64,000 nucleotides of DNA from Hysterium pulicare CBS 123377 (Eukaryota > Ascomycota > Dothideomycetes > Hysteriales > Hysteriaceae). The stretch's first letter is position 1. Every line of letters starts with the position of its first letter. Positions 1 to 64,000 of this stretch are shown here, in pieces. Both the position numbers and the translations under genes were made by a program. Under the pieces are notes generated by a model, which saw nothing but the letters and a program-made list of their open reading frames with translations, searched no databases and was not told the origin of the DNA. The stretch spans positions 78,442-142,441 of the forward strand of contig AJFK01001064.1 of NCBI GenBank assembly GCA_000467715.1, given 5' to 3'.

Positions 1-2
1 CA

Positions 3-596
3 GCAGACACCTTCGGCCGCCGTGGAAGTCGCATGGTTAGCGCAAGTCCTCTCCATGGCCGTGGTCAAGCCGGCAGCCTTGAAGCACTTCGAAGTCTCGA
101 AGGCGAAGATGAATTGGGTGCTGTTAACTACGAAGACTTCGGACTCCCTCCTCTCGCAGGACCCAGCGGCTCCGACCAAGACTACGACCTCTATGCCGAC
201 CCCGAGCCTCTTCCCACAGGTCCAACGGTGCGCGTCCGCGAAGCGCTCGATGCGGAAGGTTTCAATTTCCTCGCGTTCATAGAAGACGGTATCATAGAGA
301 AACGCAAGCGACTTCAAGAAGAGGCGGAACTCATGGATGATGTCCTGCAGGCTGAAGCGAGGGCTGACGTGGACGAGGTTTCTTTCGAAGAGTTATTCCC
401 GCCTGAGAGTAATTCGAGAGTAGTCGCTTGTCAGGCGCTTATGCAAGTTCTTGCGCTGGGAACGAAAGGCATGCTTAAAGTCAGACAAGATGAGTGGGAT
501 GGGGAGATTGGGCTGAGGATCGTGGGTGATGTGGTGGTGCCCCAGCCAGAGCAGGAAGGGGAGGAAGAAGATGGGGAGACCTCGGAGGAGGAGTAA
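3..596 (+). CDS. rec8: Rec8/Rad21-family cohesin kleisin, C-terminal part (5' truncated by window edge)
   Basis: The frame is open from the window edge to a TAA at 594-596, so only the last ~197 residues are seen. The C-terminus holds the kleisin winged-helix domain that binds the SMC head: FEELFPPESNSRVV, then CQALMQVLALGTKGMLKVRQ and a terminal GEIGLRIVGD, followed by an acidic Glu-rich tail. Kleisins close the cohesin ring. Rec8 is the meiotic form and Rad21/Scc1 the mitotic one. The LGTKGMLKVRQDEW and IGLR wording looks closer to fungal Rec8 than Rad21, but without the N-terminus that choice is an inference. The upstream part is Ser/Arg/Gly-rich, as expected for the unstructured kleisin linker. 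No intron is visible in this portion. The ATG at 33-35 is an internal Met, not the start. Confidence 0.72.
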   Translation, partial: ADTFGRRGSRMVSASPLHGRGQAGSLEALRSLEGEDELGAVNYEDFGLPPLAGPSGSDQDYDLYADPEPLPTGPTVRVREALDAEGFNFLAFIEDGIIEKRKRLQEEAELMDDVLQAEARADVDEVSFEELFPPESNSRVVACQALMQVLALGTKGMLKVRQDEWDGEIGLRIVGDVVVPQPEQEGEEEDGETSEEE

Positions 597-1034
597 GAAG
601 TTAGGCGGTGCTAAATTGGGATGCTGGGATTCGAGGTGTAAGGTTTCGGGAATCTAGAGGTGCGTCTACGGTCATTTGTACGATACATGGGATGGTAAGT
701 GGATGCTTCATACTCCGGCATTCTGAGTTTCCTACTTCTGCATAGTCCATCTGCTTTATGCGTTCAAAAGGTCCGTCCCTTTAGTCGGTGTTTAGCTTTT
801 CTCTTTTCGGCTCCGGTCGCTCAACTTCTGCTTTATAGAGAAAGATTTGCTGCTTCCAAGGGACATTGATCACATCCAGATTACTGACTTCATTGAATGA
901 CGAAGAGAAGCCTTTCAATCGAGGAGGGATAATAGGGCTTTCAATGCGTGACATCATCCTCCTCGCCCTAAGAACATAAAAAAGCATAGGTAGGCAATCT
1001 TGCGTCTCAAGCGTTTCACTCTTCACATTGCCAA
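597..1034. other. Intergenic, 3' flank of the kleisin gene
   Basis: No convincing gene. A minus-strand frame of about 100 codons (781-1089) has no recognisable domain or splice partners and runs into the adjacent repeat array. Confidence 0.5.
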
Positions 1035-1340
1035 GGAAAGTAGCTCCTTCCCAAAAGCAGAGTTTCCGAGGCAAAATGTAAGAAGTCACTAGAACAAGAA
1101 GGAGGGCTTCCTTAGAAGAGTTCCTTCTCAGACAAAATCAAAGATTCACTAAACCCGAAGAGAATCCTAGCTAATTAGAAATGTTCCTTTCGCAGTAAGA
1201 TCATAGATTCTCCAAAACTGTTAGAGAAAACTAGCTTCTCGGAAGCACTGCTTCTGACATCGAAATCAGAGAATTTTGCAATTCAAAAAAAGGGGGTTTT
1301 CCCTGGGAAGCATTGCTTCCAAGATGAAAATTCAAGCTAC
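1035..1340. repeat. Degenerate tandem array, period ~62-65 bp, palindromic GGAAGCA-N-TGCTTCC core
   Basis: Related units recur with palindromic cores at 1115-1129, 1177-1190, 1241-1255 and 1306-1320, giving steps of 62, 64 and 65 bp. A further related unit lies at 1035-1051. The last core is a perfect inverted repeat, GGAAGCA T TGCTTCC. Between cores a second conserved stretch resembles AAATCAAAGATTC. The same family appears at about 2730-3040, 43126-43399 and 58851-59106. The array runs directly into the open frame of the following gene. Confidence 0.6.
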
Positions 1341-1504
1341 ATCAAAGCATCGAGCGCGAAATCGCTTCATTTACGTCGTCGACAGCGACCACCTCGTCAC
1401 CAGAGCCCTGCCCAGTTTACAATTACGTCTTCCCACCAAACCTCACACAAGAACAACAGGAACGTCATATCGAGCAATGTATCGAGCGCGAGACTGCGAC
1501 ATTC

Positions 1505-2470
1505 ATGTCATCCGTACAAGCATTCGCATTCACGCAGGCATCCGTGCTCATGCCATCTACATCGACCTCCGGATACACGCAGCCCTCTGGGTTCACGCGG
1601 CCCTCTGGATTCATGCTATCCACGTCATCTACGCAGGCGTCGGCATCCGCAGCTAAAGGGGTCGAGTCCGAAGGGGACGAGAAAGAACGTCAGCGGCTCC
1701 CTGCTCATGAGTTCGCGGTATTATGTGACCGGATAAGATTCGACTTTGGCTTCGACCCCAAGCAAGCTGTTGTTCTTGCCAGCCAGTATCCTGTACTCTC
1801 TGGTCGGGTCATGGATTGCCTTAGGGCTGTTGATCATACCATGGAATTCAGACTTATGTTCGAAAGGCTCAAATCTCGCACCATAGAGATCTGGTGTGCA
1901 GAGGTAATTTTTTTCCTAACTGAACCAGCCAAGGAACTCCTAAATCGACCTAAATTTCAGCCGCTATCTTGTACTGACCTCACGCGCCTCCTGTGGTCCC
2001 ATTCGAAGAACCATGGCTGCTACGGCATTCTTTTGACGCCGACCTTAACCTCGGATCCGCAAGGTATCAGTCAATACTTGGTAGACCACCAAGGCCAACC
2101 AGACCTGTGTTGGTTATACGTTGGCAGCTCTGCTAGCAATTACAGTCCTGGTGGACTTCGAACACGAAGGAAGTCCCATGAATGGAGAAAGAAGGCCATT
2201 GAACAAAAAACAACCAAAGACGACTATGCAGTGTACCGCATCTGGACCGACGCCCGCTACAAACCAGACGCCGAATGGTTGACGCTTGCAGGCTTCCACG
2301 TTCAGAGAGGAACGGAACACGAGAGCACCAGACCTATAGTCAATGTCTCTGTCTTCTCCTCGAATTCGTCTGTTCCGCACTCCTCCGCGCTTAATCTCGA
2401 ACCACAACGCAGAGTGTTGGTACCCTATTTCGTCTTGCTCCCTGGGAAACACCTTGGTCAGGGTTATTAG
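1505..2470 (+). CDS. Orphan fungal protein with possible GIY-YIG-like motif
   Basis: I recognise no named gene. The frame holds a Ser/Thr/Pro-rich N-terminus, a conserved block RLPAHEFAVLCDRIRFDFGF, and near residue 210 a WLYVGSSASN ... GLRTRRKSHEW stretch. That stretch recalls the Y-x-G plus R...H pattern of GIY-YIG nucleases; this is a weak resemblance, and nuclease function is inference. A 57-nt in-frame stretch at 1904-1960 has GT-AG ends and a CTAAA-type branch site and is probably an intron, leaving about 302 residues. The ATG at 1505 is the first in frame, but the frame is open back to 1328 and reads like protein (for example PVYNYVFPPNLTQEQQERH). The true start may therefore lie in an upstream exon or have been lost. 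A decayed paralogue sits at 16440-17553. Degenerate repeat arrays flank the gene on both sides. Confidence 0.6.
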   Translation: MSSVQAFAFTQASVLMPSTSTSGYTQPSGFTRPSGFMLSTSSTQASASAAKGVESEGDEKERQRLPAHEFAVLCDRIRFDFGFDPKQAVVLASQYPVLSGRVMDCLRAVDHTMEFRLMFERLKSRTIEIWCAEVIFFLTEPAKELLNRPKFQPLSCTDLTRLLWSHSKNHGCYGILLTPTLTSDPQGISQYLVDHQGQPDLCWLYVGSSASNYSPGGLRTRRKSHEWRKKAIEQKTTKDDYAVYRIWTDARYKPDAEWLTLAGFHVQRGTEHESTRPIVNVSVFSSNSSVPHSSALNLEPQRRVLVPYFVLLPGKHLGQGY

Positions 2471-2639
2471 TGCGTAACAATTTGATGGAATGTTAGCGAG
2501 ACAATAAATGCTACGATGATGTCTACACGCAAGAGATGAAGGCGCGGAGGAACCAAAGTTCTCGAGCATACAAAGCAAGAAAGAGAGCCGAGCAGGAAAG
2601 CGACAGCAAGGGCGAGGGCGAGGGTGATGCAGAACCATA

Positions 2640-3040
2640 AGCCTTCAGTGGTTGGCAAGCTTTAGCATCGTGTTATTTGTCGACGGTGGGTTTTAGCAAG
2701 CTTCGGACAATCTTTTCTAGTATAAGTTCAGGAAGCACTTTGTGGTTATATTACTTTGTCGATGGTGGGTTTTGGCAAGCTTCAGGTAATGTTTTCGAGT
2801 ATGCGTATTATGTTATTTTCTATAGGGTGGGCAGAGCAAGAAAATGCAATGATTTGATCTTATCTACTATACGTTCGGCGAGCACTTCCAGCGTTTATGT
2901 TACTTTATCAGAATGCAATTGAGTATACGCAATATCTACCGGACTCGAAATTGAAGAAAGCGTTGCTTCCGAAATGAAATGAAATTCAAGGATGCACCAA
3001 ATCGGTCAGAAACACTACTTCTCAAATGGACTCCGCGTAT
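2640..3040. repeat. Degenerate tandem repeats, period ~79 bp, related to the palindromic family
   Basis: A block beginning TTGTCGACGGTGGGTTTTAG at about 2678 recurs 79 bp later as TTGTCGATGGTGGGTTTTGG, both followed by GCAAGCTTC. Later pieces (GGAAGCACTTTG at 2731, GCGAGCACTTCC near 2878, GAAAGCGTTGCTTCC near 2956, GAAACACTACTTCTC near 3009) resemble the GGAAGCANTGCTTCC core of the array at 1035-1340. The array is strongly diverged, so unit borders are approximate. Confidence 0.5.
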
Positions 3041-4820
3041 TTCGGAATGACCTACATTTCACTTCTCCAGACCAGACCTTTCCGCTTCAAGAACATGTTT
3101 TAATGCTACATTCTATATTTCTTCTACAATGTTACACTCGCATTACTATGCTGTATATCCCCTCCCGCCACACATCCGGAAGTCTTAAAAAGGGTATCTC
3201 CGAGGATATACTAATCGTTCTCCCTAGCAACCTCTACAAGATTTTCTTGAAAAAACTTCTTTGCGGAAATGGCTCTGAAATAACCCAGTGGCGGTGGCCA
3301 CAAGAATCCAAGATCACGATCTGTCATTCAATATTTCAACTAGATTTGGAATCATGTCAGACCGCTTATGTCCGTCATGCTCTCAGGCAACCCTTTGCTC
3401 CAGCAAGCTATTCAGCGGCGACGATGATCAGTGGTAATGAAGTTACTAGCACGCCGCGCTAGTATGAGTAAAGCTTTTGCATGTGAGGTTGATGTTGTTT
3501 CAGCCACATGCGTAAATTATTATTGAACTTGCATAAAATTTTGACGGAATCCCGAATGTTGGGAATGAGTGGAGCCGGACGGGATTACGATACCCAAAGG
3601 GCTGTAGACTGGAAACGTCTGAGGGTTTCCCTCGTGCTCATGTTCGTCAGGGAAGAGTTTGCAATGTCGAGGAGAGATCAGTGGCGTTGCAGAAGCATGA
3701 CCGGCAACTTTGATATTCCCGGCATGAGTGGTCTGCCTAACTTCAGTTGTGGATTTGTAAGTACTCGAAGTACCATCATCGTGCAGGACGGCAAGGCCTC
3801 TACCAGACCAGAGTAAAAGGTAAACGTACGTTATATTCAAGCTAGAAATGCTGCCGATGCAGTCCCTTTACCCAGAACCAGGATACACTGAGATCTCGCA
3901 CCGAGACAAGCGATGGCAAGAGAAGAGTATAATATGCAGGAGCACGTATGGGGAAACCGTTGATTGAATCATATTGAAGCCGCGTTGACTGCCGCGTGCT
4001 TGTGGCGTCACTGATGGTGATCGTAAGCATGCTAAGACATGTCGGTTGATGAACTAGTAGTGGGGGTTGCGGGTAGACATCGCGTGTTGCCGACACTTGA
4101 CAGAATTGATATATTGTTTTTTTAGGGGCGAGTGAGAGTTGGGAAGGAGAGCACGTGGGCGAGGTTGTTGTGGCAGAGACGTCGAGATCGAAGATTGAGA
4201 TTTGGTCTTCCTCATATGAACCCAGCTTTACCAGTCCATCATCGTCGTCCATTACTAGTGCGCAATATCAAGCGTAGACCACACCTTCCAGCCTTTGCAT
4301 CTAGCCTCGAGGACCTTTCCAGTGATCAATTGTAGGACGGATTCTAACGAAGGCTATTTATTATACATTGGTGTGCCAATTAGCAATCACAAAACTTGTG
4401 GATTGCACTAGGGAGAAAAAGATGCGGGTATGTAGCTCCTCCATTGTCAACACGCTGTATTGGCATCTCAAACTTGACAATATGAAACATAACGGCTACT
4501 CTACCCTCTAGCCAGCCTCTCAAGCTGCAGCCTGACTTAGAATTGAAGTGCTGTACGTTCAGAGCTATAAGTTCTGCATATTTCAACCCCGAATCTCCTC
4601 CGCTGTCAGCAGACACCGACGGCAAAGTCCATTTTACTGGACCTGGCTCTCCCTTAAAGCTCCGAGGCTGAATTTCCGGCTTGCGTCTTTGTTTCCATTA
4701 TTGACGCTTTGGGATTCTGGCTTATGCGAGGAGTTCGAAGGTTTCCTCACTCGTTCACCAACATCGATTATGGGTCCAAGACACCTAGGGAGTGTAACGA
4801 GAAGCTATGGAACTGTGTGA
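3041..4820. other. Intergenic, no supported gene
   Basis: Contains several open frames of 80-156 codons on both strands (for example 2992-3462 plus and 3842-4252 minus). None has a recognisable domain, a plausible exon structure or a family likeness. I see no tRNA or transposon signature. Confidence 0.4.
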
Positions 4821-5246
4821 TCATTTCCCTTCTGTATGCTGGTGTTCCTTTGCGATACGGCGAGCGGAAACCTCTGCAACCTTCCTCTCCATTTCGCGTT
4901 TCTTTATGACGAGATTCTGGCGGGCAACCTCGAGCTGAGCGATCTTCTCTTCAGGTGTTGCTTCCAGGTATTTATTCTTTTCCTGCGGATGGTTAGATGT
5001 GTCTATTTTACAAAATGCAGAGGGTCGACTGGGAGCTGAAGATTGCCGATTGACGACATAAGGCATGATGTAGAATAGAGCAATTATAAAAAGTTCCAAC
5101 GGAGAGATTGAGAGTGAGCATACCTGGCTGAAGTCCCGTCTTGTTTTCAATCCAGCTCCATAGATAGCTCCTGTCACAGTAATGGCAGTGACTGCTCCGG
5201 TCATAATCCAACGGCGGATTGTCTGTCTCGCAGCCGGTGAGGCCAT
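4821..5246 (-). CDS. Small single-pass membrane protein with coiled coil, probably mitochondrial
   Basis: Two exons, 5246-5124 and 4982-4821. The intron 4983-5123 (141 nt) has a GTATGC donor, CTAAC branch and CGCAG acceptor. The spliced product has 94 residues. It starts MASPAARQTIRRW, a basic N-terminus followed by a short hydrophobic stretch MTGAVTAITVTGAIYGAG, and ends in a charged helical segment (KIAQLEVARQNLVIKKREME). This shape, a basic leader, one membrane span and a coiled coil under 100 residues, is common among fungal mitochondrial inner-membrane assembly factors, but I cannot name the family. The intron is a multiple of three and open, so an unspliced reading gives 141 residues; the splice signals and the continuous coiled coil favour splicing. 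An in-frame ATG lies 8 codons upstream at 5270. The gene is divergent from HSK3, start codons about 270 bp apart. Confidence 0.7.
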   Translation of the reverse strand: MASPAARQTIRRWIMTGAVTAITVTGAIYGAGLKTRRDFSQVCSLSISPLELFIIALFYIMPYVVNRQSSAPSRPSAFCKIDTSNHPQEKNKYLEATPEEKIAQLEVARQNLVIKKREMERKVAEVSARRIAKEHQHTEGK

Positions 5247-5518
5247 TTGTTCAAGAGTATGGAAACTCACGAAAGACCGTTGATGATCATCGAGTAGTTA
5301 GTGACGAGGTGGATTGTGGTGGAAGTTGAAGAAAGTCCGTAAACTTTTCGAAGTGTAATCATCGGAAATCCCCGAAGAACTGCCGACGCGATCGCGCCAA
5401 GATTTTTGAACATAAACAATCAATACGTCCGCCGATGCATCACCAACTCGAACACCTCGTGAATTGTCGCAACACTGCTTCGAACTCTTCTCCAACCAAT
5501 CCTCCTCTGCAAACAAAA

Positions 5519-5902
5519 ATGGCCAATCTCCCTCGCCCTCAAACCAATACGTCGCGCTTGAGCACAATGCCCTCACAAAAACCCCGCCAATTATCCCACC
5601 TTCATGCGCAACTGGCGCAGCTGACCGCGAATGTTTCCGACTTGGAGAACTTGATGAGAATGACGTCTGTTCAAGCGCAAAGTATGCGTGGGCTTGGAGG
5701 CTACGCTGGTGGGATGTAAGAATACTGGACCAAGTCCACGAGGATATGCCCTTTCCCAGGGAACACAATTAGCTAATGGCTTTGTTTGTGCAGGTTCATG
5801 GCAGCAAGTAAAGTTCTTGGTGAAGAGACGGTTCGAGGTGGCGGTAATACCACTGCCTCTGGCGTCCAAGCTGAAAATGGTCGAGAGCAAGGTCGGACAT
5901 GA
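5519..5902 (+). CDS. hsk3: DASH complex subunit Hsk3
   Basis: Hsk3 is a small helical subunit of the DASH/Dam1 ring, which couples kinetochores to spindle microtubules and is specific to fungi. Exons are 5519-5715 and 5794-5902; the 78-nt intron 5716-5793 has a GTAAGA donor, GCTAAT branch and TGCAG acceptor. Joining them gives a continuous Hsk3 core: QLSHLHAQLAQLTANVSDLE, then NLMRMTSVQAQSMRGLGGYA, then GGMFMAASKVLGEE spanning the splice. About 101 residues follow from the ATG at 5519. In-frame alternatives are 5567 (MPSQKPRQ), which would better match the short length of Hsk3, and 5435. The tail after the core is Gly/Gln-rich and unlikely to be conserved. The divergent neighbour is the small membrane protein gene. 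Confidence 0.85.
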
Positions 5903-8900
5903 CGACTGGTCACCATGCGATTCGACGTTGAGCGCGGAGTGGCCGTCTAGCATGTCCTCAGCGGCGCATCCAACCCTTCCGCGTAACTGAAGAGATGTGT
6001 GGGAGCTCAAAACATGTGTCATTAAGCATCCAGATGGTAACACGTCGGGCTGTGGACATGGAGATGTGTGGGGAAGGCTAAGCAGGATTGGGAGTACAGC
6101 TTAAGGCTTGATATAAAGAGATATCAGGCATTGGTGGTACAAAGACTATTTGGAGATAATACCGAGACTAACTGTTGTCCCATGCGGTTTCTTACACTGA
6201 GGATAGCTGAGAAGCTGCTGCTGGCCAAGGGGCGGTGAGAATTGTTGAACGACCCACAGTCGATTGGCGAATCTAGAAATACAAATGCGACCTTCATTCT
6301 TGACTCGAAACCGAAGGCCTTCAGCAAGCTCTGTGGGGGTTATTGACCGACTCGAGCGAGATCGTCGCCTCGAAACTGATATCTTCATTGTCGTCGGCGA
6401 TATATGTGCACGTGTGGCGCCGACGGAACTGTACAGAGCTCACTTTCCGGGTCAAAGGTGGAGGAGACAACTCCACAGATTACGCAGGGTCCTCGAGGCT
6501 TATCTCACATCCGGGCTGCACCGTTGAGATGGGTCGAGTTAAGGTGGTTCCCGGACGCAAGTCATCATTCGTGGTGGTTGATCGTTAGATAAGATTGCTG
6601 TGAGAACGCGATAGGAAGCTGGTTGGAGGACAAAACGACGATATCGTGGGACTCTCTGTCGTGATCCATGCCCCACAAGTCGATACTGCATTTTGCGCAT
6701 CCAATGTTGATGCAGAATTGTCACGACCGTGCGGCTATTGGTAGCACACGGCAAACCTGGAGATTTCGTTATCATCTTGGGCCAGATAAGCTATCATGTT
6801 TCAGAAGCGGATGTCGGTGAGCAGACCCTTTACTCGGGCTATATATTTTAAGTCCCGCCTGCTGTTCATTGAAAGGGTTTTAACAACTCGGTGCTTGGAG
6901 TTTCGATCGATCTTCCGCTCGCCCTTCCTTTCCCAACTGGTACCTGCATCTCGAACGCCAAGCTCTAGGCCAGCCCTTATTAGGACCATCACGAAGGAGG
7001 ATCACGGAGTATGAAACCGGACCGGAGTATTCAGACAACATGATACACGACTCCGAGCTGCCAATGCTCCTCCCTACAACTTACTCCGAGTGCTCCCTCA
7101 AGCGCCAAACTTGGGATGTTGCTGACGATGCGATTATTTCACGTGCAGTTCGGGCATCAAGTTCGCACACGACCGCAATGCACCTCATCAACACTTTGCC
7201 GGGCGCACGGCATCTCATCCCTTTGGAGAAGCTATTTTATCAGTGAGCGGACGGCTTGCTGATGCTTCAGAGGGCGGCATGAGACTGCTAAGGGTAAATT
7301 GAAGAAAGATGATGCAACCCATCCCACGTCCGCATCCCGCGCTCTCATGTTCTCCAGGACGACGGCGCCTGGCTTCCAGTCGCTGTCTCCGGAAAACGCC
7401 CCTCATTTGAACCCCGAATTGGATCGTCTCCTACGGCTGCTCGCCTTGCCCCGGTCAATCAGAATTCCTCAACCAAAGAGGGGGCGCGGCATCCGCGGTA
7501 TTTGCAGTACAGAGCAGTTGCTCGAATCGAACGCTCATGCTGTACAATTTCGCATACTCCGTGTTTCTTTGTTATTTCCGCCGCCCGCAGCAGAGGAAGG
7601 AGACGACCCGTCATTGCGCTCAACCACTAGTCAACGAGAGGGGGCTTGCTCTAAACGTCGCGGTCCAGACGTCCTCTCCTGCAGCGACCACGGCGGATTT
7701 GTCCAGCGCAAATACCAAGCTTGGGCCACCGGAGTTTATCGGCTGAACGCGGGCCTGGGCTTTACAGACCCACACTCACCTGCAAGTCAGTCAGCGCAAG
7801 GTTCAAGGATCGCTTGCATGATTCAGGGATTGGACCCCCACGCCCTCTGAGCTCTTCTTTCAGCAGTGACAAGCTTCGACCCAGCGGAAAGGGGGTGATA
7901 TTCTTCGCCATAAACTCACGCCTAGCACGGCTTTGGCTCCATCGCCAAAAATTAAGCCACGCCTCGCTCAATAATTATATTTATGGTCGATTGGATTGGT
8001 TGTGTAGGTATGCTGTAGGATCGGCATGTGATTGCCCCGCGACACCGGAAATGGGCTCGATCATCGGCGGACTGGAAGATCAGCCCGCTGGTTCATACGC
8101 AACGTCCAACCTCCATGACCCGGTAGATCGTGGCAATTACTGACGTCCACATACGCACGAAATGCTATCGTGGTTTTCATTTTTTCAGATTTGAAAAGAC
8201 GTGCAGCTGAAGTCATCGTCAAAATAGTGACGAGCATGCATCAGGATTCACCTTAGCGATGCACTTCTGCCGCTAATGTCGACGGCTAAAAAGAGCACAA
8301 CACCAAAGCGGCACCGGTACGCTTTCTGTATCCAGAATGTGTTGAGACATCGGTCTTTCGAAGGTAGGTACAGTTTTTACCTTCATGGTTTAGACAAGAT
8401 ACCAAGTGCCTCTAACTGGCTCGCCGTTGTTTCGAAAGTACACCAATCGGCCCTTGATCTCAAGGTCAATATGACTTAGCACGGAAAGAACTTGGAAAGT
8501 GAATATATATCTTGCCTATAGAAGTACTTGTTCGTGTGACTTCTGCTTTTGACGGAGAGAATATCGGCAGGGCATGTGTACTTTTCGTTTATTGATTGAA
8601 GCCACCAACATTCCTCTGACAGTTTTTACAGCTTTCCATTATTTCCAGCCACACGTTTCCGGCACGGTCCAGATACTCAGGGATCTTCCGGGCTAGCGCC
8701 GGCTGTCTGGAAATATTCTGATTCAATGCAAGACTTCATCTCGGTACGCTTCTGTGGCTTTGCTGTCTGAGAGGACGACTTACTCGGATATTGCCATGAA
8801 CAAGAGCATTTCAAACCCCGAGAACTCTTAACTCTATTTTTTGAAGCTACTATGAGCCAACTTGCACTGGCCTCCTGATGTCGCCTTTGTAAGTGCTCCG

Positions 8901-9719
8901 ATTCGTGGGCGGGCGCGAAACCATAGCTTTTAGAACATGTTAGGGCTGGGCAATACACGTGCTTCTGAGCACGCGAGTGGAGAATGTCCCGGACAGAAGT
9001 GGAGCTTTGATGAGAGGCGTCACAACAAAGACTTGCCGCCTCGGGAATTGTAGGAGCGGGATGACGGGAATTCCTCGGGTGGTTGTCGGGTGACGGTCAG
9101 AATTCCTAGGTAGGTATGCCGTTGAATATCTTGTATTGACGGGCAAAGAGTCGTTGCGGAGGAGATTCAGGATGTAATATGCAGAACCTGTTGCTAGGGT
9201 TTCTATCTAGGTGCTGAGAATCATAAGGAGCAGTTAGCAGTCACGGGCTTGATCTTGACATTTGAAGTTGTCCAAAACAGGACAGCAACCTTAGAAGCTT
9301 TTGTGATGGTGCTAGAAAGCGCCTCTGATTCAATTGGGACTGCGCTCCGTATTTGGATTTTGCTTTGGCATATGAGTCGCATAGCGAGATCCACTGTTCC
9401 TCCCTCTAGCCACGAGGTAGCATTTGAGGCAATTCACTAGGGAAGAAGCGGTCCAGTGGAACTGGCAAATGAGCCTCTGGATCGATATACAGACGCCAAT
9501 AGAGTGCTCAGAATATAGTTTTGCGACCAGGTCATGATTTTCCGAAAGCTCTAAGTCCAGATGAACGCATTTCGCCATCAGAATTATAGGCCTTCGCTAC
9601 CGAAGGAAACAACCCAACCCACCACATCGCTTTGTCGTCGAAGTCGTAGATCGATGCACCGGCTCGGTTCCTTGGCGGGTGGTGCGTCGTAGAAAACTCA
9701 CGCCGCAGTGACAATCACA
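5903..9719. other. Long gene-poor stretch
   Basis: No gene I can support in 3.8 kb. Open frames of 60-183 codons (the largest 7299-7850) lack domains and splice continuity. A short stretch at about 6260-6590 and its flank to 6780 read locally protein-like in changing frames and could be a decayed gene, but I cannot identify it. No tRNA or repeat-array signature is seen. Confidence 0.4.
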
Positions 9720-10561
9720 AGTAAAAGTGGCTCATAGTCCCTTCTTTCTAAACGCCCTTTCCGCCTCAACCCCCATTTCAGCACCGAGAAAACCATATCA
9801 CAACTTCACCTCGCTCTCCACATTGATATATCCGGCTGCCAGCGGCCTGCAACGAGGCTTCGCCAAGGATCGCATATTCTGCCGCACGGGTTGCTCTCTC
9901 GACCATCGACAGGGTATTTCGGCTGGTTGCATCGAAGCGTCCTTTCCCGCCTCTTCCCTTTGCTTTTCTGCTGTATGACGCAGCAAACCTCTTGCTCTTT
10001 TACTCGAGGTGACCACAGCGACCGCCGTCGCGCTCGCCGGCATCCGTTTTCATCGCCGCGTTGTCGGACTACCACACCCAGAACACACCAGAACACTCCC
10101 AACACTCCCCATCCCCAGCGCATTTCATCTCCATCCGCAGGGTCCCTTGCGACCCACTCTGTCGGCTTAGCATCCTGGAGACTCTAGTGCCACAAGCCAC
10201 TCTGACTGGTCGTGTTCGGTCGGAACCCCCACATCGACACGAACGACTCCGCCCAAGGCCACTCACGGCGTCGCAAAGAACAGCTGCCAAGGGTGGCTAG
10301 TCCAGTCGCAGCTTGCAGGGCCGGACGCACTAGTCCAGCTTTTCAAATTGTCCCCGACCTAATTGCTCACCCATCAAACCGCCTGCTGCCACCACCGCCC
10401 GCCGCAACGGGCACCTCTCCATACAATCCACTTGTTGGCCCCGTGGGAGGAAGCAAAAGCAACAACTCAATTGAATAGCTGTTCTGCAGGTCGCAAAGCA
10501 CTGACAGCTCTGGTGGTGCACTTGGATCCCCAGGATTCTTGCGCAAACACGGTCGGCAGTA
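9720..10561 (+). promoter_or_regulatory. Pyrimidine-rich upstream region / probable long 5' leader of areA
   Basis: This 840-bp segment is rich in C, CT and CA runs (for example 10050-10140), unlike the flanking DNA, and precedes the areA start without other convincing coding. Nitrogen GATA regulators of the areA/nit-2 family are known for long 5' leaders. The exact transcription start cannot be read from the sequence. Confidence 0.4.
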
Positions 10562-13499
10562 ATGTCTCTGGGGCAATATGGGGAGCAGCGTGGGGGAAAC
10601 CTGCACGCTTCTGCCCTTTCCGACTTCGACGCACCCCCCATTGGAGGATTCAGCGATCCACGGTCCTTTCATACATCATCTTCTCCTAGACACGTTCGGC
10701 TCCCTCCAGATCATTTCAACTCTTCGGAATCGTCCTCCACCATCCAATCCCTCACATCCGCGAGCACGTTGGACAGCAAACTGGAGCTCTCACCTTCAGA
10801 AGCCGCTGCTCGGAGGGGTATGCTGGGAGACTCGATCTTTCCAACTCTTCAAAACGATGCGTCGATAGACCTTGAGAGCCCTGAAGAGATGCAGAAGAAC
10901 GATCCTCTAGCAACGCAAATATGGAAATTATACAGTAAAGCTAAAACCCAATTACCAAACGCGGAGCGCATGGAAAATTTGACCTGGAGAATGATGGCTA
11001 TGAGCATGAAGAGAGCTGAGCTTGATCGCAAAGGGTTCGTCATGACATCTCACCCAGCATTTGTTTGGCATGATGGCTGTTATTGTATTATGCTGACTCG
11101 ACAATGCATTTTCCAGTCTGTCTCGACAAGTGAATGTGAATTCAAGTATGAGCCCTCCGAGCACGACTGCGGCAGCATCAGCCTCAAGGAGCGCACCCAG
11201 CGGAATAGCGCAGCTCCGCAAATCAATTGATCAGCAAGGCCAATCGCAACCACCTCATCCAGACGCCATGAATTTGGACGATTTTATATTTCCATCGTCC
11301 GTTGCCTCTCCAGCAGGACTATCTCCTTCTCCTTCGGCCGAAAAGGCAATTTCCTCCAATGCCACAGCGCCAGCGATCCCAATACGGAGGACTTCCCAAC
11401 TGGCCGATCAGTCTCTACATCTTGCGCGCGCATCAGCTCCCTCAGTACCTCCAACCATCACACGCGAGAATGAGTTCGGCTATATACAACGCCATGTGCG
11501 CAAAACAAGTATTGATGAACGAAGGGTGAGTCTGAATTCTGCTTTGAGATTGTAGCAACCTAAACTTAGACTAACCCTGTAGCAGCCTCGAAAGCGCCCA
11601 GCAGAGCAATCCCCTCAAGTACCCGCTGTCAATAGCATCATGATCCCTAATGAACCCGAGGCAGAAGCAGCACTTAACCACTACACATTGGACCAGCCCA
11701 TGCAGCCACCTAGCTTTCAGCCCCACGCACCACACCCCCAAGTGCCATTTACCATTGATACCTTTCAACTTAATGAAGACCCTATCATCAGTTCCGCTGG
11801 CCCCTTTCAGCAGAATTTCTCATTTTCTCCTGTTGGATCACCTCTTATGAACCAAGCTGGCCCCTACTCCACCATGTATAATCCTCACTCCATGACTTCA
11901 TCGCTCAACTCCGCTGACTACTACTCCCCTCCTGGCTCCGCGTATCCTTCGGCTGTATCAACACCTCAGCCGATTCAAGAAGGCAGTGAGATGTACTTCG
12001 ATCGTAATGGATTGGACATCCGGCAACATGGCATGTCGCAATACGGACCACATCGACCGTCGAACCTATCGAACTCGGTACAAGCGCAATACATATTTAA
12101 TCCAAATGGCGATTCTTTATTCAGTGCCGTCACGAATTCCGCACCTCCAGCACCCTTCTCAGCGCCGGCCTTCCCTCAGCCTGGACATGTAGACCCATCG
12201 CATGTTCTACATCATGGTCTTCCAAACGGAGGGCGTGGCGAAAGTCTGCAAATCCCTCGTCACGAAAATATGTTTTCGTTCGGCGCCGAATCGGACGGTG
12301 AAGACGAAGAAGGCGGTGCGTTTGCAGACAGGACAATGCCAACGCAAGCCGAGTACTCGCCAATGGACGACGGGTCAATGGACTTTAGCGCTGGATTCCA
12401 ATGGGAGACGAACCTGTCGAACCAATTCAATCCGGTGCCGGCGAGGTACCCAGCCGGACCCCCACGAAAGACGGTGACTATTGGACCGACGGAAATGGTG
12501 CCTTCGCCGCAAGATCATTGGAGTCCAGGAGGCAGCCTGGGCCGAACTCACGGCTCTGCAGCGTCCGTCAGCGACATCCGTAACAGAAGCAGTGATCCTA
12601 GACGGCATGGGAAAATACCCCGCACCAGCTCGACCCCGAATGCGGCTGGGCTCGCCCATGCCCAAGGAATGCATCAGCGACCACAGTCCTCACCTAGCTC
12701 GCCGCCAGAATCAGGCTTCAGCTCCGCAGCTCCCTCGCGTCCTGTCAGTCCCGGGGGTACAAAGCAGGGCGATCAGAATGGAGTGCCTACGACGTGTACG
12801 AACTGCTTTACCCAGACGACACCGCTTTGGCGACGCAATCCGGAGGGCCATCCATTATGTAATGCCTGTGGCCTCTTCTTGAAGTTGCACGGCGTTGTTC
12901 GTCCGCTTTCCCTAAAGACGGATGTCATTAAGAAGCGGAACCGTGGCAGCGGCAACACCGCTCCTGTCGGCGCGGCATCGACGCGATCATCGAAGAAATC
13001 CTCCCGTAAAAACTCACTTGCACAAACTCCCGTCACAACGCCCACTTCAGGGAAAGCCAGCGGCGGTGATTCGGAATCGCCAAAGTCGACGGACTCGGGA
13101 GGTACAGGACCTACTAACAACAACGCGTCGAACAACGTGTCCGGTGGAGTGCCAGGCATGAAGAATGGCGGTGTCATTCCCATTGCACCTGGACCGCCGA
13201 AACCACAAGCTGCTCCCGCGGTCAATCCAGCTCACAACCGTGGTGTCAATGTAGCGCCGAAACGAATGCGCCGACAGAGTAAGAGCGGCCCGCAAGAGCT
13301 GGAAATGGCAGACGCCGATGATACAGCTGGGAGGGCACCGGCACCTCAAGCAATGAGGAAGAAGGATGGACCGTCGCTCGTCCAGAGTCCTATGGGAGCC
13401 CCAAACCTTGGCAGTCTTCCTATGGGTGCCATGGGCCAAGGTTTAACAACCGGCGTGAGCGGCCCCCAGGAGTGGGAATGGTTGACTATGAGCTTGTGA
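10562..13499 (+). CDS. areA: Major nitrogen regulator, GATA transcription factor AreA/NIT2
   Basis: AreA/NIT2 activates nitrogen-catabolism genes when ammonium or glutamine is scarce, binding HGATAR sites in the nucleus. Exons are 10562-11034, 11117-11525 and 11583-13499; introns of 82 nt (CTGAC branch) and 57 nt (CTAAC branch) preserve frame. The product has 932 residues, close to known AreA proteins. Near residues 113-150 is the AreA-specific N-terminal block ([20 protein letters not shown], then [12 protein letters not shown]). Next come [11 protein letters not shown] and [10 protein letters not shown], both typical of the family. The zinc finger is [14 protein letters not shown] ... LCNACG, with cysteines at 699, 702, 720 and 723 (C-x2-C-x17-C-x2-C), followed by a basic tail ([10 protein letters not shown]). 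The protein ends [12 protein letters not shown], the conserved C-terminus through which NmrA/NMR represses AreA. All regulatory parts are intact. Confidence 0.95.
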
Positions 13500-15105
13500 C
13501 GCTTTCAGGCTTTACATTTCCCTAAACTAGACTCAGAGCACATGGGGTAGAATTTGTGCATCATACCAGGTGTGGAGCTCTGATAAGGATACCAGTCGTT
13601 TTGCTCGTGCATTGCAATTTCATAGGTTCGGGAGTTAGGAGTTCTCACACATGGGGTAGGTTAGGGCGGTTGCACTTGAGCGTTGTTGTTTGAAGACCTT
13701 TTATCTGTCTTTACCATGAGTACGCCATGTCATGTTTTCTATCCCTTCGATTTTGATACCTGTCACTTTTCATTTATACCAGTTTTGTTTTGCCTTATTG
13801 CTGGTAGACTTGTTTTTATTTCTTTTCCATTCGTCCTCTTTCTCCCTACACATCGGATATGCTGAATATGGTCGTCGGCTGGGTGGAGGAGGCAGGCGCT
13901 CCATCATAGCTGGACACCGCCTAATAGGGCGAGAAGTCCATCTGAGCTTCTCCCCGTTGCCGGCAGGGCTCCCGGCTTCGTAGATGTGTCTTTGGGGGAT
14001 GGAAGTATTACCGTGCCTGAGTCTTTTGGCATAATGAGCTAATCGCGGGGGGTTTTCCTTGGCCCGATGAGCTTTTTGTTTCGACTGCTTCTGTTGTTTC
14101 TAGGCTTGGAAAGCGAGAATGCGACTCGTTTCGTATCTGCGGTCATGCTATCGGGAGGAGATTTTAGATTGGGAGAGCGGTGGTGGACGGAATGGACCAT
14201 CGAAGCGCTCGAGGTTTGATAGATGAGGCAAAGCAAAGCAATGGAAATACACACATTAATGAGCAACCAAACTCGCAAAGAGCATATTTCCCTGTACTAT
14301 CTAGGTACTTAAAGCAACCCGTGCGCGAAAAAAATACTACTGTTTCGAACACTGGGCGTGACGTGCGTGATATAACTCGACTCTCGATGTTCTTCCCCTT
14401 GGTCGGATCGTTCTCCCGCTCCAACGACCCGCGATAATTATGAAAACGCTGTTATATGTCTAACACCACGGGCCGATATCTCTACCTCTTACTCGTTGGA
14501 TTTCTCTGAGTATAGTTAGCATGTTCATACAAAGACTAGGTGTGCTAATGCATTTCCGGATGGGAACTCGGCAGAACACGAGGTGGGCGGGCTCGAGAAG
14601 TGATTGCCTGTCAATAGCGGTATGTGGACCAGGGGAAGTGAGATATAAGGTTTATGCAGGTGCTATCGAGATGCGGCTCTTCATTTTATACGTCCGGATT
14701 GCAAGGTGCCCCTTTCTTATAGGGCCCCATTAAGAAAAGCTTTTCGCGAAGTGACGAAGTAGAGCACAGCGGTGTAGATATGAAGACTCCGATGATAAAT
14801 TTCGGGGACACACTTGAAGGGTTCCTACCTGAGCAGGGTCCAATTTCTATTCCTCGTAGGATACCACAACTATCTATGTGTCCGTCTTCTCACACATACA
14901 ACTTTGCTTTGGTCAATTTACCTCTGCTTTCCTAATTCGGCAGTCTCACATTTCCCCGCCAATCCCTAACCCCCCGGCAAGTGCAGCTTGGACCACAAAA
15001 CGTCACTCTTTGGTAAAATCACCCAAACATCTCTGACGTTGCTGCATCTTGACACCGACCACCACTTCGACCACTGGAAACAAAGTCTGTGGAACATCGA
15101 ACATC
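13500..15105. other. areA 3' flank and intergenic DNA
   Basis: T-rich sequence just after the stop (about 13680-13850) is probably 3' UTR. areA transcripts in other fungi carry long 3' UTRs that control mRNA decay. No further gene is supported up to the DJ-1 start; frames at 14039-14733 are short and featureless. Confidence 0.4.
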
Positions 15106-16032
15106 ATGCCAAAAGCACTTATCCTCATTGCTGACGGCTCCGAGGAGATTGAGTTCGTCACGCCTTACGACGGTACGTTTTTCCACACAAAACTGAGGCC
15201 GCGGTACAACCCCAAATTGCGAAGAAAGACTTACTGATACGTTGCACGACAGTTCTCACGCGTGCGGGAGTAGAAGTCACATCAGCGGGTGTCGAGCTCA
15301 AGAATGGGACTCATGCTGTGTACGTCTCACTGCTCTAGTCTTCGCTGCACTTAAGTACTTGTCTCCACTTCTTCATTCAGCACATCTCACTTTCTCACAC
15401 TGGCACTCCCATCTTCAACCATACATACTCACCACCTCGCCTCCCAGCTGCTCTCGCAACGTCCGCATCATCCCCGACCACCCAACCCTCTCGTCCGTCC
15501 CCAGCGCCTCCGCTCACGAACACTACGATGTCCTGATCCTTCCCGGCGGCGGTCCTGGCGCTGCGACTTTCTGCGGCTCTGATTCAGTTCTGAAACTCAT
15601 ACACGAGTTTCGCGCGCAGGGAAATAATGTGGCTGCCATTTGCGCAGGAACGACGGCGTTGGTCAAGAGTGTGGATAAGCATGGCGGAAAGGGAGAGCTG
15701 GCTGGAAATGGAGGCGAGGTTGAGGTGACGAGTCATCCGAGTGTCAAGGGGGAGATTGAGGAAGCGGGATGGAAGTATAGTGAGGAAAGGGTGGTCATTA
15801 GTGGGAAGGTGGTTACTAGTCGAGGGTAAGTGAGGCTTTTCTTCGTAGTTTATAAGCTGTGGAGAGAATTGGAGAAGACTCGATAATCGCTCTGTGGGGC
15901 AAAGACTGACGTGCGTGAATCTCTAGCCCTGGCACTGCTCTCCTCTTTGCCCTTACACTCGTCGAGCTCCTCTGCGGAAAGGAGAAGCGAGACGAGGTTG
16001 CTCCGCCCATGATTCCTCCAGCAAGCCTATGA
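15106..16032 (+). CDS. DJ-1/PfpI family protein (probable glutathione-independent glyoxalase or deglycase)
   Basis: Four exons, 15106-15172, 15253-15319, 15448-15825 and 15927-16032; introns of 80, 128 and 101 nt all keep frame and give 205 residues, the usual DJ-1 length (about 190-200). The Rossmann-like core begins MPKALILIADGSEEIEFVTP with the conserved Glu of the active site. It continues VLTRAGVEVTSAGVE, CSRNVRIIPD and the loop YDVLILPGGGPGAA. The nucleophile elbow is AAICAGTTAL, with the reactive Cys at about residue 110. The conserved C-terminal block TSRGPGTALLFALTLVE forms only after splicing of the last intron. Family members handle methylglyoxal and oxidative stress; which reaction this one catalyses cannot be read. 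Layout and order match human DJ-1 more than the bacterial Hsp31 type. Confidence 0.9.
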
Positions 16033-16439
16033 TCAACTCACAAGCTCGATGCACTTCACTGCACAAATTTATTCAGTGCATATATTTACGGCGAATACCC
16101 TATCTGGTTTACATTACTTTGGAGCGTTATGGCAGGCTGGACCGGAGCGGTGAAGGAATAAACAGTCAGACATTGTGGAGGATCGGGGGGGAAGTCTGCT
16201 TTCCTCTCTTTCTCATCCGACAGTAACTAGACTCCAGGGAGGGGGCTAAGGATGTAGATACATACTGATTATCTAAAAGCAAATTCACCATGCTTTCACG
16301 AGCTTGACATACATACCTAGCCTAAGAATGGCGCAGAAAAAGGGCTCCTCCACCGAGGTGCGAACGGTGATGCCTCTGCACCAGAATAGCATGTAAGTGA
16401 CTGCGTTAAACGCCAGACCTTGCTGCACACTTCAGAGCA
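16033..16439. other. Intergenic
   Basis: No coding or structural feature recognised between the DJ-1 gene and the decayed paralogue. Confidence 0.4.
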
Positions 16440-17553
16440 TCATTTACGTTCTCCCAATCCACGACAGCCCCTCTCTCATCAACGGCATCATCTACGTCCT
16501 CCCTCGATCGAGACGGCTTCAACGATAGCAACAAGGGCACAAGCTTGAGGGATGACGAAGATAAAGACAGACGCGAATAATGGCAACAGTCCCAAAGGCG
16601 ACGACAAAAAAAAAGACCACGATTACCCGCTACCAAGTTTGCTGTAGTCTGCGACCGAGCGCGATTCGGCTTCCATTACAAATGATGCACATCTCGGAAG
16701 CGGCTCCGCTCCCGGAGAGGGTCATAGAAGCCTTAAGAGCTATCAGCTCCAGCATTTCAACAAGGCTTACGCTGGAAAGAGCTTCCATCTCGACCACTTG
16801 CTATTTGGTGGGAAGAAGCTAATTTCCTTTTTGACGCCAAACGCGCGGAGTCTTCGTACGCGTGATGAAGATGATCCTCTTTCCGTCTCGGACTTTCTCA
16901 ACCTCTCGTGGACCAACTCGTCTACATATGGTCCCTATAGCATTCTGTTGGTATCTACCGGCTTACCATCTACCGCACGAATGCCTTGGCGTCTACCACA
17001 GCGAGGGATCCTTGCTGGGTATACGTCGGAGGCGCAACCTCTAATGGACAATGCAAATCCAGAGCCCTGGGATACAGCACAGCCAGGGCGACCACGTTAG
17101 CAGGAAAGTTGGTGCCAAGAGAAAGCCTTTATCTCATCCTCCAGGTCTCGTCTGCTAATGCTGGTTACACGAATAATACAAACCAGACGCGCGAAAGATT
17201 CTCTTCGCGGACCTCCTGAGAACAGAAACAAATAGATCGAGGGAATATCAAACATCCTCTCCGCTTCTCTCATTCTCTCATGTTTATCAGAGTTTCTCTG
17301 TTTGACCAACGAGCGCCTCCGCTCTCTCCTGAACCACCAATTCGAACAGACGGTACAACACCCCTCTTTCTCTGCTCTCATCGTCTCCTTGGAGACCCAA
17401 ACATTTCTACCAGTCGTGCCTATTGCCCCCATTCTAACCCTGAACGAAGCATGGAGAAATGGAATGTGCGTCGATGAGATCGAGTCGGGGGAGTTCTGGG
17501 CTCAGTGGAAAGCCGGAAGGTATGCACAGCAGAAAGAGCGAGAAGAAGAGTAG
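16440..17553 (+). pseudogene. Decayed paralogue of the orphan gene at 1505-2470
   Basis: Pieces of the same protein appear in order but in changing frames with stops. First comes a Ser/Thr-rich N-terminus (FTFSQSTTAPLSSTASS) ended by a TAA near 16577. Next is RLPATKFAVVCDRARFGFHY at about 16625-16680, matching RLPAHEFAVLCDRIRFDFGF in the intact copy. A FLNLSWTNSSTYGPYSILL segment near 16895-16950 matches DLTRLLWSHSKNHGCYGILL. CWVYVGGATSN near 17010 matches CWLYVGSSASN. The distal part has a readable tail EIESGEFWAQWKAGRYAQQK up to a stop at 17553. At least three frame changes plus stops make function unlikely. Unlike the intact copy, no palindromic repeat array is seen at its sides. Borders are approximate. 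Confidence 0.65.
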
Positions 17554-18789
17554 GCGTTGGTTGGTGACCTTTCCTGTCCTCCAGCCGGCCTTCGCTTTGG
17601 AGGCTGTAATAGGCAGGCTATGCGGGGCGATAGAACTACCAAAAGTTGCAGTTAGATAAAGAGCCAAGAGGCCGAGATACTGCGATATGGTGGTTGAGCG
17701 GCTGATGATTTGGATTGGAGATGTTATTCTGCTGGGAGGAGTATGCTGGTATGGTTTCAGTGGGTGATTTGATGAGGGTGACGGTTGAGGGATGCACAAT
17801 GGGATAAGAGTGGGTATATTTCAGTGCCATGATTCAGCGATGTGGCGGATTTACAAAAGAGTGAGGTAGCATGTATTGTAGTCGATATTGTGATAGTCGA
17901 AGTGAGTTTACATAAAACTCTGATTCTGAATAGAAGTAGGCATGTATGAACTTTCAAAGTATCTTTCAAGACGGATCCACGGAGGTGTTATGGTCATTGG
18001 AGTGGTGTGTGAGGTACTTTGATATGTCATGGCGATCATATCTCGCTAGGATAACCAGACTGCACTCTGCGACTCTGATTAAATTTATAATTCGTCGATA
18101 CGAAGGAGTACACATAATTTTCAGCTCTGGTGGCTGCTGGATCTAGGATATATCAAAAGGCCAAGAAACTGCGTAAAGTAGCACCGGTCTTAAGGTTCTA
18201 GTATTTCTAGTCCTCGGATTGTGTTACTGGTGAAAAAGATAAGCAAAAGGCTCTCGACCTGGTGGAAGGTTGATGCACGGTATTGAGTATACGAGGAGGA
18301 AAGACCAGGAGAGGTTTGTGATTCAAGGGAATATAGTAATTAGCATATAAGACTAACAAACGGTCTACCCTCAGAAGACACAGTCTCTGACAAGCAGAGC
18401 TAGATGGTCAATGAAAGAAAAATTCAGGACATAAAGAGTAGTCTGGCGCTGGCTGGAGACTTTTTTTGGGAAGCGTACCGACGGTGCTGTGATGTAGGTG
18501 GCATGAGTGGCCAAGTAATCTTCTCATAAGCACTTGGCTGATGAGGATAGGTAAGACATAGGGGCTAGAGGCATAGATTAGAACATGGTGGGATTCATCT
18601 AGATATGCCGTCGTAGTCCTCCCTCTAAGAGACTCTCAAGTAATAAGCTCCTTCTTCAACCCGATCACCATACCTCTACAGATCCTAATCCCACATCTAG
18701 ACCTAGGCTAGACCAGCATTTCCTGTTCCCATTTCCATTGCCTCGACCGAAAACTCCATATACGCCTCATCTCAACATTAGCATTCCAC
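17554..18789. other. Intergenic, AT-richer
   Basis: No gene supported. The part next to 18789 is probably the 3' flank of the MFS gene, which reads leftward and ends here. Confidence 0.4.
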
Positions 18790-20863
18790 TTACATAACAA
18801 CCGCAACGTGGTCATCCATGTATTGGGAGATGTCGCCTAGGAAACATGCCGCGATGATCGAGATACTACCAAAAGCGATGCTAGTGTAATAGACGTACTT
18901 GTACGCCTCTGAGTAAGCCATCTGTCCCGCTTTGACGACCGCAGCATATAGCATATCATTCCCCTTGATGCCGGGTAAAAGAGCAATGTCCTCAAGCAAG
19001 CTGGCACCAGTGAGAGTAATAACCTCTCCGATGAGGGCAGGGGAGGTGATATTTGCTTCGACGAGTGTTCCGCCAATGTAGTACGTGGCTGCAGGGACGA
19101 ACTTGTTGACGAAGACATTGTAGTAAACGCAATAGCCGATGGAACCGCCTATGACGCGGATAGAAAGGGTAAGGGCAGCAACAGTGGCGATAAGGTCGTC
19201 AGGACAGATGATGGTAGTCATGATTGAGGCTGGGACAACGATGCCGCCAATGCCGAGTGCAGCGACGACGAGGATGCCCCACAGTTTGTAGAGATTGTCT
19301 GGCGTTGCGATGGCGAGGGCACCGCAGCCAGCTGTCATGAGAATTGAGGAGATGACCATGAGCGTCTTGTTGTTGCCTCGAAATACGGATAGGAGCCAGA
19401 GAACGACGAATGCGCCAGTGAGAATGCCGAACCCAATTGGGAGACCGCGGAGGCCGACACCGACGGGGTAATGGCCGTAGACGTTGAAGGCTTGGGTGGG
19501 CCAGAACATGAGGATGGAGAAGAAGTTTGCGCCGGATATGAACGTAATGATGAGAGTTAAGATGAGGATCCTCGGAGCTTGGTTAAGACGGCGTGGGAAC
19601 ATGGGGAAGGGGGCGAATTTCGCTTCCCAGACCACGAAGAGGATGATGAGAACGACCCCTAGAATCAAGGGCGTGAGGACGTGGGCGCTGTGCCATTTGT
19701 ACTTCGATGTGTGAGCATTCAAATGCTTGGGGGAGTAATAAATGTTTACCTGATAACCACCCCATTGCATACCCGCCATGAAAAGAATCATACCAGCGAT
19801 GCTCAGAAAGCCTCCAACAAAATCGATTTGACGAATTACCTCACGGCGAGTCAAGCCTTGAGAGTTAACACGGGGTGGGGGAAAGTAGAAGACGACAGTA
19901 AGTACAAGACCAATGAAGGCCCATACTCCTGAAATCAGACCGCAGTACCTCCAAGTTGAGTGGTACGCGATCAACTGTCCCCAGAGCACAGAGGGGCAGA
20001 ATGGAATGATGGTGAAGACCAAGATTGCGACATACTTGCCTCGCTTTGCCGTTGGAGCGAGTTCGGCAGTCGCAGCTAAGGCTGTAAGTTCGTTGATGCC
20101 AGCCCCAATTCCAGCAAAGACCATTCCACCTAAGGCGTTCATCAGCAACATAGTTTGACGACGTACAAGCGAGGGGAATAATACCAATGAAGATGTTCAT
20201 TGTGTGGGCAGTTGAGCAAATGATCATCCCAAGGACGACAAAGCATGCACCAACGATAGCAACGTAACGCCTTCCAAACAAGTCGGACAAAGACCCTACG
20301 AATGGGCATACCGCTGCTAGAGAAAGCAAATTTGCTAGGACGAACCAAATCCAGCGGTCGGCTCCTCCAATGTCGCCGTAGATGTACGGTGGTACCTGTG
20401 GTACTGTCAGTTTCGGCCACCTCGGAAGCCTGCGTTTTGACTTACAGCACCGAACAGGTAGACTGGAATTTGAGAGCCTGTCCAAAGAAAAGCCTGAGAT
20501 ATGTCAGGCCGTGGTACGTGAGCGTTTGTCGTTAGTGCCCTACCATTGCAATCAAAGCCATTATCCTTCTCTTGGTCATCTTGCACAACTGTCAGCGTAG
20601 CCTTGGCGACGTTCTCTCATGTTTGCCTCACCGGATGCTCTTCATGATCCATCCCATCTCCTGTCATGAAGTCAGCGTTGTGTTTGAGACGTCCAGGTGA
20701 GAGTCTGACCAGCCGTGCGCAGTCCATTTTTCTCGTAATAATTGCTGTGGCCAGGGACTTGATCATGGGTCGGAATGTGCTCGAGCTGCCTCGCACTGCC
20801 CTTCTCGTGGTCGACTGGCGTGTGGGCTTCAACTGAGCCATCCGAACTATGAGTTACCGCCAT
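18790..20863 (-). CDS. MFS transporter of the TRI12 (fungal trichothecene efflux pump) family
   Basis: Seven exons on the minus strand: 20863-20710, 20660-20632, 20579-20544, 20493-20446, 20395-20185, 20129-19750 and 19701-18790. The introns are 43-55 nt and frame is kept throughout, giving 589 residues, the normal size for this 14-helix family. After a hydrophilic N-terminus come EEHPMTKRRIMALIAM, AFLWTGSQIPVYLFGA and VPPYIYGDIGGADRWIWF. The MFS signature loop is FVGSLSDLFGRRYVAIVG, followed by ELTALAATAELAPTAKRGKY. FYFPPPRVNS precedes the central loop, and the C-terminus is FLGDISQYMDDHVAVVM. These blocks are characteristic of TRI12-like pumps, many of which move siderophores or secondary metabolites. 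The substrate here is unknown, and no biosynthetic cluster is visible nearby. The first donor (GTCAGA) is weak, so the very N-terminal splicing is less sure. Confidence 0.9.
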
Positions 20864-23807
20864 GATGGTCCTTCAACAGCCCGAGGTTGTTGCGAAGAGT
20901 GGTGAAGTAGCAAGTTTGAAGAGTGAAGTGTGAAGAGAAGAGAAAAGAAATGATGCCTCCAAGACTGGGGCGTCACGATGATAGTCAGGCAAGTTCCCGA
21001 TGTGAATGGGTGATCAAGGGAGGAAGGAGGGAATTGGCATCCGCTAGAGTTGTCGTTCGACGCGGCAAGGGCAGTGGTAATAAACCCTGAAAGCCGCCCA
21101 GAGGCAGGTGTGGGAACCGATGTGCTTGCCGTGTTGGGCTGTGGATAGGAAGATACAGCAGGAGTGGTTAGCTGAGAAGCCCAGCCCCCTGCACAGACCG
21201 AGGCCTGTCCCTTGTGGAAGGTGCGAAGGCGGGCCAAAGAAGCGGACTACTTCCGCGTTGCAGCCAATTCCGTGCATGCCTTCTTCCTGATAGGCTTGAC
21301 GGGAGGCATCTTTTTAGCCTTCAACTCTGTTCTTTTGTTCCCTCAACCACTGACGACAACAACACCCACGAAGTGGAATTGGTGTAAAGCCCATGTGACC
21401 GTTTCGTCCATTTCTCCGCAAAGTTGGTGGCCGCCGTCGCCTCCGTGTCTTGGGCTTTGTGGGGAATCCACAAGATCCGGGGTAGAAGTGGGCCAGAAAG
21501 CGGAGTAAGAACAAGCGACTCGATCACCCTCTGGCCCTCAAGTGACGATATCGCCTCGGTATGTCTGCATAAGGCCAGTCTTCCGCTGCATCAACTGTCA
21601 CTGTAACTTAATCCAGCGCAATCTCCTTAGGTTCGTTCTTGGACCATGATTCCAGTCTCGTGGTGCTTCATTGAAGGGGGTCTAGAATGGAGTCTTTATG
21701 TGGTTTTTAACTGCTAGATCGTCCCTTCGATCGGGAGAGCTGCAAACCGCATACTTGGGCATGAGGAGAAGTTTGCATTCCCGGTCTTTGGCATCCTGTC
21801 GCCAAAACGATTGGTGCACTTCGTCGTGTCCAGGCTCATGGGGCCTTTGCATGTTAATCTCTTCGTCGCCGGGATGCTGCGTCTTCCCAGTAGCTTCATC
21901 CCTCTTTTATAATGTATTTGCTATATCGAATTTCTTGCGCTTTGACAAAGCCGTGTGGCGAGAATTAAGCAGCCGCCTAAAAGTTGGTGCCCGCTTTCAT
22001 CGTGGATCACTGACTTGTTGGAATCCTTCTTGGACGGGCGTTTCGAACCAGATTCAGCGCGATAAGGACGTACAAATTCTTTTATAGGGCGAATTGCAAT
22101 TACTCTGGACAAGAAGAGTTATCGTACGAAGCCATCAACTGCGTGCGAAGTCAAGCTTTAAATAAGGGCCTCAGTCCCCAATGATCTATCACATTTGGCA
22201 AGGGAGATGAGTAATCTCATGCGTTTCCTGGCAGAACCGAGGAAGAAGCTACAGCGCAAGCTATCACTTACTGGACACCTCCCTGGCACGAATGAAATTC
22301 CGTGGACAAGCTCTATAGTAGTCCTCATCTCTATGTTACCGTCTATCTTCAAAACTGGTTGGAAGATTACGTGATCAAATCGCCAGCCTTGCCAGCGCAT
22401 CACTGGACACAAACATGCAGGCTTACATCAAGGAAGACAAGCCCCGAAAGCGCGCCATGAAAAGCAAAATTAAAACGCTCATTCAACGACATGGGAAACC
22501 GTCAATTTCGTATTACTGAAGTTCTTGGACTTTGCAAGCCAGATGTTATTCCCGATGGTCACGCTCAGAGTCATAAAGAGGCCTGAATACCACTTCATTG
22601 ACTGTGTCGCGGTTGAGAGTATGAAGAGGAAGATCGGGAGCACATCACGAGTCCGCAGGCTCACAGAAGCTGAGACTACTAAACCTGCATTCGTCAGGGG
22701 TTGAATAGGACTTTGAGCGACTCTCGGTTTTCTAGCCTCGTGCCGTGGAACATAGCCCATTCTACATTTAGCTCGGGGCTTAGGGAACAGTCTGACAATG
22801 GCGCCGCCATGAAAGACGAGAGCCGAGACGGATAGACATCGATCAAATAGACCTTGGGCGTGAAGGCAGTTTGGAGGTCTATATAGCATGTGAGAGTCGT
22901 TCCGGCGACCGGAGGCTGTTCTGCTCAGTTAGCTTACTGTATACTGCTGTTCTGCGAGGTTTTTGGAGGGAGGCCGGTCTTCATATCCTTTCAATAGACA
23001 AGGCGGTTCGCGAGAGGATGTGCACCAGGGGTAAGCGACAGCTATAGTGTCGTGGGACGTGTCAAAAGTGTTTCTTGCAGATATTGATGTAATGCAGTGG
23101 CCTCGAGGTCGAGGTCGGTCAGGCCCAACTGCGGAGGTCATGATGAAATGGCTGCCCAAACGAGCTGCGAGTCTGAAAGCTGCCAAGTAATGGGTATTCG
23201 AATATGAAACATTGCTTGCCGCTTCAAAATGGTAAACCGTGTGTTTGATCCATTTTCTGGTGAAGTCAAGCTAAGAATAAAATTATTGGCATGTGCCAGG
23301 CCGTGCAATAAGTGGTAATGCCGGGAAATGTTATGAAACAGGCGCAGGCTATGCAATTGGGGAGCGACAGCCACGAGAAGTGAATCAAAGGAAATCGCTA
23401 TGACAAGTGCCAAGACAAACGAAATAGAATATGATTGATTAAAATCAAATTCAAACAACTTGAACCGAGTGAGATGAAGGCACGAAATAGAACCTGGAAG
23501 CAAACAGGAAACACAGAGCTGAGAGTCGGGAGTCGAGACAAACTTGCAAGCAGATAGAAAAGACCTTGGGTATCCCCCTAAAGAAATTGAGAGACTCCAA
23601 AATGAAACGCCAGAAGCCGCGAGGCACCCAAAATCTGAAATGTCCGCTAATAATGTTTTCTGCCGCGAGGCATCCGATCTTAATATAAATACGATCCAGT
23701 CCGCGAGGACATTAAGGTTCTGATTTGGGTGTCGTAACTTCGTGAAATGAAAAGAGAGCTGGCTAGAGACTCGACTCTGCCTCAACCAAGGGAAGGATCT
23801 GTATGGT
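20864..23807. other. Gene-free stretch upstream of the MFS gene
   Basis: About 2.9 kb with no supported gene. The first few hundred bases are the MFS promoter side. A minus-strand frame at 22479-22889 has a short hydrophobic segment and could be a relic of a membrane protein. A 234-codon frame at 23138-23842 is considered spurious because it overlaps the end of the real CNL1-like gene in another frame. Confidence 0.4.
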
Positions 23808-24305
23808 TTATATCCTCCGCTCGAGATGCTGTACACGAGCACGGAATCCTTTGACTATCTCGCCGATCCTGCGCACTTTATCGAATTCGACTTGTAGTTC
23901 GTCGATTTGACGAAGAATTTCGCGGAAGCGAGCGATTTCGGCATCGGCCATTTGGAGCGCGTTGCCCGCGCGATCATATTGGATTTGGGTTGCGGTTTGG
24001 GTTTGCTCTGTTAGCTGAAGGAAGTCTGCATTAGCCTTGTCTCAATGTCCTTGGGAGGGGGACGTTCTCACAGCTTGCCAACGTTGTTGGATAGAATACA
24101 TGAGTCGATCGAAATGTGTGCTCAACGCTTGGAGACTTGATGGATCCAGTAGAAGGCGACCTTGACTGGAGGCGTGGCTGGCTGCGCGAGAGGAGGAGGA
24201 GCCTGCTTGTGAGAGCGCAATTGCTTGGTGTTGGCGCAGGAGTTGTATCTCGCCCTGGGTGAGGCCCAGTTGTGTGTCTGGGATGGAGTTGGCCGGGGAT
24301 GCCAT
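23808..24305 (-). CDS. Probable BLOC-1 subunit CNL1-like coiled-coil protein
   Basis: Two exons, 24305-24072 and 24014-23808; the 57-nt intron 24015-24071 has a GTGAGA donor and CTTCAG acceptor. The spliced product has 146 residues. It starts MASPANSIPDTQLGLTQGEI, followed by a Ser/Ala-rich linker. Then comes SSQGRLLLDPSSLQALSTHF, DRLMYSIQQRW and a long helix MADAEIARFREILRQIDELQ, VEFDKVRRIGEIVKGFRARV. Small size, the SSQGRLLLDPSSL block and a C-terminal coiled coil fit fungal CNL1, a subunit of the endosomal BLOC-1 complex. The assignment rests on remembered family likeness. Another small coiled-coil complex subunit is the main alternative. The start is the only ATG in frame at the N-terminus. 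Confidence 0.7.
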
Positions 24306-25291
24306 CACACGTCTTGACTATGGAGGCCATGTCATTGTCGGACCAAAGACACGATGCTCATGGCACCAGGTGGATAGAAGAACAGCGCCGTGTCTCTGGC
24401 GTTCTGTCGGCGGTGACGATATGGCTTTGATTGGGACGTTGCACAGTGAGGGAGGAGAGGAGGGAGCCAAGACCCAAAAAGGAAGCACGGCAAATCAACG
24501 CACCCTCCATCAATGCCTGATGGCTGATATGCCAGTAGCAAGGGACGGCAGACATCCTAATGAAGAGCAAACTGCAGCCCTACAACCAGTTCATCGTGGC
24601 CGCAGGAGAGCCTTGCCATGCCCGTACTACGGATAGACACGATGCAGCCTCTAAATCTTTTCTTTCCGCTAGCAATTGGATCACCACCGACGCCATCTCA
24701 TGCTTCTCGGCTGTACCTGTCACCAGCGGATGGACTACACCAATCTACTTATGGCTGCTTTGTCTCTTCCTGTATCACGTTGATGAAATCGAGTGCTAGA
24801 CATGTTTGACACGGAGAACGCCTTTCCGCCACCACACCCTCTCCGCTCCGTGCCTCAAGAGCAGGGGAGATAATATCGCAAGAACCCCGAGCGTAGGCGC
24901 TAACTTCTACTGGACAGACATTCAAAAGGAATAGAGCACTTTTGAAGTTTAGCTGATCAACAATGCAGGACCGTTTGAAAGATAAGCTGTTAATCGACTT
25001 AATCGACTTTATCAACTTCTTCCACCAACGGTTACTCTGCTTCTGCGGGAAAAGCAGCAGCTTCGACCCGGTAGACATCATTTCCAGATGATGGACGAGT
25101 CAGACCGGGAACACGGAACATACGTCTCTCGAGATTCGAGATTCGAGGTTTGTTATTAAATTTCGGGGCTATATATCACTATGTTCGTTAAGATTCTGAG
25201 ATCCGGAAGATCTATTATATACCTACGTTTCCTCAACTCAATTGAATGTTATAGCAGTTTGATCATTTTTCCCCTGCGGAAATCCCTCGAG
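24306..25291. other. Intergenic between divergent genes
   Basis: Serves as the upstream region for both the CNL1-like gene (leftward) and the esterase gene (rightward). No additional gene supported. Confidence 0.4.
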
Positions 25292-26866
25292 ATGAAGTTA
25301 ATCCTTTCCGCTTTCTGTTTTCTTGCCTCATTGATTTCCGCAACGATCCTCCAAAATGGACAGGTTCGTGATGTCTCATATCCAGACACCACCATTGCAT
25401 CCATAACCACCAACTCAACTGGCTGGAAAACATATGGACCAAATACTACTGAAATATCTTATAAGGGGAGATGGGATAGCAAATACATTTCCTGGTGGTC
25501 GTATGTGTCGTTATGTTGTCTCTTACGAACGATCCCTTGCTTATTCCTCTAGCGCTCCCGGTCTCAAATTTGGCTTCACGGGCTCGAACGTTGCCCTAAC
25601 TTTTGGCCAATACACGTCCCCTGGTGTCCTAGTCGCATACCGACTTTCCGGGCAAGATTGGATGTTCACCAATGTCACAGCAAACACCACCCACCAGTTG
25701 ATTTCTCCTTCGACACCCGGCCTCAACATGACCATGGCATGGCAACTACCTTTAACTCTGGAACTTCGCGTTACTAACTGGGCATACGGTGTCCAAATCT
25801 CTGGCATCCACGTCTCCGCCTCCTCGAAACTCATCAAACTCCCTACTTACTCAAAGACGATCGAGTTTATCGGCGATTCATTGATTTCGGGAATGTATTC
25901 CACTTACGAAGGTCTCACTTCATTCGGCTGGGGCATTGGCGCTGGACTTGGCAACGTCGAGTTCAGCATAACCGCCTACCCCGGTATCTGCCTCGTCGAC
26001 ACGAACTGCTGGGGAAACACAAGAGGCCAAACATATCAATGGTACCATGTCTCTGACACCTCATACCGCGCGACCGAAATCTACGGCGATAATCCGCCCG
26101 AGTGGAACTTCAAGGCTCATCCTGCTGCTGATCTGGTCATTATCAATATTGGGACTAATGATAATAACACGCATAATAATGTGTCTAACCATCAGTATCT
26201 ATCCAGCTATATAGAGCTTGTAGGCGGGGTGCACAAGGTATATCCGAATGCACAGATCATAATCATGTCCCTGTGGAACGGATTCTATGCGCTCGGAAAC
26301 ACGTATGCGCAGGGCGGTGCTTTCATTGATGAGATACAGGAAGTTTATAATCATTACAAGGATCAAGGTTTCATACACTACTTCAACACTACGGGAATCC
26401 TTCAACATAATGATATTGTAAGTTCACTCTTCGATTCGAATATGACGCTTCAAACTCATCGCTCATCCTCCTTCTATCCATCGACTGACCCCTTTCAAAC
26501 CCCTCCTCTCCACCTTAGCTAACACCACCGTACCACCAGGGACCCCAATACCACCCCACAGACGTTGGCCACATAAAAATCGCCTCCCACGTCCTCCAAT
26601 TCATAAACTTAAAACTTGGATGGGAGCTAGGAGCCACAGGGCCAGAAGTGCAGCACGGTACGTCAATTCCCCCTTAATGTCCAAAAGAAATCGCAATGAA
26701 ACTCTAACGTGAGTTTCGCTAGATACGTTATATTGGAACGATGGTGAGTTCCGGTAGCGCTATTGCCATTATCTACTACCTACTTACCCTGGCGCCCGCC
26801 TAGCGGTGGTGTGATGTGATTTCTGAAGACGAGGCTGACTTCCACGATCTAGAACAATCGTACTAA
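25292..26866 (+). CDS. Secreted SGNH/GDSL esterase, CE2-like acetylesterase
   Basis: Five exons: 25292-25500, 25553-26417, 26540-26657, 26723-26743 and 26853-26866. Introns are 52, 122, 65 and 109 nt; frame is kept and the product has 408 residues. A signal peptide opens the protein (MKLILSAFCFLASLISA). Residues ~70-155 look like a beta-sandwich domain. The SGNH hydrolase follows: block I FIGDSLISG with nucleophile Ser about residue 179, the block with VIINIGTNDNN, and catalytic Asp366/His369 in YHPTDVGHI. An N-terminal jelly roll fused to SGNH is the layout of carbohydrate esterase family 2, which removes acetyl groups from plant polysaccharides. Many N-x-S/T sites suit a secreted glycoprotein. 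The final exons (21 and 14 nt) restore a TLYWNDEQSY ending, typical of these proteins. Confidence 0.85.
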
Positions 26867-27425
26867 GCGCTCACGGTTACTCTACCGAAGGGGGAAGTGG
26901 CGCGGCGCTTATGCATGAGAGCATCACAGAGCCTTGTAACAGCCACAGCGATAGTGTGGAGAAGGGAAGAGAACATCCAGGCTCTACTCTGTCTCATGTC
27001 TATAGCCACCGTCACAGGAAAAGCCAGTTCATTCATCGATGAGATATCTTGATATGTGTGATAATATATTTGACACGTGAGCAAATCACGTCTATTCACA
27101 GGTCCCAGCTTCTCCCCTTTCTCTCCTTCTCACCCCGAAAATGAAATATACACAAGAGAAAGAAATAGTCCAATCACCCGCTAATAACGCAATGCAGTTC
27201 TATCCAAATTGGAAGAAGATTGTGGGGATATCATACCGGACCGAAAATATTACAAGGAAAATGGGGTATATCGGATAGAGAGATAGAGACCGCTAAGAGT
27301 ATAAATTCGAAAAGGAAAGGAAATCATATGCACATGCCATGCCTTCTTGATGCAACGGCTGATATCGAGGTTCAAAAGGAAAAGAAATGCGTGATGCGTA
27401 AATGACAGAGCGGGGCGTGCTTGCT
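26867..27425. other. Short intergenic region between convergent genes
   Basis: Lies between the 3' ends of the esterase and the ferric-reductase gene. No other feature recognised. Confidence 0.4.
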
Positions 27426-29966
27426 TCATATAGCATAGTTCTCCGCGTGTAGAAATATTTCGTCCTTGTTAGGGTCACTCCATACACCCCTTTGCAAATC
27501 TGCAATGGTGTTGCTGACGTCTATCCTCATGCTGGGAGGTCCGCATACGAACACACACGTTCGTCGTCCAAAGCTCTTGCTTAGTTGTCGTAGCGTATAG
27601 GGTATATCTGGACGCCCGTACTCGGTGCTCCAACCATCCTTCTTCTTGACAGCTGCAGGCAAGAACGCGAAACGCATGAGATTCTTTTGGAATTCGGTCG
27701 GTGTGGAGGGGAATCCGAAATCGAAACTTTGAGAGGCGCCAGCTTGCGTGCCGTTGGTGTTTAACGCTACGGTATCGAGGGCACCAGTTCCGGCTTCAAC
27801 CGCTTGCGATATGTCGAGAGAGAGATTGCGGTCTTGGCGACGTTTGGCAAGAGAGCGAATGGGTTCAGGTTGATGAATCCCTGCTGGGGCTGGTGGAGCG
27901 AGATGACCCTTATTTACGGGAACGAAATGAGCTTGAGGCAGGGCGGTTATGGCATCTTCGTTCTCGCGGCGGAGTTCTTTTTCGCGCTCTGCATCGCCTG
28001 CTGCTTCTTCGCGAATGAAGGCAGAATGCCGTTTCGAGGAGAGGCCAGAGAGGCCAGAGATGCGCTTGTCGGCGATGTCTTGGAAAGCGTCGTTGACCTT
28101 ATCATGGAAATAGAGGCTTACGGGTCGAGTGGGCGTTTTCGCGCTGACCAGTTGACCACCCGTCATTCGCTTTGCTGCAGTGATGTAGAATTGGCATTGA
28201 ACGGTGTCTGGGGGTGCGTATTCACGGCATATCCTAAGCTCTTCTTTGAACCATTCCATAGTTTCAGGGCGCTTGAGTGCCCAGATGACGTGGATACTCT
28301 TGGTGACCGCTTTCCCATCTCGCATCTTCTTGATGAGGGTCAGGAGCTGGCTGACGATGGCAGTAATACCACTACCGCCAGCAATCAGGACGACGTGATC
28401 GAAGGCTTCAATGCGTCTCGTCATACCACCATAGGGGCCATCAATGAAAGCCCGATATGTATGCCAAGGACCATGCTCAATCGCACTCCTTAGTACTTTG
28501 TTGGTGAACCCACCGAAGGGTCGGAAGACCAAGACCATATCTCGGTATCCCTCACCATACTCGGAGGGGAAGTCTTCGCTGCAAAGCGAGGCGACGGTGA
28601 ATGGATGATTCTCAAACACGGAAATACCTGGCATTCGAAGGTACACATACTGCCCCGGTCTCCATCTAACCTGGGTGGGGATGGTGATCTTGATCGCGTT
28701 TTCAGGCATGATGGTGACGGCGGCCTCATCACCAATCAGCCAAGACATCCGGAATGGGTTCGTCCAGTTCAAGAAGAACAATCGCAGAAGATAAGATGAT
28801 AACCAGATGGCTAGTGTGGCGAAAAGATAGTTCCAAGATGTGAGGTAGTTGTGGCAGTGCCAGAACATCATGCCCAAGAATACCATGGAGACTGGGACGT
28901 GCAAAGTGACGAAGAGTTCATACATCCAATGGCGGAGTGGTGCTATGGAGTGCACGCAGAGGAAACACAGGGGTACAAGAGCAGCAACGCCTAAGATCGG
29001 TCAGTAACTATTGAAAATCGTTTCGCGAGAATGCCTACCAGTGCCATAGATGTAGAACCCCCCTCCTTGGTTGAGCAAATTTTTGAAAACTTGCAGTCCA
29101 CCTTGATCCCACACTGGTGTAATGTAGAAAGGTATTGTATGGACAAGGCTCAAAAATAGCATCAGATATCCACCCCATCGATGCAACACATTAAGCCGTT
29201 CATGTCCGATACCAGTCATCATGGAGATGAGGTTCGCCTTCATACTAAGGCCTACAACCCAGGGCATGAGAGCAACAGCGAGCATACCAGCTCGGACCGC
29301 GAGTGGTGGAGATCCGAATGCGATGCTTTTCCAAAATAGAGGTTGTGGAATAAAGCAGTAGAGGGTGACAAAGATAAAGGCTGCTGCAACAATGATGCAG
29401 ACTCCCAACGAGGGTAACGCGATTGGTCTCCAGCCTTTTCGGACATTCAATTGCGGTATTGGGTGATAAAAGATGAATCTGAACAATGCAATGGTGTTAT
29501 TGATCGGCCCAATTGACGAAATAGATGATTGTGTCTGCGGAGGCCCTGGTAACGGGCCAGTGCGTGGAAAGAACTTGTTTGTGGACTTGTCAGTATAAAG
29601 AACCGACAACTCGTAATCTGTGTCGGGAGAAGTGGTCGTTGATGATTTCAATACCTCTTCTTGGTGGAGAACAGTCCGGATCTTATCCGTAAAAAGGTGG
29701 TAGTACCGCAGCATCGCTGCGATAACCAGCAGAGGTATGCAAAAGTACACGAATCCTAATGCATACTTTCCGCTCTTGTTCCACGGATCCACGGTGTTGG
29801 CCTCAACTAACCCCGGCGGACTTGTGCTGTTGAAGGGAATGTTTATTCGTTTCGCCAGAGTTGAAACAACCTCCACGACCTCTCGCTCCGCCAGTGATAC
29901 CGCAGACTCGAATTGCTCGAAAGCCACACCCGCCCGTCGCACCAAGGTCTCCGGAATAGCTGGCAT
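27426..29966 (-). CDS. Ferric-chelate reductase-like transmembrane oxidoreductase (FRE/NOX superfamily)
   Basis: Two exons, 29966-29039 and 28990-27426, with a 48-nt intron (CTGAC branch), giving 830 residues. The protein moves electrons from NADPH through FAD and two haems across the plasma membrane, normally to reduce Fe3+ or Cu2+ before uptake. About seven membrane helices fill residues ~70-375. Haem ligands are His262/His276 (HRWGGYLMLFLSLVH) and His340/His354 (HVPVSMVFLGMMFWH), each pair 14 apart as in the family. The FAD site is ENHPFTVASL; the NADPH site is LIAGGSGITAIVSQLL with a C-terminal CVFVCGPPSM. The protein ends EIFLHAENYAI. A long acidic, Ser-rich insertion of about 150 residues between the NADPH motifs is larger than in yeast FRE proteins. 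The N-terminal region before the first helix has no clear signal peptide. No iron permease or oxidase lies nearby. Confidence 0.9.
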
Positions 29967-32713
29967 GATTGATTATCCTGGTGGTGTTTCCGGTATCTTC
30001 AAGGAAGATAAATCAACTCAAGATGTCGTCTTGCTTGCACACTTCTGCCCGCAGAAGCTGTAGTCGGAAAGGAATTGGACTGGGTTGTCTGTGGGAGGTT
30101 TGACTGCGAAACGAATCGCTCAAAGTTGCCAGAGGACCCCTCTACATGGGAATCGAGACGTGTTTTAAATAAGCTGCGGGATTGATGCGGTGTGAAAATG
30201 CAGCTTCAAGACTATTCGGGTAGCTGTGTTGCAGGAACGACTCGCTAATCGCGAAATGATGAATGCAGTGCGCCGCCAGAGACACAGTCTCAACTCGTAT
30301 GCAACAAGGGACAATTTAACAAATGCAAAGCAGGAACAGAGAAGAGGAGGAAACGCGGAGAGAGCTGTGAGCAACAGAGGGTATGATGCTGATCGGAGGT
30401 GGCGGTCATCCTTATGTTCCTGCGAAGGTGGAGTAGAGTAGGATGCAAGGGTCTAGGGTCTTCCGTATCGCACAGCCAGTGGAAAGCTAGATTCAACCGC
30501 TCGCACACCACACTACCCACGCTATTGGGCCAAGGATGTGATGAAAATCACGGCAGCGACTGACTAGCAGGAGCACAGATTGACCCGCCCCAAAGAGGAC
30601 TCCCGCACCCCGGGTCTATCCATCCCCGGTCGTATTGGGAGAATGCGATATATCCAAGTCGCCAGCGTGGTCCACTCTGGTCAATGAATGCCCCCAAGCA
30701 TCAGCGACAAAGGGGGCATCTCGCGAGAGGACCGGACCGGTTGACATGCGCCTGACCTAGACCCAACTCTAAGCGGGAGGCGTTCTTCCTGCAGCGGAAT
30801 GCAGCTCGGGGGCACAGCAATCGATACCGTTCCCGCCACCCGAAGGAGCCTTTTCACGATCGATAAGGCTGTTTTATAGTGGTTGCACGGCATGACATGG
30901 ACAATTGAAAGGATTCATGATATGCCTGTCTGAGGTCAGCTTCAACGATCGCCTTGTTCACACGAGTAAGACTCTGTCATCGAGTAAGTCTGGCCTTCGA
31001 CTAGATTTCGCTAGAGAGTATTGAGGAAGCCACCTCGTGGAGGTTGGGCAACAATGTCTCCAATTCGCAGGTCGGAGGGAACCTCGTTCGCATGGCTGGA
31101 CTTCTGCCGGGCGAATCAGCACGAGACTGTGCGACGGAGACATGTTGACGGGCCTTGCATACGACTGCACAAGAAAAAGCAGTTGGGAGGGCGGCTTTTG
31201 GGGTTGGTTGGTGTCGTTTCATTGAAATAACCGCCCACTGTCCACTTGCGGTTGGCGTCACGGATAAGCTTTTCGAAGGCCGCTCTGACCTTCCCCTCAA
31301 GCACATCACCGCTCAATGACTTGCTGGAGAACGTCAATGGCTGTCGATGAGTATGCGCATGAATTCACACCTCGCGCTGCGATGTGTGATAAACCTCCAA
31401 CATGGCATCTTTCCATTCAGCGTTTCCCGATGCTTTGGCCCGTTTAGAGACCGTTTCGTGGATGTTCCTCTCCGTCATCACTCTGCAGTCCACATCAATG
31501 CCTCCAAAAAGGCCGGTCATACGTACGGACTGCATCTCTCGAAGCGCCGTGGCCCATTTTGAGACCATGCTGATTTAATTAAGGGCCCAACTCACAACCG
31601 CCAGCCCTACAGCCAGGTGCATGGGCAACTCTTCTACCGAACCTTCCAACGTGCTCGCACGCGCTGGGCCCATTGCTCATCCATGGTCAACATGTTGGTG
31701 GCGGCAACTCTAATTGAACTGCATGCAGGTACTCCCAGCTTCTACTACCTTGCGAGCGCTTGCGAAATCCCGAATCTGCCAAGACAGGGCAGTCCCGAAA
31801 GGGAGCTCAAGACCGTTACGCTATGCCATCTGCTGCAATAGGGGAATGCCCATTGTGGAAGCAGGCTCATCATAGACTCTAAATGGGGATATGGAATATG
31901 GTAAAAGGCAACAGGCAAGCCTGGTAAGCCGGATTAGGCAGATGCTGATATCGTGGGACCGATCAGCAAGTGTCCAACACTTCCAACTCTCATCCCTACG
32001 TCAAGGCGCGCTGCCGTTGGCACTCTAGCACTATATGCATCTCTAGCATCACTACCAGCTGGATACACGTAGGTGTCCAACAAAAGTCACCCTTCTACGT
32101 TACTGCGATCCAAACTCCATCGATCTCATTCGCTAACTCTTACAATAACCAGATGTAGAACATTTGCCACTCGCTATTGAACTATTCCAGGTTATGTTTT
32201 TATCACAGCTCGAAGTGAACAGACAAGACGTCGGAGCGTACCACGTGACCGCCAGATGGACTCTCAACACCGTCATTTGTCGTATCTAAATGGGGTATGA
32301 CTGTCTTCTTTTTATCATCTGTTCATGACCGTATCCCGCCAGGGTCTATGGCTATATTGCTCTTCTACAACTCACCAGTCACTACACATGTTGACATTTC
32401 ACTCCTAGATCATCAAGGTGATTCAAGACTGATATCTCACCAAGTTGTTGTTAGAACGTCGCGCTTCCTTCAGACTCACAACTAGCAAGTATCAGAGTTG
32501 AACTGGCTAGCTCGTATTCAAAACTACATTTAGGACACAAACGGTACTCCTAATCACACCGCACATTGAACAGCTATGAAGCTCGCTGTCATTCCACTTC
32601 CAAATATAAAAATAAAATGTTCTCAACCTATTACTATTTCATCTTTCCTCCTCATCTAAACCTCCACAGGACCCTAACCCTCTATACCTTTCTCTAATCT
32701 TGACTCCTCTAAA
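29967..32713. other. Start of a gene desert
   Basis: About 2.7 kb without a supported gene. Every frame is short (maximum about 110 codons) and featureless. The first few hundred bases are the ferric-reductase promoter side. Confidence 0.4.
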
Positions 32714-33154
32714 ATGTCCCAGCCCAACCCTAACATCACTTATTCTTCCGACGCCTACACAGCAAGTAGATCTACGGCCCCTCCATCTCAGCCAGCCAAC
32801 ACCCCAAGAGCATATGCGACATCCCCCTACAAATACGAAAGCGGGGGGCTCCGCCTAAAACCCAATGTGACTATTCGCTCCTCCCCTTCCTTTTGCTGAG
32901 CGACATATCTATCCTAACGGAAACATTACCGCTCCCCTGGGCTACGTTCCCCCCCCAACCCATCATACTCCGCTCCCGGTGTTCATACACACACTCCTGC
33001 CCAGCCGTATAGTGCCCCTTTTCAGCCCACCACCATGTATCCGCCAGGGCTACCGCCTGCGGGACACGGGCAGCAGCATTTCTTCCCTGCTATGTATCCG
33101 CCAAGCATACCGCCCAACCAACCGCCTGCTGGTCATGGGCAGCCACCGCATTAG
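32714..33154 (+). pseudogene. Frameshifted small proline/tyrosine-rich protein gene
   Basis: An ATG at 32714 preceded by a pyrimidine-rich leader opens MSQPNPNITYSSDAYTASRS and reads to LRLKPNVTIRSSPSFC before a stop. The reading then continues in a second frame (FAERHIYPNGNITAPLGYV) and a third one (SYSAPGVHTHTPAQPYSAPF, then two repeats like MYPPGLPPAGHGQ / MYPPSIPPNQPPAGHGQ), ending at a TAG at 33152-33154. The shifts fall near homopolymers (a C/T run near 32880 and nine C at about 32950). A sequence or assembly error in an otherwise intact gene of about 145 residues is therefore as possible as decay. No function can be named; PY-rich low-complexity proteins are common in fungi. Confidence 0.45.
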
Positions 33155-36100
33155 AGGCAAGCTCATCAAGCTAGTAGTCAATGAGGGAGAAAGTAGGTCG
33201 AGAGTAGGGGTGGGTCATGATTCGTGACCTACGTAGGGAATAGGTAGCTCTTCGGGATTTCTATCTGGTAGAGCATGATTTTCGGTGCGGATTAGCTAGT
33301 AGACCTAGTTTTTTCATCTGTACAACTTAGCTTGTACCTATTCATTTGAGCAATTATGCCTCGAGTTCTACCTTTCCTGAAGCTATGAAAAGAGCGTTAT
33401 CTCTTGGAGGACCCAGTATTCAGTCAAGGTTATCCTTTCAAGCGTAGCATTCTCCCAGGTACCTAAGTCATTCTCAAAGCCGCACCTCCCCTACCTACTA
33501 CCCAGCCAAATCACCCGCGCGTCTAACAAACCAAGCCTTCCCCCATCACCATACACCCACCGCTCGAATCCTAGTCGAGTCCCTTTCGTCTCCATCATTC
33601 AACCTACCACGGAAATCACCCCCTCTCCTTTCCCAAAATCTATTTCCCATCCAGTGGCGAACTCTCAAATCTAAAAATATCCTTACCGTCGACATAGATG
33701 CCCGGTAGGTGATTGTACCACCTCGCCTAAATGTTTCATGCACGCCGAGAAAAATGTTTCATGCACCTCAATATATACGCATATGCAGAAGCACGCATGT
33801 CAGATGCATCACGCTTGGGCATTTGGAATTTAGGGTAGCCCTACGAGGCAGACTGGATTATGCAGCGCAGGTACTAGGTTTTGCGTTCGGTGCATGTGGT
33901 TTTGTGTGTGGGTGGGCTCGGCAGTTAGGGGTGGAATGTAATTGTACTCGGGGTAGCTGCGATTTGAAAGCTCTTTTGGGTTGCGCAAGGAGAGGATGGG
34001 GCGTGATGTTGTGGTGTAGATTGGATGGTCGAACGGATTAATCGTGGAAGGTTGCGGGATATTTTTAGCAGTCCGGGGAAAGAAGACGAGATGGGAAATG
34101 CCTCAATGGGGCAGGTGAAATGGAGCTGGAAGCACGAGGCTACGTCACTAGATTTTGTTCGCGACCAGCTGAAATGCACCATCGCAGATCATGGGCAAGG
34201 ATGTTTTGTAAGACGAGAAATCTGGACTTTGTTGGAGAAAGATAATCGCATGAACATTGGTTGAAATGGAAAGCTATTAGGGGCGAAACGGCTAGTTTTG
34301 ATGGAGAAGACTGCGACGTATCTGCCGTTATGATCTTGAACGGAGACGATTGGTATACAAGCCTACTCGTCACAAATAGCTCGATCCCTGTCCACGGCAA
34401 CCTCTTCACTTGTTGCGTAGTGTGCATAAAACATCTTGGTGATTATATAACAACATCGAGGAGGTTCACGAGAGAGCGATCGAATTTCTACTCGGTCCAC
34501 TCTGCGCGATCCCAATGATCTATCCAGCCATGCGTTCAGCCAGTTCAATTAACGTAGCCCTTATTCTCCGCACCATCAACTAAACTGTCACGCCGCTGCA
34601 CTATAGCTCTGAGTGAAGGGCTTAATCCGTCTCACGAGCGGCATGGAGAAGTGAACTATACACATGATAAGAAGGATAGAATTGTCGTATAGCATCAAGT
34701 TATTGCGAAAGGATATAGGTTTGTGAATGTTGAGAGAAGGCGAAGAGCAGCATCTTAGGGCCAAGTATGCAGTATTATGGAGTGAAGACATTTGACCGCG
34801 AAAGAGGCGGAGAGATTTTGCGGCATCGGGATGGTGATTCGAGATATAGTCCATTTCCGAGGTCAGTTGCTGGACACGATCATTAAAGGGTTGTGGGTGA
34901 AAAGGTAAGGAATCACTTGTCGAGAACCGTATTATCGTTCATGAGCTGAACATGAGATGTTCGATCTATTTAGTGAGTAGTATCTGAACCGAGTAATGGC
35001 ATCGTGGCGTTGGTGAGGCTAAAGCATTCGGGAGGAGTATGTGGCTGATAATCTGAAGGTTCTATAAGCGATCGTCCAAGTTGGAGATATTGAGGGGTGC
35101 GGCATTCTAAAATGGGCCATGCATATAATGGAATGTCTCATTGTTGTCTCATGGCATTGCTAAATCTTGCAATAGGTAGCTTTAGGGAGGTGTGTCTGCC
35201 CTTACCGATGTCAGTGCTACCGATCGATATAGATGATCTTGAATCGGAAATAGGCATTAAAGTGAGCTGCTCTCCCTAAGCTTATATGGAAAGTACTGAA
35301 AGTAATATTCCTTATCCCAAAAAGTGAGAAAAGGAAAACATGAGATAGAGGGTGGCTTACCCTCACTTCATGTAGCGACCACATCGCAACACCGCATTGC
35401 TTTGACTCACACTAGATACCCATCCCTGAATTTCCGATGGCAACTGCTCTCTTTCAACTCCAATCTTGACGCAAACGGCATTGGTTCAAGATCAGGGCCT
35501 GGGCAGGGAAGCCCTCGGAGTCGCTTCTCCCAACTTTTCATCCTCCTAATAGTAATATACTCCGCCGGTAGTTCATGATGAAGCTCCACGCGTTTTTACC
35601 TCACCGTTGTCTCGGAGAAAGCGCTAGGTGATTTGATGATTCCACTGCAATCCAGCTCGGGTGCTGATATGATCAAAAGTCATGGCAACGCAAAGGCCAT
35701 TGCGTTTGTCCTTCCACTTGCGCTGCTCATACAATTTATCACGGAAGCGAAGATAACCAAAGAAAGCGACAGAGCAGCAAAGAAATCACAAGTACAATAC
35801 ATTCAACGTTTTGCTCCACTTTTCATTTGGGATAAAACGTCAAAGGAGTTGGCAAAGAAAAGCCTGACCGAATGCAGGTTGAATAATAAACTGCGATTAA
35901 ACGATGAACGCCCTCTTGGAGAACGGAATGCTCGTGTATACCCTGAGGGTGGCCTTAGATTGCTAATGGACCAAAGGCTATGGAGAAGTAATAAGTGTAT
36001 AGCAATTGCACAACTAAGCACTTTCCAGATACGCTTGATGATGGTAATCAGCTTTAGCATCCGTCGCTGAATCTGAAAGATCTGTGTAGAGTCCGGGTTG

Positions 36101-36611
36101 ATAGGGGCAGATACACATATACACACATACTAAAGCAATATGTTACGACTCCCACCTCGTTCAGTCAAAGGCATAAGGTTTAAAAACCATAGCAGTATGC
36201 GCTCCTTTTCTTGCGACTCATCGAATTCATCATAGCAGTTTTGTGATTTGGAATACCAGCTTTGGAAACATGGATGAGGTTGGTTGGTTGAATGACTAAG
36301 CAGTCGCTTGAACAAGCGTTTCCCCAGCTCCAAGACCAGGAAAGTGAGCCGCAGCAACACTCACTTCACGTTTGTCCTCATAACCCCCATTTTTTCCATG
36401 TTGCGACGACGAAAGCCCGAATAATTATTCGTACTACCAATTCACAGGCGTCGACACCCAGCACCGTCCGCGTAATCTTCTTCATGTGCTGCCTAACAGC
36501 ATCGTCACTCCGCCCCTCCTGCTAGGCCTGTGCTCCGGAAGCCCAAATTCGACAACCTCATACCCTTCCCTGTTCTCCCACACGACGGACCGCTCCTGAC
36601 GCGTCTTTACT
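33155..36611. other. Gene desert before LAS17
   Basis: About 3.4 kb with no supported gene. A 145-codon plus-strand frame (35633-36070) has no domain or splice context. A short direct duplication AAATGTTTCATGCAC occurs at about 33729 and 33755. The last ~200 bases are the upstream region of the WASP gene. Confidence 0.4.
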
Positions 36612-38759
36612 ATGCCTTCGATACTCTCCGAAGAGGATAAGCTGACGGTCAAACGGACTGTGCCCAAAGCTTCGAACAAGATCCACGCCGTTGCCGTTGC
36701 GAAACTATATATAGCGTACCCCGACAGACACCGATGGACATACACTGGTCTTCAGGGTGCCGCAGTACTCGCAAATGACTTGGTTGGGAACACATTCTGG
36801 ATCAAGCTGGTAGATGTGTCTGTACGTCAATTGCTCTGGCACTTCTCGATTTCTAACCTCACTAATTGTTACTAGCCTGCAAACCGTGGAGTGATATGGG
36901 ATCAGGAAATCTACGACACTTTCTCCTACAATCAAGATCGTGTATTCTTCCATACCTTTGAACTCGAGGACTGTCTGGCCGGACTTTCTTTCAGCGATGA
37001 AAAAGAGGCAAAAACTTTCAAGAAGAAGATGGACGACCGAGAGAAGAAGGCAGATAAGAATACGAGGAATAAGCCATTTGGAGCATCTATGCAAGGCTCA
37101 TCCGCTACAAATGGCAAGAAGGAACACCATGGTCTACTTGGGGGTATCTTTGGCCACAGACACAGTTCGGCTTCCCACCACCAGCCTCAATCGATCATTC
37201 CACCGAGCACTTTGAGTGTCACTTCACCTACTCAGAACAGCCATTCCAACGCATCGAGTGCCAGAAGCTCCGCGATTGATACTACGGATCCATCTTGGCA
37301 ACCCCTACTGAAGGAATTGCTTGCTATGGGAATAACGGAGGATCAAATCGAGGAGAATGCCGACTTTATCAAGCTATATATTGAACAAAGGAAGATAGAG
37401 GAAAAGATAGCAGCAGACTCAGCAGCGAAAGGCGCGAGGGCTCCACCTCCCCCGCCACCGAGTGCACCTGCGGGAAGGACCACATCGATCAGCCCTCAGA
37501 ATACGGGAAGCTCGAGGAGAGGGCCCCCTCCGGCTCCGCCGCCAGCAAGGAGAACTAGAACTGATGTTCCTGTAGTCAACCGAGCTTCGTCATCAAGTCC
37601 AGCACCTCCTTCACCTCCAAGACAAGCATCGCCTCCTCCTGGGCCTCCCGTTCCGAGATTCCGTGCTCCTCCTCCCATTGCTGAAGCTGGGAAATTTGCT
37701 CATGAGCCTCCAGCGCCTCCGTCAAGAGCGCGAGCTACTTCAAATAGTCTGGTAAATCCAGGGCCTCCCCCGCCTCCTCGACCCCCGAAAACACCCGTCG
37801 AAGAAGAGTCCAGTCAGCCAGCACACAAATTTGGCGTACCGCCGCCATTTACAGGCGCTCGCGCACCATCTAATCCACCTCTTCCGCCAAGTCGAGGTCC
37901 AGTCCCTCCTCCGCCCCCAGCGCGAGATACCCCTTCAATCCACGTAGCTCCTCCCCCACTCCCGCCAAAAGGCTCGTCTGCGCCTCCGCCTCTACCGCCT
38001 ACGACATCTCGTCCTCTCCCATCTCCGAGCTCAGTTCCTCCGCCCCCGCCTCGCAATAATGTTCCCGAAGATGACGAGGACTACGATCCATATCGATATG
38101 CGGCTTCGGCACCACGCGCAGTACCTCCACCACCGCCTCTACCTTCAAATAATGCCCCTCATCCTCCTCCATTGCCTTCGACAAATGCCCCAGCACCGCC
38201 GCCTTTGCCGCCATTGGGCAACGTAGCACCGCCTCCTCCGCCGATGCCGCACAGTTCGATACCTCCTCCGCCGCCGATGCCGAACAATTCGATTCCGCCT
38301 CCGCCTCCGATGCCGAACAAATCGATTCCCCCTCCACCTCCGATGCCTTCAGGCCACGTTCCTCCGCCTCCGCCTTTGCCCCCAGGCAACGGACCACCCC
38401 CACCGCCTCCAATGCCCGGCGCAGGCTTACCAAAGAAAGCGGCAGGTGGCGGCGGCGTAGACAATTTGTTGGCGGACATTCGTGGCGGTGCCAGGCTGAA
38501 GAAAGTTTCGGACGCGGAAAAGAGGGATCGCAGTGGAGCGCTCGTGCCGGGCGCGGAACCTTCGGCCAGTTCACCTTCTGCTGGAGGTGCAGCTGCTGGT
38601 GCTGGTGCGGAAGCCGGTTTGGCTGGAGCGTTGGCTAGTGCGCTTGCTGCCAGGAAGAGTAAAGTTAGTCATAGTGGTAAGTTATTGGATATCTCGACCG
38701 TTTACTCTTCGATGTGCTAATGCATAATAGATGATGAGGATGAAAATGACGATTGGTGA
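36612..38759 (+). CDS. las17: Wiskott-Aldrich syndrome protein homologue Las17/WasA
   Basis: WASP/Las17 activates Arp2/3-driven actin branching at endocytic patches and hyphal tips. Exons are 36612-36821, 36876-38676 and 38731-38759; introns are 54 nt each, and the product has 679 residues. The N-terminal WH1/EVH1 domain covers about residues 10-115 (KIHAVAVAKLYIAYPDRHRW, FWIKLVDVSPANRGVIWDQE, FHTFELEDCLAGLSF) and recruits verprolin/WIP. A basic region follows, then a helical stretch (LLKELLAMGITEDQIEENAD). About 330 residues are proline-rich with many PPPPP runs for SH3 proteins and profilin. The WH2 actin-binding motif is NLLADIRGGARLKKVS near residue 600. The acidic Arp2/3-binding tail DDEDENDDW is encoded by a separate 29-nt last exon. 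No CRIB domain is seen, as usual in fungal WASPs. Confidence 0.95.
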
Positions 38760-40193
38760 TTGAAGAATGAACGGGATTAGGTGGATGCTGTTTGTAGAAT
38801 GCAATAACGGCTTTGGCCAATTCTTGTCAGGAGTCTAGGACAACCGCGAGGCACGACGGCTTCGTCCTGAGGACCCTGGAAAGACCATTGGTGGATGAAG
38901 AGACAAGTGTACTTTGTCTGGGTCAATGGGATTGAGACACTGCTCTGAAAGCGTGTGTGGATATTGAAAAACGATACCGAGGACCGAATTGGAGTTTAGC
39001 GTGGAGTAGTGTAGCGGTTACATTGATAGTTACTACTGAGAAGTATATGGCCCTTCTTTTGACCGCGCTTTATTGCTGAGTATGCCTTCTGCAAGGATCC
39101 CAGGGGTTTAAGTATGTCAACCGTGCATCTATATTTTACGTATCATGGTAGAATCACCCGAAGCCAGACGCTTCATAGTTTCCGGGGATGGATGTCAAAG
39201 TTCGAATGCTCAACATCCTAAGTTCGGATACCCACCAATTCGATGTTGTCTAATCATTAAATATGAAATTTCCAGACAAGAAGAATGCCTTCTTTCTCCT
39301 TGATGGGACTTCAAGGATTTGGAGCATGAGGAAAGGTTTCGAAGCAAAACGACAGGCTTGTTCAAAGAATGGAAATATCAAGATGGCGTTACCATCGGCC
39401 CCTTAATTAAACACCCTTTTTAAACGTCTTCCTGATCTCCAAAACATCGTGCATCTCAGCTGGCTTTTGTTGAAAGGAGAACTGTCCAACGGAAACCCCT
39501 GATCCCCTTATCACCCTCAGATATTTGAGATATTGTGTACGGGGCTTGAAAAGGGGAGATAACTGCATACCTTGGACCAGCCCATGAAAGAGATGTAGTC
39601 TATTCTACACCCTGTAGGTGTTTGTCCAGGGAGTTTGCTGCTTGTCTTACTTAAATAGCTGCTCCCACCTACCTTGTACCAGCGGATCATTTCTTTCTCT
39701 TCAGAAACACAATGACGTCCCGCAAACATGAGATGAGATACGTCTTTCATGGATGCGAGCGAATAACACATATAGCTCCTGAACAGACTTGTATGCATGA
39801 CTTCCCAGAGAGAAGCTGCGTTGAAATACGTACCAAAAGTATTCAGGGGACTAGTACCCGGGAGGTTTTGTGATACCCACGTAGAAGCAGGACACTGAAA
39901 AGACTTGAAGTATTATTTCAAATCCTTGGGCCGTCTTGAATATAACGATGAGTGTCTGAAGGAGGAAGATACTGGCTTGGTCCACTCCTTACGGCTAGCG
40001 TCGAGCAAGAACGATAGAAGCCCCGCACAGAACCTAATGATTCATTCGCCTCTGAAGCCCCTCCTCCTGAGTCACGCCGACATGCCCTGATTGGTGATAA
40101 TCCTTGGGAAAGTTCACGCGTTGCTTCTGCGTTCGTCTGTAACCAAGTACTTATTCCGATCAAAATTCTTTCTCCTTTAAATCTCTTACAATC
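38760..40193. other. Intergenic between LAS17 and the tRNA gene
   Basis: No supported protein gene. Short frames at 39517-39798 and 39905-40163 have no recognisable content. The immediate 5' flank of the tRNA contains T-rich sequence at 40167-40178. Confidence 0.4.
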
Positions 40194-40215
40194 GGACAGA
40201 TGGCCGAGCGGTTAA

Positions 40216-40267
40216 GTCAGTACCATTTGGAGATTTTTTGATTGAAATCTTGCTAACCATATGCCAG
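40216..40267 (+). other. Spliceosomal-type intron in the D arm of tRNA-Leu(CAA)
   Basis: The 52-nt insertion starts GTCAGT and ends CCAG, with a CTAAC branch-site match at 40253-40257, 11 nt before the acceptor. That layout equals the mRNA introns of this window. Removal joins GGTTAA to GGC and gives a standard D loop and 3-bp D stem. A one-base shift of the borders is possible because a G lies at both ends. Confidence 0.8.
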
Positions 40268-40282
40268 GGCGTGCGACTCAAG

Positions 40283-40307
40283 TGAAAGCTTTCCAGTTTA
40301 ACTGGTT
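40283..40307 (+). other. Canonical tRNA intron (after position 37)
   Basis: This 25-nt insertion sits directly 3' to the anticodon-adjacent G37, the standard eukaryotic tRNA intron site cut by the tRNA splicing endonuclease. It contains an inner inverted repeat, CCAGT...ACTGG. Exact ends may shift by one base. Confidence 0.8.
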
Positions 40308-40331
40308 TTCGCATGGAGAAATCCTCGTGGG

Positions 40332-40380
40332 GTATGTGATATCTAGTCTTCAATACAGATTACAACTAATTTCCCAACAG
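40332..40380 (+). other. Spliceosomal-type intron in the T arm of tRNA-Leu(CAA)
   Basis: The 49-nt insertion has a perfect GTATGT donor, a CTAAT branch-site match at 40366-40370 and a CAACAG acceptor. Removal gives a perfect 5-bp T stem and a TTCGAAT loop. Its final G keeps the B-box core GTTCGAATC contiguous in the DNA. Confidence 0.8.
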
Positions 40381-40406
40381 TTCGAATCCCACTCTGTTCA
40401 ACATTC

Positions 40407-40412
40407 TTTTTT
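40407..40412 (+). terminator. RNA polymerase III terminator of the tRNA gene
   Basis: A run of six T begins 7 bases after the discriminator base, the usual Pol III stop signal. Confidence 0.75.
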
Positions 40413-40931
40413 GTCATTGTCATTTTATAGTAATACCTATATACTTGTTTCAATAGCTATGTTGGTTGATTAAATGCTAATGAATCAAAAAAGCTTGATG
40501 CTACTTTTTTTTGAAAGTTGCGAAGGTGGGGGCGTAATATGCCAACACAGGATAGTTCTCGTATATTAATCGAAACTCCAGCAGCATTTCTGGCCCAGCA
40601 CCAGTTACGGTGTAACTTGAGAAATATCAGAGGTCAATAAATAAAAGAGAGCCCCTATATCTATCTCCCACAGAGATGAGATGTACACGATAACTTATAA
40701 TGATGACGGAATTTCTCCATTTCAAGACCATAATAGAATTGCCTCAATGTCATTCAAAATTATATTCCGCTATTTGTACATGCCGACATTAATTGAGAGC
40801 ATTCGCTCTATCATGACTAATTTCCTACCTCCAGGCGCTGCTGAAGGTATGTATATATCTCATAAAGCCCATCCATGCTCAAGTAATGAATGTGTTCCCA
40901 TAGCTCAGGTCTTATAGACGCCTCCTCTCGA
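40413..40931. other. Intergenic after the tRNA
   Basis: AT-rich, with nothing recognised. A plus frame at 40681-40917 is probably chance. Confidence 0.4.
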
Positions 40932-41760
40932 TCATTTGTTCAACTCCTCAGATCGCTTCTTCAACTCCTCCTTGCTGGCTGGTTTTCCGATGTTCTCAGC
41001 CATCACAGGGCCCTGTACCAAGACATGTCAGCTCCATCATATCCAATTTGACCTTTATGTTTGTGACGGAAGGTAGTCTGTACGTACTGGATTGGCCTTA
41101 TGAGCAGCCTGTGCCGCCATGCCACTAATACCTCCCGACGTGGCGCCCGAATTGTCATCTTGATGGTTGGGGTGGTCGGAAGCGGTGGAGTCGTTGGATT
41201 CCTTGGCGACTTTATCGAACAAGTCTATGAAGCACGAGATTGTTAGCATGTTTGTTCATCCAAGGAGAGAATCGGACACGTCTGTGCTGCAGAGGTTCAT
41301 CGTCCCTAGAAAAGGATACAGATAAAAGACCGACGAGGTAGAGAGATCGATAAGGTAATGATTTCAAGGATAGACCATCCTAAATGGACGTCTTGATGGG
41401 TCGTACTCGATCATGGTGATCGTGCTCGAAAAGACAGGACTTACTACTGCCAGTATTTTCTTCGGCGGGATGAACAGGCATCTTAGCTTTTTTCTGTCTT
41501 CTCCAATTTCCGAATTCGTTCTTGATATTCCCGAGTCCTTCTGCCCTCAAACTGAGCTTCTCAAAAGCCTTCTGTATCTCTTCGTTGGTCGAGTTCGGGG
41601 TGATTAGAATCTCTTCCTCTTCTTCGTCGTCTGACTGTTGCGTATTCGATGGAGTGTCTTTGGCGAGATCGGCGAAATTGGGTTTCTGGGCGTAGTAGTC
41701 GTCGATGAGTTCGTGTATGGGTTTCGTGGAGCCAGGAGGAATTGTGGATGGTGAGGCCAT
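40932..41760 (-). CDS. Conserved hypothetical acidic protein
   Basis: Three exons, 41760-41445, 41224-41088 and 41012-40932. The introns are 220 nt (GTAAGT donor, GCTAAC branch, CATAG acceptor) and 75 nt (GTACGT donor, TACAG acceptor). Frame continuity gives 177 residues. The protein is hydrophilic: MASPSTIPPGSTKPIHELID at the start, then an acidic run DDEEEEEILI. A segment NEEIQKAFEKLSLRAEGLGN follows, then a Ser/Asp/Asn-rich linker. It ends with GGISGMAAQAAHKANP and PASKEELKKRSEELNK. No signal peptide or membrane span. I do not recognise the family; the conserved-looking ends suggest a real protein. The 220-nt intron is long for this window, and a further small exon inside it cannot be excluded. 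Confidence 0.65.
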
Positions 41761-42703
41761 TATAAGGAAATATGACCGGTGACGTCGCTCAATATACGCG
41801 CCAAAGGGAAGGTGGGGTGCCAAGGCTGGTGCGGGGCCTTGTGGACCGAGCTGGAAAAGTTCTAGATAGAGTCGTGAATTAAAGTAAAAAGGTCTTTGAC
41901 GAGGTCGAGAAATACGGAAAGATGATGGCTTGCGACGGCGAGGAATGTACCCTATTATAAAGTGAGAATCGCCAGGTTCTTCGCTGTCATCGTGGAACAG
42001 AAACTGCCGTGAACCGTCTGCAACATGTTGAGAAAATGTTAGCAACGCCTTAAACATCCTCTGGAATCAACGGCTTTTGACATAATTTCCCGAATTGGAA
42101 ATACATTTTCTAAGCTTCCATTGGTGCGGCATAGAACAATATCAATCTCACATTTGACATTAAACTTTACACAGGGTTATTCTTTGTCCACCTGAAGACT
42201 CTTGTCCAACTTTTAGATCTTTGACTAATATTTACTTTGTCTCATTTAGCGGATATATTCTCTACAATATGTTGCGATTTCTGCTTCCTCCTCTTCACAA
42301 CTCCTTATGTAGCATCTCAGCCTATCTCTACTCTCTGAAAAAGCGCCGCCTCTTTCTCAAATCTGCGAGCAAAATGTGCCCACATTTGATTCCAAGGCAT
42401 CTGTTGTGCCGCTCTTTGGTCACCTTCCTCTAGAGAAGAACCCAGGAAGCGAGGCGAGGACTCATATCCAAACCCATCGTGACAAGCTCTGGACGAAGTT
42501 GATGTAGAAAGTATACTCTTGAGCCTTCTTTCGGGGGTTCACTTCTCCTCTTCCGCATGTACTATAAGTACTCCGGGGTTCCCGCCAAAAGCTTGTCTCA
42601 CTCCCAAGGCGTGGCCGATGACTCCACACTCTCCCGTGTAGCCAAAGAGAAGATTCTGATGCCATACACCCGTCCATCATCCCTCTGAATTCAGATATTC
42701 TTT
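41761..42703. other. Intergenic
   Basis: The minus frame of the preceding gene stays open to 42057 but reads as low-quality sequence and is taken as upstream DNA. Nothing else recognised. Confidence 0.4.
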
Positions 42704-42970
42704 TTATTCTCCACCCCAAGATCCGAAGACTTTGTAAAAGCAATATCCGATCCAGAGAAATGCGAGCGTGGACAGCATAAATGTGGCAATTAATTGGAAA
42801 GGAGATCTTTCTACCAAAGCGACGGACGCTTCTGAACTGTCATCACGGGGAAAGGTTTGGTAAGCGAAGGATTGCTGTTCGGGTTCGTACACAGTGACTG
42901 GATCGGTTGCTGGGTGGTGGTGGGGAGGAGGATCGGAGTGCGGATGATGATGGGATGTAGATGCGTCCAT
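42704..42970 (-). CDS. Small C-terminally anchored membrane protein
   Basis: Single exon of 88 residues with ATG at 42970. The N-terminus is His/Pro-rich (MDASTSHHHPHSDPPPHHHP), then comes a hydrophilic stretch with acidic residues, then one strongly hydrophobic helix at residues ~57-80 (FQLIATFMLSTLAFLWIGYC) and a short tail FYKVFGSWGGE. This is the layout of a tail-anchored or single-pass protein. No family is recognised. Support comes from clean hydrophobicity and an isolated, well-bounded frame; no splice or paralogue evidence exists. Confidence 0.5.
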   Translation of the reverse strand: MDASTSHHHPHSDPPPHHHPATDPVTVYEPEQQSFAYQTFPRDDSSEASVALVERSPFQLIATFMLSTLAFLWIGYCFYKVFGSWGGE

Positions 42971-43125
42971 TTTTGAACATGAGTGAGGTTAGTTGGCCAG
43001 TACAGAGTGGTATACTTGATGTCATGGGGATTGCGTGACTTTATAGGACGTCGTGGCTTAGAGGACTGTAGAATTAGGCTGAAGGATTGAGGCTGTGCAG
43101 TCTGCGGAGTTGATTGATTCATCTG

Positions 43126-43399
43126 AGAAGATTTCCTTCTTTAACGGATTTCGAAAAGATCGATTTCCATGGGAGAGGATCTCCTTTTGAAAGGCTTTCC
43201 TTCTTTAACGATTTTCGAAAAGATCGGTTTCCCTTTTAAGCAGATTTTCATGCTAGACACTCAGGTTCTGAGACTCTGTGCCTCTAAAACGGTTTCCGAG
43301 CGAGACGAATATCTTCTCAGAAGCATTCTTTCTAGCACAGCTTCTCAAGGATTTCAATAAATGGCGAAGAAGGAACTCTTCGTAGAAGCAATGCTTCTA
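43126..43399. repeat. Tandem array, period ~64-66 bp, palindromic GAAGCA-N-TGCTTC family
   Basis: Five unit starts can be placed near 43126, 43190, 43254, 43319 and 43384. A 36-bp block at 43133-43168 (starting TTCCTTCTTTAACG) recurs at 43197-43232 with three mismatches, exactly 64 bp apart. The last core, TAGAAGCA A TGCTTCTA at 43383-43399, is a perfect 8-bp inverted repeat. The core and the period tie it to the array at 1035-1340. Confidence 0.65.
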
Positions 43400-44023
43400 G
43401 CAAGTTTTGTCAAAGATTGGAACTGCTGCTTGATTGTTTTCTCCCACATTACCCTGGATCTACTTACTCCTTACGTTTTGCTAACCTATACGCCAGGTTC
43501 AGAGCTTTACCTTTGACTTTATTGGGAGATGAGAAACGGGACCGGGACCGGAGTTGGAGGCACATTACACGGATCTTTCTCCATGGCATTGATTTAATCT
43601 TGTTACTCGTGAGCGACACAAGTTGATTAAGTGGGGATTTTTTTGACTTCTGAGGAAAAGGAGAGGCGGTATAAGCGTAGGTGATCGATTTGGTCCTTGT
43701 ACGGAAAGGTCATTCTCATAGTATGCCTGGGCTTCAAAGAATAATTGAGACAAGTGAAGATAGGCTCAGACTTAGCTCATCTAACATTGATCCGTTTACT
43801 ATAATTTAAAGAGTTATTGAGATGAGCAAACGTCCTCTTTAACTTGGCTTATGGTCCGGGACGAAGGTTAGACGATTTAAAAGGCAGAAATATACCCACC
43901 TATACAAACCTCATGGCCAGACTGAATCCCGGGAGGTAAAAAGAAACTTTGAAGTAAAGGAAACATAAATACGAACTCGATCTCGAATCCTTCAACACGC
44001 CCTGAACCGATCTTGATGATCTC
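43400..44023. other. Intergenic between repeat array and cupin gene
   Basis: No coding or RNA feature recognised. Confidence 0.4.
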
Positions 44024-44813
44024 TCAAGCCGTCTTCAAGTACCTCTCCCACTCCTCCTTCGACGTATACTTCTCCATCAAAGGCTTATACCCCATCACCT
44101 TCGCTCCAAAAGCAAACGCCCCCTGAATCTTCCACGGAACCCACCACCTCAACGGTCCCAAAATCCAAATCCTCGGAAACCACACAAGCGCAGTCGCGGA
44201 AGCATGTCTACACATTCATCAACCCCTTCACTGGAGAAAAGAAGTGTCACACTCACTGACTCAACATTATCTGAAACGGATCTAATTTACTCTTCCCCTC
44301 ACTAACATCACTAACGAACCAAAGCAAATTCTGGAAAAACAACCAATCCATCGGCTCCGGCACGTCGCTCGGATGCGCCCATACTAAGATCGTCGTATCC
44401 TCCTCCGCATCCGCACACGGCCAAAAGGTATGCGGCACCCACGGTTTGATCTGATAGTCGCCGTCCGCGGGTGTCCGGATCTTGTCGATAGCGGCGTAAG
44501 TCGAGGTCGTACCGACGCGACCAGAGAGAACGCTGAAGGTTTCGGATTGGTCGAAGTGGAGGTGCAGGGGTGGGGCTTGGGGGTGCAATTTCCCGGTTTT
44601 GCAGAGGGGGTGGGTGGATATGTAGGTTGCGCGCATTAGGACGCTGGGAAGAGTGAGTTCTGGGATAGGGGTGAGGGATGTTTGAGGTGGTACTCACGTG
44701 GCATTGCGAGAGGGATGGGGTTCGAGGAATTCGATGATGAAGGAGTTGGAGAAGAGGGAGATGGGGCCGGCGATTAGTTTCTCGTCCAAGGGGGTTCGTT
44801 GGCCCACAACCAT
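44024..44813 (-). CDS. Cupin (RmlC-like) domain protein
   Basis: Three exons, 44813-44698, 44643-44257 and 44207-44024, with introns of 54 and 49 nt; 228 residues. The single cupin barrel is seen as PPLHLHFDQSETFSVLSGRV, the H-x-H-x5-E...G metal-binding pattern of cupin motif 1. Later PWVPHTFWPCADAEEDTTIL carries the motif-2 His. The C-terminal 60 residues are aromatic and amphipathic (ILGPLRWWVPWKIQGAFAFG) and may contact a membrane. Cupins of this type are diverse, and the substrate cannot be inferred. I chose the start at 44813 (MVVGQRTPLDEK); an in-frame ATG at 44933 would add 40 residues of less protein-like sequence. Confidence 0.8.
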
Positions 44814-45424
44814 TTTGTCAAAAAATAAATAATTAGGATGAAAAAGTGTATGCTCCGATTCATTCAACTGAACAGGTTGGATATGAAGAGGTATAGACAC
44901 GCCTTTTATGAAGTGAAAAATGGTCTCAGTCAACTCGAGAGACTAGTCCCGGAGTGAAACGCTCTTCGGGAAAGCTTCTGAAAGAAGCATTAGAAACATG
45001 ACGGATGCTTGAGTATTTGGGGTAGGTGTGAGCCTTGCCGCTTTGACTGTTGAAGCATTTCAGCTCTGCCTTCCCTACTACGCCGTACATTAGCTGTAGT
45101 TGGCTAGGGCTGACGGGTTACTCAGCAGTCCGGCCATTTTAGCCTCTGATCCATTCGTGAATATGGAGAGCTTCACATACAGATTCTGGTTGGTCATTTC
45201 ATAGAGCTGTGCTGAGAGAGAAAGTGGTTGAATCATGGATACGTACTCGAAATCACTGAGGTATCCTTGTCGATAACGCGATACGGTAAAGTCGGCACGT
45301 GCTCTTTGATGCTGCGATACGTATTAAATGATGTTTGAAATTGAAGCTCTCCAGATTGGTATCTAATGGCAAAGAAAATCGAAAATGAGGCTTTATTCCC
45401 AAATTAGTCCGAAGTTTGTCCTTC
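44814..45424. other. Intergenic
   Basis: Contains an isolated piece resembling the palindromic repeat family (AAGCTTCTGAAAGAAGCATT at about 44972). No gene supported. Confidence 0.4.
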
Positions 45425-47323
45425 TCATTTCTTCAACGCAGCTTCAGGATCCTTCTGGAAACTCTTACACCAAGAAATCCACTCCGAAGCACCCTTCTTC
45501 ATGATCCTCTTAACATCTTCCCGAGCGTCTCGGAGCTGCCACTGTTCGTCCTGTTCAGGCGTCAATTGCTCGATCTTCCCCTTGTTATCTTCTATCTCCA
45601 AATCTCTGCCTTCTCTCCTCTTGGGCTGCCACCCTATAGCTTCGAGAACCGCCGCTTCATTCACGTCACTTGCGACCTCGTCCAGCTGTGGAAACATACT
45701 GAATTCTTTCCTCAGGCAACAGTGTTCTAAGTAATGTCGTAGTGTTTCGAGTTGATGACTCTGCTGCATGCGTAGTGTGATGGCCTTATCTTTCTCCTTT
45801 CCCTTTCCCTTTCCCTTGGAAACTGTTTTCTGCTTCCCGAAATCTTCCTCATGATGTCCGCACGTGCATCCCTGAACCTCATGGACTTCTGGTTCTGGAG
45901 GCTGCTCTCCAAGTTGCAGTCCCTTCGTCATTCTCTTGCTGGTCATGGCGCCACGGATGGATGAGTGCGCCCATACAGCAGATACTTCCATTAGACCACC
46001 AAACGTAATTAGGAGAGAGGCATCTACGGCCGCGGCGAAAGGGAACAGAGTGGATGCAACGACGGCGTCCCGACGAGATTTTTCGCGAGTGCGGAGGAGA
46101 GTATTCACGAATTCGGAGCGTATCTGTTCTGGACTTGAAGGTAGTGATGGCGGAAAGACGAGCGTTAAGTCCTCTAGCTTTTTGGGTTTTGGGTTGGAAA
46201 GAGATGTGGTAGAGTCTTTTCGTTGTGGGACATCGATGCCAGCACCCATTACAGTAAGTGCGGACGCTGTAGAAGTAGGTGGGGAGCTCGGTGGAGAGTT
46301 TGGCGAGTTTGGCGAGTCGGTCGAAGGTGATGTCTCTTCAACCGTTGAAGTGATAGCGCCTTCAGATACTCGATCAAGGAACTCAAGATTCGATGTCTTT
46401 GTCAATGACACGCCCTTTCCTATCACAATTGTGGCTTTTGCCTTTATACCCTTCCACGTCGCTGCGGATGCTTTGCTCATTGTTGCTTTTCGTACGTCTT
46501 CTTGCCATTTTCTTTGCGTTTTGTGCCAGTGGCTTTCTTTTTCGCCAGGAGCCGGCTTGGAGAGAGGCGGAGGTGGCGGCGTATAGACCAAGAATCGATC
46601 TGGAATATCCTCTGCTTTTACTCCCTGTAGTCGTGGTTTAGGAAAAGGGATGAGATACGCTGTCAACTTTCCTGGTTCACGAGTATGCGTCAAGGTCTCT
46701 GTCGACGACACTAAGGTGATACTCGGGAAGCTTAGATTTGATTCGCGTCGTTCGGGAGATGGAGACTGAATATCAAAACCGGCTTCTCTTGCCTTGGAGG
46801 AGCCAACAGTTTCTGGCGCTTGCGAAGATGCTGCTCGTGCTGTACTTGGGCGCGAATTTTGGCGTAACTGTAGCGGAGGTGGATATAAGTCTGGATCCTC
46901 TGGATTTTGTGGACTTGTTGCGGGACTACTAGAATTCGCTCTCGAATGGTTCCCACTCAGCCTACGGGGATTCCTTGGGGGAGGGGTTAAAGTTGGGATA
47001 TGTGATTGCGAAGGTAGTGACAATTGCGGGCTATTTTCGCAGCTGTATTCAATCGGCGCAGTCTGTGGTGCATCTGCTACCGGCTCCTCATATGGTGGTG
47101 GTGGTTCATCGTGTATCTCTTCCGCGGGGTTATGATCGTGCATTCGCTCTATCGGATCGTGGCGGACTGTGTAATTCGGTGTAGGTTGCGCGGATGCATT
47201 CGAACGAACATCTAATGGATTTTCTTCATGCTGGTGAGAGAATTGGTCTTCATCACGCCTTAGATCTTGAGAAGAAACTGATCGCTCAAGGATTGCAGGC
47301 TCTGCTAATTGCGTTGAACTCAT
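45425..47323 (-). CDS. Large conserved hypothetical protein with PPPPY motif
   Basis: Single open frame of 632 residues from MSSTQLAEP at 47323; an upstream in-frame ATG at 47368 adds 15 residues. The first ~240 residues are disordered, Pro/Ser-rich, with a PPPPYEEP motif of the kind that binds WW domains of Rsp5-type ubiquitin ligases. The middle has a basic segment MSKASAATWKGIKAKATIVI. Next is a more ordered part (VVASTLFPFAAAVDASLLIT, then FGGLMEVSAVWAHSS) that may hold one membrane-associated helix. A CTCGHHEEDF cluster and a KGKGKGKEKDK run follow. The C-terminus is EWISWCKSFQKDPEAALKK. I do not recognise the family by name. Length, absence of stops and a folded-looking C-terminal half support a real gene. 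Confidence 0.8.
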   Translation of the reverse strand: MSSTQLAEPAILERSVSSQDLRRDEDQFSHQHEENPLDVRSNASAQPTPNYTVRHDPIERMHDHNPAEEIHDEPPPPYEEPVADAPQTAPIEYSCENSPQLSLPSQSHIPTLTPPPRNPRRLSGNHSRANSSSPATSPQNPEDPDLYPPPLQLRQNSRPSTARAASSQAPETVGSSKAREAGFDIQSPSPERRESNLSFPSITLVSSTETLTHTREPGKLTAYLIPFPKPRLQGVKAEDIPDRFLVYTPPPPPLSKPAPGEKESHWHKTQRKWQEDVRKATMSKASAATWKGIKAKATIVIGKGVSLTKTSNLEFLDRVSEGAITSTVEETSPSTDSPNSPNSPPSSPPTSTASALTVMGAGIDVPQRKDSTTSLSNPKPKKLEDLTLVFPPSLPSSPEQIRSEFVNTLLRTREKSRRDAVVASTLFPFAAAVDASLLITFGGLMEVSAVWAHSSIRGAMTSKRMTKGLQLGEQPPEPEVHEVQGCTCGHHEEDFGKQKTVSKGKGKGKEKDKAITLRMQQSHQLETLRHYLEHCCLRKEFSMFPQLDEVASDVNEAAVLEAIGWQPKRREGRDLEIEDNKGKIEQLTPEQDEQWQLRDAREDVKRIMKKGASEWISWCKSFQKDPEAALKK

Positions 47324-48106
47324 GACGTCGATTTTGAGAAAGGATTGGAGTGAGACAATCTGAAGCAAAGGATGCGAGATCGCTCCCTTTATGTAGATGT
47401 AAGCTTCCTATTTTCCTACCAGGATGAATCCGATGGGGTAAACCATTAAAACCCATGCACAAAGGTCTTTGGCTGCTTGTAGCCGTGCATCTGCGGTTAG
47501 GATTACGCATGCATTCTCTCGTAGAAGAAGGAAAGCGAGTGGATGCGAGCGTGTTCGCCGCAAAATGCGCCCGTCTCGGTGCAACATTGGTGTCTGCCTG
47601 GGGCTTGTCCAGTAAGGAGACGGCTCGAAGTGGGCTGTGCTACATGGATTCGCAAGCACGGCCGTAACCCCTTCACAACATCAGCATGGCGCAATGATCA
47701 ACACGCTGTGTATATATTTTACACGTATGGGAAGTGAGCTCTGTCTACCTAGCTAAGTGCAGGAGAGGACCAACACAATTGCAGGGGGGACACAGAAGGC
47801 TGAGGGCGCGAGAGCGGACTACTTTACATACACCATCCGTAAGCGGCGCAAGAACATACGCATTCCAGTAAAGCATGGCTATGAACTTCCAGGGTCTTCA
47901 AGTTAAGCTTAAAGCGAGACTTGAAACATTGTTGAAGTTGCACTGGGCGAAGTAAGGATGTCGTGGATTACGGGTGAGATGTCAAATACGCATAGTTGTC
48001 AAGGTCGTAGTTCAACGTTTTGCGCTGGTTTTCGATCTCATAATTTTATGATGAATAGCTGCAGAAGCATGCCAGCAATACTTCCATGGCCCCATTGGCA
48101 TATCAG
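47324..48106. other. Intergenic
   Basis: Upstream region of the preceding gene and 3' flank of the next; no further feature recognised. Confidence 0.4.
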
Positions 48107-50175
48107 CTAATCATAGTGTCTACCTTTGGATAGCCTGTCCGCCGCATTCAGAGATGTATCTTGAGAGTTCATCGGCACGAAAGCGATATGGCCGACATTC
48201 TCGTCTCCTTGAACATCGCCGATTTTCACTTTCACCTTCTTCAGGTACCGAGCTCTTTCCAATCCGTCCATCGCAGAGCCGCCGGGAGCAATTGCGGCAA
48301 ACCAGGGGTTGTCTCTTGTCATGGTCGACGCATACCCAAAGATATCTGGAGAGAAAGACCGCATCTTGAACACCAATGCGGCAATTGCGCACAGCTGGAG
48401 GACTGTGGAGATAATGATCATGATAGCCAACCATGCCCGGTTCACTTGGTAGATGTCACCAGTCCCACGAGTGACAGTTGCGAGCGTTGTATTGAGCGGT
48501 ACATAATCCTCGGGGATAGATGCCCACGCTGTGTTGTCCACCAGAGAGTGTTGAATCGTGAACTTCTGTGAGACCGTACCTTGCCAGAATGTGTTCAGTA
48601 CTAAGGTGAGTCTCTCGCTGATCTCCTTCGTGGATAGTTTGTATATGTCCGTGAATCCGGCTTGATTGAATATGTTGTTTGCATCGCTGATGAACAGCTC
48701 AGTAATGGATGCCGACGCAGTCGAGAGCTCTGAAGTTCCGATCGTCTCGAGTATGCGTGATGCAACGACCGATTGTATGTTGTACTTCCAGGCATTCATC
48801 TGTGCAGGCGTGCTTCCGAGCAACCGCATAGCAACAACACCACAATCGTCGTTCGTGCAATTGACTCGAGATTCCGCAAACACTCCGCTCAGGAAACAGG
48901 TCGCTAAAGACACAATTGTACTGTTCGTGTAATAGACACCATGGCCGCCCGTGGAGCCAAACCACACGGTCGATTCATATTGAACGGTCGATTCATTCTG
49001 AAGAAGGAAAAAGGTGTGTGAGCCATGTTCTTCATCTCCTAGTGGAGCTTGGGGAAGGAGATAATCCATTGTCTGGGTGTCATTCAGATTGTCAAAATAG
49101 TAGTAGCCGCTGGTGTCGACGAATTGCTTCACGGTCGTATTAACGTTTGAAGTGCAGTTTAGTTCGGCATATCGAGACTGCACTGTGAAAGTCCACTGTC
49201 CGTTTGTGGTCTTATTGGCCAAAGGTACACCGACCAGAGAAGTCCATGTCTGATTCCTGCGTGAGTCAACATACCGCCAGTCATCGCCACTCGAATTTGG
49301 AGCAAGAGATTTGAATGAGGGGATCTTGATATTGGTCCAGAGATCGACGGGAGATAGTCTTTGCTGCTCTGAAACCAGAATTGCTGCCTGGTATGGTGCT
49401 GCGATGAACTGCCTTGTATCCGAGTCTCCTGTTCCTCCCACCAATTGAGAGCCATGCATCGCTTCCGGAGCAAGATAGGCGAATGTTTGATTGATTGTCT
49501 CAAATGTTGGATGCATGCGCAATATTCTGAGCGAAGACTGCCCTCCGAGAGGAGAAAGGCACCAAAGCAATGTAATGAGAATGCCTAGTAGACCGAAGCT
49601 TCCAATCAAAAGTTGTCTTTCCAGGGCAGAAAAGAGAGACTGGCAGCCAAGAAGTTGCTCCAGAGATCCTAAGGTTATCCCGCGTTCGGATCTGTATTGA
49701 GCGATCGTCCTTAGAAATCGTCCCACCAGTGCAGCAAATACAACTGGAAAGACGGTCGGCGCAAGGAGCAAAGCTCGCTCCACTTCCTTGCTCCATGATG
49801 AGGCTCGTTTCCCATGGAGAGACCCAGCGGCAATGGCGAGACCTGCAGATTGAAGTCAGCTAATCATGCTCTACTTTGAGAATTCAGTCTCAACATACCA
49901 ACAAACAGCAATGGAATTAGTGTCAAAATTAGATCCCAAAGGAATACTAGGCAACGAACGAATTCGTTCCTGGACCGGAGTCTTTTAGTCCTGTTTGGCC
50001 ATCCGGGAACAAAGACTGCGTCTGCTCTGGGCCTATTGATGGATGGGGTCACCTTCTGGGAAGACCATTCAGATGCGTCTTCATCAAAGTCATTGCTTGG
50101 GAGGAGAGAGAATGTCGTATTTGTCTGCTTTTGAGGTCTTGACTGAGGAATCGACTGTGCTTGGTGTTCCGTCAT
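48107..50175 (-). CDS. Fungal multi-pass membrane protein of unknown function
   Basis: Two exons, 50175-49899 and 49842-48107; the 56-nt intron 49843-49898 joins LLFVG to LAIAAGSLHGKRASSW, giving 670 residues. The hydrophilic N-terminus (about 75 residues) precedes three hydrophobic segments: LVFLWDLILTLIPLLFVG, LAPTVFPVVFAALVGRFL and LIGSFGLLGILITLLWCL. A long region of about 370 residues follows with many N-x-S/T sequons, probably extracellular. A last helix, AWLAIMIIISTVLQLCAIAA, precedes a cytoplasmic tail. This topology (three helices, a large glycosylated ectodomain and one C-terminal helix) recurs in unnamed ascomycete membrane proteins. No enzyme motif is visible. Confidence 0.8.
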
Positions 50176-50421
50176 GGGTTTTGGAAAGACATCAAATTCC
50201 TTGCGAGAAGAGCTTCATAGCCGGGTGCTATCTTTATATACCTGCAAGTTACTGCACATACCAGTGTTAGGCTGCACTTGGCCATGGCTATCAATGAGGC
50301 TTTGGTATTTCACGGTGGCTGTGTCCTAGATGAAACAGGGCGAATCCTTCGACATCGTGCTCAACCCAAACCATAACGGTGCACAGCCCTGAAGAACTCG
50401 GAACGGTGCCGGAATGTTAAG

Positions 50422-51627
50422 ATGCTTACTTTGGTAAAGATAAGGAGTTGTCGAGTTAAACACTTCACAGTTTCTACTTGCTCATTGAGATGGCCGAAGG
50501 AATGTGCTGGGAAGGAATTGAAGATTCGTTACACCAAAACCGCTAGCCAACCTCGAAAAGTCTGCGATAACTCTCCAACACTAGTTGCATATTCGCAATC
50601 ATCGCTGAACGTGTCAACTCTCGTTCCACCGACGTTGCAAGCTCCCAGTCCAACCCAATCACGTTCCTCCAAAGAGCTTAGCGATTGCAACGACCAAATA
50701 AGCTTTCTTCGTCGCCTACCAGCCGAGATCCTCCTTCAAGTCGCTAAATGTCTTCCCGAATCCGCTCGGCTGCTCGTGCGGATAACCTCGCGAAGGATGT
50801 ACGCGATAATGGAAGGGCCATCAAACGTCTGGCGCAAACCCAGGAAACTCCACGATAAGCGCATTCGACGCGAATTTGCCGCTCTTCTCGATTTCGATCA
50901 AGCGTGTCAAATAGACCATCAAGGTGTTCGATACACTGATGTCTACCTTGGCTTCGCTGTTTGCGCCTATTGTCGAGATCATCATTCGATGGATAAATTC
51001 GATCGTAAGGAGCTTACTGCACCATCCGAAACTCGAGTCTGTCTCGAATTTCATAACTCACTGCGCATGTGTGAACATGATAGTTTCAACGCCGGAGAGA
51101 TTAAGCAAATGCTGCTTGAGCCGGCAGAAAAGAAGAGTGCCTCCTCTCTCCACTCGAAACCACGCACACGTTACCAATGTAGGAGCCATGCTAGAGATTC
51201 TCTGAATCAGAAGGCGTATTTCATACCGGGGAGGGCCGATATAACTTAGATTAATCGGAGCATGGATTCTTTTGGTAGGATTCACAAAGCCATGCTAGGA
51301 CGTTTCCCTAATGACACGTGCCGCTCGCAGAAGGCTCGACAGGACTTGGAACTGAGATTGGCTTCAGCAGACATACTGATTTGCACGCATTTGAGGACGA
51401 GTAGTCCTAAGATTGCGACTAGTCCTCACAGGATGAGCAAACCTCGATTAGGTGGGGTCCGATACAGATGTCAACATTACCTTTGCTCGGCCGAATTTCG
51501 TATTGATTTGGTCACTGGAGATGACGTTTATATCAGCATAACTAGGTATCTTAGTTCGGATCTTGTATGTCGGGCGGCATGGCTTGACGCGTGCAGGTTC
51601 GAGAGTCAGCAATCAGAGGAGAAATAG
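50422..51627 (+). pseudogene. F-box-like protein gene interrupted by one in-frame TAG
   Basis: One reading frame runs from ATG 50422 to a stop at 51625-51627, broken only by TAG at 51247-51249. The N-terminal F-box is FLRRLPAEILLQVAKCLPES, ARLLVRITSRRMYAIM at about residues 94-130. It is followed by Cys/His-rich segments (FAVCAYCRDHHSMDKFD, LRMCEHDSFNAGEI, RYQCRSHARDS). After the stop come LICTHLRTSSPKIATSPHRM, VRYRCQHYLCSAEFRIDL and RAAWLDACRFESQQSEEK. These match the distal part of the neighbour at 52022-53266 (CPHLRTSSSEIQ, VVRCSNQLCKTVFETRI, RAARLDSCRTGNQQ). No usable intron spans the TAG; the only GT-AG option would be 34 nt. So it is either a young pseudogene, a truncated protein of 275 residues, or a readthrough case. 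Confidence 0.65.
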
Positions 51628-51869
51628 GAGCTACGGGCATGAAATCGGCTGGGAGGATGTTGATGTTGTTGGAAGTAATGCCTGAGCATAATGGAAACTA
51701 CAAATGTTGAGAGCACTTATATTATGGCCAGGGAGCGCAATATTTCTACAAGAACTGACTGTGCTGTAAACCCAACGTCACGAGAGCGTGCATTTGCGTT
51801 CACGTTGACGAAAGCCTTGGTGAGTCCCATGGTTCCCAACAATGACTCACCGAGCACAGTGACCTTCAA

Positions 51870-52024
51870 ATAAGGGAACATAAAGCCATCCTCTCCCTGA
51901 AATTCTCACCAAGTAACACCACAAAGATCGAATCTTTCAACTTACTGCACTCCCTCCCACCACAAGCAATAAATATCATCGTCTACCTTTGCGATCATCC
52001 AACAATCTGTCGATTCACAAAATG
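51870..52024 (+). pseudogene. F-box remnant
   Basis: A short open stretch reads SFNLLHSLPPQAINIIVYLC followed by DHPTICRFTK and a TGA at 52022-52024. It resembles an F-box helix pair but has no start codon or continuation, so it is probably a leftover of another F-box copy between the two larger ones. Confidence 0.35.
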
Positions 52025-53266
52025 ATTCGACACGAGCTTGAGCAACGCAGGCGCGCATATCAGGCTATCAGCGACCACAATGACCGACAAGGCCTCCACC
52101 GTCTGCCTCCGGAGCTTCTTCTTCCGATTTGACAATCACTCCCCATCATGTCAAAGCACTTTCTACGTATAACCTCACGAAGGATGCACCAGATGCTAGA
52201 AAAGCCAGAGCTACCAAACGAGGAACATGAACGCGCCCGCATCCAAAGTTTTCTACGCTTCGATGATGCGTGTCGCCAGGAGAAACAAAGGAGCAAAGAC
52301 ACTACGCTAGTTCAGTCTGGCATGGCTTTATGTGCGGTATGCAAAGAGTACCACCGAAAAGGAGACTTTAACCCCGACCAACTCGCCTTAACACCGGAAA
52401 TACGCATCTGTCGACACTACAGTTCACTGTATCTTTGCTCACACCATAGCTTCACCCCCGCCGAGCTACTGTCACTTTTCTCAGATCCACGAAAATTTGA
52501 ATTCGGCAAAATCACTGAGCACAGCAAGAGACTTGACCACTACAAGTGCTCATATCATACACCAAACAGGAGTTCATGGGATAGGCCAATAGCGCACCAG
52601 CAGGATCTGCATGTCGGACTATTTGATAGCCCTGAAACAACGGAAATTGCTCCTTTAACATACATCAGCTTGCAGCCCTGGTCGAGTTCCCTGGGTATCA
52701 CTCGCCAAGTGCGCCTCGCTCGCATCACCCTGTCGTATGCGGATCTTTACTCTGATGTTCCTTATCTATTGCTGGTTCAGAAGTTAGGCCGGCTTGATGA
52801 ACCCATCTGTCCACATCTCAGAACTAGCAGTTCAGAAATCCAGACCGCCGAGTGGACGAAGCAGGGCCCACCACTCTTCCCATACGCACCGCTCCCTTAC
52901 CAACAGCCGAAATCTCTAGTTGTCAGGTGTTCCAATCAGCTCTGTAAGACCGTCTTCGAAACAAGGATAATGGAGTATATCAACTCTGGACCTGAACGTA
53001 AGGATGGCGATCCGTACATAGTTGATGTTTACACTCGCATCGGAAGGAGAATTGCGATCGAGGATATTTCTCGCGCCGCCAGGCTCGATTCTTGCAGGAC
53101 AGGGAACCAGCAACGGCAAGGGGGCGAGTGGAAGGAGAAGGACGGACTGATAATGGTCAAAGATTCGATTCCCCTTCGAATAGGTGGATGCGCATTACAC
53201 TTTTCACGGCGTAGGGAACGACGGTGCCGTGGATGGTTCTTTGGCTCACGGGGCGCTATTCCTTGA
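52022..53266 (+). pseudogene. F-box-like paralogue with an in-frame TGA inside the F-box
   Basis: From ATG 52022 the frame reads MIRHELEQRRRAYQAI, then GLHRLPPELLLPI, TGA at 52130-52132, then QSLPIMSKHFLRITSRRMHQ and onward without a stop for about 370 codons. The TGA sits in the middle of the F-box, at the position of AKC in the neighbour's LLQVAKCLPES. If translation starts at the next ATG (52148), the F-box is lost but 372 residues remain, including ALCAVCKEYHRKGDF, YLCSHHSFTPAELL, CPHLRTSSSEIQ and VVRCSNQLCKTVFETRI. The gene is a tandem duplicate of 50422-51627. It may be a pseudogene or a protein that has lost its SCF-binding part. Confidence 0.6.
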
Positions 53267-53918
53267 GTATCACTCACTGTCAAGGTCACCACTGATCAAT
53301 TATTAATTTTTCATTCATGTACTCCCTTATATGCTTACGGAGATTTCTTCACTTATCTTCATCACTCGTAATCTTCGTTTAAGTACATATCTCTAAAGAA
53401 CCAAAGCTCCGAAGAAAAGACAAAATGACTTCTCTCGGATTCCACGAAATCGTTCGCCGTGATCCATTCGAGAGGCTAAACCCGAGCTATTCTGAACCTC
53501 TACCAATAACTCTGCGCAACCCACACACGCAGATGATAATAGTACTCAGCTACAAGAATACAAACGGCCATGAAGTTTCGATCCACTACTCACACGAGTA
53601 CTAACCAGCACATTGCTAAAAGCGCCACAGGCTACTCACTAACGATGTCCGGAGTTGAAACTGGTCTACTTCCAAGCGTCCAAATAGAACGTCTTCTCAT
53701 GATATACTGCTCAAAGGATTCCCAGTTCAAAACTATAGTGTCTCTAGCGAAATGCTTGACTATAGTCTCGAACTGTATGCTCTCGATTTTTTCTCTTTAG
53801 GTTCCTTTAGACGGCTTTAACAGCTTTCTCAGTGAGCACAACAGATCAGAAAGGATGTCTTATACTGATTTATTTCTGGATTCTATTTGAAAGATGCTCC
53901 TAAACGATGTAAATTGAG
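53267..53918. other. Intergenic
   Basis: A short plus frame from 53425 (MTSLGFHEIVRRDPFERL, 60 codons) could be a small gene or relic; nothing else supported. Confidence 0.35.
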
Positions 53919-54971
53919 TTATGCCCTGCTACCCATCACCGCCTCCCATTCCCTCCACCTCTCCTCCGCTTTTTTTACCAGCCCTCTCATCAACTCGCGT
54001 CCCACAGTTCCACCTCCGCTCTTCTCAATCCTTCTTATCCTACTCTTCTTTCCTTTACCAGAGCCATCCACAGTCACGGTAACAACCTCCCTACACAGAC
54101 CCTCCTCAAACGCATCCGGATCTGATAACACCCATGCTCTCTCTTCCTCCTCTATCTCTGCGTCAATGCCAATACCACCCTCGGGTTTGAACACCGCGAA
54201 TGTTGATGGGACGGGTAAGCCGCGAAAATTGAGGCGCTTCGCTTCCGCTGGGTCGTCCGAGCAAAGTATCATCTCCATCTCCTCATCCCACCATGCTTTA
54301 GGCAGCTTGATATCTTTCAGCGCTGCCAATATTGCCCCCCATGCAGCATCGAATGCATTCCCGTCCAAAGAAATGAACATTGTGTCAATGTACAGCACCC
54401 AATACCCCTTCACTTCCTCCTTCGGCGGTACATCAGGTGTTTCTGTATCTTCAGGTATAGGTGGTCGGGTATACATTATCCGTAAGTCAGAAGAGCGAAG
54501 AAGATGTGTGGAAAGAAGGAGCGATCGCACACGCGTTATGAGGCTTTGAGCGAGAACCGAGGGAGGGCTGCCGGGGAGATGAGATGGTGCGCTTCCAGTC
54601 GAGAGTTCGATGTTCGGAACGACGAGGCCTAATTTCTCAATTTCTTCCGCATCTTTGTCCTCTTGCTCTTCGCTCGTTGCTGGCTGAGAGGGGGGGTTGG
54701 GTATATCCTCCGCTCGCAGTATTTCTGCTCTTACACCACACACAACAGCCGTATCGCCTAATCTTACAACTGCACTTCCAGAGCAATGTGTCAAAGAGCC
54801 AGTGTTTATATTCGGTTTGCGGAATTCGGACGGCGCACGGCCATTCGGTCTAGTTGCTGGGGTCTTTGGGGTTTGCGGGGAGAGGTGGGCGAGGAGGAAG
54901 GGTGAAGGAGACAGAGCGGCGAAGATGTCGCGAGGGAAGGATAAAGTCGGCGCTGAGGATTTGGTGGCCAT
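53919..54971 (-). CDS. rrp43: Exosome core subunit Rrp43 (RNase PH-like)
   Basis: Rrp43 is one of six RNase PH-like proteins of the eukaryotic exosome ring, which threads RNA to Rrp44/Rrp6 for 3'-5' decay and rRNA processing; the subunit itself is catalytically inactive. Single exon, 350 residues. Family blocks in order: SFPRDIFAALSPSPFLLAHL, the RNase PH opening GRAPSEFRKPNINTGSLTHC, then GSAVVRLGDTAVVCGVRAEI. Next is LIMYTRPPIPED-type spacing, then GYWVLYIDTMFISLDGNAFD and AAWGAILAALKDIKLPKAWW. Late parts include LPVPSTFAVF and ELMRGLVKKAEERWREWEAV. Length is slightly below yeast Rrp43 (394). The gene is divergent from the intact F-box gene at 55441 (470 bp between starts) and sits within the F-box cluster. 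Confidence 0.9.
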   Translation of the reverse strand: MATKSSAPTLSFPRDIFAALSPSPFLLAHLSPQTPKTPATRPNGRAPSEFRKPNINTGSLTHCSGSAVVRLGDTAVVCGVRAEILRAEDIPNPPSQPATSEEQEDKDAEEIEKLGLVVPNIELSTGSAPSHLPGSPPSVLAQSLITRVRSLLLSTHLLRSSDLRIMYTRPPIPEDTETPDVPPKEEVKGYWVLYIDTMFISLDGNAFDAAWGAILAALKDIKLPKAWWDEEMEMILCSDDPAEAKRLNFRGLPVPSTFAVFKPEGGIGIDAEIEEEERAWVLSDPDAFEEGLCREVVTVTVDGSGKGKKSRIRRIEKSGGGTVGRELMRGLVKKAEERWREWEAVMGSRA

Positions 54972-55440
54972 TAAGAAAGTTGGGGAGGGATCGAGTGGGA
55001 AGAGGTGCGTAGTTTATGAAGGGTTTGATATTTCTCCGATGAAAATCGCAGGACAATCTTGGCGCATACGCTAATTTTAAGCTTAATTTTAGCGCCAAAC
55101 TAAATTATTTTATATTCTTTATATTTCGATCTCACCTTCTTTTCTACACTCAACACTCTCCTCGTCTACACCAGACTTCGCAATGTGAGGGTTTGGTACT
55201 GAAGGAAGCCTAGAAGGTAAGCAAGTCCTATTTCATCTTATCTGGCCCTTAGCTTACTAATTTTACGGTCAGAAGAGCAGTCCAAAGAGTGTTGTTGGGT
55301 GTGGTGAGGTGAAGCAGAGGAAAGGGAATTCGAAGAAGTTTTGTTTCGTTCGAGTAGGTATTCGACTCTTCATTTGCTATCCCAATTTCCTTCTACACAT
55401 TTTCCCGTTGCCCAAAATTTCATCTGCGACGCATTTCAAA

Positions 55441-56613
55441 ATGAGCACTGTCCGCCCTCCAAGGTCGCCTATTGGCAAGCTTCCTGTGGAACTACTCGAT
55501 CAGATCTTCAGTCGCCTCTCCCGGTATCAGAGACTCGTATTTGCCTTAACGTGCAAATACTTTTATTTCCTTCTTGTTCAGACGGCAACCTTGGAGACCT
55601 TCAGAGTGAGCCGACGCGAAAACTTTGCTTCACCAGATCCTTGGAGGCCATCAGCTGTCGACTTCCTCAGGACCATCAATCGAGACCTACGCGCTGTTTA
55701 CTACACCTGCTCCATTTGTTGCCAGTTACATCATATCAAGCATGCCCACAAGAAAGAAGTCGAAGCGTACCACAAGTTCTGCTCAGTTGACAACTATCGC
55801 AAACGAGACCTCTTCTTACACAGACTTCGATATATCCTTCCAAGGCTCATCATCCTCAACATTCCATGGAAAAGTCTCGTGACCTACTCGGCACGATTCG
55901 CATCGTTCTACGACCATTCTCACCACTTGTCGTTAGACTTGTTACGAAGAGCCGTCAAGACTACAGGGGCCCCCAAACCGGGAAGTCTCTTCAAAACAAT
56001 TCACGAATTAGCCTGTTCACACTCTACTTCACAGCATCCGACCTTTCTGGAAGCAGGTAGGCCTTACAGGATGGGCTACCGTTATACGAGCATCCCCTGT
56101 ATCGTGCGATTAGCGGGCACCAACTACTTCTTCATACGTACAGAATTTTCAATATGGTCTCACGCCGACCTTTTCCCTGGAGACCGCCCTCTCCTCTTCG
56201 TTCGAGCAGCTCAAGCGCTGGGTCTGCACATTTGCTCACACCTATCAACTGCACGCCCGACCGAGGGCCGCCCTAATATGGATCCCAGATCGTTACTGAC
56301 GGACCATATATTGTATGCTCGTGAGTCATTGGCCATACCTCTGCGTTGCAATTTCTGTGCTACGGAGTTCAAGGTACATTACGACATGTATCACTGGAAG
56401 AGAACCCCTGAAGCTGGTCGCGTTCATCGAGTCAATGTACAGGTATGGCAGAACTTGGGGGAAGGAAAAAGGCGGGATGATCTGAGGTGGTTGGGGCATG
56501 TGAGGCTCTACGAGACTAAACTGAACGAGCATTTCCAGCTACCGACATTTGAATATGATCCCTTTCCCAGCAAGCTTTGGAGTTTGTCCATGGAGGACAT
56601 GATGAATGGCTGA
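55441..56613 (+). CDS. F-box domain protein
   Basis: Single exon of 390 residues starting MSTVRPPRSPIGKLPVELLD. The F-box covers about residues 10-50 (LPVELLDQIFSRLSRYQRLV, FALTCKYFYFLLVQT). F-box proteins bind Skp1 and present substrates to SCF ubiquitin ligases. Downstream are paired Cys/His motifs (YYTCSICCQLHHIKHAHKKE, ICSHLSTARPTEG, PLRCNFCATEFKVHYDMYHW). They correspond in order to those of the two broken neighbours (CxxC near the middle, C/H-HLRT, then RC...C...F), so the three form a local family. The upstream in-frame extension to 55309 is taken as leader because it is basic and hydrophobic without family likeness. This is the only family member here with an uninterrupted F-box. Confidence 0.85.
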   Translation: MSTVRPPRSPIGKLPVELLDQIFSRLSRYQRLVFALTCKYFYFLLVQTATLETFRVSRRENFASPDPWRPSAVDFLRTINRDLRAVYYTCSICCQLHHIKHAHKKEVEAYHKFCSVDNYRKRDLFLHRLRYILPRLIILNIPWKSLVTYSARFASFYDHSHHLSLDLLRRAVKTTGAPKPGSLFKTIHELACSHSTSQHPTFLEAGRPYRMGYRYTSIPCIVRLAGTNYFFIRTEFSIWSHADLFPGDRPLLFVRAAQALGLHICSHLSTARPTEGRPNMDPRSLLTDHILYARESLAIPLRCNFCATEFKVHYDMYHWKRTPEAGRVHRVNVQVWQNLGEGKRRDDLRWLGHVRLYETKLNEHFQLPTFEYDPFPSKLWSLSMEDMMNG

Positions 56614-57379
56614 TTATAGCTCTTTGGCTTCAGTATTTGGTGTCATTTAGGGTGTGCTTGAAATTAGCTAGATTCCCCAAATGCATTGGAGTCTTGCGTA
56701 ATGATAGGAAGTGTAATTAGGCTCGTGCTGACATAATTTGGTGCCATAAGCTTCCACAGATCAATCAGACTCTGGGAAAAGCTTCAAATCCAGTTCGCGT
56801 CCTCAAGTAGACCCATGATATATTGGAGTGAGTTGACTGTGTTTTGAGGAGGTTAAGAAAAGGGATTTTAGGAAACTAGCAGGAGAGAGGCCGAGCTATA
56901 GCAAGGATCTTCGGGAGCTCGGGAGCTTGGCACCCCGTTGGCCATAGCTTCAATCCCGCAAAAACAAACCTCATTCATGACGCTTAGAAATCCATCCCCC
57001 TATCGCTTTGCTCGCCTCAGGTCATTGCGAATCTCCCTGTTTTTGTGATGTTATAAGTTAATTGCACACTCACTCCAGGATTACTCACTTCGTCCAAACA
57101 GCTTGTCAAATTCCTTGTACGTGAGGTGTTTCACTGACAGCTATAGCTCTTCCATCGGTTCCCCACCCTGGCACCATCTCACCATCCAATTGTCCGAAAG
57201 GTGTCTCAACAAACGAGTCCCTTGGTCACATCTTCCATTCCTAGATACCTCCTCTTCAATCCTTTGAAAGTATTCTCACGGCTTTTATATCCCCCTCCCT
57301 ACTTATTGTTACGTTCAGCTTTCCTTCTCAACCATCAACTCGATACACGCAATACTAAGAGATAGACACAACCATTAAA
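56614..57379. other. Intergenic / promoter of the AIF-like gene
   Basis: Pyrimidine-rich sequence at about 57270-57370 directly precedes the oxidoreductase start, as in many fungal leaders. No other feature. Confidence 0.4.
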
Positions 57380-58645
57380 ATGACCTCCGAAACAATCCTC
57401 ATCCTAGGCGCCTCTTTCGCTGGCATCGGTGCCGCTCACTATGCGCTCAAACACACCATCACAGCGCTCCCGAAGAAAGAAGGCACAACCTACAATGTGA
57501 CGCTCGTCAATCCCTCGAAGGACTTCTACTGGCGTATTGCCGGCCCCCGAGCCTGCGTCTCCAAAGACCTCATGCCACCATCCAAATACCTCTATCCAAT
57601 CGAACCAGCCTTCGCCAATTACCCCAAAGGCAGCTTCACATTCATCCAAGGGACTGCCACTACCGTGGATACCACCTCACGAACCGCCACAATAACAACT
57701 GCGTCGGGAGAACAGAAAGTAGCTTACATTGCGCTAGTGATTGCTACAGGCGTGAAGACCCCGGCACCCATCTTCACCCAACTCTCGACCACCGACACCC
57801 TCAAGTCCGACCTCGAAGCCTTCCAGAAAACCCTCCCCACCGCAACCTCCGTCGTCATTGGTGGCGCCGGCCCCGTAGGCGTAGAGACGTGTGGCGAGAT
57901 CGCCGAGTTCTTGAACGGATCTCCCTCATTCTTCGCCTCGAAACCCAAAAAGCCGAAAGCGAAAATTACGCTCGTCTGCGGTGATGCCAAGATGCTGCCC
58001 ATACTACGGGAGTCGCTGTCGAAGACCGCGGAGAAGTATTTAGCGGCGTTAGGCGCAGAGGTCGTATACAATACCAAGGTTGTGGGAACAACATCGTCAG
58101 AGGGAGGGAAGACAACAGTCCAGTTAAATGATGGCAAGACTCTCGAGGCAGACATCTACCTTGACTGCACTGGTGTAAGACCAAATACCACTTTCCTAGC
58201 TAAAGGCCTCCTTACCGACCGCGGCTTTGTCGATTGCGACAAAAAGACACTACGTGTCCCAACGGCCGGCGAACGCGTCTACGTCGTCGGTGATGCGGGC
58301 TCCTACACCCGCGGCGGCGTGATGGACATGTACGACGCTATCCCCGTAGCAATGACGAATCTCAAGACGGATCTCATTGCCCATGTCTCGGGCAAACCTC
58401 CCGGGCCGGACCGCACATACACCGCGAACCTCTCCGAACAACAGGTCTGCCCTGTAGGACGCGGTAAAGGCGTTGGAGCCTTCGGTGGCTTCGTAGTCCC
58501 GAGTGTCATGGTTTGGTTTATCAAGGGGAGAGATTATATGAGTAGTCAATTAGGGCCGGGTACAGTGGCTGGGGATAAATTCAAGAGCGAGGGGAAGTGG
58601 AAGCCGGCGATGCAGGTGCAGAGTAAGGTTGGCTTGAAGCAGTAG
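57380..58645 (+). CDS. AIF/AMID-like FAD-dependent pyridine nucleotide oxidoreductase
   Basis: Single exon of 421 residues. The N-terminal FAD-binding Rossmann fold is ILILGASFAGIGAAHYALKH. The block YWRIAGPRACV is typical of the fungal AIF-like/AMID group. LVIATGVKTPAP is the ATG motif. The NAD(P)H Rossmann fold is SVVIGGAGPVGVETCGEIAE near residues 160-180. The second FAD contact is RVYVVGDAGSY, the conserved GD motif. No mitochondrial presequence is evident, since the Rossmann strand begins at residue 5. Yeast Aif1 and human AIFM2 (FSP1) are relatives; the latter reduces quinones. The real electron acceptor is unknown. No redox-active CxxC is seen, which excludes thioredoxin-reductase type enzymes. 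Confidence 0.85.
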   Translation: MTSETILILGASFAGIGAAHYALKHTITALPKKEGTTYNVTLVNPSKDFYWRIAGPRACVSKDLMPPSKYLYPIEPAFANYPKGSFTFIQGTATTVDTTSRTATITTASGEQKVAYIALVIATGVKTPAPIFTQLSTTDTLKSDLEAFQKTLPTATSVVIGGAGPVGVETCGEIAEFLNGSPSFFASKPKKPKAKITLVCGDAKMLPILRESLSKTAEKYLAALGAEVVYNTKVVGTTSSEGGKTTVQLNDGKTLEADIYLDCTGVRPNTTFLAKGLLTDRGFVDCDKKTLRVPTAGERVYVVGDAGSYTRGGVMDMYDAIPVAMTNLKTDLIAHVSGKPPGPDRTYTANLSEQQVCPVGRGKGVGAFGGFVVPSVMVWFIKGRDYMSSQLGPGTVAGDKFKSEGKWKPAMQVQSKVGLKQ

Positions 58646-58850
58646 AGGATTTGTTGAATGTATGCTTGTTGGGAGATTGTTATACCTGGATATTGGGGAA
58701 GTGGCTTTGAGGGGAGAGCAAGTTCTGGCAATTTGCATTCAAGCATTATCAGAATTGGAATTGATAATCGGAGTAGTCTGTTCCTCGTATTAATAATAGT
58801 TCGAAATAAAACATTCTCTAAGATCCAGAGTCTTATCCTGCATGTGAAAA
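58646..58850. other. 3' flank of the oxidoreductase gene
   Basis: Nothing recognised before the repeat array. Confidence 0.4.
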
Positions 58851-59106
58851 AGTATTGCTTCGGAAATACTTCACATTTTCAACCGTTTCTCCAATGCCTC
58901 AGCGGAGTAAAGGCTGTAGAGAAGACTTGCGTCCTTAACGGTTACTCGAACCTGAAATACATACATTAGAAGCTCTGCTTTCAAAAGCCTTTATAAATTT
59001 ACTACGAAATACAACTCACAAAGATGTGGTTGGAAGCGTTGAGAAAATTTGCTTCTTGACATTCATTGTAGATCTTGAAAATCGTCTCGGAAGCAATGCT
59101 TCTTAG
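58851..59106. repeat. Degenerate copies of the palindromic GGAAGCANTGCTTCC repeat family
   Basis: Cores can be seen at 58851-58864 (AGTATTGCTTCGGA), 58921-58938, 58969-58985 (AGAAGCTCTGCTTTCAA), about 59033-59058 and 59090-59104 (GGAAGCAATGCTTCT, near-perfect inverted repeat). Spacing is less regular than at 1035 or 43126, ranging from about 48 to 70 bp. Confidence 0.5.
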
Positions 59107-59937
59107 AAGGTACGGGGGGTTGAGTTCATCGATATTTCTTTCCCATTTTGTAAGGTCTTCAAAATCTTTCAAACAGAATTGCTGTTGAATATAAGGACAC
59201 TAAAATGGGGAGTGGTTACTACACTCGCTGATTATATCTCCTCATACGCATCATCCCACCTTCTTTACCATTATTCACTTTTCCTATTTCTTGCTTATGA
59301 TTCCCTTAGGTGACGGGTATTCGCTCGATCTCTCTTGCTCCCAGTTTTCACTACCTAAGAGGAGAATATAACGATAGATGATGAATTTTTCTGCTAGCGT
59401 ATTTCCCATCACATACTGCGTACTAGTCAAAAGTTTAATAATTAGGGCAATTAACAGTCGCGGAAATCAACAATCATGGTGGTAGTCAATCACGGGGATC
59501 CAGTGATGTTGTTGTATCGGAACGATTTAAGTTATCCAATCAAGGTCCCCGATTGGGTAATGTGAGACCCGGTTGCGGCCCTCCAGAGCAAAGTGGATCT
59601 GACCTGTTTGGAACTCTTGTAGTTCCAGAGTCTGTACTTTTTACGGGCGTATCTAGACCCAATAAGATAGGGAAAAGTACGTGAGATAGAGCAGTTGTCT
59701 AGTTAAGACGCGTGACATATTCACTATGTTAAGATTAATCTAACTTTAGTACGTCCGTATACTATATAGCGTTTGAACTTGAGGGAAGCTTTTACTTGGC
59801 TGTTTTAAGGGGGCCTCTATCGCGCCGCCCAATAAATAGAGAGGTCCCTAGAGCTGATCAATCTACTTTTCATAATGGACTGTATGAATCCTCACGAACC
59901 GTTTTACTGTTTCAGGATGACTCCACGTACTCCTTTT
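59107..59937. other. Intergenic, AT-rich
   Basis: No gene supported. The sequence near 59937 is the 3' flank of the acetyltransferase gene. Confidence 0.4.
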
Positions 59938-61131
59938 TCAGCACCACGCATAGTGCTCGTTATTGAGCCATAGCGGAGCCGCTCCCGCCTCTCCATTTTC
60001 GTCGTACCACAGCCCACTGGCAATGCTGTCTTCCTCCCGTTCAACCACTAGATGCTTGATTCCGCTCTGGGTTATCATATCTTGAACCAACGGCGTAGGC
60101 TCCCATAGCTTGACATGATCGAGTTTCCACTCCGCAGCCTCAGCCTGAGCGGACTGCAAAACGGCCTTCAAGTAGCGCATTTGCTCGGTATGCTTCGGCT
60201 TTTGCATTTTCTTCTCTTCATCTGAGGGAAGCTTGTTTGCACTCTCATCACCTTCGACAACTAGTCGCAAAATGTAAAGCACGTTATTGGGTGATTCATC
60301 ATCTGGACGCCCATAGTAACGGTGCGTCCAAATTGCCCATATCTGGCTTCCTGGTGGTCCTGCGATTGCTCCTTTCGCATGCGGTACTTTACCGAAGAGA
60401 TAGTCAGTGGCAAACCTTTCCTTTTCAATATGCCAAAGCATGTGATTAAGATCCGGCAAGATCGTCATACGGGTTTTGACTCCTTCCGCTTTGGTCGCCA
60501 TGGCCTTTCGAATCATTATTTCGTCTCTTGCGCAGAGCTTTGCAAGGTCGTCGGACAAAATCTCTTTGGCTAAAGGTGGCTTTGGGATCTTCGAGGGCTG
60601 GAAGACGACATGTGAGTTGGTGGGATTGGGATGCCATCCTAGGTTTGCGTAATAGGTCTTGCCGATGTCCGAGTAGAGTATACTGCCAACACACCTAGCC
60701 TGCTCTGACTGCCACCTGTGAAGAACGTCGACCATTTCTCTCATCATTCGGGCGGCGTATCCACGACGCCTGTATGCTGGTTGGCAGAAGACACTAGCTA
60801 TGCCGTGGACGATAGTGTCGCTAACATTTCCCTCGGCATCACTTGTCAACGAATACTTCCGGAAGCTCTCGCATGAACACAGAATTGGGCGCTGATCAGG
60901 AGGAAGGCCCTTCTCGACCAGAACCCAGGTGCTCATCCCATTATCCTTCGCCAGCGGTACGGTCGTCAGAAACAGTGATTCTTTGAGATAGATTGATTTG
61001 GTCAGCGAGTCTTTCCATGAGGCCGAGGTGCTGGTCCAGATTTTGACGCATTCATCTGGAGTGGGATGTCTGAGCTCTAGATTGGGTGAATTACAGTCTG
61101 GTAAGATGTCAGAATCAAGCGGGGAACTCAT
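59938..61131 (-). CDS. GNAT-family acetyltransferase, LYC1-like
   Basis: Single exon of 397 residues, close in size to Yarrowia LYC1 (lysine N6-acetyltransferase of lysine catabolism). The N-terminal half is a GNAT fold: ELRHPTPDECVKIWTSTSAS, a strand STWVLVEKGLPPDQRPILCS, and the acetyl-CoA loop VFCQPAYRRRGYAARMMREM, with Q/R-x2-G-x-A in the expected place. TYYANLGWHPNPTNSHVVFQ is typical of the LYC1 group. The C-terminal half has no separate known domain (WAIWTHRYYGRPDDESPNNV, LKLDHVKLWEPTPLV-like) and ends GLWYDENGEAGAAPLWLNNE. Substrate assignment to lysine is by family resemblance only. No signal peptide. The start ATG is the first in frame. Confidence 0.82.
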   Translation of the reverse strand: MSSPLDSDILPDCNSPNLELRHPTPDECVKIWTSTSASWKDSLTKSIYLKESLFLTTVPLAKDNGMSTWVLVEKGLPPDQRPILCSCESFRKYSLTSDAEGNVSDTIVHGIASVFCQPAYRRRGYAARMMREMVDVLHRWQSEQARCVGSILYSDIGKTYYANLGWHPNPTNSHVVFQPSKIPKPPLAKEILSDDLAKLCARDEIMIRKAMATKAEGVKTRMTILPDLNHMLWHIEKERFATDYLFGKVPHAKGAIAGPPGSQIWAIWTHRYYGRPDDESPNNVLYILRLVVEGDESANKLPSDEEKKMQKPKHTEQMRYLKAVLQSAQAEAAEWKLDHVKLWEPTPLVQDMITQSGIKHLVVEREEDSIASGLWYDENGEAGAAPLWLNNEHYAWC

Positions 61132-62598
61132 GGCAAAAAAGTGAGATTTTTGAAAATGTAAAGATCGTCAGATATATAAGGGATAAGGCCCAAAGTGGGA
61201 GGCGAGAGTCTATTCGAGACGACGAGGCTATAGCTTGAGGATAACATCTATTTAGCCCACAATGTAGATGTTAGAGCGGTGAGGCATTACACTTTGAACT
61301 AGGGATTATTGGGAGAGGATAAGAGTTTTGGCACCCTGTGGTACACGATACCTTTTATTCCGACTGAACGCCGAGCCGCGCCGATCCTGTTGATTATACA
61401 TTAATAATTGTTCAGTTTTATATAATCTAGATCAGATGGTTATCCCCACGAAGAACTCTCGAAGTATGGAAAGTAATATATTTCATAAAGGCTACTATCG
61501 TACGCACTCACAATCCAATCTCCTTATTCCCTTTCCCCACCTAAATCGCATATTCTACCCTTCCTTCCCAAAGCCTCTCCCGCACAGCAAGCCGCGTAGC
61601 GACCTTCGCCAAGACCCGGTATCAACTGCCAGACAACCACTGCAACTCCTCAGATACTACTTAGGTGTGAGATATTTTACCAGAACGCAGGGCATGTTTT
61701 AAAGCGACGGAATCAGGTTGGACAGGGTTGGGAGACAAAGCAAGCGTGATTGTCGGTCTAGTTGCGGATTTTTTGGTCGCGCAAGAAAAGGGAGATCGAC
61801 ACTGGTGTTATTTCTTGGCTGCGATGGTTTCTAAGGGGAAGATGGTCTTGTCGGTAGAGGAGAATGAAAGTGGAGAATTGAAGCCGACGAAAGGGTGTCG
61901 TAGTGCGGGCTTGGTGGATGATGCGATGAGGAGCATTTCGTAAGGTAGGATGGAGAGGTCAGATATGAGAGTTGGGTTTGAGTAACCCATATGATCCGAT
62001 ATACGTAAACGATCTACGTCGGTAGTAAGTCCCTTCGTTCTTGAACTGGTATAAATTTTTGAATACGACGGCATGCGATCATACGGAGGGGCTAGGGATG
62101 CGCATCATGATTTCCCTTCTACTACCTTCTATAAATACACGCTTGCTACCATCATCAAAGGAGTAAAACAAGGCTTCATAACTGATACCATCAGCTCAAG
62201 TCATGTCAGATGCTGTCTTGGTCGAGAAATTCGACTTCCGAAGCCCGTTAAGGTTTGGATGAAAAAGGAAATCGGAGCACGCCAGGCGCTAAACATGCCA
62301 GACGGCAGAAGTGAAAGGACAATGACTGCCAGATGCATGCAAGTCTAATATGATAAGAAACAGGAAACGCAAAATCGTAGCCTCAATGGGGCCGGAATCG
62401 TAGCCTTAACAAACTTATGACGCCTTTTAGAGTCATCATTCATCATTCGTATTTAATTTCGTGTTTCATAAAGGTCCATCATAGGGGGGTATAAAGTGGT
62501 GATAAACACACGAAGAAGGGGTACGGGATAGAAAGGAGATGGAGAATGTTGAAGGTCTCTTCCTCTCACAGCACACCGTCATCATTATCCACCTTCCT
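61132..62598. other. Intergenic
   Basis: Plus-strand frames at 61436-61702, 61728-61943 and 62073-62348 are short and without domain content. Nothing else seen. Confidence 0.4.
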
Positions 62599-64000
62599 TT
62601 AGAAGCTGTCTCTTGACGGGGACCTTCTCCTCGTACTACCACGTCGCTTCCTGGCACTGCGACGATGGCCATCGGATTCCGAGTCGCTGTAGCTGTCCGA
62701 GGATTCTTCATCACGTCGGCGACGGTCTCGTTCCCGATCTCGATCTCGGTTTTGGTGACTGCTTTTGCGACGGCGCTCACCATCCTCATCCCTATCGTCT
62801 CGCTGGCTGCTTTTACGACGACGCTCGCTGTCTTCATCTTTATCATCTCGGTTTCTTGACTGTCCCGTTGATCGCGAGCCTTCTTTGCTGGTCCTATGTC
62901 TAGACGAGAAGAAAAGCGATCAGTACACCGGTCAACTTATCGAAATCTTCCTTTTCCAAATGCTCAAATCATACAGTACAACCCATCCCCGCATTAACAC
63001 GCACAATCACTTACTTCTCATGCCTCTTCTCCAATTCTCTTCCTCCAAGTCCGCCTATCGCAGCTCCTACCATAGTACTTAGTAAACCATGACCAAATTG
63101 ATTGCCAGCAACGCCTCCGGCTAACGCACCTGCAGTCGAAGCCGCTATCATTTTCTCCTCCGCATCCAGGTCCAAGGCTCCGAACCTATCGCGGATTTGA
63201 TCAGTTACACGGCTACGACTACGGCCGCCGCCAACTGACTTTGCTCTATGTTTGCCATCTCCATGACGGTGCTTTTTAGACCTTGAGGACGTGCTATCGT
63301 GGCGGCTTGGTGTGTCGGCGCCTGCAAATTGTGGAGTGGGGACGACGTAAGGGATGAGGGCCGGCTGAGAATTGGAGCGCTGTCGTTGGAAGGGTGGTGG
63401 GGAGGCGTATGGATTGACTGGTGGCATGTAGGCTGGTTGAGCAGGAGGGACTCCGGGGCTGGCATAATCGGCGGGGTTGTACGGTTGGTAACCTCCCGAC
63501 GGAGGAGCATAACCCCCTGATGGAGGAGCATAACCAGTCGGCGAAGGAGCATACCCAACCGGCGAAGGAGCGTAGCCTACAGGTGAAGGAGCATATCCCG
63601 TTGGTGGGCGGGTCGCGGTTGCAGAGGGAGGTGGAGATGGAGCATATCCACCAGCGGGAGTGTATCTCGCTGCTGAGGATGAGTGGGCTGTTGGCGCCCG
63701 CGCTGAGGAGGGCGGAACATATGGTTGTGGCTGAGGGGTGTTAGAACCGGACTGATGTAGCCTGGTCGCAAGAGGCGGATCGTAAGATGGAAAGAAAGCG
63801 GTCTGCAGCGGAGAACTGCACGACCGAAATGCGTTCAGAGTAGAAGACGTTCTAGAAAGTAGTGGAGTAGAAGAAGCCGAGATGAAAGATGGGGAATTTA
63901 CCTGAGCTGGGTATTGCTGTTGCTGGTACTCTGGCCTGACGGAAGAACCGCGACGGTCATGGTACTCATTTGCTACTGCCGCCCCAGTAGCGGCAGCAGC
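62599..64000 (-). CDS. Glycine-zipper protein with YAP(S/P) repeats and RD/RS-rich tail (5' truncated by window edge)
   Basis: Three visible exons on the minus strand: 64000-63902, 63730-63015 and 62899-62599. Introns 63731-63901 (171 nt) and 62900-63014 (115 nt) keep frame; 371 residues are visible and the N-terminus lies outside. The first part is Ala/Gln-rich (EYHDRRGSSVRPEYQQQQYP). Then come about six repeats of GYAPSP or GYAPPSG, and a linker NPYASPPPFQRQRSNSQPAL. A glycine-zipper segment follows (IAASTAGALAGGVAGNQFGH, GLLSTMVGAAIGGLGGRELE), which can form a two-helix membrane hairpin. The C-terminus is an Arg/Asp/Ser-rich tail (NRDRDRERDRRRRDEESSDS) ending RRRSPSRDSF. Fungal proteins with a glycine zipper and YAP-type low-complexity region are widespread but functionally unassigned. 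Confidence 0.78.

Follow-up and report, generated by a model that had tools for sequence, protein, structure and literature searches.

Putative spliceosomal introns alongside canonical tRNA introns in nuclear tRNA genes of Hysterium pulicare

The DNA described in this report, referred to throughout as the window, is a stretch of 64,000 nucleotides that forms part of contig C581 of the draft Hysterium pulicare genome assembly (37.2 Mb in 596 contigs). It includes a tRNA-Leu(CAA) gene divided into four exons by three introns. A single one of these, 25 nt long, fits the canonical position 37/38 of the tRNA; the other two lie in the D arm at 22/23 and in the T arm at 53/54, and both begin with GT, end with AG, and contain a branch-site match. 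The features of the locus are listed below with the evidence for each.

40194..40400, + strand: tRNA-Leu(CAA) gene, 207 nt, four exons and three introns (ARAGORN after removal of the GT-AG inserts; structural scanner)
40194..40215, + strand: exon 1, the acceptor 5' strand and position 8 to 22, with the A box intact at 40201-40211 (sequence, ARAGORN)
40216..40267, + strand: D-arm intron, 52 nt, at 22/23, GTCAGT...CCAG, its 3' end reading TTGCTAACCATATGCCAG (sequence, scanner)
40234..40239, + strand: run of six T's (T6) within the D-arm intron, a possible Pol III stop (sequence)
40253..40257, + strand: branch-site match CTAAC, its A (40256) 11 nt before the end of the D-arm intron (motif)
40268..40282, + strand: exon 2, the D stem 3' strand, anticodon stem 5' strand, anticodon CAA, and base 37 (ARAGORN)
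40283..40307, + strand: canonical tRNA intron, 25 nt, at 37/38, with neither GT-AG ends nor CTAAY (ARAGORN)
40308..40331, + strand: exon 3, the anticodon stem 3' strand, variable arm, and T stem 5' strand (ARAGORN)
40332..40380, + strand: T-arm intron, 49 nt, at 53/54, GTATGT...ACAG, its 3' end reading CAACTAATTTCCCAACAG (sequence, scanner)
40366..40370, + strand: branch-site match CTAAT, its A (40369) 11 nt before the end of the T-arm intron (motif)
40379..40389, + strand: B-box-like AGTTCGAATCC, in which the intron-terminal AG stands in place of G52 G53 of the spliced tRNA (sequence)
40381..40400, + strand: exon 4, the T loop, T stem 3' strand, acceptor 3' strand, and discriminator A (ARAGORN)
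40407..40412, + strand: T6 run past the gene, resembling a Pol III terminator (sequence)

ARAGORN gave no tRNA call on the intact 207-nt gene or anywhere in the window, and Rfam returned no tRNA in the window at the gathering score and none up to E 10 in 40000-40600. When the two GT-AG inserts were removed, ARAGORN called tRNA-Leu(caa), its 25-nt intron in the standard position. With our own model, R1, the intact gene reached only 19.9 bits for positions 1-72 (E 0.014 for all bases in that search), in an alignment that has the T-arm intron right and wrongly puts the D and anticodon arms inside the D-arm intron. The spliced sequence is a full cloverleaf with the CAA anticodon and a long variable arm, and by the scanner its stems are paired at 7/7 positions in the acceptor, 5/5 in the anticodon arm, 5/5 in the T arm, and 3/4 in the D arm.

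An initial annotation of this locus, made from the sequence alone, had described a tRNA-Leu(CAA) gene with two mRNA-type introns in addition to the canonical one, and that interpretation is supported here. Its coordinates for the exons and inserts all proved correct on re-reading of the sequence and with ARAGORN, and the scanner arrived at the same boundaries. Its description of the splice signals also stands, with the branch A 11 nt before the end in both inserts. It had claimed perfect D and T stems, which is true of the T stem; the D stem has 3 bp (GCC/GGC) followed by G13.A22, and the D-arm intron was therefore placed at 22/23. A 3-bp D stem with G13.A22 is usual in class II tRNAs. The likeness that it drew to mRNA introns of the window was borne out, for example, by an intron with the same kind of signals in a WH1-domain gene.

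36822..36875, + strand: mRNA intron of the WH1-domain gene, 54 nt, GTACGT...CACTAATTGTTACTAG, taken for comparison

The WH1 domain spans this junction in the spliced protein (E 4.5e-29). Five mRNA-type introns of the window, 48-57 nt in length and one of them domain-supported, were picked by hand from the 34 overlapping candidates of a crude intron finder, which gave 10-25 candidates in shuffled and 12 in reversed sequence.

The Leu gene is one of at least nine tRNA genes of this genome that contain GT-AG introns at sites other than the canonical one; we call these introns ectopic, and 13 were found. The eight further genes were reached through the genome-wide Rfam tRNA model, a T-arm intron pattern, and R1.

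Arg(TCG), locus L103: introns at 20/21 and 53/54, plus a canonical intron
Thr(TGT), locus L036: introns at 26/27 and 51/52, plus a canonical intron
Cys(GCA), locus L090: introns at 24/25 and 47/48, probably plus a canonical intron
Gly(TCC), locus L066: intron at 46/48, plus a canonical intron
Gly(CCC)b, the second Gly(CCC) gene, locus L073: intron at 53/54, plus a canonical intron
Lys(TTT), locus L074: intron at 53/54
Ile(AAT), locus L077: intron at 21/22
Ala(AGC), locus L076 on contig C471: 50-nt intron at 58/59

A reading of L073 as Glu(TTC) was rejected, the anticodon by position being CCC (Gly).

The ectopic introns measure 47, 48, 48, 49, 50, 50, 50, 51, 51, 52, 52, 52, and 78 nt. All 13 have GT...AG ends, a property that was also used to pick between boundaries one base apart and to find the Arg and Cys genes. 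The donor is GTNNGT in 12 of the 13, and 12 have YTNAY, the A of which lies 10-14 nt upstream of the acceptor end (CTAAY in 11, CTTAC in one); intron 1 of the Thr gene has CTAAG where the others have YTNAY. The introns of Gly(TCC), Gly(CCC)b, Lys, Ile, and Ala were found via the Rfam tRNA model, which takes no account of splice signals, and in all five there are GT-AG ends at a boundary allowed by the structure together with CTAAY, for which simulation gives a chance of 0.023 per insert at that place. No sequence kinship was detected among the 13 introns, the longest common stretch being 12 nt at the branch site. An origin from introner-like elements was rejected on this ground, and so were self-splicing group I or II introns, given the lengths of 47-78 nt and the lack of any Rfam match to them in the window at the gathering score.

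ARAGORN calls a tRNA for each of the nine spliced sequences, with a different anticodon for Gly(CCC)b and Thr(TGT), where it places the canonical intron elsewhere. The acceptor, anticodon, and T stems are fully paired in eight of the nine genes, the D stems are paired at 3 or 4 of 4 positions, and the stem sums are 20-21 of 21 with G-T pairs counted. The exception is Cys, which has one A.C mismatch in the anticodon stem; ARAGORN calls its spliced form Cys(gca) and sees no canonical intron in it, the scanner settled on one 94-nt deletion and a different anticodon, and this parse is the weakest of the nine. Minimum-energy folding, which covered the spliced Leu, Thr, Cys, and Arg tRNAs, gave structures better than shuffles for Leu (z -2.37) and Thr (z -2.47), a weak one that is not a cloverleaf for Cys (z -1.39), and one no better than shuffles for Arg (z -0.27).

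The scanner looks for acceptor, D, anticodon, and T stems while allowing 0-2 GT..YAG deletions with a loose branch motif, and its threshold is a stem sum of 19 out of 21. It was run on 326,203 bases, a total in which overlapping loci are counted twice and which comes mostly from around tRNA-like matches rather than from a random sample. The output was 27 distinct genes, 18 without and 9 with deletions, and there were none in the same bases reversed and none in three approximate dinucleotide shuffles. A narrower version that disallowed a D-arm intron at 22/23 missed the Leu gene, and its controls also gave none.

Pattern counts by themselves do not rise above background: for the searches behind the Arg, Cys, and Leu introns they were not above the reversed controls. 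The D-arm intron pattern had 63 matches against 119 in reversed sequence; five of the 63 places were examined, and these were the Leu and Ile genes and three sites (on C511, C539, and C185) that are not tRNAs. The T-arm pattern had 35 matches against 45 in the control, and a stem screen of 30 of these gave three tRNA genes (Lys, Gly(CCC)b, and Arg). The Cys gene was among the same 30, failed the screen, and was recognized later through R1. The remaining five T-arm matches include the Leu gene of the window and a site on C501 that is no tRNA. Another of the 30, L097, passed the screen but has no A box and was rejected as a chance match. A pattern for introns at 51/52 and 52/53 had 8 matches against 11 in the control, one of the 8 being the Thr gene, and the pattern GGTTCGANNCC, with 200 matches against 342, is uninformative as a count.

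As an internal comparison we used 16 canonical anticodon-loop introns of the same genome, five of which belong to the nine genes. GT-AG ends occur in 0/16 and CTAAY in 0/16; the boundaries were set by hand, and the lengths of 9-36 nt are shorter, so that the missing CTAAY is partly expected.

The tRNA census itself is a lower bound. Only 63 out of the 1,229 candidates received a score in the genome-wide Rfam tRNA search, and the genes that escaped it include at least Gln(TTG), Leu(CAA), Arg(TCG), Cys(GCA), and Thr(TGT); R1 was applied to selected loci, so that the genome-wide census is incomplete. The missed Gln(TTG) gene is at L065 (C131), where it (830-912, reverse) and a tRNA-Gln(CTG) gene (1501-1586, forward) lie close together on opposite strands. 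The best 20 tRNA matches appear to differ in anticodon, and the genes are few, nearly single-copy, and in many cases equipped with canonical introns; so few tRNA genes would be low for a 37-Mb fungal genome, an impression to be read with the census as a lower bound.

Several other tRNA-like sequences were seen. L069 (1501-1571), L071 (1501-1578), L072 (1501-1569), and L075 (1500-1608) form a family of the type GTCGGTGTAG...GACCCAGGTTCRATTCC...GCGCCGGCC in which the anticodon arms vary; these may be repeats derived from tRNAs, or pseudogenes. L068 (1501-1587 and 1979-2087, minus strand, C95) has two neighboring tRNA-like genes, GGGGAGTTCGTCTAGTGGTAGGA... and GGGGATCTCGTCTAGTGGTAGGA..., whose anticodon arms are odd; each gene contains TTTTGGATA. 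L070 (1501-1578 and 758-843, minus strand, C493) is a tRNA-like pair with R1 scores of 30.9 and 25.1 bits and irregular D and anticodon arms. At L001, positions 2064-2119 are a copy of the 5' half of the adjoining tRNA-Ala(TGC) gene (R1, 16.2 bits) and likely a pseudogene.

The number of copies of each affected gene bears directly on whether the introns must be removed. Exon 1 of the Leu gene (22 nt, 3 mismatches allowed) has a single match in the 37.2-Mb assembly, at the Leu locus, and no ordinary tRNA-Leu(CAA) gene, of the kind that the annotation had proposed to look for, was found elsewhere in it. A search of the assembly with spliced tRNAs likewise gave no Leu or Arg match; their own exons are too short to seed such a match, the shortest exon that did seed being one of 38 nt (Gly(CCC)b), and an uninterrupted Leu half (37 or 44 nt) would be near or within reach. 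The query of this search was a set of eight spliced tRNAs joined end to end, in which Lys, Ile, Gly(TCC), and Gly(CCC)b led exon by exon to the intron-bearing loci only, Ala led to both of its genes and to a partial decayed copy, and a Val control was recovered. A second search found no copy of Cys(GCA) or Thr(TGT) without such introns in the assembly and recovered its His and Ser controls. For Gly(CCC) there is a further gene without an ectopic intron, L007. As the assembly is a draft in many contigs, the absence of copies is no proof.

By the standard wobble rules, Lys(TTT) is required for AAA, Ile(AAT) for AUU and AUC, Cys(GCA) for UGU and UGC, and Gly(TCC) for GGA. Should the assembly be complete, the sole copies of the Lys, Ile, Cys, and Gly(TCC) genes, together with these decoding needs, would make removal of the introns a requirement for life. 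The argument does not apply to Ala, nor to Gly(CCC)b, because L007 lacks such an intron, and other tRNAs may decode the codons of Leu(CAA) and Arg(TCG).

The Ala(AGC) genes offer a direct pair. The gene at L005 (contig C78) has no intron and the one at L076 has the intron at 58/59; their 72 exon bases (57 plus 15) are identical, and their flanks differ by eye. This looks like a recent intron gain or loss, and with such a with/without pair the gain of an intron by a non-coding gene would become open to direct test. L111 (C78:92280-92470), approximately 8 kb away from the intact Ala(AGC) gene, retains in decayed form some 45 nt from the start of tRNA-Ala(AGC); the sequence that comes next pairs with the 5' part of this copy.

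Internal promoter elements have largely been spared. The A box is uninterrupted in all nine genes, and all five introns on the D-arm side lie past it. The B box is intact in four genes, rebuilt by the intron AG in four, and broken after base 58 in Ala. In the four genes with introns at 53/54, the terminal AG precedes TTCGA and so keeps a B-box-like AGTTCGANNC; the uninterrupted Ser(AGA) gene at L016 has a similar B-box form, AGTTCGAATCT. A T-run of at least 6 is found within 60 nt downstream of every one of the nine genes. The T6 in the D-arm intron of the Leu gene is as long as the one past the gene; it could stop Pol III and in that respect counts against ordinary Pol III transcription. The other 12 ectopic introns have no T-run longer than 4, an absence that is not itself significant, since T5 occurs in approximately 7-9% of AT-rich 52-nt stretches of the window. 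Five full-length matches to U6 snRNA (C383, C300, C342, C6, and C411; 54-82 bits) are uninterrupted, and thus not every Pol III gene is affected.

Three other accounts of these inserts were weighed. They might be ectopic introns of the tRNA endonuclease, which recognizes a bulge-helix-bulge (BHB), as in Crenarchaeota, the red alga Cyanidioschyzon merolae, and algal nucleomorphs, their GT-AG ends being incidental. The sites would suit this: archaeal introns at 20/21, 22/23, and 53/54, among others, and tRNAs with three introns are described in PMC4090602. Sought in its strict form, with a 4-bp central helix and one-base slides of the boundaries counted, the BHB was found in 0/13 introns (best 3/4). 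The combination in nearly all of GT-AG ends with a branch motif at a near-fixed distance, the mRNA-like length, and the absence of these signals from the canonical introns of the same genome also speak against a BHB origin, which we regard as extremely unlikely. The intron-bearing copies might instead be pseudogenes, with the working genes elsewhere or missing from the assembly. D- and T-arm insertions in eukaryotic tRNA genes were supposed to mark pseudogenes, nucleomorphs and C. merolae being the exceptions, in a 2014 review (PMC4090602); the draft state of the assembly and the T6 in the Leu intron point the same way. Against this, a copy without ectopic introns was found in that assembly for none of Leu, Lys, Ile, Gly(TCC), Cys, and Thr, the stems are well paired throughout the nine genes, and decay would not jointly preserve GT-AG ends, a branch site, and a 50-nt length. 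With eight more such genes known, several of them apparently the sole gene for their anticodon, we consider decay a very unlikely explanation.

The remaining account, which overlaps with our own, accepts the introns as spliceosomal and supposes that Pol II transcribes the genes into capped precursors that are spliced in the normal way. This would explain why a T6 is tolerated in the Leu intron. It sits poorly with the intact A boxes, with B boxes that are kept or rebuilt everywhere except in Ala, with the T-runs past all nine genes, and with the lack of long T-runs in 12 of 13 introns, and we think it improbable.

Spliceosomal removal is the simplest reading of these sequences. We judge it highly probable that U2-type spliceosomal introns have entered nuclear tRNA genes and are removed by the spliceosome from the pre-tRNAs before the tRNA endonuclease acts. 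The Leu(CAA) gene would be transcribed into one precursor, most likely by Pol III because its A box is intact, its B box is rebuilt by the intron AG, and a T-run lies past the gene. In the nucleus, the spliceosome would then take out the D-arm and T-arm introns, and with these gone the D and T arms could fold. RNase P, tRNase Z, and the tRNA endonuclease all require folded arms; RNase P and tRNase Z would thus process the ends of the folded tRNA, and the tRNA splicing endonuclease and ligase would come last, the endonuclease excising the canonical 25-nt intron to leave a tRNA presumed to be functional.

Introns of nuclear tRNAs are ascribed to the endonuclease/ligase pathway, and those that the spliceosome removes are assigned chiefly to transcripts of Pol II; we know of no natural spliceosomal intron in a nuclear tRNA gene. 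The open-licence literature contained no recognized case of natural spliceosomal introns in nuclear tRNA genes among the matches listed. What is proposed here would therefore be a known type of intron in a class of genes without a recognized natural example. A precedent for the spliceosome acting on a tRNA precursor is artificial: Koehrer, Vogel, and Domdey (EMBO J 1990) reportedly engineered a yeast pre-tRNA with a pre-mRNA intron, which was spliced by the mRNA pathway. The introns described here differ in being natural and in occurring in nine genes of one genome, several of them apparently single-copy.

Among natural systems, the U6 gene of Schizosaccharomyces pombe is transcribed by Pol III and has an mRNA-type intron that is spliced (PMC10484740), and is thus alike in having such an intron in a short Pol III RNA gene. 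It differs in that U6 itself belongs to the spliceosome, and reverse splicing near the catalytic bases is the presumed source of its intron; here the hosts are tRNAs, with up to two such introns per gene and a second splicing system on the same precursor. Nuclear rDNA of lichens and other ascomycetes also has spliceosomal introns in a structural RNA, and yeast removed the lichen ones from Pol I rRNA, according to PMC8527467. That system concerns rRNA and Pol I rather than tRNA, with no second splicing system involved. Endonuclease introns outside 37/38 in archaea and C. merolae are of the BHB type, and those of Crenarchaeota, C. merolae, and the Guillardia nucleomorph resemble ours in their D-arm, variable-region, and T-arm sites and in numbering up to three per tRNA, according to PMC4090602 and PMC3978253. 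Theirs are BHB-type, or short with processing unknown, whereas those in H. pulicare have GT-AG ends, branch sites, and a length of approximately 50 nt, and no strict BHB.

It seems likely, then, that spliceosomal introns have colonized tRNA genes of this fungus, including the apparently sole genes for the anticodons TTT (Lys), AAT (Ile), GCA (Cys), TCC (Gly), and TGT (Thr), so that translation would need the spliceosome to work on Pol III transcripts and the tRNA endonuclease to follow it. tRNA finders would under-count the genes of such genomes, as the silence of ARAGORN at the Leu locus illustrates. If the reading is correct, two unrelated splicing systems act in series on one small RNA, and how efficiently the introns are spliced could limit what the cell can decode. 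Such natural tRNA genes, with introns of both types, would make the spliceosome a possible obligatory factor in tRNA processing, with consequences for how introns spread and for how the spliceosome finds substrates that have no cap.
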